Below, piece after piece: positions 1 through 64,000 of a stretch of DNA of 64,000 bases (positions are counted from its first letter, which is position 1; the number at the start of each line of letters is the position of its first letter). The stretch spans positions 930,001 through 994,000 of the forward strand of contig NC_089441.1 in the NCBI RefSeq assembly GCF_026210795.1, written 5' to 3'. Both the position numbers and the translations under genes were made by a program. Below the pieces are notes generated by a model. That model worked only from the letters and a program-made list of their open reading frames with translations, made no database searches and was not told where the DNA came from. Source of the DNA: Rhizophagus irregularis (Eukaryota; Glomeromycota; Glomeromycetes; Glomerales; Glomeraceae).

Positions 1-3000
1 TTTTGTAAATTTTCAATCCGTATAATTTATTCAAACTTTTACATACGTTAAATAAATTCAGTCATTTATTACAATTATTAAAAATATTTAAAATTTAAAA
101 TTATGAGATCTTTTAGATCATTAAATGATTCGTTGATATCATCTATTGTAACTTATTTTGCCAATAAATTACTCGAAAATAAAAATTAATAGATACTGCA
201 ATAAACTTTACCGTTTATTGATACTTCACCAGAATTTAAAAAAGCAGAGAAAATATTTTATAATTTTTTTCCATACATAAATGTTGGTAATCATACAACG
301 AAAAAATGTAGAAGTAAAAGTGCTTATCAAAAAAAATAAAAAAGAAGTGCATTAAGGTAAACTCAAAATGAAGATGCTTCTTTTGTTATGTCCAAATAAA
401 TCACCGATGACCTTAGCATGACTACAAACGAAATATTTCATCAGTAATTCGTATTACTCGATGAATGTGACACGTATTTTTTATTTTACAAAGGGCAACT
501 TTTATTCGAAGAATTATTATAAATATCTACTTAGCAAGGGCGTGCAAGCATTTCACGAATATTCTAAACACATATATTTTTGTAACGTTAATCAGAGTTA
601 TCCTCTCGAAAAAAATGCAATCGAAATAAAGGTCTCAACAAATAAATTGAGAGTAGAGTCTTTTACAAAAGCACGTACCACTGTATTTTTCCTAATGAAA
701 ACCCTCCTAAGTATATATGGAAATTTGACCTCAGCTAATTGAATTTACTCAAATAGTGATATATTTAAAAGTGCAATGCCATGAGATTTAAACTATATAC
801 AATTAAAAAATTATCCTTCCTCATAACTTAATTTTATTAATTTAATAAAATATTTGTATCTTTATTAGAAATAAAATTTTCATTCCTTAACGTTCAACAT
901 TCCCGAATTCTCCAAATTTAATGGTTTTCATATTCTTAGGTTTCTGTTAATAAGCTTTTACGTTTTTTGACCAGGTTATAATGTATTATTTCTAACTATC
1001 CAACAGTTTCTTCGTAATTCCAATTGTAAGATTAGTAAGTAAATAAGAAAGAATTTTTATGTGCCTAAAAACTATTATTATTCGTTTCTAATACTTTTTC
1101 AGCTAAATTATTGATCATTATCATAAAATTCTACCTAATGTATTGGCCTATAATATTTTTTGCTACAGTTAATTCAGCCTGACTGATCAAAGTTTAAATT
1201 CAGTCTGCATCGAAATTCACATGACTGTGCTAAAAATTGACATGACAGGACTCAGAAAAATCATCAGATTGATATTTGTGTCATTTTTAGTTAATTTTTA
1301 CTAGGTTTTTAAGCCATATCTTCCCATCCTCCTATTGTTTCGATAAAAAACCTGGTGACCACGATAGTATGAAGTTAAATTTCACTCAAATACTGCACTT
1401 CTTTTGACCCATAATCATAAATTTATTTTTTGCTGTCATTTTTCAATAAAATCTTTTATTTCAAGTTATTTTTTCTTATATAAAAGGTTGTGTAAAGATA
1501 GAATATTTATTTTGAGATGTGCAGCGTTGGATTAAGTATATTGCAATTTGATCTGCAAATATTTTAAAAGTCACTACACGTGACTGAAGTCACGTGAAAT
1601 TTTCAAAAAATTTTGCTCACCACTGTATATATTTATACTGAAACATTTTTATAATGGCAGTCTAATAGAAAAGAAATCCAATAATTAGTCATAATTTGTA
1701 AATTTTTCCTGTCATAGATGGCAAGGTATCACACCTATTTTGTAATGTTAATTTTGGAAAATCTTGATGCAATAAGTCTAACCAGAATTATGCAATAAAT
1801 AATTGCTAAATTGGGATACGTTTTAGTCAAATATTTTTATCTCATTTTTTTCATGCTATATTGGACACAGGGACCTTCATTGATTGGTGAAAATGGCCAC
1901 TACATGGCCCAATCTCATCCAATCATTCAGTCCTGTTGTAGTGCCATAATTCCAGAATTAACTTTAATTTAAATAATAGAGTATTTCGGAATAGGGATCG
2001 TCTATATTTTGTGTAACATTAATAGTCCGAAGTAATTTAGATCGGAAATGAAGATCATCCTAATAATAATAATGATGTAATAAGTTACAATTAATTTATT
2101 ATTATTTACGTTGATCAAAGGATCAACATGTAAATTATTATATAAACCCTAACTTTTTGACTTAGTATTAGCAGTTCCTTTTCTTTGGAAGTTCCTTTCC
2201 GTTTCTTTTAGTTCCTTTCAGTTCCTTTTAGTTCCTTTTAATTTCTTTTAATTCTTTTAATAAAAACTATTATTTTAATTATTATAATTATTTTATAATG
2301 TTCTGACGAAAATTTATGATTATATTATTTTATATTTAATAAATAACTGTGTTATAATGACATATTCTTACATAATAAAGAATAAACCTTTTATTAAATT
2401 ATAAATTTTATGACTTTATGAGAGAGACGAAATTCTTGTGGCGACAGAGTGGCAGAAGCTGTCGTTGCACTGTGACCAATAGTATTTTGAAAAACATCAA
2501 TAACAAACTTGAAACCAATTCTTACATTTATTTGTTTACATACATTTTCCAAGTTTTCCTATTTTAGTTAATAAATTCATATGCAAAGTGAGCCATGTCA
2601 AACACAAAGTATGATATATATATATAATACAAGACATATCATTTTTACTGAAATAACTTCAGATTAGCGTTGATACACATCATATATGATCAATTGTTTT
2701 GTTGGTACGACCTCGTGTGAAAAAAAATTCATATGAATAAGAGGATAAATTCAAAGAAAACCTTCTAAATAGTTTGTAACTCTAAACTTGTAATGTAGTA
2801 TAAAATAATTAGTTTATTTAATCATTTTTCTTAAAATATATTTTAAACAATGGGTTTTAACTTCAAATAGCATGAAATTTATCAATTTAATCAGGACTTT
2901 ATTAGAAGAAACTTTCATAGTTTAATATTATAACTGGTAATCCCTTTGAATTATAGGTTCACAATCATTATATTAGAAAACTTTTGACAAATTTATTATT

Positions 3001-3129
3001 TTCATTTATCATTTTAATATCAGAGAATAAGATTCTAAATTTATTTTCATTGCATTAGTAATTTTTAGAAATATAGGATAAGAAAAAGTTCTTGATACTT
3101 GAGTTATAAACATTACAAATCTTAAATTT
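1..3129. other. AT-rich intergenic region, no supported gene
   Basis: I see no supported gene here. A 93-codon frame at 461-742 has no recognisable motif, no strong start context and the composition of noncoding DNA. Visible structure: a perfect palindrome CACGTGAC-TGAA-GTCACGTG at 1577-1596; an imperfect inverted repeat around 1893-1955 (GGCCACTACA ... TGTAGTGCC), perhaps a MITE-like relic; and a decanucleotide repeat at about 2171-2265, listed separately. The 3' end of the BTB gene lies at the right border. Confidence 0.6.
2171..2265. repeat. Degenerate AGTTCCTTTT tandem repeat
   Basis: About eight imperfect head-to-tail copies of a ten-base unit AGTTCCTTTT, drifting into AATTTCTTTT and ATTCTTTTAA at the right end. 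It is a pyrimidine-rich minisatellite in intergenic DNA, with no coding role seen. Confidence 0.7.
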
Positions 3130-3936
3130 CTATACTAATTCTATAAAAGGGTAATAATAGTCTGTATTTGCTGGTGCATTTATTAATTTCTCAAAACTTC
3201 CAAGATATTGTTTAAAATTCTTAATATATTCCCTATCCGGATGTTTATAATTTTCAAAAATCTTTTTTCGCGTAAATGATGGTTTGGGAATAGGAAAAGT
3301 GCATATTTCATATGCAGTGCTAACATGTAAACTATTCCCATCACTTTTAGCATGTTTTTTAAATTTAACCAACTCCAAATAATAAATATGATGAGAATGT
3401 ACTAATCTTTCTTGAGTTCTCTTTAAAATTGGTTTAAAGTCTTCATCACATTCATATTCAATAATATCATCTATAATAAGCTTAGAAGATTCTTTAAAAA
3501 TTGTTGGTAATAGATATTTTTCTGCAAGTATAAATGAGCCAAGAACTTTCTCAGTGAAATGTTCTTGAAGAAATACTTCACAAGAATTTAAGAGTTTTCT
3601 GATAATGTATTTATCAGATAAACGTAATAAATTATCAACATTATTCCAATAAACATACAATATGGTGTTAGGATAAATAAATGAAAGAATATCTTCAATT
3701 GAATTAGGTTCCTCATCAATGATTTCTAAAATAGGGATTGATCTTTCTTTTGATGAATCTTCTATAACTTTAATAATTTTATCTGAAGAAGGTGTCGCAC
3801 AAGCAAATAAATCCTTGAAGAATTCAGAAGCAAGTGAAAGAATAGTTTTATGTACAAGAAAATTTGTATCTTTAACTTGGAGAATAATGTCACCATCCGT
3901 ATAATAATGAAAAGTATGTTTTATGTATTTATCCAT
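3130..3936 (-). CDS. BTB/POZ domain protein
   Basis: A 268-residue single-exon protein. The N-terminal ~115 residues form a BTB/POZ fold: a D-x-x-L/I-x-V motif (GDIILQVKD), then the signature FLVHKTILSLASEFFKDLF, then IEDILSFIYPNTI and DNLLRLSDKYII. Residues about 120-165 (FTEKVLGSFILAEKYLL) look like the start of a BACK-type helical region. BTB proteins usually bind Cullin-3 as substrate adaptors for ubiquitination; this is family knowledge, not shown here. There is no C-terminal Kelch or TLDc domain, so it is shorter than many fungal BTB paralogues. The first in-frame Met follows the A-rich leader of a gene divergent from the kinase at 4227. BTB identity is fairly secure; the substrate is unknown. 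Confidence 0.85.
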   Translation of the reverse strand: MDKYIKHTFHYYTDGDIILQVKDTNFLVHKTILSLASEFFKDLFACATPSSDKIIKVIEDSSKERSIPILEIIDEEPNSIEDILSFIYPNTILYVYWNNVDNLLRLSDKYIIRKLLNSCEVFLQEHFTEKVLGSFILAEKYLLPTIFKESSKLIIDDIIEYECDEDFKPILKRTQERLVHSHHIYYLELVKFKKHAKSDGNSLHVSTAYEICTFPIPKPSFTRKKIFENYKHPDREYIKNFKQYLGSFEKLINAPANTDYYYPFIELV

Positions 3937-3992
3937 AATGAAATATTTAATTTTTATTCATAATAAAATATTTTAAGGCATTTTATATAAAA

Positions 3993-4023
<31 letters not shown>

Positions 4024-4226
4024 ATCTTTTGTCAGTTTGAGTTCAAGTGTGTCAAGTCGTAATTAAAAAATTTCCGTAACACAAAATAAATATATGACGT
4101 AGTATCATGTCACAATTTGATATACTTGTTACTTGGGCGTTGATCAACATGAAAATCAAATGTTTATACTTACTTTTTTAACGTTAGAATTCAATTATAA
4201 GTATAAAACCTCAAAATAATAAAAAA
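3937..4226. promoter_or_regulatory. Shared divergent promoter region with (TA)n tract
   Basis: A 290-bp interval between the starts of two divergently transcribed genes (BTB on minus, kinase on plus). It contains a TA/ATAT dinucleotide tract at about 3985-4021. No strong TATAAATA box at a fixed distance was found. The shared-promoter reading is inference from geometry only. Confidence 0.4.
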
Positions 4227-7200
4227 ATGTCATTTCAAAATACATGCAAAAGATGCGGTGAAGAATATACAGATATATATAATAAATGGTGTAAACATTG
4301 TATAATAAATTATTTGAAAAATAATTTTATAAATTGGTCTAGTGAAAATGAAAAACTTGATAATTTTATTCAACAATTGCAATTAAATATTGATGATTCA
4401 TCTGATATAGTATTTGAATGGATACCATATAATCAATTTAATGATATTAAAGAAATAATTAAAAATGATCTTAATGTCATTTATTCAGCAATATGGAAAG
4501 ATGGTCCATTATATCATGATAAAAATAATGAATGTATTAGAAAACCAAATAAAAATATCGTTTTAAAAAGTTTATTTAATTTACAAATTCTTTCTACCGA
4601 ATTTCAAAATGAGGTACGAAAAATTTTTTATAAATTTAGTTCAAATTTCCTTGTTTAATATAATAATTTATTTACATTTTTTAATTTTTTTTTTTATATT
4701 TGTAGTTTAAAACATATTCAATAAATCCTTATAAGGAAAATGCTCTTTTAATATATGGAATCTCTCAACATCCTGATACGAAAGAGTATTTTATGGTTCT
4801 TCAGGATGATTATTGTAAAAGTTGTAATAATAAATATACAAGTGAGATATGGTGCTATCCATGTCAAATAAGCAAATTTAAGCAAAATTTTAATAATTGG
4901 ACTAGCGGAAATAAAAAAATTGATGATTTTATTCAAGGAATGCAATTAAGCATGAATAGTAGTATTGATATACCATTTGAATGGATACCTTATGATCAAT
5001 TTGATATTATAAAAGCAAGAGATAAAGATGATTCAGATGATTCTACTATAGTATATTCAGCAAAATGGAGGGATGGTCCATTACGTTATAATATTCATAA
5101 AATGGGATATATAAGAAATTCGAATCAAAAAGTTGATTTAAAATGTGTACATGATTCTCAAAGTATTATCGATGAATTCTTAAATGAGGTATGGATTTTT
5201 CTAAAAATTCAATTGTAATAATTGTAATATAATACTTATTATTTTATTCTTTATTATTAGGTCGCAACATATTCAACTGCATGGATAGTATCGCATCATA
5301 GTAGTAAAACTTCTAAAATATATGGAATATCCCAACATCCAAATACAAACGATTATATAATGGTTCTTCAAAGTAATTATTGCGAAAATTGTGATAAAAA
5401 TTACGTAAGTAATAATGTAATGAATAAATGGTGTAAACCATGTCAAATAAACCATTTGAAAAAAAATCTTGCGAGCTGGTTTAGTGGAAACGAAGAAATC
5501 GATGATTTCATTCAAGGAATGCAATTAAAAATTAATTATCGTAATAATGTAGTATTTGAATGGATACCATACACTCAATTTTATGATATTAAAAAAATAG
5601 TCATTAGTGATTCTATTACTATATATTCAGCAATATGGGAGGATGGTCCATTATGTTACGACGAATATGACGAGAAATTAACAAGAGAATCTAATACAAT
5701 GGTTACTTTGATATGCTTAAATAATTCAAACACTATTATTGATAAATTTTTAAAAGAGGTATGATAGCCTTTAATAAATTTGTTTTAAAATAATAATACT
5801 TTTTAGCGTATTTAATCTCTGTTTCTAATAGGTCGAAATACATTTAACAAGAACTCGTAATCACAATGATGACGACGATGATAAGTATGATGATAATGGT
5901 GATGTTAATGATGATGATGATGGTGTTGATGATGATGACGATAATAATACTAGTTTTCTTGAAATATATGGTATATCCCAAAATCTAGTCACAAAAGATT
6001 ATATCATGATTTTTCAAGATGGACATTGTAAGAAATGCGGAAAAGAATATACTGATATAAAAAGTAAATGGTGTAAACAGTGTCAAATAAATGATTTTAG
6101 AGAAAATTTTATAAATTGGACGAGTCATAATAAAGAAATTGATAAATTTATTCAAAAATTGCAACTAGATATTAAGAATTATAATGATAAGATATTTGAA
6201 TGGATACCATACAATCAATTTAAAAATATTCAAGAAATAAACAAAAGTAATTCTATTACAATATATAAAGCGATATGGAATGATGGTCCATTATATTATG
6301 ATGATGATGAAAAGAAATGGATGAGAAACTCTAATAATAATGTTGCTTTAAAATGTTTATCAAATTCACAAATCATTGTTGATGAATTTTTAAATGAGGT
6401 ACAAATTTCTAAGTTAATTTGAATTTTTTTTTTTTAAATAAATTATTAATATTTATTTTTTTTAAAAAATAGGTTAAAATGCATTTAGAAAATGATGACG
6501 ATGACGACAATATTAATTTCCTTGAAATTTATGGAATATCACGAGATCCAGCCACAAAAGATTATGTTATGATCCTTCAAGATGGATATTGTGAAAAATG
6601 TGGTGAACAATATACTGATAAATGGCTTGAGTGGTGTAAACCATGTCTAATAAATCATTTACAATCAAATTTTACAAACTGGACTAGTGGAAATAAAAGA
6701 GTCGATATTCTTATTCAAGAAATACAATTACAAGTTGATAAATGGTATGATATAATATTTGAATGGATACCATTTGATCAATTTAGTGATTTTAAAGAAG
6801 TAGGTAGAGGTGGTTTTTCTAAAGTATATTCAGCAATATGGAAGGATGGCCCATTAGATTATGATATTGATAAAAAGGAATGGAGGAGACAACCCAATAA
6901 AAAAGTTGCTTTAAAATGTTTATTCAATTCAGAAAATATTAGTGATGCATTTTTAAATGAGGTGAGATTTCTTTAAATATAATATATTTCTATTTATTAG
7001 ATTTACCCCTATTTATTAATAATATTTATCAATAGGTTAAGGCATATTCAAATACAATTACTGAAAAAATTCTTCAAATATATGGAATTTCTCAAAGTCC
7101 AAATACGAAAAATTATATTATAATTCTTCAATATGCAGAAAGTGGAGATTTTAATGATTGGATAGATAAAAATTATAAAAATTTTGATTGGAATAGTAGA

Positions 7201-8004
7201 TTAGAAGTCTTATCTGGCCTTATTGATGGTCTTATTGATATACATGAAAAAAATTTAGTACATCGTGATTTTCATACGGGAAATATTTTATTTAGGTTTC
7301 AAGATGAAATCAATGTATGTATTTCAGACATGGGATTATGTAGAGAAGCTGATAATATGGATAAAACAAAAATTATTGGAGTTATGCCTTATGTAGCTCC
7401 TGAAGTATTAGAAACAAAGCCTTATACTCAAGCAGCAGATATATATAGCTTTGGTATGATCATGTATTTTATAGCAACTGGTGGAAGAAAACCTTTTGAT
7501 GATTGCGCACATGATGTAGATTTGTCATATAGAATAACTTCCGGAATTAGACCTGAATTTGATGAATCAGAAGTACCAAAATATTATATTGATTTAATGA
7601 AAAAATGTTGGGATCCAAATCCTGCTAATAGACCAAGACTATCAGACATTAAAGAAATGATCGCATTATTTAGGGATTCATATCATCAAGATTATAAATT
7701 TCAAGAAGAACGCCACTACGAAATTGAAAAACAATTTAAAGAAGCAGAAATGCGTAGAAGATTGGACAATAAACGATCAACCACTCATCCTCAAGCTAAT
7801 TATAAAGCTCGGGTACTAAATCCTTTTATAAAAGGTCTTCCAAAGGATGATAATAATAATGATATTAATAAAGTCAGTGATGAATTAGCAGTAGAAGATT
7901 TGTTTATTAATATGGAACATTCAGAATATAATAATAACGAATTAAGTGATATTATTGCAGTAGAAGATTTCCTAGTGCAGCAAATGATGCAAGACCAACA
8001 ATGA
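4227..8004 (+). CDS. Protein kinase with five tandem ribbon/N-lobe exons
   Basis: Six exons join in frame, all at phase 0: 4227-4613, 4706-5188, 5261-5758, 5832-6398, 6473-6961 and 7036-8004. Together they encode about 1130 residues; the introns are 72-92 bp, GT-AG. Exon 1 encodes a CxxC...CxxC ribbon, an NW-S-N...ID-FIQ helix, FEWIPY, and a kinase N-lobe ending at the alpha-C glutamate (NE). Exons 2-5 each begin with a kinase beta4-beta5 hinge (IYGISQ-P-TK-Y-MVLQ) and then repeat the ribbon plus N-lobe. Exon 6 gives hinge plus C-lobe: HRDFHTGN (residues ~885-892), DMG replacing DFG (~906-908), then VAPE. Only exon 5 keeps a glycine loop (GRGGFSKV, ~756-763) with VALK (K793) and E808, so exons 5+6 alone form a complete kinase. 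Earlier copies have lost the glycines, and exon 3 also the lysine (VTLICL). A gene made by unit fusion or alternative splicing fits. It is likely a Ser/Thr or dual kinase. Confidence 0.8.
4706..6961 (+). repeat. Four tandem copies of one hybrid exon (about 560-640 bp period)
   Basis: The units start at 4706, 5261, 5832 and 6473. Each consists of an intron acceptor, a beta4-beta5 hinge fragment, a four-cysteine ribbon, an N-lobe and a donor after NE. All have phase-0 borders, so any number can be included or skipped without changing frame. The hinge-to-ribbon join always falls right after MVLQ/MILQ/MIFQ, so the fusion point is shared by all copies and arose once before amplification (inference). 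Confidence 0.8.
5864..5948 (+). repeat. GAT/GAC codon run encoding an Asp-rich linker
   Basis: Within exon 4 a GAT/GAC trinucleotide-rich stretch encodes an aspartate/asparagine-rich insertion placed before the hinge motif FLEIYGISQ. A shorter Asp run occurs at the same place in exon 5 (about 6488-6510). Both lie at the 5' end of duplicated exons, so the tract was probably inherited and then expanded. Confidence 0.75.
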
Positions 8005-8639
8005 AATAATTCGGTAGAATTATTAAATATTGAACAATAATTACTAAAAAATATATTTTTTATTATTATTTATTTTATATCAAGTAAGAGATTTATAAAT
8101 TGTATGACACTGATTATAGAGGTTATGTAAACTTATTTTTTATATAATAAATTAGTTTATAATTGATCAAATTTATTTTATTAAAATGTTAAAATGATTT
8201 ATACTATGTTAATTTTTATTGAGTAATTCATGAACAATATTTAAGGGTAGGATGTTCGATATGTTCCTATTTGGTTCGCCTTGCTAAAGCTATTTATATG
8301 TTAAAAAACATGTGATGGTGAATTTTTCTTTTAAATTTTGCGCTTGTGCATAATAATTTGATACTTTATGTTCAGTACTTTTTCTTGCTTTGTTAGTAAC
8401 ATGTATCTCTTTATTAGTATTCATAGTATTCATAAAAAATATATACATTCATAGAAATACATAGTATTAAAGTCACAGTAATGATGATCGTCCTTACACC
8501 TAATGCTTACAACGTTAGCGACGTTACACAATTAATTGACACGAATTGTGCCGACAATGTCGGACTCTACATTCCGCCGTTCCGAAAGTATAAATAATTG
8601 TGAAACACAAATACCTCTCTTTTTTTCTCTGCCTACAAT
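8005..8639. other. Intergenic, kinase 3' flank and F-box promoter
   Basis: The region holds the kinase 3' flank and the F-box promoter. A TATAAATA box at about 8589-8596 lies ~45 bp before the F-box start and is a plausible core promoter. Nothing else gene-like was seen. Confidence 0.5.
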
Positions 8640-10244
8640 ATGTCATGTTCAAAAATATTTTCAGGAGATTTGCCCGAATTAACTTATAAAGTCTTAAAAT
8701 ATTTACAGAATAATTATTCAACTTTACACTCGTGCATTTTAGTTAACAGATTATGGTGTCGTTTAGTGATTCCATTATTATGGGAAAATCCATTTTCAAT
8801 TCCTACCAAAAACTACAATTTTATTATAATTTATTCACATAATTCAAATAGTGATTTTAAAACAAAATTAATTGAATATAAAATTATTAATAATAATTCA
8901 TTACCTCTGAATACACTGTTCAATTATCCTAGTTTTTTAAAATATTTGAGTATAAATAAAAAGTTTATTTATTCTGTTCAGAATTGGGTTGGAAATGCTA
9001 TTAGAAAATCAAACCCCAAAAATTTATCTGATTTTAAAAGAAAGGTTGATATATTTGTATCGTTATTTAAAATATTTATTGAAAATGAAGTAAAATTACA
9101 CACCCTTGAAATTGAATTCTCAAGTATTAATATTTCTACATATCTTAATAATATTTTTGAATTAATTTTACAAAATACAAATTTCATTCACAATATTAGA
9201 AATATAAATCTTTTTGTTGGTAGTTTATTTTGCAACATTAGTAATGAATATAATTTAATTAAAAATCGTATATCACAAATAATTAATTTACAACAAAATC
9301 TTAAAAAGATTTTAATAGATGATCGTAGTTTTCCTTTATATCGACCATTATTATTATCAAAAGATTCTAATTGTTCAAATACCTTAAATACAATTACATT
9401 CTATAAAGTCAATTTGAATTGTTTGAGTAAGAACATATTTGAACAATTAAATGTTTTAGAATCTATTCATTTCCTTCATTGTTATTCTTTAAGTAATAAT
9501 TTTATTCAACAAATTATTAATTTGGCAAAACCATTTAAATTGAAATCTTTATTTATAGAAGTGAAACCACAACAATTTGAATCATTAGAATTATTATTAC
9601 AAAAATCTGGCGATTACTTAGAAAATTTTGGAATTGTACTTAATCACGGTCTTGAAATTGTACTTAATATTCGTCCATTATATGAACAATTTTTAGTATT
9701 AATTACAAAATATTGTAAAAATATCAAATTTTTTGATTTTCATGGACCTGAAAGTATGAGTACTTATCAAATACTCTTATTGGTTAAAAATGTCAAACAA
9801 AATCTCAATTATCTTTCAATCAATATATGGTATGATAACAATGGTACTGGATGTAGTTCAATGGTATTATCAAATTTAGGATATTACCTTCCTTCTAAAC
9901 TAGAATATTTATGTTTTGATCTTTATTACATTAAAGCAAATGAATTTGAGGAATTTCTAAAAAAATCTCAAAATACTTTTATTAAAAAATTATTAATCAA
10001 TAGCATTGAAGGTCAAGATATCTTGCCTTCTATAAAAAAATATATCATGAAAAATAAAAGGGTTAAGTATTTGGCTATTAGTGATTCTTCCTGTGAATAT
10101 ACATTTGGTAGTTATAGTCATAATATTAAGGAGTTGTTTTCACTGAAATATGAGGTGGATGAATTTAGGTTATATAATATCGAAGTTCAAAGTTATTTGA
10201 ATTTAAAGATTGACTCATATAATTATATAAAAGAAATTAATTAA
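8640..10244 (+). CDS. F-box protein with LRR-like C-terminus
   Basis: A 534-residue single-exon protein. The F-box occupies residues ~8-50 with the landmarks LPELTYKVLKYL, SCILVNRLWCRLVIPLLW and ENPF. The remainder is a long leucine/asparagine-rich region with irregular helix-strand repeats, probably a degenerate leucine-rich-repeat substrate-binding part (NTIT-YKVNL, LESIHFLHC, NFGIVL, KYLAISD). F-box proteins link substrates to SCF ubiquitin ligases through Skp1; the substrate is unknown. This length and layout match the very large F-box family of Glomeromycotina. The start is taken at the first Met, 44 bp downstream of a TATA box. The pseudogene at 27890 is a paralogue. Confidence 0.85.
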   Translation: MSCSKIFSGDLPELTYKVLKYLQNNYSTLHSCILVNRLWCRLVIPLLWENPFSIPTKNYNFIIIYSHNSNSDFKTKLIEYKIINNNSLPLNTLFNYPSFLKYLSINKKFIYSVQNWVGNAIRKSNPKNLSDFKRKVDIFVSLFKIFIENEVKLHTLEIEFSSINISTYLNNIFELILQNTNFIHNIRNINLFVGSLFCNISNEYNLIKNRISQIINLQQNLKKILIDDRSFPLYRPLLLSKDSNCSNTLNTITFYKVNLNCLSKNIFEQLNVLESIHFLHCYSLSNNFIQQIINLAKPFKLKSLFIEVKPQQFESLELLLQKSGDYLENFGIVLNHGLEIVLNIRPLYEQFLVLITKYCKNIKFFDFHGPESMSTYQILLLVKNVKQNLNYLSINIWYDNNGTGCSSMVLSNLGYYLPSKLEYLCFDLYYIKANEFEEFLKKSQNTFIKKLLINSIEGQDILPSIKKYIMKNKRVKYLAISDSSCEYTFGSYSHNIKELFSLKYEVDEFRLYNIEVQSYLNLKIDSYNYIKEIN

Positions 10245-12960
10245 TTGTTTGGTAGTTAATAGGGATATTCTTTCATATATAGTAAAGTTGTTTAAGTATT
10301 CCTGTTACATTTATATATTTATGTTTATATATATAAAGTATTAAACATTCTTTATTTGATATAGTTTTGTTTAATACTGATTATAGAATATATGTAAAGT
10401 TATTTACTTATTTTAAATAAAGTTATTGTGATTATTAGGAAATTTTTTATTATTTTTATCAAACAAAAAATCCGAAATCACTGATATAAACAAGCATGAA
10501 TTTTTTATCCTAAATTTGGTATTTGAGACGTAATAATTTATGCATATTATACTTATTATATATGTCATTATACGTACTTTATTTGTGATTTACCAATCAG
10601 TGTTATTTTTATACACACAGCGTACATTACTCTTATATAATAGACCAGGATGGATTGATTTAATATCAATAAATCTTCTATAATATATAAATAATTAATT
10701 TATTTTAGAAATTATAAAGAAACTTTAATTATTTAGATACACATTTATAATATTCATTTTTATAAGTTATTACTTAATCAATATTTCTTTATAAAATAAT
10801 TAAATAATTAACGCCAATAAATAATTCCAGATTTTTTGTTCGTGAATATGTTTATAAAATTGGTTTCTCCTTTCAATGAAGGCGAAGTGTTGCTACATTT
10901 TTTTACATTGTGCCATTTTTTAAATTTACAATTGAAAAGTAGAATTACATTAGATTAATAATTTGGAAATACGAAATTCATATTTTTTTTTAAAAAAAAA
11001 AGATAAAATAAAACAAAATAAAATAGTGTTAATAAAACTTTGTACTGGTGTAAAGAAATCCTTCCTTAATTTATTAGATTCACAGCCACAAGTAAATAAT
11101 ACAAACACCTTTATGCTAAATAATAAGCATTTTGAATTTCAAAAGTGAATTAGTATCATGCAACTAAAATATTTACTATCAATGTAAATAAAGAATATTT
11201 TCCTCTGTTATTAATATTAATAAACAGAATTCTTTTAAAAAACTAGGAAACGGAAACAGTTATTAATGTTATTTATTTTATTTCGAAGAGAGGAATAACC
11301 AATGAAAAAAACATAATAGAAATTAACAACTACAAGTAGCGAAAAATCAATCTATTATGGTTATCAATCCCGCATAGCAAGACCTCACCCTCCGTGCGGC
11401 ACTACTCTAACAGTAAAACTACGTTACTGATAAAGACCAGAAAAAAAGAAAGGAAAAAAAATAAGAACTCTATCTAAAAAAAAGAAATAAAATTAATAAT
11501 ATATCAGTAGCTATTGTTAGAGGTTATGAACTTTGTCCGTTGGGCTTATATAGAAAATAAAATATTATTAAAAATGTAAGAATGAAAAATAGATAAATCA
11601 TTATCTAGAGTCGATAACCATGGCAGGTTATGAAGGAAATTTGATGAAGTTAGGTAAATCCATAATATATTACTCTCGGTATGTCATTTTGAGTCGTTGA
11701 GAGGGCATCGGTAGCCATTAATTGTATTGAGATTATTAAAATCGGATTGGTGTACTCGTCTATATGAGTCACGTGGCTAATTCTTATGATAGTTACTAAA
11801 TGATTTTTTTGTGATGTCATGGTCTCGTTTGAATTGTTTCCATGATATTGCTCTTTGCTTCCAGATTTTAGGAAACGGAAACAGTTGTAAGTCCAGAGCG
11901 AAAAAAGATTAAATAGGATGATATCACGTGAAGAGACAGAGAAATTCACGTGATCGACCATTTTTCATAGTGCCTACGCAATTAACGCAAAACCAGAAGC
12001 AGAACCACAAGATTCTTATAAGATGACTTTGTTTGATTATAATATTGATATTTATTGCTTTGGATCCTATATTTATAAATTTGTCCAAATAAAAAATTTC
12101 TTGATAAATCTCAATAATGAATTTATTCCTAAGTCCTAACCTGGAGCGAGAAATTTTAGAATAATTAGTATTTTTTTTTATATCTCCCAAATTTTTGGTT
12201 TACTAATTTTTTTAAATTTTCGCTAAACATTTTTTTTTTTACAAAAACCATTTATTAAAATTATGAAATTCATTTGCTAAGTATATAAAGTTATGCACTT
12301 GGAAGGTTTTAAAAATTAGTTATTTAAAAATTTATTGACACCTATTCAAAACCAAAATTTTTTTAATTATTAATTTTTAATAACTAGTAATAATGATACA
12401 AAAAGAGAAACTTGACAATGACAAATGAATAAGAGGGAGAAAATGTGCTAATAAATTGATGAAATAATGGAATAGAAAAATGGTATATGAATAATGAAAA
12501 GAATAACCAGAAACAAAGAGAGATGAGAAGAAGAAAAACGAAAGAAGTTAAAAAAAATGGAGATGAAAAAAAAATGAAAAATAGAAAATGAAAAATTAAG
12601 AAGTACCAAGTAAATAATGGAAGCCAATAAAGATTAAAGATGAGACTACAAAGATTAGGGAAATAACCACATAATTTTAAGATCAGTTATAAAGTTTTAG
12701 AGTAAAAAAGAGAAATCCATAAATTAAAAAACAAATTATAGTTAGTAAAAAATGAAAAAAGCAAAGATGAAAGCAAAAAAAAAGAAAAGAAAAAAATGGC
12801 CTACTTTTGACGCAAAACCAGAAAACTTAGAGATCTAAAAATAAAAAGAAAGAGAGAAATTAGAAACGAAAAAAAAAATGTAAATAATGAAGAAAAAAAA
12901 GAAACAATATACAGTACCTTTGATGCAAAACTGGTATTTATTATCACTCAACATTTCTCT
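10245..12960. other. Intergenic AT-rich stretch with dispersed repeats
   Basis: No gene is supported. The stretch contains a GC-richer island at 11374-11404 (GCATAGCAAGACC...CCGTGCGGC), a short copy of the repeat head CTAGGAAACGGAAACAG at ~11244, the fuller dispersed repeat at ~11866, and purine-rich low-complexity DNA at about 12400-12900 (mostly A and G). Open frames at 10963, 11650 and 11924 look accidental. Confidence 0.55.
11866..11983. repeat. Dispersed short repeat with TCACGTGA inverted pair (copy 1)
   Basis: It shares an ordered set of blocks with 26809-26925: GGAAACGG(A)AAC, then GTTGTAAGTCC(A/G)GAGCG, then ATCACGTG, then GACAGAGAAATTCACGTGATC, then TTTCATAGTGC. The two CACGTG palindromes can pair to form a hairpin. 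No ORF is present, so it is a short nonautonomous or regulatory repeat. Confidence 0.6.
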
Positions 12961-12989
12961 TAGACCTTATCCCCATATTAACATTCTAC

Positions 12990-13320
12990 GTATTTCATTT
13001 TCATCTATGATCACTAATATCATGTTATCTCTGTTCTTCAATAACTTTTTACCTTATTATTTATTTCTCTTGATTTATCTTTTATTTCTTGAAACTTTTT
13101 AATAAATCCTTTAACTAATATATCCTTCTCCTCATATCCCAAATTCCATAATCTCATTATCTCTTCTTCTGTAACTTTTCATCCTGATTCATTGACATGT
13201 TTCAATAATTCTCTTATTATTTCATTCATATAAGATTCCTCTTCTCTATCAATACTATTACTCTCATCACCATCATTATGTCCTGGTACTATTCCAATAT
13301 AACAACCCACCAAAATCTAG
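12990..13320 (-). pseudogene. Decayed gag N-terminal fragment
   Basis: Read on the minus strand, a broken frame gives helical segments such as EEEIMRLWNLGYEEKDIL and NEIIRELLKHVNESG, interrupted by stop codons. The pattern of a basic helix, then TEEEI-RLWNLGY, then D-IL--F-KKF-EIK matches the repeated helical modules in the N-terminal part of the gag at 47002 (for example DKDIQRMWDLRI and LLRLISMGYTDGEIL). The best reading is an old relic of a related, not identical, element. Similarity was judged by eye, so borders are approximate. Confidence 0.45.
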
Positions 13321-16300
13321 TGAATCTTTCTCTCAAATTTTTTACATTTATCTTATAACCATAATTAAGGCTTTCTAATTCCATTAAAACATTTTCTTCC
13401 AAATTTTCTTGTTATGAAAATGCAAACATTTCTTGTCGTTAAGAGATTATTTTCAGTTATATTTTATCAAATAAATATTTTTCTCAACATCACATTATAT
13501 GCTTAAACAAAATTATTATATAGCCAAAAGAATCAACTCACACTGTAAGACAATGGGATATTTGTGAAACTGATACATATAGTATATAGCCCTTCAATTT
13601 GTTCTGGGCTAATAAAGTTTAAACATAATAATTTTTGTAAACATCCTTTGTGAAAATATTTTTATATGTAATTCTTTTGATATAAAAATATAAAAAAATA
13701 TTAGGATTTATTAAAACTATATCTGATATTGTTTATCATTATGTAGAATCATGAATAGACAATTATTTTGATTACTTTTTCTTTAATAAAACATATAAAC
13801 TACAATAATTCTACTTCTTTATAGGACTGGAATTGATTTAAGATTAACCATTTCTCAAATTTTGATTCTAAGGTTCAATTTTAATCATTTCTAATTGATT
13901 GCACGCTATTGAAATTTGTAGCAGAGCAATTTCAATGATCACACATTTAACATTTAAATCATTAGTTTTTATATTTTGCATTAAAATAAAATATTTATTG
14001 CATGGATAACAGCTAGTAAGTTAATAATTCTGGTCAGATTTAGATCTATAACAAAAATTTTGTATAATGATACTTTAAATTGTTTATCTGAGTCGTGATT
14101 TAGAATTTCGTAATTTGGGCCAACACTATACAAATTCAAATTATAAGTCAGTAAAAATTAACCAATTTATACAACTAGTTTAAAAAATATATTTTTACAT
14201 AAGTAAGTTATATCAGTGTTATTTAGAATACTATTAGGAATTTTAAGAAACAGTAAATCAAGATATAATAATTATGAAATATTGTAGCAGTAGCACAGAA
14301 AATTTGTTAAAAAATATATTCAAATTTCATAGTGATCAAGTGAAAATGAAATAATACAATATAATTAATATAACTCATTACAAATAGTTTCATTGTAAAA
14401 ATTGGTAACTTAATTTAATACCAAATGTGAAATAATGAATAATATTCTGTAAAGTTAGGTAATGGAAAATTAGTAATCAGGATTTGTAATTATTCATCTT
14501 ATTGTAAATATTAATAATTATACCCCATTATTATTTTATTGAAAGGAGGAATATGATGATGCAATTATTCATCTTATTGTATATTAATAATTATGACTCA
14601 TTTTTTCAAGAATTCCTCTAGGAAATTTCTTCATATTACCAGTGATTGTAAATCTCTGCATTTACTTATCATAAGAAAGAAAAAATTATTAATAGTGTGC
14701 TAAAATTTTATTTAATGGTAAAGAAGACATAGCCAATTCCTCCTTTAGAATCAGCAGACTTTATCAATAACAAAGTAGGATGTTATTTGCTTGAGTTGGT
14801 TATCAAGTGAACAAGAGAAATAAAAAAAACAAAAGAAAAAAGAAAAAAAGGGAACAAAAAAATAAAAATAAAAATAAAATAAAAATGAAAAAGCAGGTAA
14901 TTTCATAAGAATTACCCACTTTGCTCACCCTTACCCAACCCAAACAAATAAATCCAGTACCCTCCTAAGTAAAATTTGTGAACTCCCCGACTCAATGAGT
15001 TATCCGTTCTAATTTTAGCTTAGGAAGTTACCCACTTTGCAAATAAAAAAAATACACACCTCTTTTAAAGTCTCTTGAGCCATTTTACACTCATCTAGAA
15101 AACTGGTAATGCACCATTCAGAGAACTTTCATCTGTTGTCCAGTGTTTCAATACAAAATAGTGCTATAATTGATAAATAAAAAAAGGAATAAATATGATC
15201 CAATGATAAGAAGTCAGATAACAAATATAAAGTATAAGTATGAACATAAAAAAAAAATTTTCATGTTTTTAATACTTGATACGCACTCTTTTCAAGAACT
15301 CCTCTAAGAAATAAGTTTATAAAACAACTGAAAACTGCACAAATAATATGTGGAGTGTTTTATGTGCACCTACATCTTCATTTTATCCTATCACTCTATA
15401 ATAAAAAAAATGATTTTTTTAATATTGATTCAAGTATAAAAATAATAAAGTAATAAATATTTACTATTAGTTTTGCTGAAAATATCAGCAAAAATTTTGG
15501 TCAGACATCACTTCGTCCCTACGTGACATCTTTGTTTGTTAGGCTTCTTCAGATAGCATCTGCTAATAGCTTGAAGTCTCTCTGTTGTAAAGTAAATAAT
15601 ATAAATATTATTAGATATCTAATATGAAAAATGTTAAAACTATCATCAGCAGAATATTTTCCTTTGTCACCTTACCACAAATGTACAGTATATTGAGAGT
15701 GATGCTTAGTTGCTGCCCTGGAAGACTTATTGGTGAGAGTTTCAAAAAAAAAAATGAACGTGTAGAGAATTTGATATAAAGTTTAGAAAATGTGAAAAAT
15801 GTAAAAAAATGAATCATTTTTCATAGAAAAGAGTGAAATATTGTTGTACCGTGTAGAAAATTCATTATAAAGTTAGAAAATTTATCATATTGTAAAAAAA
15901 ACCAAAATATTTTGTTATAAAGTATAGAAAAGAGTAAAATGTACTGTAAGAAAAAAAAAATCTTACTTACAGGAAAGGAAAGGTAAAGTATTTATATTTT
16001 TTTTGAGATATTTTACATAATATGAGTAGTTTTTCCAACGAAATTAATTAGTTATGACTCATTAACTTATGAGTAATAATTAATATTATAACTAAATATT
16101 TCCCATAGTGTCTCGCGTAATATAAATTTACCTTTCCATAATATCAAGATTCTTGAAGAGTTGTGTATATTAGTAAGCTTCAGGTCTAATATTGATTAGA
16201 AAAAAAAGTATGCGACAATAACGAATTTTGAAGTTACGTAAGTTAGTGGTAGGTTATAGCCAAAGTATAAAAAATCGTGACATAATCAAATATGATTATT

Positions 16301-19300
16301 ACTAGTTGAGTTAAAAAATTTTTACTTTACGTGCACATGATTTGATGGCTTGTATCGTGTGACGTAACAATCGTAACATAAAGTATATAGCCGCTATTAA
16401 TTGTAATATTATATTGTTTTACTGATAAATTTGATAAATTTCAACTGATTTTACAATAAAGGGAATTTCATCCTCAGATGATAAAATACATTACTCTTAA
16501 AATTTCATTATGATATCATCGAAAAAGAGTTTATATTGTTATTACATTTTGCTTAATCTTATTATCAATCTCCAACTAGTTATTCTACGATAAATTAATT
16601 TAACTCTCAAATGCTTTCCAAAACTTTTTGTCCAAATGAAATGCATCATCATATTTAAGCATCACTTTTATCGCTCCTCTTCCCTTCTTGTCTATCATAC
16701 GTAGGAGAAATCTGATTAACGTTCAATACGAAAATCACATAACAAATCGGATATTTTATTAATTTTTATTTAATTGAGCGGTCATTATGATGCTGACATT
16801 TGAGAACGTTAAAGTTGATAAATGGTTGAAGGTAATTTGTGATGCGATTGGTTTAACGGAATTATAATTAAAGCAAAAAAACCAAATATTTTTGATAATC
16901 ACTAGATCCGAGTTATAAATCTATATTACTCATTTGATATATATTACTAATATCAGTCATACGAATACTCATGCAAAAAAAATTACTCATGACGAACTCT
17001 TTTTTTAGGCGTCTCTCTGGAGTTTGCTTTCTCTCTTCAATTAAATAATCTTGAACATGGTATCTTCACCCGATAGGACTTCTTTTCTTTAGGTCTTCTT
17101 TTTATTAGGTCTTCTCTCCATTTCCTTTTTTACATCTTCTTTTAGATATGTAGGTGGGAGTGTGGGTTGTGTCTCTTTCCCTTTTCCCTTCTTTTTTCAT
17201 TTCCCCTTTCCCCTTTCCCCTTCGTTTTCCCTTTCCCTTTCATCCCCACCTTATTCTTAACAATATTAACAGAAATTTATTACTATCCCTGATATTAGGT
17301 GAGTTATTGTGTTCAATTGAGCTTTAATTGCAATTAAGGCTTTTTTACGATTTAGTTCATGGGTCTGCTCACGTATATATATGTCTAAGGTTTTCCAAAT
17401 ATATCTATTTGTCGGGATTCTTTGTGAGTCTAGATGAAATCTGGTATATATGCCTGAGTAAGCGTGGATGAGCGTTCTGATATCAGCCTAGTAATTCAAT
17501 AACTCATTTATCTGAGTGATCATAGGATAACCTTTTTATTTCTATTTATAGATCATTATTGGTTATTTAATTATCTCTAAGTTATTATCATCAAGACCAG
17601 GTAGAAACCCAAAAAATTCTTATATATAGGTGAAGTTAGCTTTAGTTTTTATAATCTATCTTAATTAAATTTTTATTTTTTAAATTTTTTTTGTAATTAA
17701 TTACTAACTTAATTATTATGCAAAAATTTTTTTTTTGAATCAATATAATATGTAACTTAAAAAAAATTAGTTAATATTATATTAATATTTTACAAAATTA
17801 TTATTTTTATAAAAAAATCAATACATTTAATTGTTCAAATATTTTTCCTAAGTTGGTTACAAGTTTAAGATTGACGTAATATAAATAATAAGAAATTATA
17901 AAATTTTATAATTAATTAATAAGCCAAAATATTTGTAGTATTTTCATAATAAAAAAAGTTTTTTTTCGAAAATGTTTTTTCAATTTTTATTGGTAATTAT
18001 TTTTTCACAATTTCTTAATTAATCCGAATTTCATTCTACACTCAAACGTCAATAATAAAAAAAGGTAAAATGATATATTGTGGAAAAGATTTGAAAAGTT
18101 AGTTGATTAACTGTCATCATATGTTAGCAAATTCATAACAAACCGGTATCTTATGGAAAAGTTTGTGGTCACGAAAATAATTTGATTAATATTAACCAAA
18201 AACGATCCTGAAGATTTTAATATAGTCCTAAATAAGTGCGACGGTTGCGATTTGAACAATGAATATATTAGAAAGGCCGAAAAAAAACCGTAATATAAAA
18301 AATTATTTGCATATTTAAATTTAAATAAATTGTATGTGTTTAATTAAGAATCTTATTTTTAAAAAATAATAATAATAATAAATAATAATAATTTTCACTA
18401 TTAATCAGAAGTCAGAACTATAAACTATAATAAATATTTATATATAGTAATTACAAAATGTGAAATTCCTTAAAATTTGTCCGTGTCAAAGTCTACGCGT
18501 AAAAGTAAACATTATTTTTCATATAAAAAATGTACTTTCGCATAAATCATGACTTCATTAAGTATTACAATTTAATTATTTACAACGACACAAATTATAA
18601 TGTTTCTCTTTTTTTAACAGGCGTAATCCCAATTTCATTTCAGATTCTTTAAAAAAGTCATGATCCGACGTTATATACTTTAATTAATAAATAATATTAT
18701 TCATTGTTTCCATAGATTGAATGTTACTTGTTTCAACAGATGCAATATTTTCTAGAAAAAAAATCTTTCAATGTCTCAACTCTCAAGTCTTGAGAACCAA
18801 TCTTTTTAAAAGATATGTATTATATATATTATATTTTATTTAAGCTGAAAAATTGAATTATTATTATAAAATATTTTTATTTTGTGAAAGTAACGCTTAT
18901 TACATATCTATAATAAAAAATTTTTTTCGTTTAAATTAAAAATATTTTTTTTTCATTTGTAAAATTAAATAGTAATGCTTAATGTTTAATATAACAATCA
19001 TCAAATTTTTTTATATTTAGAGCCCGTGAATAGCGGCATCTTTATATAATTCAATTCTTTATTTTCGTCAGTAAACTGGTTAATAATCAAATAAATTTAG
19101 CGCTGGAGAATTTTAGTAGATAAAATTATTATTTTTTTGCCCTTTAAAATCGTGAACATATTGTATTGGAAAGAAATAAAAGAAAATCTTATGATAAATG
19201 AACCAATATTTTTCTGAAGTGATACTGCAGATACGATTGCAGTTTCTGTTTTATGAAAGAAAATATACGATTTTTTTAACCCCACTTCAAAAAAATAATT

Positions 19301-20480
19301 CCGAATTAATTGAAGTTTTTGATAACCAATTTTTAAAAAAAATTGAGATTTTTTTTTATCAAATTTTTTTTTATCAAGATTCAAGATTTTATTTCCTTTA
19401 AGAAACAAATCTTTGTAACTGATTAATGATAGGAGAAATGATTCTGTAGTGATATTGATATTACGCAATTTAGTTTTTTTAATTTGATGGTAGTTTTGTA
19501 GTTATTAGTTTCCAGATCTAATTAATACATTAGAAAATTAGGAATAGATCGATGCAATAAATGTGATTCACGATCAATATACCCCTATAAATATTAGTCA
19601 TGACTCATTAACTTTTTTTTTACTTTTTTTAACTTTTTTTAACTTTTTTTTTAAAAAAAAGATATTTTTTTTCATCAAGATTCAAGATTTTATGAGTCAT
19701 TATTTCCTTTATGAAACAATATAGTAAAATATATAAACAAATCTTGATCTTGTAATTTTGATCATCATCGAAGTTCCAAATCTCTGCGATCTGCTACCGA
19801 TCCTCAAGGATCTAATACGTACTAATACGTAAGTACTTGATAAAATTCTGGCTCGGTCACATTATGTTTTAACCAGCGATTACTTTTGACATTCGAAATC
19901 AATAATGACTTAGATTTACGGCAAAAAATGCCTGATTTGGTACTTTTCGACCGAATACATAAGTACTTGATAGATATCATTTAAATACTAAATGTTCTAA
20001 AACATCATTATTAATTAATTAATTATTCTATACTAATATAATATAATCTTGCCCATTTCTGTTGAACCACACACAGTGACACACTACAATCTTAGATTGT
20101 AACTTTTCACGTATTCTTCAGGAATAGTTGGAATAGTTATAGATAATTTGTCACTCTGTTTGTTTTGTTGATGAATATTTAATGGATGATATTGGGAAAT
20201 AGGTATTGTTCGTACATTTTGATGAATTTCAGTTGGACTTTCATATATTGAATTATCAATTATTTCAATAGAGATAGATATTCTACAATGAAATTTTTTT
20301 ATTCATTTTTTTATTTCAACTATTTTTTTTTATATTCTTAATTTTATTTTCGTCTCCCTGATAAATTAAACAAAATCAAAAAAATCAATATACATATATG
20401 GAGGGACCGCTACTACGGATTGCATAGATCAGTTTCGACTTGCCATTTTTTTTAAAAAAACTGTTTTAAACCATTTATTA
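13321..20480. other. Gene-poor AT desert with small repeats
   Basis: I see no supportable gene in these 7 kb. Noted structure: a ~70-bp-spaced direct repeat around 14490 and 14561 (AATTATTCATCTTATTGTA); the block TTACCCACTTTGC twice (14926 and 15027); a degenerate ~80-bp repeat at 15755-15950; a CCCTTT-rich pyrimidine tract at 17190-17250; A/T homopolymer runs throughout; and antisense-like short frames at 15611 and 19097 without motifs. Confidence 0.5.
17140..17255. repeat. CCCTTT pyrimidine-rich tract
   Basis: An almost pure pyrimidine stretch on the plus strand with repeats of TTTCCC and TTTCCCC. It follows two TTAGGTCTTCT copies at about 17089 and 17104. Long polypyrimidine tracts of this kind can adopt triplex structures; function here is unknown. 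Confidence 0.6.
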
Positions 20481-21040
20481 AAATCTTTTTCAAAAGTCTT
20501 GAAGATGCTCTTAGCTTATGACACTTTACTGGACTTGGACATGTAAGTTAGTTATTTTTTTTTAGGAACGTTTCTAACGTTCTTTCATTTTTTTTTCTTT
20601 GGGCTGCACTTGGACGCATCTTGGATATCTGGATTTGTAAGTGTAAGCGAAGAAAGAGGTACTTTTTCTTGTTTCTAACGTCTCTTCAATTTTTTTTCTC
20701 TAGAACGCCCCCTGGACTGCTGGCGTGAATTTCAGTTAGTATTTAAGGCCTATTTATCTAAAGGTGAGTATGTTTGGAGATGGTGAGAAGTTTTTTTGTA
20801 GGTCCCTCCTTTGGATTTTAAATATAATTTTGGTATGTATTTATAAAAACGCGTGTGTGCTTTCTTTACTATTTAAGAAAGTTACTAACATTCTTTCAAT
20901 TCTTTGTAAATTGTAGGTGCATCTCTAATTTTAAATATGGAGTAAGTTATGTATTAGAAGATGTGAATGGTTTTGTTTTTATTTATTCAAGTATATTTAC
21001 TAAATAATAATTTTATGTAGGTTGGTGGGTATGTAATATT
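20481..21040 (+). other. Cluster of consensus introns without coding exons
   Basis: A chain of good fungal splice signals: donors at 20543 (GTAAGT), 20637 (GTAAGT), 20764 (GTGAGT), 20833 (GTATGT) and 20942 (GTAAGT); acceptors ending at 20703, 20801, 20916 and 21020. Branch motifs lie in place: TTTCTAACG 20672-20680 and TTACTAACA 20882-20890. The implied exons are short (60, 31 and 25 bp), locally GC-richer, and hold stops in the frames checked. The first intron has TTTGG where an AG acceptor would be expected after its branch site (~20572). It may be a spliced noncoding transcript or the decayed remains of a gene. Confidence 0.4.
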
Positions 21041-21386
21041 TAGAGAAGGGTTAATTTTTTTTTATTATTCTTTAACTATAGTATGTCTTTAAATGTCAGT
21101 TACATATTTTATAACTTTAAATATAAATTTTCACGGCCACTTAAACGAAAGTCTACAATATATTTCATGAGTACATCCAAATGTAATTATAATTTTCTTT
21201 GTATTTATTATACTGAAGTTCTTCATCAAGTAATATTTAATAATGAAAAAAAGGGACTCATAATAATATGAACCATACAACTAATGTAAATATATTTACT
21301 AATTTAAAAAAGGGTTTAACGAACTAAATGTAATTATATTTTTACTAATTTAAAAACGGGTTATTGTATATAAAAATGTAATTATA

Positions 21387-21944
21387 TTAAGATGACGTGT
21401 TATCTACTTGATTGCTAAGAAAGTTTGTAAGAATAGTTCGCGCAATTTTGGTACCAAAAGTACCAAAACTATCCAAGCCTAATTCCGTTTTAATTTTATC
21501 ATGATACAATATTTCCAAGGATTCGTGTCTTGGTTCATCATCAGGCGACTTTTTAATAGTTACCAAATATGACGTAAAAAAGGTATGCTCCTCTCTTGTC
21601 ACGTAAAATTCCATTTGTTTAAGAAAGTTGATAAAATTTTCACCTTTAACTGACTTTCTATTATCTTGAATCATTTGTTGAGCGGGAATTTCACAATTTT
21701 CTAATAATGTGCATGCTTCTTCTACGTTTCTATCTTGAAATTTTATAACTATAGCGTAAATATTAGAGACATCAATCTTGGGAAGAAGACCAAATGTGCT
21801 AAACCCACCGATTCCACGCTCTACCGTATGCTTGTTTCGAAATCGAAATACCGTGCTGTTATCGTCGTCATAATGTTTATAAAGGATCATATTCCCTTCC
21901 AGAAAGCTATCGCAAAACACGTTGATATTATTAATATGATTCAT
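21387..21944 (-). CDS. Hypothetical protein, 185 residues
   Basis: An uninterrupted single-exon frame whose base composition is richer in G and C than the surroundings, which supports real coding. I do not recognise a family. Visible features: an N-terminal half with VFRFRNKHTVERGIGGFSTF and a strand-like IYAIVIKFQD; a central charged region; and a C-terminal ELGLDSFGTFGTKIARTIL, which echoes the earlier GGFSTFG. There is no signal peptide or membrane segment. The first Met is used; an upstream start is blocked by AT-rich noncoding DNA. No neighbour suggests a role. Confidence 0.6.
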   Translation of the reverse strand: MNHINNINVFCDSFLEGNMILYKHYDDDNSTVFRFRNKHTVERGIGGFSTFGLLPKIDVSNIYAIVIKFQDRNVEEACTLLENCEIPAQQMIQDNRKSVKGENFINFLKQMEFYVTREEHTFFTSYLVTIKKSPDDEPRHESLEILYHDKIKTELGLDSFGTFGTKIARTILTNFLSNQVDNTSS

Positions 21945-24283
21945 TTTAAAAATTATTTAAAGGTAGTTTGGTGACTATTAATTATAGGAGAATTCTTTTT
22001 TTAAAAAAACATATTTCAATTTTTATTTTGAATTTGCTAGGAGATTCAATCCTTTTATAATTTTTTTTATTAAGTTTTTTATTTGTTCCGAACTTTTTCT
22101 TGGAATTCGATCCAACATTATAATTTAGACGTTGCTTTCTTAAGAATACCAAAATCGAATTCTGCATTTCAAAGTTCAAACTGTAAACAAAAGATGAATA
22201 GTATTTCGGATCTTATTCCGAAGGCAAAACATAGATATAATAAACACGTTTTAGTATTAGGCTTGTTGTACGATCAACATTTTTAATTTGGTCGGTAGCT
22301 GAGCTATCGTATTTGGTTGGTTTACGGAATTGTATTCCCGGTGTATTGTAAATAAAACAACAAATCGGTTTTTCTTTTGGTTATTTTTCCCTACCCGTAA
22401 TCAACCGATGTATAACGTATTACCGCATGAAGATTGAAAGATCATCCTTCACCTTTAAAAAAAACAATGTAACGACTGTAACGTATAATTTTGACGATAG
22501 AGTTGTAAAAATGCGTATAATTAATTATATGCAGATATCACGTAAATCACGTGAATTTCCGATCAAAAATTTCAATTACCGTATGTTCTAGCAGCCATAT
22601 TTGAATGAGAAGGTCCACATAATATTTTTTCTAATTATATCTTTATAATTGTTTAATTGTTACTCGGCACAAAGTGCCAAGTAACTGTGCGTAGCGCAAT
22701 TTTACTGATAATATTCTTATTTTGCAAATACATGTAGTACTATAATATTTTTGAAAGAAATTCAACTAAGATTTTTTCTGATATTCTAAAGATAAATATC
22801 ATTTGGTAAAGTTAAATGCTTCAAGATTATCTTGTTTAGTGAAAAATAATGATCGACAGAAATTATAAAAGGAGAAAATTTGGACGTTTTGGAAAGAGGA
22901 TCTATTATAAGAATTTATTAGAAATTATGATTATACTTTAGAAATTATATTGGAAATATTATTAAATTGAGCATTATTATATTAATTTATTGTAATTTTA
23001 TATTATTGATAAAGTATCTTTATGTTAAGACTGCGATGGCAACGAGATTTATCACGGGCGTAGATCTTACAGTACCAATCTCTGAAGACTATCCAAGTGA
23101 TGGATGAACGGGGATCGCAACACCGCTTCGAAGTGTAATGTTTGTTATATGACATCAAGAATACGAAATAGTCAATATCATCATGTCCATAGGTTTTGAA
23201 TCGGTATAACCAAAGGAAAGGACACATAATTAATAAGTGGTTCATTAATAGTTTGCTGTGAGCTCTTCCACCTTTGTTCCGTTCTAAAATTTTTTGACAT
23301 GAAAAATTTCAACTCCATTTTACGATTCAATAAACTATACATATTATGGCGATTTCTATTAATATTTTAAGATTTTTCAATTAAATACCTTTTTTCAACA
23401 ATAAAATTAATTTTGTAAATTTTTCTGAATGCATCAATTATTTAATGCAGAAATTTAGTTTTCCCAAACAAAAATCTATATCGAAAATTCAAATGGATTT
23501 ATTAAAAAATTTCCATAGACTTTATAAAAAAAATTTCTCGTTAAAAAAGGATTTTTTTAAAAATGAATTTTATTAAATAAAAAGATTTTAGATGAATATT
23601 AAAAAATCCTACAATAAATCACTTTTAATTTGACTTACTGAAAAATTATATAGTAAGTCTATTTATTACAAAATTAGGTCCTAATATTATATATTATTTC
23701 TTCAGTCCTATTATAGTAAAATTAAACACTATGTAAAAAGAATTTTTTTTTCTTTTATTACTAAATTTATTGTAATATAATTAATACAACATGAAAAACC
23801 AAGTACAATTTTTGGAATATAATTTAATATATTTCGTATTTTTTTTTGTTATTTTATTTTGTAAATTTTTTAAACTTCATCTATATAACAAAAAAAAAAA
23901 TGTCTGACGTTTAGACTTTAGAGTAATCTCCATATAAATAATTTGTCCTCACAAAAAAAATAGTGATTATTTATTTTTTGTTTATCTAATTATTTAATAT
24001 TAATAAGGATACTATCTATTCATTAAGTATGACAATCAAATTTGTTAAACGCAAATTATATTCGCTGGAAAAAAAAAATAAAAATAAAAATAAAAAATAA
24101 AAAAACGTAAATTATTTATCATACTAATTTCTTTTTTTGGTTATGAGGCGTAAAATATTACGCATCAAGGTCACAAAATTTATGTGGGACATGAAATTTT
24201 GATCATCAATTTCATTTTACTAATTTATCAAGTGAATGAACTTAAAATAATTCATTCATTCTTTCTTTCTTATTGGTTACATT
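21945..24283. other. Intergenic region
   Basis: No gene is supported. A strong hairpin lies at 22660-22684 and a TCACGTGA site at 22547-22554 beside a second half-site (ATCACGTAAATCACGTGA). An 80-codon minus-strand frame at 23003-23245 has a slightly higher GC content but no recognisable motif. From 23300 to 24250 the DNA is A/T homopolymer-rich, including an (A3-5 T) tract at 24068-24105 ahead of the kinase promoter. Confidence 0.5.
22660..22684. repeat. Hairpin: TTACTCGGCAC-AAA-GTGCCAAGTAA
   Basis: A near-perfect inverted repeat with 11-base arms, one mismatch and a 3-base loop. It is followed by GTGCGTAGCGCAA, which also folds on itself. It is not followed by a T-run and no gene ends here, so it is more likely part of a small mobile-repeat relic than a terminator. 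Confidence 0.5.
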
Positions 24284-26585
24284 ATGTCCACTCTTCGATA
24301 TGAATTAATTTATGCAACAATTCATAGAGCAACATCATTAACAGATACTAATATTTACAACAATATACACAAGCAATTTGAATTTCATAACCAAACAGTC
24401 CTTGCTGATAAAATTCTTACAAATGATGAAAAAACTTATGCAATAAGATGGATAACTATAGGTTATGATCGAAATAAAGTTATGTATAATGATGGTACAA
24501 AAAGAATTTGTGAAAATTGTAAGCAAGAATGTTTAGCCACATTATATTGTGAATATTGTGTTCAAAATTATTTAAAAGAAGATTTTTCAAATTGGACATC
24601 TGGAAATGATGATATTGATAATTTAATACAGAAATGTCAAATGGAATCACTCATGCCGAGTAATATAGTTGAATGGATCCCATATAATAATTTAGAAAAT
24701 ATTAAATATTTAACAAAAGGTGGATTTTCTGAAATTTATACAGCAGATTGGATTAATGGAAGATATGATGAATGGGATTCTGAAAAAAAACAATTAAAAA
24801 GAGTTGAAAGTCCTGGAATACAAAACATAGTGACATATGTAGTACTTAAAACGTTAGAAAATGTTGAAAGTGCAAATAAAAGTTGGTTTGAAGAGGTTTG
24901 TATTATTGTATTCTATATTTTATAAAATTGTTGTAATTTTTGTATTAGCACTAGTATTTTTACAAATTATTGTCTTTTAGGCTAAATCGCATTTAACTAT
25001 AAGTAATAAATGGTCGAATGTTGTTCGATGTTATGGTTTAACGCAAAATCCATCAAATGGAAATTATATGCTTGTAATGATGAAAATGGATATAGATTTA
25101 AGAAAATATTTACAACAAAATCATAATCAACTTATATGGAAAGATAGAATGTATATTATTAATAAAATAGCTGTTGCACTCTATCGTATTCATAAAGAGA
25201 AAGCAGTGCATAGAGATTTACATTCTGGAAATATATTATATTCACAACTTAATGATCAATGGATTATTAGTGATCTTGGATTTTGTGGACCTGCAGATAA
25301 ATCTTCAACAAGTATATATGGAAATCTTCCTTACATAGCTCCCGAAGTTATTGTTGGGAGAGAATATACTTTTGCATCTGATATTTATAGTATTGCAATT
25401 CTTATGTGGGAAATTTCATCTGGACAAACACCATTTATAAATTATGAACATGAAAATGATATTGTAATGAATATTATTAACGGTATAAGGCCAAAAATTG
25501 TGCCAGGAACTCCATTAGAATATAAAAATTTAATGAAAGAATGTTGGGATGCTGATCCATTAAAAAGACCTAATATACTTACACTTTGGAATAAAATACA
25601 AAAAATTTATTTATATTATCAAAATATGTCAGATGAATTATTCAAATCAGAAATGGATAATTTAGAAATGAATAAAGTAGAAGAAAATTATACGAGTAGC
25701 AGAATATTTACAAGTAAAATTCACAACTTTGGAAATCTACCTGAACCAAGAAACGCAACAGAAGGTATAAGTGTATAATATTTTATTAATGAATATATTT
25801 ATTTTAAAATACATTATTAATGTTATCTTTTTATTATAATAGAAGAACAAGAAGGTATAACCGTATAAATAATAATTTCTACCATTTTTTTGATTACTAT
25901 AATAATTTAGTTTTAAATACTTTATTTTACTGCTAATAGTGTTTCATAGTAAATTGTATGATTTTAACATTCCTAACGATAGTAAGTATTTAATAATATT
26001 ATAGCGTTTAATTATCATATAATAATGTTAATAATTAATTTTTATTTTAGTTAACGACTTTAATAAATCAAATGAACAGAATAGTAGCAAATCATCAAAA
26101 TCATCAAAAGTAATTACTATTTTTAGAGGTAATATATTTTAATTATTGTCAAATCGAGATTAACTTGTATATTAAATCTATATCTTTAATTTTTAGATAG
26201 TAATAAAAAATTATCTAAATTATTTAAAAAGGTGCAAATAAATTCAAATAGTAAGTAAATTACTAACAAATAAAGTTACTATATCAATTTAATTTATTAA
26301 ACGTGGCTTTTATTTAAAATTTAGATGACGAAAAAGAAAAAACTCAAAAATATGTCAATGGTAGGTGAAAATTTTACGTAATAACAAACAATTTTAATAC
26401 TATTTTAATTCTATTTACTTATCTATTACAGATGATGACGAAGTATATAATAATCCAAACTTTCATTCAAAAGAACAAGATGAACTGGAAATTCCTGATG
26501 GTAAGCTCTTAAATAAAGTAGAAAAAAATAAATTTCTTTATTAAATCAAATAATTAATCTATTTTTATCTTTAGGTGGATTTTAA
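24284..26585 (+). CDS. Protein kinase with microexon-built C-terminal tail
   Basis: Eight exons are inferred: 24284-24895, 24981-25764, 25843-25854, 26051-26128, 26197-26250, 26325-26360, 26432-26500 and 26575-26585. Together they encode about 551 residues. Residues 1-75 are unrecognised; a four-Cys ribbon follows (C76, C79, C89, C92), then NWTSGNDDIDNLIQ, EWIPYNNLENIKY, a glycine loop TKGGFSEIY (~144-152), VVLK (K189), and the alpha-C Glu at the exon 1 end. Exon 2 holds HRDLHSGN (~281-288), DLG for DFG (302-304) and APE (324-326), so all catalytic residues are present. A frame read straight on would stop at 25778. Instead GT-AG introns, all phase 1, lead through exons of 12, 78, 54, 36 and 69 nt to the tail ELEIPDGGF-stop, which includes NNPNFHS. 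That tail is typical of this fungal kinase family. It is likely a Ser/Thr kinase of unknown pathway. Confidence 0.8.
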
Positions 26586-27889
26586 ATTGTCTTTTGATAA
26601 ATCAAATTAACAATATTTTTTTCTTATATTTTAAATTATTATCACTTATTTATTTATCTTGGATTATTTAAACACTAAGACTAGAGTAGTAAATGTTTTA
26701 CAAAATTCTTAGTTTGTAATTTAAATAATTTTAATAAATTTATTCAAATTATTAAATGTATAAATACCGTATATTGATTTAATGAATGAATTAGTATACT
26801 ATTTAAACTAGAAAACGGGAACCGTTGTAAGTCCGGAGCGAAAACTAAAATTTACGATTTCATTGGGTGACGATCACGTGGAGGACAGAGAAATTCACGT
26901 GATCGATTTTCTTTCATAGTGCGTAGACATCATATATTGTCCTTCGCTTCGCTCCGGACAATTATTCAAATTTTTTAATGTTTTTCTATTATAATAAGGA
27001 AAAAATTTACATTTTGATGGTAGTAGCTAAAGTTTAGATTTGAGTATTCAATAAAATTTATTTTTCATAAAAAAGAAAGCAAAATTATCGAATATTCTCT
27101 AATCTTATTACAAATTATTACAATTTATTCGCGATACCACAGCCATAAAAAAAATTTCTGGAACACTCGTTTCCAATACCTTTGGTAGCATTTCGCTTTA
27201 TAAAATCTTTGTTTAAGATTGGACATAATATTACGGCGAGAACAGTGAGAGAAAATCTACATATCATTCAGCTTTATCTTTATCCTTGTGTATTATACAA
27301 TAAATTAAAGTGATTTATTCGTAAGTCATAAAGTGAATATGAAATTAAAAGCACGGAGTATAGTGATTGCTTTCAATAGGAAAATAAGTACAGGAACGAC
27401 CTTTAAGCAGGAAGATAAGGAAGATCTTTCATATTCAATGAAATTTGAGTAGTTTTTTTCTATTTGTGTAATACATGTGATATTTTTTCAAGATTGATAT
27501 TGCAGAAAAATTAAGTATTAAAAAAATGCGAGAAAATAGTTAAAAAGTTTGAAAGCAAAATTCTTTATTGCATTTTTTCGTAAAATAATACGTGAGAATA
27601 AAAAAATGTAATAATGTTAAAGGTTATTGTCAGAGCATTTGAATAAGATAAAACGGATAACGTAATAATGTAATTTACATATCCAAGTTTTTGATATTTT
27701 GGTAATAGCTTAATTTATGGCTTAAGTAAATCGCGTCTTGATGACTAATCATTTGTCACATTGTCATCTGACACGAATCACGCGACTCGCTCGACATCAA
27801 CATAATAAATACGTGCTTTAAATCCTAACTTTTCTCAGTATATCATTATATCATTCTCTTTTCTTAAAAATAAAAATACAAAATAAATA
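26586..27889. other. Intergenic region
   Basis: It contains the dispersed repeat at 26809-26960 and otherwise AT-rich DNA. No gene is supported. A possible promoter for the decayed F-box gene lies just before 27890. Confidence 0.5.
26809..26960. repeat. Dispersed short repeat with inverted ends (copy 2)
   Basis: It shares ordered blocks with 11866-11983. This copy has perfect 12-base inverted arms GTCCGGAGCGAA (26831-26842) and TTCGCTCCGGAC (26948-26959). An inner pair, CGATCACGTG (26871-26880) and CACGTGATCG (26896-26905), could fold into a nested hairpin. No ORF is present. The layout suggests a MITE-like or structured-RNA element; no clear target-site duplication was found. Confidence 0.6.
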
Positions 27890-29200
27890 ATGGCAAAGTT
27901 ATATAACGATATACTTCATTATATTTTTCAGAAATCAAATAATGATGGAAGTTCTTTACTTTCTTGTTTATTGGTTAATAAACAATAATGTGAACTCGTC
28001 ATCCCAACTTTATGGAAATGTTCATTAAAATATTTTGAAATCAATAATGAAAGATTTTTATTAAATATTATTCTAACACATTTATCAGAAAAATCAAAGT
28101 AACTTTTAATCTTTCATAATATCAGTATCATTTCAAAGGAGGAACTTAATAAAAAACTTTCATTTAATTATGTTAGATTTTGTTGTGTTCATAATTTTTT
28201 ATTAAATCAAGATATCTATGGAGGTTTTTAAGTATCTTTCAAATAGTTTTATTAGACACGAAATTTATAAACTTTTTGTTAGTGAATGTTCAAATATAAG
28301 TTACTTGGATTTAGGGGAAGTAAGACATCCAATATATCAATTTCCTGGAGTGGAGATTTGTTTATTAAATTTAAATGAAGTTGATTGTAAATCATGTTTA
28401 GAAACATCATTATTTTATGGAATAACACATATATGTAAATTAATAGAAAAGATTTATATAGAATTTAATTATGACAACATTGCTAAACTAATTAAAACGC
28501 AAAAACGAATTAAATAGATTACAAATGGAGAACGTGATATTGTTAAGGCTTTAGACGAATATGCAGACTCAATAATTTATCTAAATTTATCAATGCAAAA
28601 ACTTTTTCATACCTTTTATTCCCAAAGTTTGTAAATTTACAAACTTTAATATTATCTGAAAGAATGTATGTAGAAAGTGAAATAATTGAGAAGAATTTAA
28701 CAGCTGCGATATGACCTAAACTTCAATACTTGAACATATGTCAATTCATATAGCAATAAAGATTATTTAAAATACAGGAGGAAATCTTTGGAAAATTAAA
28801 ATTAGAACTATCAAAATCACTCATTCTAGAGAATATATTCAGGCAATCTATAAAAATTATCCATACATAAAATATGCTTCAATATTTTTAAGTAATCAGA
28901 ACTTGGATGAATTGGAAATTTTTTTCACCAAATGTCAACACTTAGAATCAATAGATGTAATTGTAATAAAAGGAGATGACAAATTAAAGTTAAAATCGGC
29001 ACTAAATAGTTTATACAAGGTTCAATTGATTATAGATATTTTTTATAAAATCCTTGAAAAATTTTTTTAATAATGGGAAAGGTAAAAAAGTTTACATCTA
29101 TATGATCATACAAGTAATTGGAATTCATTAATAATAAATACAATATGAAAGGAGTAGATTATAGAGGTTTTTGAGATAATGATAATTCTATGGATATTAT
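27890..29200 (+). pseudogene. F-box protein pseudogene
   Basis: It begins MAKLYNDILHYIF and SLLSCLLVNKQ, then a stop where the family has W, then CELVIPTLWK: a recognisable F-box. Further stops and frame changes follow. One open stretch at 28218-28517 covers part of the middle. A late stretch near 28770-29030 reads NTGGNLWKIKI, HSREYIQAIYKNYPYIKY, LSNQNLDELEIFF and KCQHLESIDVIVIKGD, the conserved C-terminal leucine-rich region of this fungal F-box family. At least two nonsense codons and several frameshifts make it non-functional. It is a paralogue of the intact gene at 8640. Confidence 0.75.
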
Positions 29201-32144
29201 ATGGAATGATAAATAAATTCTTTATAATGAAAAGATCTTTTAATTAAACCTGTATACTTTGCGTGAGAATTACTCGAAATATTTTGTCACATCATGTGGG
29301 ATTGCTTACTTGTATTTGAAATTCAATATTAAATTTTTTTAAAAAAAAATAATGTACTGTATATCAAACAAATATTTCATTGTAACGTTAGTAGTAAATG
29401 CTAAAATAATATCTAAAGTTTATTTTGATCCTTTGTGCACGTATTATCGTTCATTTTATCGTGGCAATAATTAAAGGCACGTATTCAATTGTCCAGCCTC
29501 CCAAGTAATAAGTTTTATTCTAAGCTTTAAACATACGGTAAAATAGTACAGTATATATATATATATATAACAGATAACGTTCTAAATTCAAAGAGCTTTA
29601 AAAAAAAGACTAACGTCACATTCTGAGACGTGATTTGCTGTGTTACCAACAATCCAGTATGCTAAGATTAATTGAATTATAGTATACAAGACCATATTTT
29701 AATAATTTTTAATACACCTTAAATAAAATTATGCAATTTATTTTCTTCAAATATACGGCTATTTCAACTGAATCAACTGAATTAATTACCAATGAATCAA
29801 TATCAACTAGATTAAAAATATTTAATCTTGTGATTCCATCTACAAATAAAAAAGTAGTTCAATATGACAACAATTGACATTTAGTAGTGGACTGAACGAT
29901 ACATAAATACGTAATGAATGGGAATTGCAAAATTATCAAAATTATCATGTTATAATGAATTATGTATTTCAATAGGAATACTAAATTATCTCTCCATAAC
30001 AGATTGTTAAAATTACAGTACTGTACTCGAAAGAACACTTCTCAAAATTCCTTGATCTGCTAATTGTATAATCATCATAAATTCTTTAGTTTTTCTGTCT
30101 TTAATTATTCCATAAAATTTTAAATAAGAATTGCTATTTTAAAAATTCCAAAGTATTTTATTCTATAAAGATTTAAAAGTCAATAAGTTGTAACAATAAT
30201 TTTTTATATTTAATAATCACTTAACAATAAATTTAAATATATAGCTGAAATGTTTCGAGATTCATTTAATTTTTTTAAAGCTACTTTTATGGGTTCAGGT
30301 TCTTTTTTTTTTCCAACTTTCATCATTTTGTTTAATATATTTTGCATTACCATTAATCCATATTGCAGAATGTCCTTATCTGTTATTATGGGCTAATTTT
30401 GTTGAGCTAAACCGCGATGGGCATAGGATATAAAGCCATTCCTTTTTTGTATAACATATGTTACATACGTGACGTGCAGTTCAAATTGATTAGCAACACG
30501 GGATTTCATGTCAGGTGGATAACAAAAATTATTTTACAAAAACAACCCATCAGGCTCAAGATACGTGAAATTCAAAAAATTGTATGATAGTTTCTCTTAA
30601 TTGTTCAGATTTCTACGGTTAAGACTTCCGATTAAAAAAAAATTCTCTAAAAATATCCAATGAAAAATAAAACGAAAAAAAAAATAATAAAAATTTTTGT
30701 TGTTAACAATAATAAAAAAGAGAAATAAAAAAAATTGATAAAAAAAAGACTAAAAAGGTAGTTTCAGTCTTTACGGTAAAAACCGAAAAATGAAAAAAAA
30801 TTATTATTATAGAAAATGGTTAGTGGTAACTAACTAAACTGGGAGCGGAAATGACCGCAAATAAATTGTAATTAATAAGAAAAATTATACTTTTTTTGTT
30901 AGTATTAATCCATCAAAATAAAAAAAATCCAGTTAAAATTTTAATTAACCGGAAATGTATTAGTTTAAAGATTGGTTATCGTAGTCAGGAAACTCAATCA
31001 AATTTTCTTAATTATGATATGATAAATATGAAAAGCAAGAATATTACATTTTTCAATGTTACACAATTCAAATTATTTATACAGGGTCTAAATATGAAAA
31101 AAGCTATCGTAAAAAATTAAAAAAAAACTAATTATAATAGTAATAATACAAATCTTTTCACTCAATAATGTTGACTTGTTTTCTCATTAATAATCAATAT
31201 TCATTCTCGGTGCAGGTTATTTAAACTTTATACATTATATATTGATTATCAAGAGAATGAACGTATCAAATTGTATTTTAGAAAGTGAGGCAACAAACAT
31301 TGAGGAATAGGAATGATCCCCACAATTTATATCGTATAGTATTAAATGGATTTAAAATTATTACATTTTGCTAAAAGAGTTTTTACTTCAAATCACCGTG
31401 GGCGTTGGCCAGAATTATCAATTTTTACCGGCACTATATTTTTTTAATTCTGGTCGATTGTCATAATTTCAGTCACCGGTGATCATCACTCCCGTGATAG
31501 AAAAATTTTAGAAATACTTTTATTAAATAATTCTTTCATCCGAAACAGGTGAATATAAAAAAATTTATACCAAATTGCTCGCGCATTTTCAATTTAAATA
31601 ATATATTTATTCATCGAATTTCCAAATTCAGAATAATAAAATTCAAAGATTATTTTTTATTTTTGTATTATACCATTACTTGTATTATAACTATATAAAA
31701 AAAATAAAAAAAAATTAAATATTTGTTTCCAAGCGAATACATAATTATACTTCATCAGTTCCCTTATCTACAAATGCAAAAATTAAAAAAAAATTGTAAT
31801 AATTACAAAAATATAAGAAAACATACCAAAGTGGCGTAAAAAAAACTAAAAACATGTAAATAAAATGATGCTTGCTCTTGGCCAGATGTATGGTAAATTA
31901 ACCTACAGCTGTTTCTCCTGAACACCACGTAGAGGTGGCAAGTTTCGTTCAGGTAAAAAAAAAAGCCACTTACCTTAAAACTTCCGTATCCACTTCCGTA
32001 TATTGTTGACTTTCTCTATGATTTCTGCTGGGGTCCATTCCATTAAATCTTTGTTGACCGTATCTTTGTCCATCAATTCGTCTGTGTTGTTCGTTCCAGT
32101 GTTGTAGTATCATGAATTAAATTAAAAACAATGCTGAGGGCATT
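29201..32144. other. Intergenic region
   Basis: Mostly AT-rich without a supported gene. It includes a (TA)n tract at 29553-29568 and an inverted repeat CCAGAATTA (31409-31417) / TAATTCTGG (31445-31453) with a CACCGGTG palindrome nearby. Purine/A-rich runs occur around 30650-30800. The coding-like exon at 31974-32113 is listed separately. Confidence 0.5.
31974..32113 (-). other. Coding-like exon downstream of the acidic repeat gene
   Basis: An open stretch of 46 codons on the minus strand starts at an ATG and ends at a perfect donor AAG|GTAAGT. It encodes a Q/R/N-rich segment (WNEQHRRIDGQRYGQQRF ... ESQQYTEVDTEVL) with codon use typical of coding DNA. It lies 31 bases beyond the likely stop of the neighbouring gene and in another frame. 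It may be a missed or alternative 3' exon of that gene, or part of a separate one. No matching downstream exon could be fixed. Confidence 0.35.
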
Positions 32145-34225
32145 TTAAGCAAAGAGGTAATGGAGTGGAAGTATTGATAAAGAATGTAATGATGGTGATG
32201 AAGAAGGTTCCGGTGGTGGTTGTGGAACCTATAAATATATACAAGAGTTAAATGCCACAATCCATCAGCTGGTATAACAAATTTAATTTATTAATACTTA
32301 CAGGTTTTTTATGACGCTTCCTTGATGGAGGTCCCACATTATAGTCAACCCGTTCCAGATTTCGAGGATTTAATTGGCGGGTTAAAGATGGTGTTGGTCT
32401 CTTTCTTTTATTTTTTTTCGTTGGGGGTTTCTAGGTTCTAAACCACCCACATCAGCACCAGGAAAGACATTGTTATTTCCTTCTTCATCATCCACAGTTG
32501 CAGCAGAAAAGACACTATTTTTGTCTTCTTCATTGCCTATATCTTCATCCAAATCACCAGGTCCTAAACCCCCAGGAGAGACATTGTTATTTCCTTCTTC
32601 ATTAGGATCTCCACCTATTTCTTCATAAAATCCATCACCCACAGCTACACCAGAAAAGACACCGTTATTGTCTTCATTAAATTTTCTGCCTAAATTTTCG
32701 TCAATGCCACCAGGTCCTAAAACACCCACAGCAGCACCAGGAGGGACACTGTTATTTTCTTCTTCATTAGGGTCTCCACCTATTTCTTTATCAAATTCAT
32801 TACCTGCAGCTGCACCAGAAAAGACCTCATCAAAGTCATCATCAATGTCTCCACTAAAATCTAGTCTTTTCTTGGATTCCCATTCATTGGAAATTTCAGC
32901 AAGTTCAACCTTCGTCATTTGTATCTTATTATTTACTTCAGAAAGTGCAAGATAAATACGGTCCCTCTCAGCTTCATACTCTAAAAGAACTCGTTTCTAT
33001 AAATGATGTTAGAAGTTCTTATATGTCTGGCAAAATCTGAATAAGTCTAGAGCTCTGAATAGGTCAGACCAGTTCAGGTCAACTAAGAAATCAAAACTGA
33101 TTTTTTATTTTTCGATTTACATAACAAAAATAACCAACTTTTTATTAAATTAATAAAAAATTAAGGTTTTTCAATTTTTATAAATGAAAATGACTGATTT
33201 TTTATTTTAATAAAAACTCGGTCAATTTACATAACAAAAATACAAAAATAACCAATTTTTTATAAATTAATTCAAAATTGGGGAGGTTTTCAATTTTCAT
33301 AATATAAATCTTCATGGGATGCAGCTATGTAATAAAACAAACAACAAAGCTGATGTTGCTCATTATTAAATAAAATATAAAGTTATGAAAGAATCACTTC
33401 ATATTAAACGGTGTGTGAGATCGGCAAAATTTTACACTAATCATTTTATGTCACTGATCAGCGAAATTAATGGATCTTTCAATTTTCATAACGAAAATCA
33501 GTTTTTTTAAAAACCATTAATCAAAAATGCTGAAATGGCATTTTTATTTTTGGGCCAACAGGTTAATCAGTTAGGTACTGAATCAAAAATTTGGTAACCT
33601 GACCCAGATATTTCAGGACAGGTTATTTAGGCCTGAATCAACCTTGGCCTGTTCAAAGCTCTATGAATGACATAAGCCAACATACCTTCTTACACTCCTG
33701 AATAATACTACACCAGTAGTCTTTTAAATGGTCCGCACGTCGCAACCGTTCCTTCTTGATCTATTATAAGAAAGGTATTGTTAGAGTGTACTGATTATTT
33801 TTCATTTAGTAATAAAGGCAAACTGTTCATCCTCCAGAACAGATATACCCTTACTAACAACAAAGAAAGGATGCCCGAATAGAGGACCTGGAGTGGTTAC
33901 CAGGCGGTCAAATCCAGTAATTTTCCAAGATAACCCCTAGGAGCGACTGGAGTTCACCTTTCTTCGCAAAATAAAAAAAAACCCATACCTTTTCATTTAA
34001 GGCAGTGAAATTGTCTTGGTTTAGTCTTTTTGCTTCATCCAAAAAACGGCTTAACCAAGAACTGTCAAGATTTATCCAGCTAGCCGAGAATAACATTGAT
34101 GAAGTGACAATAGTATCTCGGCTGCAAGATAAAAAACCAAAATACGATTTATCTTGGTGCTGCTGCAAGTATGAAACAAGGATATCGCGTCCCATATATG
34201 TTTCATCAAAGTTGGAAGTAGACAT
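32145..34225 (-). CDS. Acidic repeat protein, spliced, probable one-base frameshift
   Basis: Four exons on the minus strand: 33989-34225, 33686-33760, 32302-32996 and 32145-32228, all joined at phase 0. Exons 1-3 start with a helical region (SYLQQHQDKSYFGF, WLSRFLDEAKRLNQ, then KKERLRRADHLKDYWC and YEAERDRIYLALSEV). This leads into an acidic Gly/Pro/Asn repeat of about 50 residues built on VFSG-A-G--F--EIGGDPNEE-NN and GLGPG--DE. Near 32420 the frame closes (QHHL-stop), but a +1 frame continues as RKRPTPSLTRQLNPRN and VGPPSRKRHKKP, ending exactly at a consensus donor. So one base seems missing in a C5/A8 homopolymer. The basic tail could be a nuclear localisation signal. I do not recognise a family. 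The last exon ends LHYLFA-stop. Confidence 0.6.
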
Positions 34226-34267
34226 AGTGAAAATATATTTTTCTATCGTATATTGAGTGAGATTACA

Positions 34268-34425
34268 GATACTTTTTATAAAAATAAAAATTAAAGATTA
34301 CTTTTATAAAATAAAAATTAAAGATTACTTTTATAAAATAAAAAATAAAAATTACTTTTATAAAAATAAAAATTTAAAAAATACGCGTTAGTAAAAAATC
34401 AAAATTAAAAAATACGCGTTAGGCT
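34268..34425. promoter_or_regulatory. Tandem repeat and two ACGCGT boxes upstream of the acidic repeat gene
   Basis: Three to four copies of a ~27-base unit (GATTACTTTTATAAAATAAA and variants) span 34268-34378. They are followed by two copies of AAATACGCGTTAG with ACGCGT at 34383-34388 and 34414-34419. Both arrays lie within 200 bp upstream of the minus-strand start at 34225. ACGCGT is the MluI cell-cycle box bound by MBF in other fungi; a role here is inference. Confidence 0.4.
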
Positions 34426-37130
34426 AAAGCTTATTTATGTATATTTAGTGATGCAATATAATCATACTAATTATACTAATTGATATATTAAATCATTGTA
34501 TGACTCCTGAATCAATAAATAGATCCCCGAAGTCCGAAAAAAATCACATAATTGATTTCGTGATTTTAATTAAAGTCCTATACTACGCCATCTTATTAAT
34601 CGCGGTGATCTATGTAACCCCATAAACTATATTTAAGCCAAATCGGCCAAATTAAATTGAAGTATATAGTAAATTAGATAACAGACGGACCTTTAAAATA
34701 AAAAAATATTTTTCTGTATTTGGACGGACCTTTACTAATTTTGCTTTCCATTTGGGTTTGAAATAAACCGGTTCTGTAATCATTTTCGTATTTGTAATAG
34801 GCATCTTTCAAATAGAATTCCGCGAAAAGAAAGCTTAATACACGGTGTTACCACAACTGTGCCGTATCACATGCTCAAAAATCACATGTCTAAGCTAAAA
34901 GCCATACTTTAAAAATTTTAATTTGCCACGTTTAAGAATAAAAATTTGTTTTTATTACATTTTCTTAATAATTATCTTTGGGAATTATGTAAGCGTAATA
35001 TTTGTTTTAATTTTTTTTTTATTTAAATAACAATTACTTTCCATTTAAGTGACCAAATTATAAGTAGGTTTCTAACGCAGAAGTTTTCTCTCGATATTAA
35101 CATTCCAGTATCACTTGTTCGAAAATGAGACTATTTTTATTAAGGGTAATCGATTAAAGGAAACATATACATTTGTCATCATTAAAAATAGCAAATGAAA
35201 AAGATGAATAATATTGTTATTTTATTTATTTATTTCAGTTTATTGATAGAAAGGAAGATACAGATACTGAATGTACCATCTTTTCTAAAGCAAATGACAC
35301 TTTTTATGAAATATAGTAAGTTTATTAGATAATTTAAACATATCAGATATCATCACATGATTTAGTTTTCATCCTTAAACTTACGTTTACCTAAGTTTAA
35401 TTTTTCACTACTTACGGGGATATTTTACAATGAAATTATTTCAATACAAAATATGTAAAAATTTTACTATTTGCACGCGTAGTTTAATTGAGACATTTAT
35501 CTTAATGGTAGACGAACTTTATCTACGGGCGGCCTTATTTCAGTTAATAAATTCTACTCTATGTATATATAATTATAAGCAAAAAGTTTTAGATGTAAGC
35601 GAAGGCAAGAAGTTATACAAAGGAAGGTAAAAAAACAAGTGTAATAAGAGAATGAATTTGTCTAAAAAGAAGATAAGGAAAATTTAGATGTCATTGACAT
35701 GGAAGTCGATGATTTGGAGGATGATGATTCAGATAAAAAGGAGATAAAGATATTTTTTACCGGCCAGATTTGTAACAATTAGATTATCGTGAAGGTTAAT
35801 CATTTTCTTGAAATCAGAAGGGACAAACAACCTGCTGGTGATAAGACCACAAAATATTTATTTTACTTTTTTAAGGAAAGTCTCAAACACGGAACACCAA
35901 TTTTCAATTTAGTATACAATTGAATTTTAATAAAATGATTAGATAACTTTCATTAGATTTTTAGAAAATCAGATATCGCATATATGAGAAATTTTACACA
36001 AAGATAATCTTTTTTTTCTACCAATAGATAGAAATTTAGTAATTTTTTTTTTTTTTTTTTGAAAATTTTACTAAATTCAAAATTATTACACAAAAATCTA
36101 TATCGACTGCCTATAAAGTTAATTTATTTATTTAAAGTAACAATAATAATAATCTTGCGTAATATGCAGTTTAAATGCAAAGTACCAATAAATTGTTATT
36201 TTAAGTAAATTATAATTTTAAATTATTTTCCAAATCTTGATTTAAACAGTACCTTAAAGATTTTCCGAATTATAATTTCAGTTGAATCATTTATTTTTTT
36301 TTGTTTGCATCATTTAGAATTTTCCAAAATTGTATTGCAATGTTAAACGAACTGATTGAAACTGAATATTTTATAATTTCTTAAATGATAGACCAAATTG
36401 TAACGTCATTTTAACAAAATCATTGATTTCTCAATGTTTGGACGACGCCAATCATCACCGGATCATTTTTTGTAGTACAAACGAAATCCATTCAAATAAC
36501 TATTTTTATCTCGAGTAATACATATTTTCAAAAAAGGAAAGTAATTAAATTCATTAAAATTTTTTAATTAAATTTATTTTAAGCAAAAAAATCCCATTTT
36601 TTTCGATTATTTTATTTCCTTAAAAACTAAAAATATTTCATTTAATAAATTATATTATACATTTCATTTTTAAACTACGTATTTTGCAATTGCCAAGAAA
36701 CATTTTATTGCCACACAATGAGGACGAATTTTTTTTTTTATATTTAACATATTTATTTTATAAAATCAATTATGACAAAAATTTTAAATTGTTCATGAAA
36801 ATTTTAAAAAAGAAATTCCAAGTAGAAAAATTAAAGGTTCACAATTAAAAATATCAGGGAAATTTGATCTAATTTTAAAAAAATCAATGTTAGATAAAAC
36901 AAATAAATCTGAATAGTGGACTTAGTTCGTTTACGTTTCTCATTGTAATATATATTGTAACATTGTAAAAAATCACGGACTTGGCGTTAATTCTTTGTTT
37001 TTGTGAAAAGTTATTTTAAGATCATAAAAGATCCGTAAACTCCGTCAATACAATCATTCATTGATAATTTCTTCGAAAACATTCTTTTGAAAACTCTTTA
37101 TATGTATTTTTTTGGTATTTTTTTTTTCAT
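34426..37130. other. Intergenic region with weak gene fragments
   Basis: Mostly AT-rich DNA with long homopolymers (T19-like run near 36042-36060). Two stretches look faintly coding. One is 35238-35316, which follows a TTTATTTCAG acceptor and reads FIDRKEDTDTECTIFSKAND then a stop. The other is about 35662-35780, an acidic frame with LDVIDMEVDDLEDDDSDKKE. Between them a 66-codon frame (35430-35630) has no motif. They may be relics of one gene; evidence is too thin to call it. Confidence 0.35.
36325..36415 (-). repeat. Single copy of the secreted-protein upstream repeat
   Basis: It corresponds, in opposite orientation, to one unit of the tandem array at 44285-44900. Shared blocks on the minus strand are ATTTGGTCTATCATTTAAG, ATATTCAGTTTCAATCAG and TGCAATACAATTTTGG. 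It lies ~0.9 kb upstream of the first secreted-protein gene, in the same orientation relative to that gene as the array has to the second gene. Confidence 0.6.
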
Positions 37131-37138
37131 TATAAATA
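37131..37138 (+). promoter_or_regulatory. TATA box of secreted-protein gene A
   Basis: TATAAATA lies 150 bp before the start codon. It sits in a block (TTTTTTTGGTATT...TATAAATA...CAATTCCCTAACTTTAC...AGTT) shared with genes B and C at nearly the same distance, which supports a conserved core promoter. Confidence 0.65.
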
Positions 37139-37280
37139 ACCGCTTTCAATTCCCTAACTTTACATTTAGTTCACGATAACTTTAAAAAAAAAAATAACTT
37201 TTATTTCCAAACAATTCTGAATTTCACGATTATTCAAACGAAACAACTTTTTATTTTCCGAAAAAAAATCAAAAATCATC

Positions 37281-37676
37281 ATGAGATTCTTTATCGTATT
37301 AATTGCACTCGCAATCTTGGCTTTCAGTACCTTTGTTGCATCTACGCCAACTAATCAGGAAAGGGGAGAAGGTTCAAGTAGAGTACCATCAGTCAGCGAT
37401 AATCAGAATCAGAAAAGAGGCGAAGGTTCAAGTAGAGTACCATCTGTTAACGATAATAAGAAGAGAGAAGAAGAAGAAGCAACTTCTAATTGGAAAAGAG
37501 GAGATCCAATCGATAGGGTTCAATCAGCTGTTAGCAGTAATAAGAAAAGATCTTTGTTAGAAAGACAGAACAATAAGTGCCCAAATGGATATCATTGGTG
37601 CTATGACAAATACGGTGGATGTTGCCCTAATTATTCCGTTTGCTCATACCCTAATACATGCACTTCCAAATGCTAA
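37281..37676 (+). CDS. Secreted Kex2-repeat peptide precursor, paralogue A
   Basis: A 131-residue secreted protein. Signal peptide: residues 1-21, MRFFIVLIALAILAFSTFVA then S. The pro-region is cut up by dibasic sites (KR, KKR) into peptides with a shared core: GEGSSRVPSVSDNQ-type, GEGSSRVPSVNDN, EEEEATSNW, and GDPIDRVQSAVSSN. The last ~37 residues follow KKR and contain seven cysteines (C, HWC, GGCC, SVC, NTC, SKC), with the block YHWCYDKYGGCCPNYSVC. Kex2 processing in the Golgi would release several short peptides and one cysteine-rich miniprotein (inference from dibasic spacing). This layout resembles fungal Kex2-processed repeat proteins such as pheromone-type precursors; the Cys part is knottin- or granulin-like in spacing. 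It could be a signalling peptide or a symbiotic effector; no activity is proven. Confidence 0.75.
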   Translation: MRFFIVLIALAILAFSTFVASTPTNQERGEGSSRVPSVSDNQNQKRGEGSSRVPSVNDNKKREEEEATSNWKRGDPIDRVQSAVSSNKKRSLLERQNNKCPNGYHWCYDKYGGCCPNYSVCSYPNTCTSKC

Positions 37677-40600
37677 ACGAAATTTATACCAACGGTCTAT
37701 TTTGATGTAGTATTATTTAGCTTAAGAATTTACTTTCTCATTAACTTTATCATGTATTTCTTTTTATCATGTATTTTTTTTTTTCATATTACTGAATTTA
37801 TTGCAATATAATATAAATAAATAAATATATTTATTTTGTTTATCACGAACGAACTAAAACTGCTTGATTCTTTGAAACTTTTACTTTCTCAAATAATATA
37901 AAGATAAAATAAACCAATATATATGGCTGTTTAATAATGAAACAAGAAATTAAAGTATAATTTCAATTGTATTATATGAACCATGAACTACTAATTCTAT
38001 AATTACGAATTTATTTTACATTTGAAATTTCATATTATAAATACAATTATGTAATTTAATGAAAAAATTAAGTACAAACGGACTTTGCTGTACAGTACTT
38101 CCAATTGGCTGCTCTGTAATATTATCATTATTACACCTAGTTTGTCAAAATAATAATGACTCAATAATACAATATATTTGGAAAAAATTTTCAGAACCAT
38201 TGTTATTAAAGATATCATTTATTAACTAAAATAGTAAAATATGACATATGGATTCAACAATCGATTGTTTGAAACTGGTAAAAAAATAATATGCATGCAA
38301 CAAAGATCAAATTACCTTTTTTTATGTTAGTTATTGTCTTATTGAAACTCCTTTTACTTTCATCAATCATTTTTCACGATAGGAAAATGATAGGCCAAAT
38401 TACCATAATCAGATCCTTCTTGTGGTACAAAAATACTTTTTTATCTAACAAGTCTTACTAAAAAGGAATCTAAGACAATCTAAAATCTCAGGTTACTCCA
38501 TTTTACGATGGAATGTTCTTAAATTTACTATTTTTAATACTGTAAACTCTTAAGATTATTAAGAGACACTTTTTAAAAAAAATATAAAAATAAAATCATA
38601 AAATTGAAAATGTATAAACTATTGTATATATTATATATTATATGTGAATATTCTTTTTTACATATATTTTGTATATTTATTTATTAATAAAAAAAAGAAG
38701 AATTTCTAAAAAGAAAAATTGAGGAAACGTTCGATAACAGTTGTGAATAATTACTGCGTAGGGCTGAATAAAATTTATTGTTCATCTATGAAGATTTACA
38801 GATCACAAACACATAATAAAACAGAAAAAAGTGATTTTGGAAGCGACAATAGCATCACCGAATTGACAAGAGCACGATTTTAAGAAACTTCATATTATAA
38901 TTAATGTACCCTACTTTGTCTAATGATGTTTCGATCATTTGTAAGTAACTGGAAATGTCTCGTATTATCTGTTCAACTATGGCCACTTCTAATTTAGATC
39001 TCTGAAATAAACTATAGTGTATCATTATAGCCATTCAAAATGCAATAACACACCTGCTGAATCCATAACCGTGTTTTAAGAGAACCTTCGAGTTATAATA
39101 CTATGAAGATATAGAGGAGATTGATTTATATACCACGAAATAGGACGACATTATCGTCAAGACGTCAAGTCAGCAATGATTAGGTAATAAACCCTATACA
39201 CTTTAATGGAACGTCCTTGTCATGGATGCATGCATATGCGGTGCAACCTTAAAAGCACATCGAAGTGTCAATCTGTTTTTTTTTGATAAATATTTCGCCT
39301 ACGAATAGGCAAGGTAGTTGAAATTATGAAGAAGCCTATTTTTAAAAAACTAGACGTATTGCTCAAAATAGTACTGCGGTAGTACTGCGGTGGTTGTTCA
39401 AATGACGAGTACGCAAAAATCGTAAAATGTAGAATTAACATATTTGCAATAATTATGAATTTTAAAATATTTCTAATTTATCTATCTATAAGGTTCGTTT
39501 GCACTATTAATCATGTATATTGAATTTTTATAAAATTTGATTCACAATATAATTATTAAAAATATTATTTTGCTCGTTAGTCTCGTTACGGTTACCAAAA
39601 TTTGCTCTAATATAATAAATTTTTATTATTTTAATATTACAGATGAAAATTAAATTAATAACTAAATTTATACATTTCCCAATAGTCGTTCGTGTTTCCT
39701 GTCATTTCATATGGTTACGCAGTAAAAATATTGTGAAATCGACAGGTTACTTTTGCTTACCCTTTTACACCCATAAAAATACATAAATGGAAAACATAAT
39801 TACTTATCAAAGTCTTTATTTTTTAAATCCAAATTTTATGATTCGTAGCGATAAATTTAGAGATTATACGCTTCAAAAAAAAAATCCGTTCAAAAAATAA
39901 TATTTATTAAAGCGAACTGTAATAGTCATATTATTATTATCGTTAAATATGCTGTTCATCAAATTTTAATAATAAATTTAATTATTATAAGGGATTACAC
40001 ATGAACAGAGTCAACAGACGACCTCTAATAGTTGATTGGTCGGTAAAATAATAAATTTTGTTAAATTTTTTTTATTAATCAACATACTGTATTTAAAGTC
40101 AATAATGTCATAAGTCATCATGCTATGATTAGAAAAGCTTACAAAAAGCTTACAACGTTTTGTTACATAAATTGAAAATTATGAAATTAGTAACTCAAGA
40201 TCGATTAAGTACAAAATGGCTAAAAGAATTATTTCGATGTTATTTAATAAAGTGCGGACTAAAAAGATTTGACGCACCTCATTTGACTATATGAAATACT
40301 TAAAATTGACGCACCTATGCCTGGGAGTTGGGTTAGACTTAATATATCTTTCCAAAAATCTGCGCATACGAGTACGTCGGTCGAGCATATTAATCATGTG
40401 ACTTAGTTCCAGACTCTAACGCTATATCGAAAAATTATTGTATAAGCGCTAGGAATATTGACATCGAGAGGAGCTAAGATATAGATGAGATATTAATTGT
40501 AAAGACTATATATTTTATTCTAAAACAATATGTTTGACAATTTTTTTTACAAATATCAAAATGACTACAAACAAGTTTTACGATATGAAGATACTGTAAG

Positions 40601-43271
40601 TCTAAAATCTTGAAAAGTTTTAAAATGGCAGGACAAATTTTGTTTGAAAATAAGAAACTTTATTGATAATAGATAATCACGATTTTTTAGAATTTTCTAC
40701 CACCCCGGAACTAAGAAGTACAAAAAATTTCGTATATTAAAAAAAAATTCAGAAATATACTTCTAGGATATTATTGATAGCTAATAAATGTAGTTTAAAC
40801 GATTAAGAATCGTCTAGAGCGGAAATAATCACGTGACTCAGTACTCAATGACGTCATTCGTTGCCACACCTACCTCTATATTGTTCATAATTTTAACTAC
40901 CCCGCCTATTCTTAGAATATATTATCGAAATCCGATTATTATCACCGCGACAAGCTTTAAAGAATTAAAGGTTGCGCTGAATTATATAACAAGGACGTAA
41001 GTTGATGCTACTCCCATTAAAGTTTATAGCTAAGGTTGCTTCGAAACTTTGTTTTTCTTTTTAAGAAACGTTAACTAACGTTTCTTGTTTTCTCTTTTGT
41101 AGGTTTTGGCTAATTTTGGAACGTTATAACCACTTTATGTTGCCTAAGAGTTTCGTTAACTTATCAAGAATCGCGGCGGACAATTGCATTGGAGATTATT
41201 TTACTCTATGCAGACTTTAAGATAATGATGACGTCCCATATTGTGAAATATTGATCAATCTCCTCATACCTACATATAAATATCCAACTCGAAGGTACTC
41301 TTTTTCCGTAACATTTTATTGGTTTTTTCCAAGCGTTTTGTGAAAAGTACTGTATTAAAAATAAAACATAGTCAGATCAATTTGCGTTATAAAGTGGAAA
41401 CATTATTTGTTTGGAGAATTGGTGCTTTTCCATAACGTATACTTTTTTTATCTTCTTTTGGTATATTGAGCATGCATATAAGGCGTCTTCATAATCTTTA
41501 GCCGAAAATCAAAAGTGGACAAGTGATATGGCAGTAATACTGTACTGTATATAGCATTAAAATGCATTTTCATTCCACGATAAGAAAGGTTCTTTGCATA
41601 TGATATGAAAAATTCCGTTAAGAATACTTAAGATACCAATCAATAATAAGCAATTAAGATAAGAGTTCATTAATATACTTAACTAACTCATGATTCAGAC
41701 AGTACAGTATGCTATATCATATCGTTTATTCCAATAAATTTCCGAATATTCCATCACGAGATGCTTTTCCTGGTCCCTTTAAAGTTACGCCCCAACGTAT
41801 ATGAATCCATAGTGTCCCCTTCATATTCTCCAAAATTGGTTTCTTCTGTTTGTTGTGTTGTGTCCGTTATCCGTAAATCTTGAACAATAAAAAATAATCT
41901 AATTTTTATTCAGCATTATGCAGCAGCTATATTCACAACTATTATCAAACTTTTTTTTTGTAAAAAAAAAAAAGAAAAAAAAATAAAAAAGTAAAAAATT
42001 TTTCAAATTACTTAAACTTTTTTTGCTACTGACCACCTTTTTTTCACAGGGCTACGCTGATTGGCTAAAAATGCAGGTATTCTTAATTAGCAGTACGTTG
42101 TCGAACAGCTTTTGAATGATTAACCAACTCGTTGAGGGAGATGTTTGAGAACGTTCTAGACAAATTAACTGTTATTTTATAATTGTGAACCTCTTCTTTG
42201 GTATTCTTTTTTAATTTTTTGATAATTTAAAATTTTAAAAATAATTCTATAACTTACGCGTTAATTATGTAAAAAAATAATATTAATAAATAATATAAAT
42301 TTTCGAGTTGAAGCAACAAGTGCAATAAAATCACTTGATTTTATATTTACTTTTTTAATATTTATTAACAGTATTAAAAATAGTAAAATTAAGAATATTT
42401 CAATGTATATTATTGAAATGTATAGGATCTTCAATAAAAAATAAAATAGACCAACTTTTTTGAGTAACCTACTTTTTTGAGTAACCTAAAAGGGCTAAAC
42501 TTTCAGAATGTCAAAACTACTTTTTTAGGAAGACTTGTTAGATAAAAAAAGCATTTGATTGTATTACAAAATGATCCGTTGTTGATTTTTATGTAATGGC
42601 GTAAAAATTCATGCAATTTAGCCTATCATTCCTCACCACATAATATTAGGTAGTTTTAATCTTTGGTGCATTATTTATGTTATTATTTTTTTTACCATAT
42701 TCAAATAATCGATTTGTTTTTTTATGTCATGCTTTTTTTAGTTAGTAAATAATATGTTAGTCTCCTTTAATAACGTTCATAAAATGATTGCTAAATATAA
42801 CTTTTTCATGTTTCTTAGATTGAATTTTTACAAAAAATTTTCTAATTTTTTAATTAGAAAGTGTTAAACCGTTCTTATTAAATACATATTTTAACGACCA
42901 CATATTATTGAGTCATCATTTTAACAAATTAGGTGTAATAATAATATCAGATCAGCAATTGGATTTTAAAGGTACTGTATAAATTTGAAAAGGATCATTA
43001 AATAGCCCAATTATATAGTATATCGGTTTATTTTATCATTATATTATTTGGAAATTAAGATTCCAAAGATCAACATTTTTAATTTGTCATTTGGGAAACC
43101 AGTAAAAAATGTTTTAATAAAATGAATATATTTTATTTAAATAAGATATAAGTAATCAATAAAATCAATACATGAAATAAAAAATAAAGTAAAAAAAAAA
43201 TACACGATTTAAAATTCTTAAGCTAAGTAAATACTAATAATAAACACTATTCTTAGATACAAGAATTCCAT
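37677..43271. other. Inverted and duplicated flanks between secreted-protein genes A and B
   Basis: No further gene is supported. 37.7-38.8 kb matches 41.9-43.2 kb in inverted orientation. Examples are TTTTTTATCTAACAAGTCTT and TACAGTAC...CAATTG...TTACACCTA, each seen on opposite strands, and TTCAGC...CAGTAAT...ACAACTGTTATC near 38745 against 41910. The block 39.83-41.9 kb matches 57.57-60.3 kb in direct orientation (ACACATGAACAGA, GACCTCTAATAGTT, CCAAGCGTTTT). A perfect 11-base-arm palindrome AAGAAACGTTA-AC-TAACGTTTCTT lies at about 41073-41096. Confidence 0.55.
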
Positions 43272-43661
43272 TTAACATTTTGAAGTGCATGTGTTAGGTT
43301 GGCTGCATACTGAATAATTCGGGCAACACCCGCCGTAGGCATCATAACACCAATGATATCCGTATGAGCACTTATTAGACTGTCTTTCCAACAAAGACCT
43401 TTTCTTATTACTGCTAACAGCTGGTTGAACCCTATCGATTGGATCGCCTCTTTTCCAATTTGAAGTTGCTTCTTCATCTCTCTTCTGATTATCGTCAACA
43501 GATGGTACTCTAGTTGACCCTTCTCCTCGTTTCTGATTATCGCTAACTGATGGTACTCTATTTGAGCTTTCTCCCCTTTCCTGATGATTAGTTGGCGTGG
43601 AAGCAACGAAGGTACTGAAAGCCAAGATTGCGAGTGCAAGTAATACGATAAAGAATCTCAT
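43272..43661 (-). CDS. Secreted Kex2-repeat peptide precursor, paralogue B
   Basis: 129 residues with the same plan as A. The signal peptide is nearly identical (MRFFIVLLALAILAFSTFVA). Dibasic-bounded peptides follow: GESSNRVPSVSDNQ-KR, GEGSTRVPSVDDNQ-KR, DEEATSNW-KR and GDPIDRVQPAVSSN-KKR. The C-terminal seven-Cys domain keeps the block YHWCYDAYGGCCPNYSVC and the ending NTCTSKC. The differences from A fall mostly inside the peptide repeats and at single positions of the Cys domain, while the spacing is strictly kept. The gene is in inverted orientation to A. Unlike A and C it has a tandem repeat array ~0.6 kb upstream. An overlapping 128-codon frame at 43253-43639 is a shadow. Confidence 0.75.
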   Translation of the reverse strand: MRFFIVLLALAILAFSTFVASTPTNHQERGESSNRVPSVSDNQKRGEGSTRVPSVDDNQKRDEEATSNWKRGDPIDRVQPAVSSNKKRSLLERQSNKCSYGYHWCYDAYGGCCPNYSVCSQPNTCTSKC

Positions 43662-43792
43662 GATGATTTTGGATTTTTTTTGAAAATAAAAAGTTGTTTC
43701 GTTTGAATAATCGTGAAATTTCAGAATTGTAAGTTATTTTCTTTGAAATTATCTCGAAATAACTGAACATAAAGCTAGTAGGAAATTGGTCG

Positions 43793-43800
43793 TATTTATA
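43793..43800 (-). promoter_or_regulatory. TATA box of secreted-protein gene B
   Basis: TATAAATA on the minus strand lies 139 bp before the start codon, in the same sequence context as in genes A and C (TTTTTTTGGTATTCATCGGC upstream). Confidence 0.65.
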
Positions 43801-44284
43801 ATGAAATGAATGAGCCGATGAATACCAAAAAAATGTTTATAAAGAATGTTATCGAAGAAAATATTATCAGAATAAAAACATTGCATAATCTCATCAGTGA
43901 TGCGTAAATCCGCTTCATCTTACAAAGTTATAATATTAAAATAATAAAGTAAATGAACCGCATAGATAACGAGGGATAAAAATCTATTCAGCTTTATTGA
44001 TTAATAAAATTATTATCGGATGTTGATTTTTACGGAGATCAAATGATCAATCGTCTGATATTTTTTTTTTAACTGTGAACCTTAAATTTTATTTTCGGTA
44101 ATTCATTTAAAATTTTTGTAAACAATAAGATTTTAATTTTAAAAAAATGATATATGTTACATATGTAAAAAAAACAAATTCTTTCTCTTCGTTTCATAAG
44201 ATATTTGTTGGCGATGTACTTTCCTTTTTAAGAAAATGATATAGATAAGTGATACTGATTGGCGTAAAAGATGCCGTTCAGCAA

Positions 44285-44900
44285 ACAAATAAATTACAAT
44301 TTTGCCTATCATTTAAAAATCGGGTCGTCCGACATGCAATACAAATACAATTTGAAAATAATTTATATAATGCGAATATTTAAATGACATTAAATTTGGC
44401 CTATCATTTAAAAGTCTTATGTAGTTCCGATAAAGTTCGTCCGAAACATATAATTCTAATATTCAAATGAAATTACAAATTAGCCAATCATTTAAAAAAT
44501 CTAGTTCATCCGATATACAATACAATTTGAAAAAAATTAATATAATGCGTATATTCAAATGTTGCTTATCATTAAAAAAATCTAAAAATATTCGTTTCAT
44601 TCAGTTCATCTAACATGCAGAAAAAATCAATATAATGTAAATATTTAAATGACATTATAATTTTGCCTATTATTAAAAATATCTAAAATATTCGGTTTCA
44701 ATCAATTCGTCCGGCATGTAGTACAATTTGAAAACATTCACATAACATTCAAATGATATTACAATTTTGCCTACCATTTAAAAAAATCTAAAATATTCAA
44801 TTTCAATCAGTTCATCCGAATGCAATACAATTTGAAAAAAATGCAACAAATGATATCACAAATTTGGTCTATCATTAAAAGATTTAGAAGATACAGTTTT
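44285..44900. repeat. Tandem array, seven degenerate 80-105-bp units
   Basis: The anchor GCCTATCATTTAAAAA recurs at about 44304, 44396, 44482, 44563, 44665, 44769 and 44866. Each unit also carries CAATTTGAAAA, a TCA(G/A)TTC(G/A)TCCG(A/G)-type block and ATATTCAAATGA(C/T)ATTA. The array lies 0.6-1.2 kb upstream of gene B (minus strand). Gene A has a single equivalent unit (36325-36415); no clear unit was seen before gene C. Confidence 0.7.
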
Positions 44901-45339
44901 GATAATTTCGATCAATGTTTGTCAAATGACTTGAAACTACACACGTATTTGAGTCATTTGTTATTTATTGCATATTACGCAAGATTGTAAAAAATTTTTT
45001 AAAAAATTGAAAAAATGATCAAAAGATTTTTTGATATGTTTTATTTTGAATTTCAAAAAATTACTTTACTCAATTCCTCCCATAGTTAAAAAAAAATTGC
45101 AGTTAAGCGCGATGTTTGATTTTCTGAAACGCTCAATTTAACATCTTTAGGATCACTATATTACCCATTCCATCCTTTTTACGACTGTCACAGGAATATA
45201 TTTTATTTTATTTTTTTTTTGTTCGTTTGGCATATAGGTTATTTTTAGTTTTAAATTATATCTAGAGTTTATTTTATTTATTGGAAAACGAAGGCTTAGA
45301 TAATGGGTGGCTAAGATAAATCGGAAGTGGCTTAACTGG
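44901..45339. other. Intergenic left flank of the retrotransposon
   Basis: AT-rich, no gene seen. It ends at the CTGG target-site duplication (45336-45339). Confidence 0.6.
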
Positions 45340-45972
45340 TGTAATGCCGTAGTATATCTAGTAAATTTATTAATTGTGAGGCGCAGTATTACATTTAGTC
45401 TTAGTGTATAAAATTTTAACTTATTTTTATTTTTATTTTAATTGGACCGAGAAGTCGTTAAACTAATAATCACATGGATTAAGGTAATTGGTCCGTGATG
45501 ACCTTAAACTATTAGTCACGAGATTTAAGGATAAATGAGGATCCGAAAGATACTAAATTGAATGAAATCAAGTGATCTGAGGTGTCAAGTGATTAATTTG
45601 TTGATCACTACGTTAATATTATAAATCATAATTCAGGAGTTCATGATGATCAAATGGATACAAAATTAAGATAATGGAAATACTTTAAAACAATGGAAAT
45701 ACTTTAATAATTTAAATCCATGAATCGAAATTATGAATTTAGTTACACAAAAACAAACATAAAAGGGCGTGAAGATCACCTTTTGGAAAGGACAGAGAGA
45801 GAGAGAGAGAGAGAGAGAGAAAATTGGACGAATTTTGTCATGAATTATTTATTTTAGTACTTAATGTTATTAAACCAAGCATATTATTGTATTTATTTAT
45901 ATTATTAATAAAGAGTCATTTTGTTAATACCTGAGGTGGCAAACATAATTCTCTATGGGCTCAGGTGTTACA
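45340..45972 (+). repeat. 5' LTR
   Basis: Begins TGTAATGCC and ends GGTGTTACA, with 5-base terminal inverted repeats TGTAA/TTACA. It contains a TATAAAA box at 45407-45413, a (GA)13 microsatellite at about 45793-45820 and an AATAAA polyadenylation-type signal at 45907-45912. By eye it is identical in length and sequence to the 3' LTR. Confidence 0.93.
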
Positions 45973-45974
45973 AG

Positions 45975-45992
45975 TGGTGCATGCTCCGAGAA
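45975..45992 (+). other. Primer-binding site for a tRNA-Gly-type primer
   Basis: TGGTGCATGCTCCGAGAA starts two bases after the LTR and is complementary to a tRNA ending CGGAGCATGC-A-CCA. Such a tRNA must begin GCATGCT, which is exactly the 5' end of the tRNA-Gly-like sequence at 54880 in the same element. The Gly identity comes from that D-arm (TTTAGTGGTATAATTC). Confidence 0.7.
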
Positions 45993-46104
45993 AGGAAAAG
46001 TGATCATCCTCACATGATCACTACAGGTTATAAGTACAGGATCTCTGAGAAAAGAAAATGATCACCCCCACGTGATCATTAGAAGTTACAAATAAAGGAT
46101 CGAC
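45988..46104 (+). repeat. Leader tandem repeat, two 58-59-bp units
   Basis: The two units start GAGAAAGG (45988) and GAGAAAAG (46047). Each contains a palindrome of the type TGATCA...TGATCA flanking CCTCACA or CCCCCACG. They lie immediately after the primer-binding site, where packaging or dimerisation signals commonly sit; that role is inference. Confidence 0.65.
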
Positions 46105-46544
46105 GAAGTTAAGGAATTATAAAATTAAAAGTTCTAAGTCTTGGTTAAAAAAGAATTTAAGGTGTATTAATGACAAATGTTAATAAAATAAAGTCAAATA
46201 TTTTAAAGGATACGTGAAAATAATGGTTACTAATGTAAAAGGTATTAATTTGGGTAAGTATGACCATAAATATATAAAGAGATAATGTTCAAAATTAAAT
46301 TTTTGATCTAACTTGACCACCGGCTGATAAGTCAATGAAAAATTATTATTATAATAATTTTCATACATATGAACCAAATATGTATGGTAGTAATTGATTA
46401 TCAAGGGAAATGCGAGGCTAATCAAGTTAGAAGGGGTTTTAATAGAATATTGTAAATAAGTTCCATGAATTAAGGATTAAAAAATAATTTTTATAAATAA
46501 TTGAGGTTAAGTTAAGGATAAAAAGTGTACCCAAAAGCCGACAC

Positions 46545-46713
46545 TATAAATACGATGGTGGGGTAATTCTGTGTGAACTCAATTGAGGTTTTCTGTGTGA
46601 TCAATTGAGAATAGTTCTGTGTGAGCTTTTTCTGTGTGAACTCAATTGAGGTATTCTGTGTGATCAATTGAGAATAGTTCTGTGTGAACTTTCAAAAACA
46701 ATTCTGTGTGAGG
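46545..46713 (+). promoter_or_regulatory. Internal TATA box and 63-bp repeats before gag
   Basis: TATAAATA at 46545-46552 is followed by two copies of a 63-bp unit starting at 46567 and 46630, plus a partial third. The decamer TTCTGTGTGA occurs about seven times, and AACTCAATTGAGG alternates with ATCAATTGAGAATAG. It lies 290-430 bp upstream of the gag start and may be an internal promoter or leader element. Confidence 0.45.
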
Positions 46714-47001
46714 GTACCCAAGAAAAATCATGATTAAAATTTTTTTTTTTTTTATTAAAAATAATATTTGCTGGACAAATATGAAAAAATTACAGGAAAG
46801 AGATAAATCAAATATGGAAACACATCCCAACCTTAGGTTGGAAAATTTTATGGAATATAAATTTATTTGTACAAACCTGTAAACTACCATACTCGGTAAT
46901 GAACAAATGAGGTAAAGGCAAGCCCAGTATAGGTCAAATAAAATATAAAAGAAGGATAAAAAGTAAAAGAACGTGAAAATTTTTAGAGAATTTTATTAAA
47001 A

Positions 47002-50000
47002 ATGGAATGGTACCATGTTTGGAACGCTGAATATATAAACCATAAACAAGAACATGACCTAGGAGTGATAGAACCAGAGGAATGTTTAGCATGTGAAATA
47101 TGTAACCCAATAGAAAGGGAAGTATCAGCAGCATTCAAGAAATTTTGGGATGCTTTATTTAAATTCGAGGATACAATACTAATGTACAATAATGTAACAC
47201 ATAAAGAATTATTGAATTTATTAAGTATGGACAATAGAGAAAGGGAGGATACAATACATAAAGGAAAATGTAGGAATATAGTAGATAGAATAATTGAATC
47301 AATAAGGTACAGACAACAACCAAAAATGAAAGAAAAAGGTTTAAGGATAATAATTGTAGTAATTGTAAGGGATTGTATTGAAGGAAATTTAGAAAATGAA
47401 GTATTTGACCGGTTAATTGGATGTCCAGAAATAATGGAACATGGATATATTTTGGAAGATTGGGATGTTGAAAACAGATTTCAAAAATTTTGGGAATGGT
47501 ACGGTTCAATATTAGAATTTGGGGTGGAAGTAATCCATGCGACACCAGAAATGATAGTAATATTCAGGAAATTATTATACATGGAAGAAACCATAACTGA
47601 AAATATAGGAAAAGTAATTGATTTAACGAATACAATTGTTTACAGAAACTCATTAGGAAAGGAAGAACCAAAACAACAAGAATGGGAAAGATTGATACAG
47701 AAAGTGTTACAAAGATTTATTGACACCAAACAATTTACAAGGGAACTTGAAGACCCAGAAAGTGATAGTCCTGAAAGTTATGAACTAGAGGACAGTGATG
47801 GTAGTATACATTATGAAGTAAAAATAGAGGATGATGTCGAATGGACAGTGGAATCATTAAAAAGAAAAATTGAAGAAATGGGTGGAAGGTTCACTGACAA
47901 GGATATACAAAGAATGTGGGACCTAAGGATAAGGATAGAATTGATATTAACAGAAGACTTTTTAGGTACATTTTTCGAATTAATGAGACTAAGTGATGAA
48001 AAATTAAAAGATGAAATAAATGAATGGTTAACAAAAGAAACATTAATATGTGGAAATTGTAGGAATAGAAAGTTACCTGATATGATAGCAGACATTGGAC
48101 AATGTAAAAATTGCGAACAAAAAGAATTATTAAAATTAAAGGATGACTTAGAAAAATTAGGATACGAATTAAATGTGTCAGAAATAGAGAGAATAAGAAA
48201 ATTCAGGATAAGCAATAGTATGATATTAACAACGGAATTTATGGAAAAATATTTCCAGGAAATGGGTACGAATGACAAAGAATTAAGGATAAAATTATAT
48301 GAATGGATAAATGAAAATACCACATTTTGTAATGAATGTGGAATAAGATGGATGAACAATAAATTTAACGAAGGAAAAACCAAGTGTAGGGATTGTGAGA
48401 ATGACGAAAATGAAATTGATATCAGGGTCAAAAGATTAAAACAAATATGTGATGATAATAAAATAGAAATAACTGATGGAGAGTTATTAAGGTTAATCAG
48501 TATGGGATATACTGATGGAGAAATATTGGATCAAGAATTTATTGAAATATTCCAAGGAAATAAAAATGAATTGGAGAAAAATTTAAGGCGGATATTAAAT
48601 AAATTTCTAAAACAGCAAGCTGGAATTGAGGATAGTGAAAGTAGTGGAAATGAATCTGATAATGAAAAATCGGATGGATTTGAAAAAGAATCAGATGGAT
48701 CTGGAAAAGATGGAGAAATTTTAAAACCAAATGAAAGTGATAACAATGAGAATTTTGAAGAACCCTATGAAGAAAACATTATAAATAGACCTGGTTTTGA
48801 CTCAAGTGAAAGTTCAGAATCAAATTCTGAGGATAAAAGTGAAATATCTGATTATAATATAGAAAATTTATTTGAAACACCTTTAACACCACCGATACCA
48901 CCAATCCCACCAATAGTACCAATAATTATGGGAGCAACAAGAGCTGAAGTAAGGGAAGATTTTAGAGCGGCTTTACTAGCAGCAACGGGACATGATATAG
49001 GAGGTAATTGGGCTGGATTAGTCGCAGCCAACCCATTAGCAAATGCAATTGAGGATGCAGGAAATGTAGCTGGAGGAATAATTAGTATGCCACAATTTTA
49101 TGGAAGGGAAGAAGAAGACATAAACGATTGGGTAAGACAATTTGAAACAGCATTTACTGCCATAGGAAAAACAGCAGGAGTAAATGGAGCTAGACAAGCA
49201 GCAATGGCAGCTACCTGTTTGAAAGGTGCAGCAGCACAATGGTATAATGAAAAGAAGGAAGCAAACAATGGTCATTTGGTAAATTGGCAAGATAACGATA
49301 ATGACAATGATTTAAAACATAGGATTAAACAAAGATTTACCAGAGAGGATGTTAGAAAAAGGAAAATGTTAGAATTAAGGAAAATAACACAAGGAGTAAA
49401 TGAAAATGTTGAGGCATATACGATAAGGTTTAGACAAATATTAAGGATAGCTACCAGAGGCCATGCATTAGATGATGAATTACAAGTGGATAATTATATC
49501 GAAGGATTAACACCAACATTGGGATATCAAGTCAGAAGACAAAACCCAGCAAATTTAAATGATGCGGTGAATACAGCAAGAAGAGAGGAGGAAGCTACTA
49601 ATGAATTAATAAGAAAGACACGTGGTATATCAGTTAGTACCCAAAGAAAAGGAATCGATATACAAGATGACAAGCCAAAGAATATATTTGAAAAACCATT
49701 GGAGAAAAATTATGAGGATGACCTTGCCGACATGTTTAAAAAATTAGAGGTAAAACTAGTAAATCAACTTGGAGGGCAAAAGAGACCACCAAACAATAAT
49801 AATAGACAAGGACCACCACCTCGAGCATGTTATAATTGTAAACAACCAGGACATTATGCAAATGAATGTAGGGTAAATAATGGTCAAAGAAACTATGGAA
49901 GACCGAATAATCAAAATTATAACAGAAGATCAAATAACTATAATGGAAGACCAAATAACTATAACAGACCACCAAACCACCAAAACAATAATCGAGGATT

Positions 50001-50586
50001 CAATGTAGTGGAATATGATAATTATAATGACCAATATGACCAATACGATTATGATAGTCAGGATTATCAGGATAATTATGATCAAGGATATAGTTATGAC
50101 GACCCGTATTATCAAGATAATGATGTAACATTTAATCATGTTGATCAGGATTTTTATATTGGTGAAAGACAAACAAGGAGTAATATAAAAAATAGGTCAA
50201 GTGATCGAGATATAGATATGGAAATTGATCGAGAACAAACACGCAGAAGAAATGATAAATATGCAAGCCAAGAGGAAAGGGCAGCAGCATTACCAAAAAG
50301 AGGATTCACTGATGAAAGTCTGAGGAAAGCACAAGAAGCAAGGAGAAATAATAATACATGTGGAAATTGTGGACAAAGAGGTCACTATGCAAAACAATGT
50401 AAAAATGAACGTGTTGAAGGTATTCATAGGACAAGCGCATTTCAAAGAAATATACCAAAATATAACGTATTAGAGGATATGAAAAGTACCAGAGCAAATG
50501 CAACTTTTTCACAAATTATAGATATGAGCCCAGAACAAAGAAAAATATATTATGAAGGAATGAGAAGGTATCCACAAACAGATTGA
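47002..50586 (+). CDS. Gag polyprotein with extra N-terminal cysteine modules
   Basis: A 1194-residue protein. Residues ~1-640 form an unusual extension: an early C--C pair (CLACEIC), then repeated modules of a helix (for example TDKDIQRMWDLRIRIELIL) followed by a Cys4 motif (CGNC...CKNC and CNEC...CRDC). A third helical copy lacks cysteines, and an acidic Ser/Glu stretch and a Pro-rich spacer follow. A capsid-like retrotransposon gag domain begins near Met 643 (QFYGREEEDINDWVRQFETA, KGAAAQWYNE, RFTREDVRKRKM, VEAYTIRFRQI). Two zinc knuckles (C-x2-C-x4-H-x4-C) lie at ~943 and ~1120. They are separated by a Tyr/Asn/Asp-rich, prion-like stretch. The role is virus-like particle assembly and RNA packaging. 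The stop is TGA followed by CTA. Confidence 0.9.
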   Translation: MEWYHVWNAEYINHKQEHDLGVIEPEECLACEICNPIEREVSAAFKKFWDALFKFEDTILMYNNVTHKELLNLLSMDNREREDTIHKGKCRNIVDRIIESIRYRQQPKMKEKGLRIIIVVIVRDCIEGNLENEVFDRLIGCPEIMEHGYILEDWDVENRFQKFWEWYGSILEFGVEVIHATPEMIVIFRKLLYMEETITENIGKVIDLTNTIVYRNSLGKEEPKQQEWERLIQKVLQRFIDTKQFTRELEDPESDSPESYELEDSDGSIHYEVKIEDDVEWTVESLKRKIEEMGGRFTDKDIQRMWDLRIRIELILTEDFLGTFFELMRLSDEKLKDEINEWLTKETLICGNCRNRKLPDMIADIGQCKNCEQKELLKLKDDLEKLGYELNVSEIERIRKFRISNSMILTTEFMEKYFQEMGTNDKELRIKLYEWINENTTFCNECGIRWMNNKFNEGKTKCRDCENDENEIDIRVKRLKQICDDNKIEITDGELLRLISMGYTDGEILDQEFIEIFQGNKNELEKNLRRILNKFLKQQAGIEDSESSGNESDNEKSDGFEKESDGSGKDGEILKPNESDNNENFEEPYEENIINRPGFDSSESSESNSEDKSEISDYNIENLFETPLTPPIPPIPPIVPIIMGATRAEVREDFRAALLAATGHDIGGNWAGLVAANPLANAIEDAGNVAGGIISMPQFYGREEEDINDWVRQFETAFTAIGKTAGVNGARQAAMAATCLKGAAAQWYNEKKEANNGHLVNWQDNDNDNDLKHRIKQRFTREDVRKRKMLELRKITQGVNENVEAYTIRFRQILRIATRGHALDDELQVDNYIEGLTPTLGYQVRRQNPANLNDAVNTARREEEATNELIRKTRGISVSTQRKGIDIQDDKPKNIFEKPLEKNYEDDLADMFKKLEVKLVNQLGGQKRPPNNNNRQGPPPRACYNCKQPGHYANECRVNNGQRNYGRPNNQNYNRRSNNYNGRPNNYNRPPNHQNNNRGFNVVEYDNYNDQYDQYDYDSQDYQDNYDQGYSYDDPYYQDNDVTFNHVDQDFYIGERQTRSNIKNRSSDRDIDMEIDREQTRRRNDKYASQEERAAALPKRGFTDESLRKAQEARRNNNTCGNCGQRGHYAKQCKNERVEGIHRTSAFQRNIPKYNVLEDMKSTRANATFSQIIDMSPEQRKIYYEGMRRYPQTD

Positions 50587-51125
50587 CTACAAGAATCAAT
50601 GAACAACATTGAAGCAGAACACTTAACTGCATTAAGGGGTAAATTAATAATAAACCAAGAATTAAAGGACGTAATGTTTGATACAGGAGCAGCAGTAAAT
50701 GTAATAACTAGTCAGATAATGGATGAAATGGACCTAAAATTGAGGAACCGAGTACAGTAAGATGTGTGATGATAAATGAGGATAAATTAGCATCTAGGGG
50801 TACCACGACAATATACATACAATTTGGGGATAAGGAAATACCCATTAAGGTTGAAGTAATTGATTCAGGAAAAAACGAAATTGTGTTAGGAAATGGAGTA
50901 TTAGATATGTTCAAAGCAAATATAGATTACACAGATAAAACAATAATAATTAGAATGAATGATGAAACTATGGATATACCAGTAAAATACACACAAAGGA
51001 CCATTAAAGGGTTTGAAGAAACATTTGATGAAGAGGAAATATTAGAAGAATTATACCAGGATGAATTGTATAACATATATGAAGATGACCATGAAGGTCA
51101 GGAAGATGAAAATTTTAAAGTATAA
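50587..51125 (+). pseudogene. Aspartic protease, split by a one-base shift
   Basis: It follows gag in the same frame after the TGA. This frame contains the catalytic motif DTGAAVNVI (about 50680-50706) and runs to a TAA at 50758-50760. The next segment (IEEPSTVRCVMINED then GTTTIYIQFGDKEIPIKV, VLGNGVLDMFKANIDY) continues in the -1 frame from ~50736 to 51125, so one A appears missing from the run CTAAAATTGAGG. The second half has the usual hydrophobic-Gly strand (EIVLGNGVLDMF) of retropepsins. An acidic C-terminal tail (EEEILEELYQDELYNIYEDD) follows. A mutation, an assembly indel in a homopolymer, or frameshifting could explain the break. Confidence 0.75.
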
Positions 51126-52600
51126 GTCTTGGTCAGAATGATACTGAAGAGACGATAAAGAAGCACAAAAGTGACCATGAAAAATTTACTGAAAAATTTA
51201 AAGTAGGGGACATAACCAATGAACAAAAAGGTAAATTAAAAGTATTAGTAGAAAAATATAAGGATATATTTGAGTACGATGGTGAAAAATATAATAGGAC
51301 AAACCTAGTAAAACATGAAATCAGATTAAAAGGGGGTACTGAACCAATAGCCCAAAAGAGGTACAAAGAAAATGATGAAAAAGGTAAATTCATCAGGAAA
51401 GAGGTTGACGAGATGTTAAAATTGGGAAAAATTAGAGAATCTAGAAGTCCATGGTCTTCACCAGTGACTTTAGCAGGGAAAAAGTCGGGAAATTATAGAT
51501 TTTGCATCGACTATAGAAAATTAAATAAAGTTACAATAACAGATGCATATCCATTACCGAGGATTGATGAACAATTAGAAAGGATAAGTTCAGGAAAATG
51601 GTTTACCAGTCTAGATTTAGCATCAGGGTTTAATCAGATAGAAATGGCTGAGGAAGATATTGAGAAAACAGCATTCATATGCTCAGCAGGATTATATGAA
51701 TATAATGTCATGCCATTTGGGTTAACAAATGCGCCTGCAAGTTTTCAAAGGTTAATGGATAAAGTATTAAAGGAGTACCTAAACGAATTTGTGATAGTAT
51801 ACATTGATGATATAATGATATATTCGGAAAATTTTGAAGACCACCTAAAACACATAAAGTTAGTGTTAGAAAAATTAAAGGAAGCCAGTTTAATACTAAA
51901 GTTAAAGAAATGTATATTTGGGAAAACAGAAATAGAATTTTTAGGACATGTAGTTGGTAAAAATGGATTAAAACCAAGTCCAGGAAAGGTTGAAAAGATA
52001 CAAAAATTAACAGCACCTATAAATATAAAAGGTGTAAGGTCAATATTAGGGTTATGTACGTATTATAGAAAATTTATTAAAGATTTTTCAAAAATAGTAA
52101 AACCAATAACATCTTTATTGAGAAAAGATGAAAAGTTTGAATGGGGCATCAAACAACATGAAGCATTAGAAACATTAAAAAGGAAATTAACCGAAGAACC
52201 GGTGTTAAGACAACCAGATTGGTTAAGGAAATTTATATTAATTACAGATGCTTCAGGAATAGGATTAGGGGCAGTGTTAGCTCAAAAAGATGATAAAGGT
52301 CAAGAATATGTAATAGAATATGCCAGTAAAAGTTTAAACAGGACAGAACAAAGATGGCCAATAACCGAACAAGAATGTTATGCAATTGTATGGGGAATAC
52401 AACATTTCCATAAATACTTGATCAATAGAAAATTTGAGGTAGTAACAGACCATGCAGCTTTGAAGGGATTAATGACTGCAAAAGTACCAAAAGGAAAGAG
52501 ATCAAGATGGGTCATGGAATTGGAACAGTATGATTTTGAAATAACCCATAGACCAGGAAAAGAAAATAAAAATGCAGATGCCTTATCAAGAATAATATAA
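51119..52600 (+). CDS. Reverse transcriptase-RNase H
   Basis: Open without its own start from 51119 to 52600 (~493 residues); the first Met at 51413 is inside the RT domain. The RT N-terminus reads KHEIRLKGGTEPIAQKRYKE. Then come YPLPRIDEQLE, FTSLDLASGFNQI, FGLTNAPASFQRLM and the catalytic YIDD (51800-51811), followed by FLGHVV and LGLCTYYRKFI. RNase H follows with DASGIGLGAVLAQ, EQECYAIVW, TDHAAL and HRPGKENKNADALSR. All catalytic acids are visible. It copies the element RNA into cDNA and degrades the RNA strand. It is out of frame with the protease and probably needs a correction, a shift or processing from a polyprotein. It ends with TAA, then another in-frame TAA twelve bases later. Confidence 0.92.
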   Translation, partial: SISLGQNDTEETIKKHKSDHEKFTEKFKVGDITNEQKGKLKVLVEKYKDIFEYDGEKYNRTNLVKHEIRLKGGTEPIAQKRYKENDEKGKFIRKEVDEMLKLGKIRESRSPWSSPVTLAGKKSGNYRFCIDYRKLNKVTITDAYPLPRIDEQLERISSGKWFTSLDLASGFNQIEMAEEDIEKTAFICSAGLYEYNVMPFGLTNAPASFQRLMDKVLKEYLNEFVIVYIDDIMIYSENFEDHLKHIKLVLEKLKEASLILKLKKCIFGKTEIEFLGHVVGKNGLKPSPGKVEKIQKLTAPINIKGVRSILGLCTYYRKFIKDFSKIVKPITSLLRKDEKFEWGIKQHEALETLKRKLTEEPVLRQPDWLRKFILITDASGIGLGAVLAQKDDKGQEYVIEYASKSLNRTEQRWPITEQECYAIVWGIQHFHKYLINRKFEVVTDHAALKGLMTAKVPKGKRSRWVMELEQYDFEITHRPGKENKNADALSRII

Positions 52601-52636
52601 ATAGATGGGTAAAAGAGTTACTTTTCAAAAATAAAA

Positions 52637-52876
52637 ATGGAACAAGTGGTAAGAAATACAAATCATAAAATAAAGGATATAATCGAAAATTTAGAAGGTA
52701 TAACAAAGGAATTAAACAGGATAAACTATAACTATAAATTCAAAGCCAAAAATTTTGAAGATAGTGAAGAAAGACCATTAATATTGGAAACTCAAGAGGA
52801 AATATTACAAATAGAGGTGATATTAAGTAAAGTAAACAAGCTAAAATTATCAGAATTATGTAAAAATGGGACCTAA
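52637..52876 (+). CDS. Small helical ORF between RNase H and kinase-integrase
   Basis: 79 residues in the same frame as RT-RNase H but separated from it by two stops. It is mostly charged and predicted helical (NHKIKDIIENLEGITKELNR, ETQEEILQIEVILSKVNKLK), perhaps a coiled coil. No family was recognised. Its stop overlaps the start of the next ORF as ATGGGACCTAA, a layout compatible with termination-reinitiation. It might instead be a degraded connector of the pol polyprotein. Confidence 0.5.
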   Translation: MEQVVRNTNHKIKDIIENLEGITKELNRINYNYKFKAKNFEDSEERPLILETQEEILQIEVILSKVNKLKLSELCKNGT

Positions 52877-54647
52877 AATAATAATCATATGTGGAGTTGA
52901 TGGTACTGGAAAAACATTCATTGTAAATAAACTTATAAAAGAATTTGAAAAAGTAGGACAAAGTGTGAGGTTTAACACCTTTAAAAGGAGAAGAGAGGAC
53001 AATGATAAGTATAAAATACCAAAGAAAGGTATAGAATGGGAATTCAGGAAGGAAGTTGTTGAACAAATCAACAGGAGAATGGAAGAACATGATAATGAGG
53101 ATTGGTTAATATTAGATAAAAGTCCCTATAGCGAGTACTTTTATCAACAAACACCATCATTCGACAGAGGATACATAACAAGATATGAGAACCACCTATT
53201 AGAAAAGGAAGTATTTAGGAACAAAAGGATAATTGATGAATCAATAGTGATATTTTTAGAAAATGAAAAATGTTGGGAAAATTACAAAGGTAGAGAATAT
53301 TCGAAAAAGGATCAAGGACATAAAACATCATACCCATTATTAGATGAAGAAAGATATATGGAGATGGTGAAATCATTTAAAGAATGTCAAGATATTTACG
53401 AAGGAGAAAAATATGCTAATATTAAAATATCAAATAATGACACAGATTGGGAAAGAGTATATAATAAAATAATAGAATTAGATGGAGATAAACCACCAAT
53501 AGAGGTTAAAAATGTTGAGATTAAGGATAACATCAGAGTAACTGATGGTAAAAAGCATATTGAGAAAAATGGTAAAAACATCAGAATAATAGAAGACTTT
53601 GAAAAGATGGGAGCACTATATTTAGCTCACAGTCATGAATTATCGGCACATATGGGAATCAAAAGTACTTATAATAATTTAAAAGATAAATATTATTGGG
53701 AAAATATGCTGGATGATGTCGAAAGATATGTAAGGACATGTGATGAATGTCAAAGAAGAGGAAAACCACAAGGGAAAAATGAATTACACCCAATTAAAGT
53801 AGTAGAACCATGGTATCAAATCGGGATCGACTTTGTTGGACCATTGAACACAACAACAAATGGTAATAAATACATCATAGTAGCAATGGATTATTTTACA
53901 AAATGGCCAGAAGCCAAAGCAGTAAAAGAAGCAACTGCCAAAGAAGTATCAAAATTTATTTATGAAGACATCATTTGTAGACATGGATGTCCAATGAAAA
54001 TATTGAGTGATAGAGGAAGTCATTTCAATAATGAAATGATTAAGGAATTAATGGAAAAATTCAAAATTAAATGGAATTTTTCTACAAGTTATCATCCAGA
54101 GACAAACGGACTTGTTGAAAGATTCAACCGAACATTAGGTCAAGCATTAGCAAAATTATCAACCAAAGATGATTGGGATCAAAGGATAGCACCCATATTA
54201 TTTGCTTACCGAAATAAAAAGCATAGTTCAACAAGAATTCGACCATTTTATTTAACATACGGAAGAAATGTACGGACAATAATGGATGAAAATATCAAAG
54301 AAATTAACCTAAGTGATAGAATAGTTGGATTATTAGAAGAACTACCAAAAATCCGACATGAAGCCAAAGAACAAATACTGAAATCTCAAACAAAACAAAA
54401 AGAGTATCATGACAGAAAAATAACCAAAGAACACACCTTTGGAATTGGAGATAAAATACTACTCTATGATAAAGCCAAAGCACAACAACTATCAGGAAAA
54501 TTAGAATCAAAATGGTTGGGACCATTTTACATTCATGAAATACTACCGAATGGAGCTTATAGAATTAAAAATATTAAAGGTGTCATCAAGAAGATACCTG
54601 TAAATGGAGAATTATTAAAGACTTACCATACACCGATGAGTAAATGA
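52866..54647 (+). CDS. P-loop nucleotide kinase-integrase fusion
   Basis: 593 residues. Residues ~1-205 are a P-loop kinase of the thymidylate/deoxynucleoside kinase type: beta strand plus Walker A IIIICGVDGTGKT (P-loop 10-17), WLILDKSPYSEYFYQ (~80-94, the DR-x-x-S-x-x-Y-Q-like motif), and SIVIFLENEKCWENYKGRE (~126-143, like the beta strand plus LID arginine region). A linker leads to the integrase: zinc-binding AHSHELSAH...TCDEC (H255/H257, H262, C292, C295), then the catalytic triad D322 (GIDFVGP), D382 (SDRG), E418 (NGLVERF), an exact D,D-35-E spacing. The C-terminal part has WLGPFYIHEILPNGAYRI. No chromodomain was seen. All key residues of both enzymes are present, so the fusion looks active. 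The kinase may raise dNMP or dTMP phosphorylation in the particle, as dUTPase does for some retroviruses (inference). Confidence 0.9.
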   Translation: MGPKIIIICGVDGTGKTFIVNKLIKEFEKVGQSVRFNTFKRRREDNDKYKIPKKGIEWEFRKEVVEQINRRMEEHDNEDWLILDKSPYSEYFYQQTPSFDRGYITRYENHLLEKEVFRNKRIIDESIVIFLENEKCWENYKGREYSKKDQGHKTSYPLLDEERYMEMVKSFKECQDIYEGEKYANIKISNNDTDWERVYNKIIELDGDKPPIEVKNVEIKDNIRVTDGKKHIEKNGKNIRIIEDFEKMGALYLAHSHELSAHMGIKSTYNNLKDKYYWENMLDDVERYVRTCDECQRRGKPQGKNELHPIKVVEPWYQIGIDFVGPLNTTTNGNKYIIVAMDYFTKWPEAKAVKEATAKEVSKFIYEDIICRHGCPMKILSDRGSHFNNEMIKELMEKFKIKWNFSTSYHPETNGLVERFNRTLGQALAKLSTKDDWDQRIAPILFAYRNKKHSSTRIRPFYLTYGRNVRTIMDENIKEINLSDRIVGLLEELPKIRHEAKEQILKSQTKQKEYHDRKITKEHTFGIGDKILLYDKAKAQQLSGKLESKWLGPFYIHEILPNGAYRIKNIKGVIKKIPVNGELLKTYHTPMSK

Positions 54648-54879
54648 TAACTATCATCAATGGACTTAGAAAAATAAAGATAATTTATAATCATGTGAAA
54701 TAAAATCACATGACATAAAAATAATTTTCGAAAATAGGAAAAACTAATGAAAATTTCCTAAGAAAGACCGAAGTGAAATCCGGTACAGGAAAACCGTAGA
54801 CTTAACAAACACATGATAAACCGCAGATGTAGACGCAGCAAAAAGGAATATTTAAAACACAGCTGAGTCAAGTGACAAT

Positions 54880-54950
54880 GCATGCTTGATTTAGTGGTAT
54901 AATTCGCACCTACCACTTCGAGACACGAGTTCGATTCTTAGAATAAATTT
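54880..54950 (+). tRNA. Degenerate tRNA-Gly-like sequence
   Basis: It reads GCATGCTTGATTTAGTGGTA, then TAATTCGCACCTACCAC, then CACGAGTTCGATTC. A-box (TTTAGTGGTA) and B-box (AGTTCGATTC) elements of a tRNA-Gly gene are recognisable, and an ACC anticodon can be proposed. The anticodon and T stems pair poorly and the 3' acceptor strand is missing, so it is a tRNA-derived pseudogene rather than a working gene. It lies inside the retrotransposon, ~35 bp before the 3' LTR. Its 5' acceptor strand GCATGCT is what the primer tRNA must have. Confidence 0.6.
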
Positions 54951-54974
54951 AATGTGGGCATTAAATTTTTATGC

Positions 54975-54980
54975 GGGGGA
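54975..54980 (+). other. Short polypurine tract before the 3' LTR
   Basis: GGGGGA lies four bases upstream of the 3' LTR, where the plus-strand primer is expected. It is shorter than most polypurine tracts, so the call is tentative. Confidence 0.4.
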
Positions 54981-54984
54981 TAGT

Positions 54985-55617
54985 TGTAATGCCGTAGTAT
55001 ATCTAGTAAATTTATTAATTGTGAGGCGCAGTATTACATTTAGTCTTAGTGTATAAAATTTTAACTTATTTTTATTTTTATTTTAATTGGACCGAGAAGT
55101 CGTTAAACTAATAATCACATGGATTAAGGTAATTGGTCCGTGATGACCTTAAACTATTAGTCACGAGATTTAAGGATAAATGAGGATCCGAAAGATACTA
55201 AATTGAATGAAATCAAGTGATCTGAGGTGTCAAGTGATTAATTTGTTGATCACTACGTTAATATTATAAATCATAATTCAGGAGTTCATGATGATCAAAT
55301 GGATACAAAATTAAGATAATGGAAATACTTTAAAACAATGGAAATACTTTAATAATTTAAATCCATGAATCGAAATTATGAATTTAGTTACACAAAAACA
55401 AACATAAAAGGGCGTGAAGATCACCTTTTGGAAAGGACAGAGAGAGAGAGAGAGAGAGAGAGAGAAAATTGGACGAATTTTGTCATGAATTATTTATTTT
55501 AGTACTTAATGTTATTAAACCAAGCATATTATTGTATTTATTTATATTATTAATAAAGAGTCATTTTGTTAATACCTGAGGTGGCAAACATAATTCTCTA
55601 TGGGCTCAGGTGTTACA
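54985..55617 (+). repeat. 3' LTR
   Basis: 633 bp, TGTAATGCC...GGTGTTACA. It matches the 5' LTR in every row compared, including the (GA)13 run. It is followed by the CTGG target-site duplication. Confidence 0.93.
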
Positions 55618-55620
55618 CTG

Positions 55621-55704
55621 GGCAAAATTGTCCGATCGGCAAATTTGGCCAGAAGGCAAAATTGGCTGGATGGCAAAATTGTTCGACGGGCGAATTCGTA
55701 CCGG
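55621..55704. repeat. Five 17-bp tandem units at the insertion site
   Basis: GGCAAAATTGTCCGATC, GGCAAATTTGGCCAGAA, GGCAAAATTGGCTGGAT, GGCAAAATTGTTCGACG, then a partial GGCGAATTCG unit: the period is exactly 17. The core GGCAAAATTG is kept while the last seven bases vary. The retrotransposon inserted at its left border. Confidence 0.85.
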
Positions 55705-58700
55705 ATTTTGAATGATATATAAGAGCTGATTCCTGGAAAGTATGTATGGTTTTATTTGATAGAGAAATAAATATACGAATATTACAGAGCGCCGAAAGAG
55801 GCAGTAATATTGTATTTTATTTGTGAATAAATAAATCCTGCCGATTTGTTTCCGACTTTTCATAAATAAACAATCTGTCTTATTTTATTGCATTGTTCAT
55901 TATTATTTATTGAAACTTTTTCGTGTTTACTTATTTTTATATGATTAATTACTGATTGTCCACTATTTTCATATACACATTCTAAATTACCTTATCGATT
56001 GTTAACCGATCTTTATTTATTTTTCTGTTACTACCTATCCAATCGTCTAAAATCGATGGTAACACGACCTAAATCTAAAGTAAATGTTACATTTCAATTG
56101 TGAAAACTAGATTCTTTTCTAAGAAAGTTAGTGGTTTGAGATTTTCCTTAAAAGGTACGCTAACATTCATTTGTTTGTCTGTAATAATTGATTAAACTTT
56201 ATATTTCACGCGATCACAAAATTAATTTGATTTTTTGCAATTCTGACTGGTAAATTTTGGTTTCTTCTTTCAGTTCATCTGAATCCATCATACTCTGAAT
56301 CGTCATCTTCCATTTAAACAGATTCGTTCTCTTTTTTCAAATTATCACTCTTGGCATTACATTTGTTTTTTGACCTTCATTAATAATTTTTATCTATGCA
56401 ACATAATATAGAATAAATAAAATGTTAATGAAGAAATATGTATAATATGAAATATTTATATATCTTGAATTAGTATGTGTGTAAGTTACGAAGTGGCGCG
56501 TCAAACCTAAATCCGCGAATTTGTATAATTCATAGTTTTTTTTCACGAAGAGTGGACGTCAAATCTTTGTGATCCAAAAATCTTCTTCATTTACAACGTT
56601 ACAATACATTACAATACAATGAATGTAGTTAGAGATTAAAAAACTAATGCTATTCAGCCTTACGAATAAGAGAATACTACAATAGTTCCCCAAGACTATT
56701 TGTCACCGTTGCCGATCATTTATTTTTAGATACCAATTATTCTTTTCACTAATTCTGTATGTTTTTATTTTATTTCTTCGTAAATGATTCACTAAATGAT
56801 TTTACTAAAGAAAACATGTTACGTACGTAAAACAATATTTGTTGTCGACGGTTCTAGAGCTAGTCAAATTGAATTAACGGTATTTGTACTAAAAAATATT
56901 TTACTATCAAATAGATGTCATCACATGAGTAATATGATCGATGAAACGATCATCAAATTTCGATCCTAAGTTATTCGTTTTCTACATTCTTGTATTTTTT
57001 AGTTTTCACATATACTATTTTTTGCCAATGTTGTTTATAATGTGATGCGTTACTTTCTTTAAAAATATAATAGTTAAAAAGATGATCTATACTGTGTAAC
57101 TTTTGTTTTTGAAGTACGAAAACCCCACCTTTTATTTTTACCGATTTGTCTTACATTAGTTAACCTAGTCAACATTGACGATCAATTGTTTGTGTAATTT
57201 TTTTATTCACGCACGAAATTGAGTACAGATATTTAAGCATAATTATAAAAATCTTAATTTAACCGATCTACCATAATGTAGATTGTTATACATTAACCGT
57301 ATATGAATAAGTAAAACCATTTTATTTTGTTTTATCCATAAATTATATCCACCATTTTTTGATAATGTATGAAGATTGTCAAATGATACAAAATGTTAAA
57401 CGCACATAAACGATCTAATTATAAAATTTCAAAGAATATGTATACCAGTAAGTAAATTGGTCCCAGCATGAAAATAAACGCAAAACTTTTCTTCCTAATA
57501 AATGATATATAGTTATGTCTTGATGATAGTATTTGAGATACAAATAAAATTAATGTAACCAGAATCTAAATTTTTGTGGTTCTTAGCGACTCATTTAGAG
57601 AGAATATACGCTTCAAAAAAAATAGTTGTTTAAGAAAAATCTTATTTAAATAACATGTAATAAACTTCATTGTTAAATCTGCTGCTGATATCTGATTAAT
57701 ATTATAGTCTCTCAAATATAAAAATTTTAATAATAAATTTAATTTATTATAAAGGGTTACACATGAACAGACGGATGGGTAAGATACCAAGGACCTCTAA
57801 TAGTTAGTTAGTTGATGAATTATTTTAAAGTATTTTTCATTATCAGACGACTTTGAAACTTGTTATGATTAAAATTTACAAATATCATGTTGCAAAGAAA
57901 ATTATTTTAACATTGCGCATAAATTGAAAATTTTCATTTTTCTGTATATACCTGATACAGTAAAATATTTCGTCATGATGGCAAAAAGAATTTTAAAATA
58001 CTAAATCTGAAATTCTTTTAATTCTTTTTGATATTACTTAATATTATAATATACGAGCCAGGAAAGTCAACGAGCCAAGAAATTTTTTGACTCAAGATTT
58101 GAAGCGTGAGCATAATTTTGCCTGGCACGAATTGACCGGCACTATAGATCACGTGATTGAGTTATGATCTTGAACGCGAGTTTGAACTCAAGTTATTATT
58201 ATTACATGTGTGCTAGATAAGTCATATTATTTTAAACCAAGCTAAACATAGACGAGATAATAATTGTGTATTTTATTTTAAAATAAAGACAAATTTCTAA
58301 TTTCTTTTACAAAATATGAATTGCTACAGACAAATTTTACTACTATAGAACTGATTATTGGTATAAAAATATTATTCAACTTTACTAACTATTCTAAATG
58401 AATGTTCTGTTGTTTAAAAGCTTGAAAAGTTTTAAGTTTTTTATTGATAAAAATATATAATTTCCATAGAAACACTTTTGGGATTTTATATCATTCCAGA
58501 ACTAAGAAATATAAACACATGAATTCCGCATTTTAAAAATAGTTTAATATCGTTTATTTCTTACTAGGAAATCTGAAAATATACTTCTAGAATTTATTGA
58601 TATCATAATTAGTAATAAATATTTCTTTATCTCTATTGTTAAACTAAAGTATAGATAATATATTAAATAATATTTTTATCAATTAATTCTGAAATGAACT

Positions 58701-61700
58701 AAGGCACTCTAGGATAATTTCTCATTAATCCTTTGTAGCCAGATTTCATAGCAAAGTACGCCTACGCATTATATATGAAACCCAAAAACCTGAAATTTAT
58801 GAAACCAATTCAAAGAGCAACAAAAATTGCGTAATCCCGTAAAGTGAGAGGAAATAATAAAAAGAAATTTACTAATCCAACTCACGTGGTTGTTTGCATC
58901 TGTTGGAATTCGGGATGTTATGAAGAGTGAAGGAAATTAGATGATACCCAACGTATGTAAGCCCGATCATCAATATCTTGTGATACGGTAAATTAACATC
59001 CGTCGTGCGAGTTGGGAGCGTACATGTTAAATATTTTTTTATTTTTTTTATTTTTATTTCACAGAGAGAAGAACGTTTCAGTAACGATTACAAAGATAGA
59101 ATCGAAAGCAATACAAATATAAAACTGTAAACCAAGTCACCACAAAGATAACTTCACTCTGGTAAATAAAAAAGGGGGAAATAACGACGAAGCAATTGAA
59201 TCCAACAATTATTTGTCCGCACAAAATAAGAAAATAATCCTACTAAGAACTAAAAGCACGATTGTTATACCTACTCCCGTATTCATTTGGTCTCTATCAA
59301 GACTTTTGATTGGATGATAATAAATGTCCCATTTTGCGATACGTATTAATCTCCTTGATATCTACATAGTATACGACTCTTCTTGTAGCATCTCCATTGA
59401 TCCCTCCCAAGCGTTTTTTGGAAATATTAAAATAATTAATGATTGATTCAATTCAGTGACCATAGCTAGACGGATAATCATACCCGATTCATAACTTCAG
59501 AAAATACCTAATTGCATCTTCCATATCTCTCAGGATTTTTAGTTAGAAGGATAAGATAAAAAGTCTATCAGTAATTAATCATGATGTCTACGGTTTATCT
59601 TCTTTACAGAACTTACCTTTATTTTCTTTTGATCCCAAATGTTTACTTTCAATTTCTTACTGACATAAGAACGATGACATTTAAACCAGAAATCTGCACC
59701 TGTTCTATATATGAGAACAAATAACTGCTATTCGACAATTTGATAATTCGACATTACGTGGTAATTCGGCATTACAGTATTATGGCGGCATAATTTATTA
59801 TTTTCGCTGCCGTAATAATTTTGCATTGCCTGATTCTATATTACGCCCTTATGTACACATCTGTTCCAGTTATATAAGCATTTTGTTTTCATGAATACGT
59901 GTAGAATTTCCATTCTTGTGAAGGACATATATATGGGACATTTCAATGATCAATTCACTGATTATTGAGTATAACTCACCAATATATTTATGTACGGTAC
60001 ATGCTGGAGTTCAGTTTCAGTTAATGTTATAATAATAGGAAGCGAGTAAAAAATGGCACGATACTCTGTAAAGTATTTGCTTTAAGGCTAACTTATTGTC
60101 TAATACAGAAACGATTAAAGCGGAGGAAAATGATTGAACGTCTAGGTAACCTTTGATTAAAATTTAACGTAAAATGATTTGATAGCAACGTCAGTTGAGA
60201 TAAAAGTCTGTTTCTTAATATTACGCCCTTGATGAATCCTAATTCAGTGACGCTATTATTACCTTTGTAACATTTGATGATATTACGATGAATCATTTAA
60301 TTTTTATTCAGTCTTATGCAGTAATAATTTACAACTGTTATCGAACATCATTTTATACAATAAGGTGAACTAGTTGATGTTTCGTATTTGTGGACCTATA
60401 TCTCTTTTTTTTTTGTATTTAATTTTTAACTTTTTTAAAATTTTAGTATTAAAAATAATTCTACTAATCAAACATGTTACGAACTATGCAAAAAGATATA
60501 CGGTATATTAACAAATAATAATAGTAGTAAATACATTTTAAATTGAAGTAATGCCCTAATAACACTCTTGGTACTTGATATTGTTTTCAAAATGGTTGAA
60601 ATTGATATCGTCCACGTAAGATGGTGACAAAAAACACAAAAAAAGGTCAAAAACACAAGAAAAATAATGTGTAATGTACAGCTCTTGGAAGATTGAAAGC
60701 ACTATTGGAAGCACCTTTGGAACATAATTTTCTAATAAAACCCAAATTTTTATACTATTAATGCACATCACTGATTTACAGTATGTAAGATAATGCAAAA
60801 TCACAAAGAAAATCTTATGTTCTCGTAAAAATCACATGATTGCCAATCATTTGGTTATTGTATCGATTAAAAAGTCCTGGCGTTACATTACATACATTAC
60901 ATGTTTTTCTTGTGGTTTTTTTTGTGATAAATTTCAACAAACGGCTTAAATTAGATTTCTTAATAGTTTTTCATGATAACTGAAAATTAATTCAGTAAAA
61001 AACAGGTTGCGTTTTTCTCATGTGGTGAAGAATTGAAACCAAATTTATAGGTTACATTTCGCTTCTTCCCTAAAAATAGAACATTCTTTGAAATATTTGA
61101 CACAAATAATAATAGAATGTTATTTATTAAATTTTGCTTCCTTTTTAGTGAAATTCATTATAATGCATGTATTGTACCACTGACAAAAAGGTTTTGCCGA
61201 TTTTAATGTATGGCGTAAATATTGAGATTGACCGATCATTCCTATTTTCATCAAAAAAAAAATATGATACAAAGGAGTTAGTTGTATAACGTAATTCCAT
61301 CTTTATTACATTTTTTTACTAGATTTAAATAAACGATTGTTTGATCCACTTTTTTACATTTTTGAAGTACTTTAATTGTCTATTTTTAAACAAATCAAAA
61401 GACAATTTATTTGTTTACATTCATATTCCACAAATAATTCAAATATCCTTCTTTTTTCAATTTAATTTTAACTTGTTAGTACATGTTTTGATGATCATCA
61501 AGAGTCATTATCTTGACAAATTAGGACTTTTCCAATCAGATTTTACAAATACAAAATGAAAGAAGTTGGAATACAATTATGAAACAATCCGTTTTGTACT
61601 CACATAATTTGAAATTTTAGAATTACGATACTAGCCTTTCATACTTTATAATAATGCAATTTATTTCTGGTACTGAAATTAAATTTAATTTCTTACATCA

Positions 61701-62139
61701 AAAAAAAAAAATGAATAATAAAAAGTTACTATTTCATAAATTATCTTCCCGTACCTGACGAACTTTTTATCGTTATCTATTTTCATATACGTTCTAATTA
61801 TAATATAAAATTGTAACTAAGACTTCGTAAATGCCGAGCACAATTATTGCTTGGTATCATGTCATGTGTTACTTACTATACATCATGAAGGAACTTGCAG
61901 AACCCTAATTGTAACGTTGTAAAATGAAACAGAATCGGGAATCAAGAAAATTGGCGTCAAATCTTTGCGAAAATAAGTTATTTTAAATAAAAGCTCCGTA
62001 ACTCCGTCAACACAACAAATTATTTTTACACATATATACTAATTTTAGACTTCATTCATTTAGTATTGTCTTCGAAAACATTCTTTTGAGAATTTCTTTA
62101 TTTACATTTTTTTGGTATTCATCGGCTCATTCATTTCGT
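55705..62139. other. Intergenic region with duplicated flanks
   Basis: No gene is supported. The part just after the 17-bp array (55705-55860) ends with GCCGAAAGAG...GCCGATTTGTTTCCGAC and may belong to a solo LTR or other relic. 57.57-60.3 kb matches 39.83-41.9 kb directly, and 60.3-61.56 kb matches 41.9-43.0 kb (ATGGCGTAAA, CGATCATTCCT, GACAAATTAGG). The latter is the downstream flank of a secreted-protein gene, but no such gene follows in that orientation, so one copy appears lost. From about 61.9 kb the DNA matches the upstream region of gene A. Confidence 0.5.
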
Positions 62140-62147
62140 TATAAATA
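62140..62147 (+). promoter_or_regulatory. TATA box of secreted-protein gene C
   Basis: TATAAATA lies 156 bp before the start codon, preceded by TTTTTTTGGTATTCATCGGC as in gene B. Confidence 0.65.
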
Positions 62148-62295
62148 ACGCGTCAAATTCCCAACTTTACCTTCAGTTATTTCACGATAATTTCAAAGAA
62201 AATAACTTTTATTTCCAAACAATTCTAAAATTCTACAAATTTCCACGATTATTCAAAGAAACAACTTTTTGTTTTCAAAAAAATCAAATATCATC

Positions 62296-62718
62296 ATGAA
62301 ATTCTCTATCGTATTACTTGTACTCGCAATCTTGGCCTTCAGTACATTCGTTGCTTCTACGCCAGCTAAAGGTGACCCAAGTGATAGAGTACCATCAGTC
62401 GTCGATAATCAGAAAAGAGGAGATGGTATAAGTAGAGTACCATCAGTCGTCGATAATCAGAAAAGAGGAGATGGTATAAGTAGAGTACCATCAGTCAGCG
62501 ACAATCAGAAAAGAGATGAAGTACCAACTACTATTTGGAAAAGAGGCGATCCAATCGATAGAGTACCACATTCCAGCAGTAATAAGAAAAGATCTTTGGT
62601 GGAAAGACAGAACAACAAGTGCCTATACGGATATCATTGGTGTTATGACAACTACGGTGGATGTTGCCCAAATTATTCCGTTTGCTCATATCCTAATAAA
62701 TGCACTTCAAAATGTTAA
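62296..62718 (+). CDS. Secreted Kex2-repeat peptide precursor, paralogue C
   Basis: 140 residues from the Met at 62296. An in-frame Met at 62269 is rejected because the paralogues start at the equivalent of ATCATCATG. The signal peptide is MKFSIVLLVLAILAFSTFVA. It has one more repeat than A and B: GDPSDRVPSVVDNQ-KR, GDGISRVPSVVDNQ-KR, GDGISRVPSVSDNQ-KR, DEVPTTIW-KR and GDPIDRVPHSSSN-KKR. The two middle repeats are nearly identical at the DNA level, a sign of recent unit duplication. The seven-Cys end keeps YHWCYDNYGGCCPNYSVC and TSKC. The same alternation of variable peptide and constant dibasic site suggests that the released peptides are the functional products (inference). Confidence 0.75.
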   Translation: MKFSIVLLVLAILAFSTFVASTPAKGDPSDRVPSVVDNQKRGDGISRVPSVVDNQKRGDGISRVPSVSDNQKRDEVPTTIWKRGDPIDRVPHSSSNKKRSLVERQNNKCLYGYHWCYDNYGGCCPNYSVCSYPNKCTSKC

Positions 62719-64000
62719 ACGATGTGCAGTTACCTCTACTCACAGTCTATTTTTTTGGAAGACTAATTTTTGATTTTGTTATTGGATTATTCTAATTATT
62801 ACTATTTAGCTTAAGAATTTTTTTATTTTTCATTAATCATGTACTTTTTTTTTATTTCATTAAATTAGTTATATCATGTATTTCTTTTATTAAATGTTAC
62901 TGATTTTATTTTGCAATACGATATGTATTATTTAAATAAATAAATTTATTTATTTTGTTTATATTATCATTTAACGGATTGATCAAAATATTTTTATAAT
63001 TAGTTTCTTATATAATGAATTAAAAAAAAATACTCTAATTCTTTGGAATATAAAGATAAAATAAATCGATATATATGATAAATTGTCAGTAACCTCGATT
63101 AATAACATTTTCATGAAATATTTTGGTGATTGAACCTTCAAGACAATTTCTATAAAAAAAAAGTTAACAAAAAACATTAACTTATCTACCGATCAAATTA
63201 TTTTAAAGCAACACGTAATAGACTTGAAATAACGTGTTACACGTTACGTAGATATATTTTATTTCAGAAATTTCAAATTTATTGCCATATATGTAAAAGT
63301 AATTCCTGTTTATTCATTTAGTATAAAGTCAATGATCATTATAATAATTGTTGCTTAATGTGATTATTTGGTGCTATCCCAAATCTGACTTAAAATACTT
63401 TTCCGTGGGAGTAAACAATGATGATCAATATTAACCCGAACCTGGTCTATCACGTGATAACACTGTAAAATTTTAAAGGCCTGAATAAAAGTAGAAGTGA
63501 TAAAAAGAAATTTTAAGCTAATGTTCATATCTTCATAAGAAACTACAGAAGAAAAAAGAAGAGTTGGACCAAAAAAAAAAAGAATAAATCGATCTGCAAA
63601 TTCACCTAATGAAAAGTCATGAAATCCCGTGTATGCCGATCCGTTTGCATACGAAGGTGATTAAATCCCATCAATAAAGACACTAAAAATAATTAAATAT
63701 CAAAAATTAAAAATAACCAAAGAAGGAAAATAACACCAAAGATCAAGGATCAAACGAAAATACCCAAGATAGAGCAAAAATAGACAATATTATCCAAAAC
63801 TTACAAGCAATCCCAAAAAATAAATAACACGAAAAATAGAAGTTATTGTCCAAAGCCGATAATAATATTCTTACTTTGAGATATTTCAAGAAGAGTTGTT
63901 TCTAAATTATTCTAAAAAGAAATATATCGTAAAGAACAACAAGAAAATAAATAGAAAACGAAAATACATATTTCAAAAAACCAAGAACGCCAATTTAACT
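62719..64000. other. 3' flank of gene C to window end
   Basis: The first ~350 bp match the downstream flanks of genes A and B (TTAGCTTAAGAATTT, TATAAAGATAAAATAAA). Beyond that it is AT-rich, with a TCACGTGA site at 63450-63457. No gene was seen. Confidence 0.5.

Follow-up and report, generated by a model that had tools for sequence, protein, structure and literature searches.

A nucleotide-kinase-like domain within pol of a Ty3/gypsy-type retrotransposon lineage of Rhizophagus and Glomus, with a probable role in dNTP supply

Here we describe a Ty3/gypsy-type retrotransposon lineage of Rhizophagus and Glomus that appears to have captured an enzyme of the thymidylate-kinase superfamily and to have retained it within pol, where it lies between RNase H and integrase. 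This extra enzyme has been kept by selection over several families. Its place as part of pol and its nucleotide kinase fold are predicted from the sequence and a structural model, and we consider it probable that the captured kinase phosphorylates dNMPs, raising the local dNTP supply. In the proposed mechanism the kinase would be made with pol; in family A it begins the integrase ORF, and in families B, C and E it ends the reverse transcriptase-RNase H ORF. The protease may release it from the polyprotein and, by analogy with dUTPase, it would enter the particle. Using ATP, it would there phosphorylate dNMPs (dTMP or another), giving a higher local dNTP supply for reverse transcription, perhaps of benefit in fungal stages with little DNA replication, as we assume. 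Enzymatic activity, substrate, presence in the particle and benefit to reverse transcription, and with them the action on the nucleotide pool, are what we infer by analogy.

The capture of enzymes by LTR elements is known. According to excerpts of the published work, dUTPase is carried by Ty3/gypsy elements of fungi, namely PosPlaTy3 of Postia placenta (PMC2864245), and by rotifer LTR elements (PMC5408684); it occupies several pol positions across retroviruses and the fungal and rotifer LTR elements, in retroviruses also the one between RT and IN (PMC2864245, PMC5408684). Like these, the present lineage has a captured, putative nucleotide-pool enzyme within pol whose position varies by family; unlike their dUTP pyrophosphatase, it would be a thymidylate-kinase-superfamily phosphotransferase, of another fold and reaction. 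Excerpted text on orchid Gypsy elements reports an ORF for an AlkB RNA demethylase, with activity shown in vitro (PMC9289625). There too an enzyme was captured and retained by a Gypsy lineage, but as a separate ORF and as an RNA demethylase with no link to dNTP supply. The initial annotation of this DNA had called a nucleotide kinase in gypsy pol undescribed, and we likewise found no such arrangement in the open-access PMC literature. No paper there joins Rhizophagus irregularis, retrotransposon and thymidylate kinase, and none joins LTR retrotransposon, integrase and thymidylate kinase. Of the papers that do have retrotransposon and thymidylate kinase, none appears from its excerpts to be about an element-encoded kinase; excerpts of two papers on R. 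irregularis transposons (PMC8647823, PMC11075540) mention no element-encoded nucleotide kinase, 'kinase' in them meaning host protein kinases. As far as searched, the capture of a nucleotide kinase is new.

That dUTPase has been captured hints that some retroelements control how good the dNTP pool is, and a captured kinase would suggest that they control how large it is too. If true, local nucleotide supply would be a selected trait of some LTR elements. Whether dNTP supply is limiting for retrotransposition outside S phase becomes a testable question. The TE-rich genomes of arbuscular mycorrhizal fungi offer natural RT-kinase and kinase-integrase arrangements to study. Over the fuller claim, that this is within the searches made the first retrotransposon lineage with its own deoxynucleotide kinase, travelling with RT and IN, supplying dNTP precursors on site, its cassette traded by recombination, our confidence is evenly balanced.

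The window analysed is a stretch of 64,000 nucleotides of Rhizophagus irregularis (NC_089441.1, 930,001-994,000; G000:C13:930001-994000), and coordinates are positions within it; the genome scanned comprises 146.7 Mb in 32 contigs. The element spans 45340-55617 in the order LTR, gag, protease region, RT-RNase H, kinase-integrase ORF, LTR:

45340..45972, + strand: 5' LTR, 633 bp, preceded by the target duplication CTGG at 45336-45339
45975..45990, + strand: presumed primer-binding site TGGTGCATGCTCCGAG, beginning 2 nt past the 5' LTR, assigned by position
47002..50586, + strand: gag ORF, 1194 aa, with capsid and CCHC knuckles in its C-terminal half; stop TGA, then CTA
50587..51125, + strand: protease (PR) region (DTGAAV), with a frame shift inside it in the window copy
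51413..52600, + strand: reverse transcriptase (RT)-RNase H (RH); RVT_1 7.2e-42, RT_RNaseH 2.2e-36
52866..54647, + strand: kinase-integrase ORF, 593 aa, without internal stop
52866..53483, + strand: predicted kinase domain, ORF residues 1-206; model pLDDT 90.2, TMK/dCK fold, phrog_761
52893..52916, + strand: P-loop GVDGTGKT, residues 10-17; K16 in 83/86 and D12 in 80/84 aligned rows
53115..53147, + strand: DKSPYSEYFYQ, residues 84-94; D84 in 85/86, K85 in 85/86, Y93 in 86/86
53262..53309, + strand: putative lid-like region with R143, E144 and K147, kept in 87/88, 87/88 and 86/88
53616..54644, + strand: integrase (IN), with H2C2 zinc domain (residues 251-299), D,D-35-E core and GPF/Y-like C-terminus
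54974..54983, + strand: presumed polypurine tract CGGGGGATAG, ending 1 nt short of the 3' LTR, by position
54985..55617, + strand: 3' LTR, 633 bp, followed by CTGG at 55618-55621

The element has the features of Ty3/gypsy. Its LTRs end in TGTAAT...GTTACA (TG...CA) and are flanked by the 4-bp target duplication CTGG, the primer-binding site and polypurine tract being assigned by position alone; the reverse complement of the former terminates in GCATGCACCA. The gene order is gag-PR-RT-RH-IN with IN last, and the kinase sits between RH and IN. The initial annotation had described an uninterrupted frame joining a P-loop kinase to a complete D,D-35-E integrase with a zinc site, between identical LTRs, and these points held: GVDGTGKT lies at residue 10 and DKSPY at 84, Pfam recognises Integrase_H2C2 (1.6e-17) and rve (6.8e-11), catalytic D382 and E418 have exactly 35 residues between them, the zinc pair CDEC is at 292, and the LTRs agree at 633/633 bp. 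The Pfam scan of the ORF gave 24 families, and the chromodomain that marks the chromovirus clade is not one of them; the end of the ORF is GPF/Y-like. The copy had also been called recently active. By LTR identity the insertion is young, yet the copy is not intact in all genes, because a frame shift in its protease region sets it apart from copy L009, in which a single frame of 179 aa spans that region.

Several minor features accompany this structure. One in-frame TGA-CTA parts gag from protease at 50584-50589, and the same boundary sequence occurs in L030, L031, L032 and L033 and in 18/20 fetched family-A copies, the remaining two having no match to the search motif. It looks like a conserved readthrough signal, UGA-CUA being what we take to be a stop-readthrough context. 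At its N-terminus the gag ORF is unusually extended, by ~700 aa (47002-49000) with paired CxxC motifs, a similar extension being present in L032 and L033, and between the 5' LTR and gag lie short direct repeats (46558-46707; 63-nt units with TTCTGTGTGA). Just upstream of the polypurine tract, at 54880-54941, is a sequence whose A-box- and B-box-like stretches, recognised by eye, we take to be tRNA-Gly-like; it begins with GCATGC, also contained in the primer-binding site at 45975. ARAGORN made zero tRNA calls in the window.

Profile searches name the extra domain a relative of thymidylate kinase. phrog_761 (thymidylate kinase) matches residues 3-198 of the ORF at E 9.7e-13, whereas Pfam Thymidylate_kin stays below its cut-off of 27 with 18.3 bits for the whole ORF and 21.4 for the domain alone. 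NCBIfam DTMP_kinase (TIGR00041) gives the window domain 21.5 against a cut-off of 83.25. A precomputed PF02223 label stands on some relatives, databases automatically name some metagenome members 'thymidylate kinase', and one stretch at C6:4454486, beside decayed element-kinase matches, passes the PF02223 cut-off with 27.7 bits. Because the curated cut-offs are not reached, the window protein is a predicted member of the thymidylate-kinase superfamily and not of the TMK family proper. The structural match to nucleotide kinases sought for the domain was obtained: along its full length, a confident model of the domain fits both thymidylate and deoxynucleoside kinases, at ~12-19% identity in structural alignments to thymidylate kinases. 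A model of the entire 593-aa fusion was uninformative on how kinase and integrase are placed to each other (pLDDT 43.9 with 7 sequences). The main PDB sequence matches were FtsY-type P-loops (TMK at E 0.06 and above), which we set aside as a chance resemblance between P-loops that counts for less than the fold; a weak PADLOC match to mad8 (4.8e-7) was taken as general P-loop similarity.

Thymidylate kinases have a P-loop with an acidic residue, a DR-type motif and a Tyr excluding ribose, and they bind thymine through Phe and Arg. Aligned to the host thymidylate kinase (L037), the element kinase has the corresponding D12, D84, K85 (a conservative R to K) and Y93. DKSPYSEYFYQ is the counterpart of the DRY motif, and hhalign pairs it with DRYAYSGVSYS of the host enzyme. 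The conservation counts given in the feature list omit 55/137 matching proteins as too short. The position of the thymine-binding Arg aligns with V64, F60 being kept, in one hhalign alignment of modest probability (75%); R61, near V64, is conserved in 87/88. The standard base-binding Arg is apparently missing in the element kinase, and dTMP is a candidate rather than an established substrate. The domain is like known thymidylate kinases (phrog_761, PF02223; S. aureus TMK 4dwj, M. tuberculosis TMK 4unr) in its whole-domain fold, P-loop and D-K/R motif followed by Tyr, and unlike them in its low identity, in that apparent loss and in lying within pol. With the host enzyme it shares the superfamily and alignable motifs but only 24-25% identity by hhalign, the host P-loop being GCDKAGKS. 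Many database kinases (P0007, P0010, P0014, P0016 and others) have a ~50-aa extension ahead of the P-loop, e.g. ...EAxLLNL...LLKxxxRKxxP..., that family A is without.

The missed TMK cut-offs, V64 at the Arg position and a tie in the predicted model between TMK and dCK structures (VIA Z 16.6 vs 16.4) count against our main reading. The domain is possibly, though with distinctly lower probability, a deoxynucleoside kinase that salvages dA, dC, dG or dT to the monophosphate instead of acting on dNMPs, with a benefit the same in kind. The structural tie speaks for it, as does the top TM-score (0.71) among the 50 BFVD matches listed, which belongs to pithovirus models annotated as dNK; DKSPYSEYFYQ presumably also resembles the ERS motif region of dNKs, the element motif itself being DKS. 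However, the P-loop (D/E/C)GVDGxGK(T/S), with D12 in 80/84 rows, is what we take to be of the thymidylate-kinase kind, the profiles name thymidylate kinase (phrog_761; Thymidylate_kin in 24/28 at E <= 0.1), and there is no dNK family among the 25 Pfam families listed. It is unlikely that the domain is a P-loop NTPase serving some other step, such as nucleic-acid end phosphorylation, particle assembly, nuclear entry or a decoy for host defence. The weak matches to many P-loop families and the seemingly absent canonical Arg would fit such a role, but the TMK/dNK fold extends over the whole domain, and the second motif and the lid are conserved, not the P-loop alone.

Returning to the dNMP kinase that we favour, its domain has at least 151 matches in the genome at E <= 0.001, 150 of them listed, a few of which are paired fragments of a single copy. 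Leaving the window aside, the list has 149 matches that encode the whole domain or parts of it, and by eye 136/150 have no stop in the matched stretch; among the matches listed, 35 long ones have 90-100% identity (34 without a stop, again by eye), plus one short. Window RT and IN have 105 and 116 scored matches. The kinase lies 0.3-3 kb downstream on the same strand in 102/105 RT matches (5-16 kb away in the remaining three) and just upstream of 96/116 IN matches; 74/150 listed kinase matches are flanked on both sides by scored RT and IN, and 23 by neither. A chance association is excluded by the 149 other listed matches and by the 102/105 RT hits followed by the kinase. Copies of the family without the domain were sought, and in family A the kinase lies within 3 kb in 32/34 RT rows, and 5 and 16 kb away in the other two. 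Among the 20 IN matches without a kinase, the IN frame has 407-408 aa, as is typical of family D, in 13 and 470 aa in 3, and a single locus was read for each of these two types. At the family D locus L033 the kinase is absent between the end of RNase H (4843) and the start of the IN frame (5042), and at L034, of the 470-aa type and a more distant group, it is absent at E <= 1e-3. These two lineages leave the family-A association unaffected.

The position of the kinase within pol differs between families. Family A has a separate 493-aa RT-RH frame in 30/34 RT rows, the stop between it and the kinase ORF is preserved, and the integrase ORF begins with the kinase. In L032 (family B) the kinase stands at the end of a 706-aa RT-RH-kinase frame, and in L030, L031 and L029 (C777, C779 and E) it ends frames of 777, 779 and 674 aa. 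A frame of its own encodes IN in L029, L030, L031 and L032, split into two in L029 and L032. What the kinase-bearing families share is the place of the kinase, after RNase H and ahead of integrase, and not the fusion, and the kinase fused to integrase is special to family A among the families read. The integrase or kinase-integrase ORF is apart from RT-RH in the window family (gap 52600-52866) and in L029-L033, and may be translated by way of splicing or reinitiation. Database proteins with the kinase come from R. irregularis, R. clarus, R. diaphanus and Glomus cerebriforme and from metagenomes; two proteins named Rhizophagus irregularis DAOM 197198 (P0032, P0033) are 99-100% identical to the kinase part of the window ORF.

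The kinase is under purifying selection, because omega and pN/pS are well below 1, and this selection is looser than on RT and IN. Pairwise omega was estimated with a codon model (our own GY94 script); between-family pairs are mostly dS-saturated and were unused, and kinase omega is quoted from the two kinase pairs with dS below 1: 0.168 for window versus L035 (dS 0.35; likelihood ratio against omega = 1, 31.8) and 0.085 for L032 versus L031 (dS 0.66; 59.5). Window versus L035 gives 0.027 for RT and 0.046 for IN; the broken IN of L032 was excluded and that of L029 is partial. Within family A, comparing 20 fetched copies with the window (L022 lacking gag, PR and RT in the fetched stretch, IN partial in two), pN/pS is 0.24 for the kinase (18 to 16), 0.05 for RT, 0.10 for IN, 0.13 for PR and 0.30 for gag, and a binomial test of the kinase's synonymous excess gives p = 7e-5. 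The kinase dN/dS called for at the outset thus came out well below 1, though within family A less constrained than RT and IN, which, like the lack of a kinase in related family D, counts against the main reading. The selection proposed in the initial annotation stands for the kinase and not for the fusion as such, since the same kinase persists in related families as part of the RT-RH frame. In four of the 20 fetched family-A copies the integrase has CGA-to-TGA stops (codon 253 common to L012, L018 and L021; codon 178 in L011) with the kinase still open; such stops fit CpG deamination.

A passenger, picked up by chance from the host and copied along without function, is very improbable. Such transduction is known in plants, according to the excerpted text (PMC7264820), but dN/dS well below 1 in two unsaturated comparisons speaks strongly against it, as do the several families and species and the large share of listed matches without a stop. 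An assembly or annotation artefact uniting kinase and integrase from different loci has next to no probability: no support for it was found, and the same order recurs downstream of RT and in many independent copies and records, among them, of 138 database proteins, 10 with kinase and IN matches together and 15 with near full-length kinase and RT in one chain.

As to origin, the RT tree, rooted on L034, places D outside the kinase-bearing families (86/95, on a branch without a star), which suggests a single capture after D split off; grouping D with A is not rejected by the RT data (p-AU 0.12), and the IN tree does not separate the two placements. The host thymidylate kinase lies at G000:C13:3242213-3242981, its coding pieces in different frames, as with introns. 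From the sequence comparison, the element kinase is evidently no recent copy of it, because the host enzyme is not among the 150 listed genome matches of the element kinase. No close donor came to light: tblastn over 50,697 phage records matched 6 of them, none convincingly (best E 0.2), and pattern scans of viral contigs and of bacterial and archaeal genomes, which reach motif-keeping relatives only, gave 19 pattern matches each and no relative. In the protein profile search, all organism-named rows among the best 120 of 399 matches at E <= 10 are Rhizophagus or Glomus. A distant donor may be among the remaining 279, and Gigaspora, Diversispora or other fungi may also carry the element kinase.

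The trees, built with 15/138 database proteins (P0056, P0057, P0059, P0060 and further ones were excluded for an incomplete kinase or RT), disagree on C779. Its rows (L031, P0044, P0051) group with E and C777 in the RT tree and fall inside B, on a starred branch, in the kinase tree. The RT data reject C779+B (p-AU 2.8e-84), and the kinase data reject C779+E (6.3e-5) and C779+E+C777 (0.0063), values that are optimistic in that the groupings were picked after trees and pairwise comparisons were known. L031 and L032 are 89% identical in their kinases and 68% in their RTs. That the kinase and RT trees disagree in this way suggests that families have exchanged the kinase, and the simplest account is that recombination, perhaps during reverse transcription, gave a C-type element its B-type kinase. 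To be traded and yet retained is what one would expect of a cassette with a useful gene. There is also a possible second exchange: the RTs of P0053 and P0041 are sisters (100/99), the kinase of P0053 lying inside the B clade and that of P0041 outside it.
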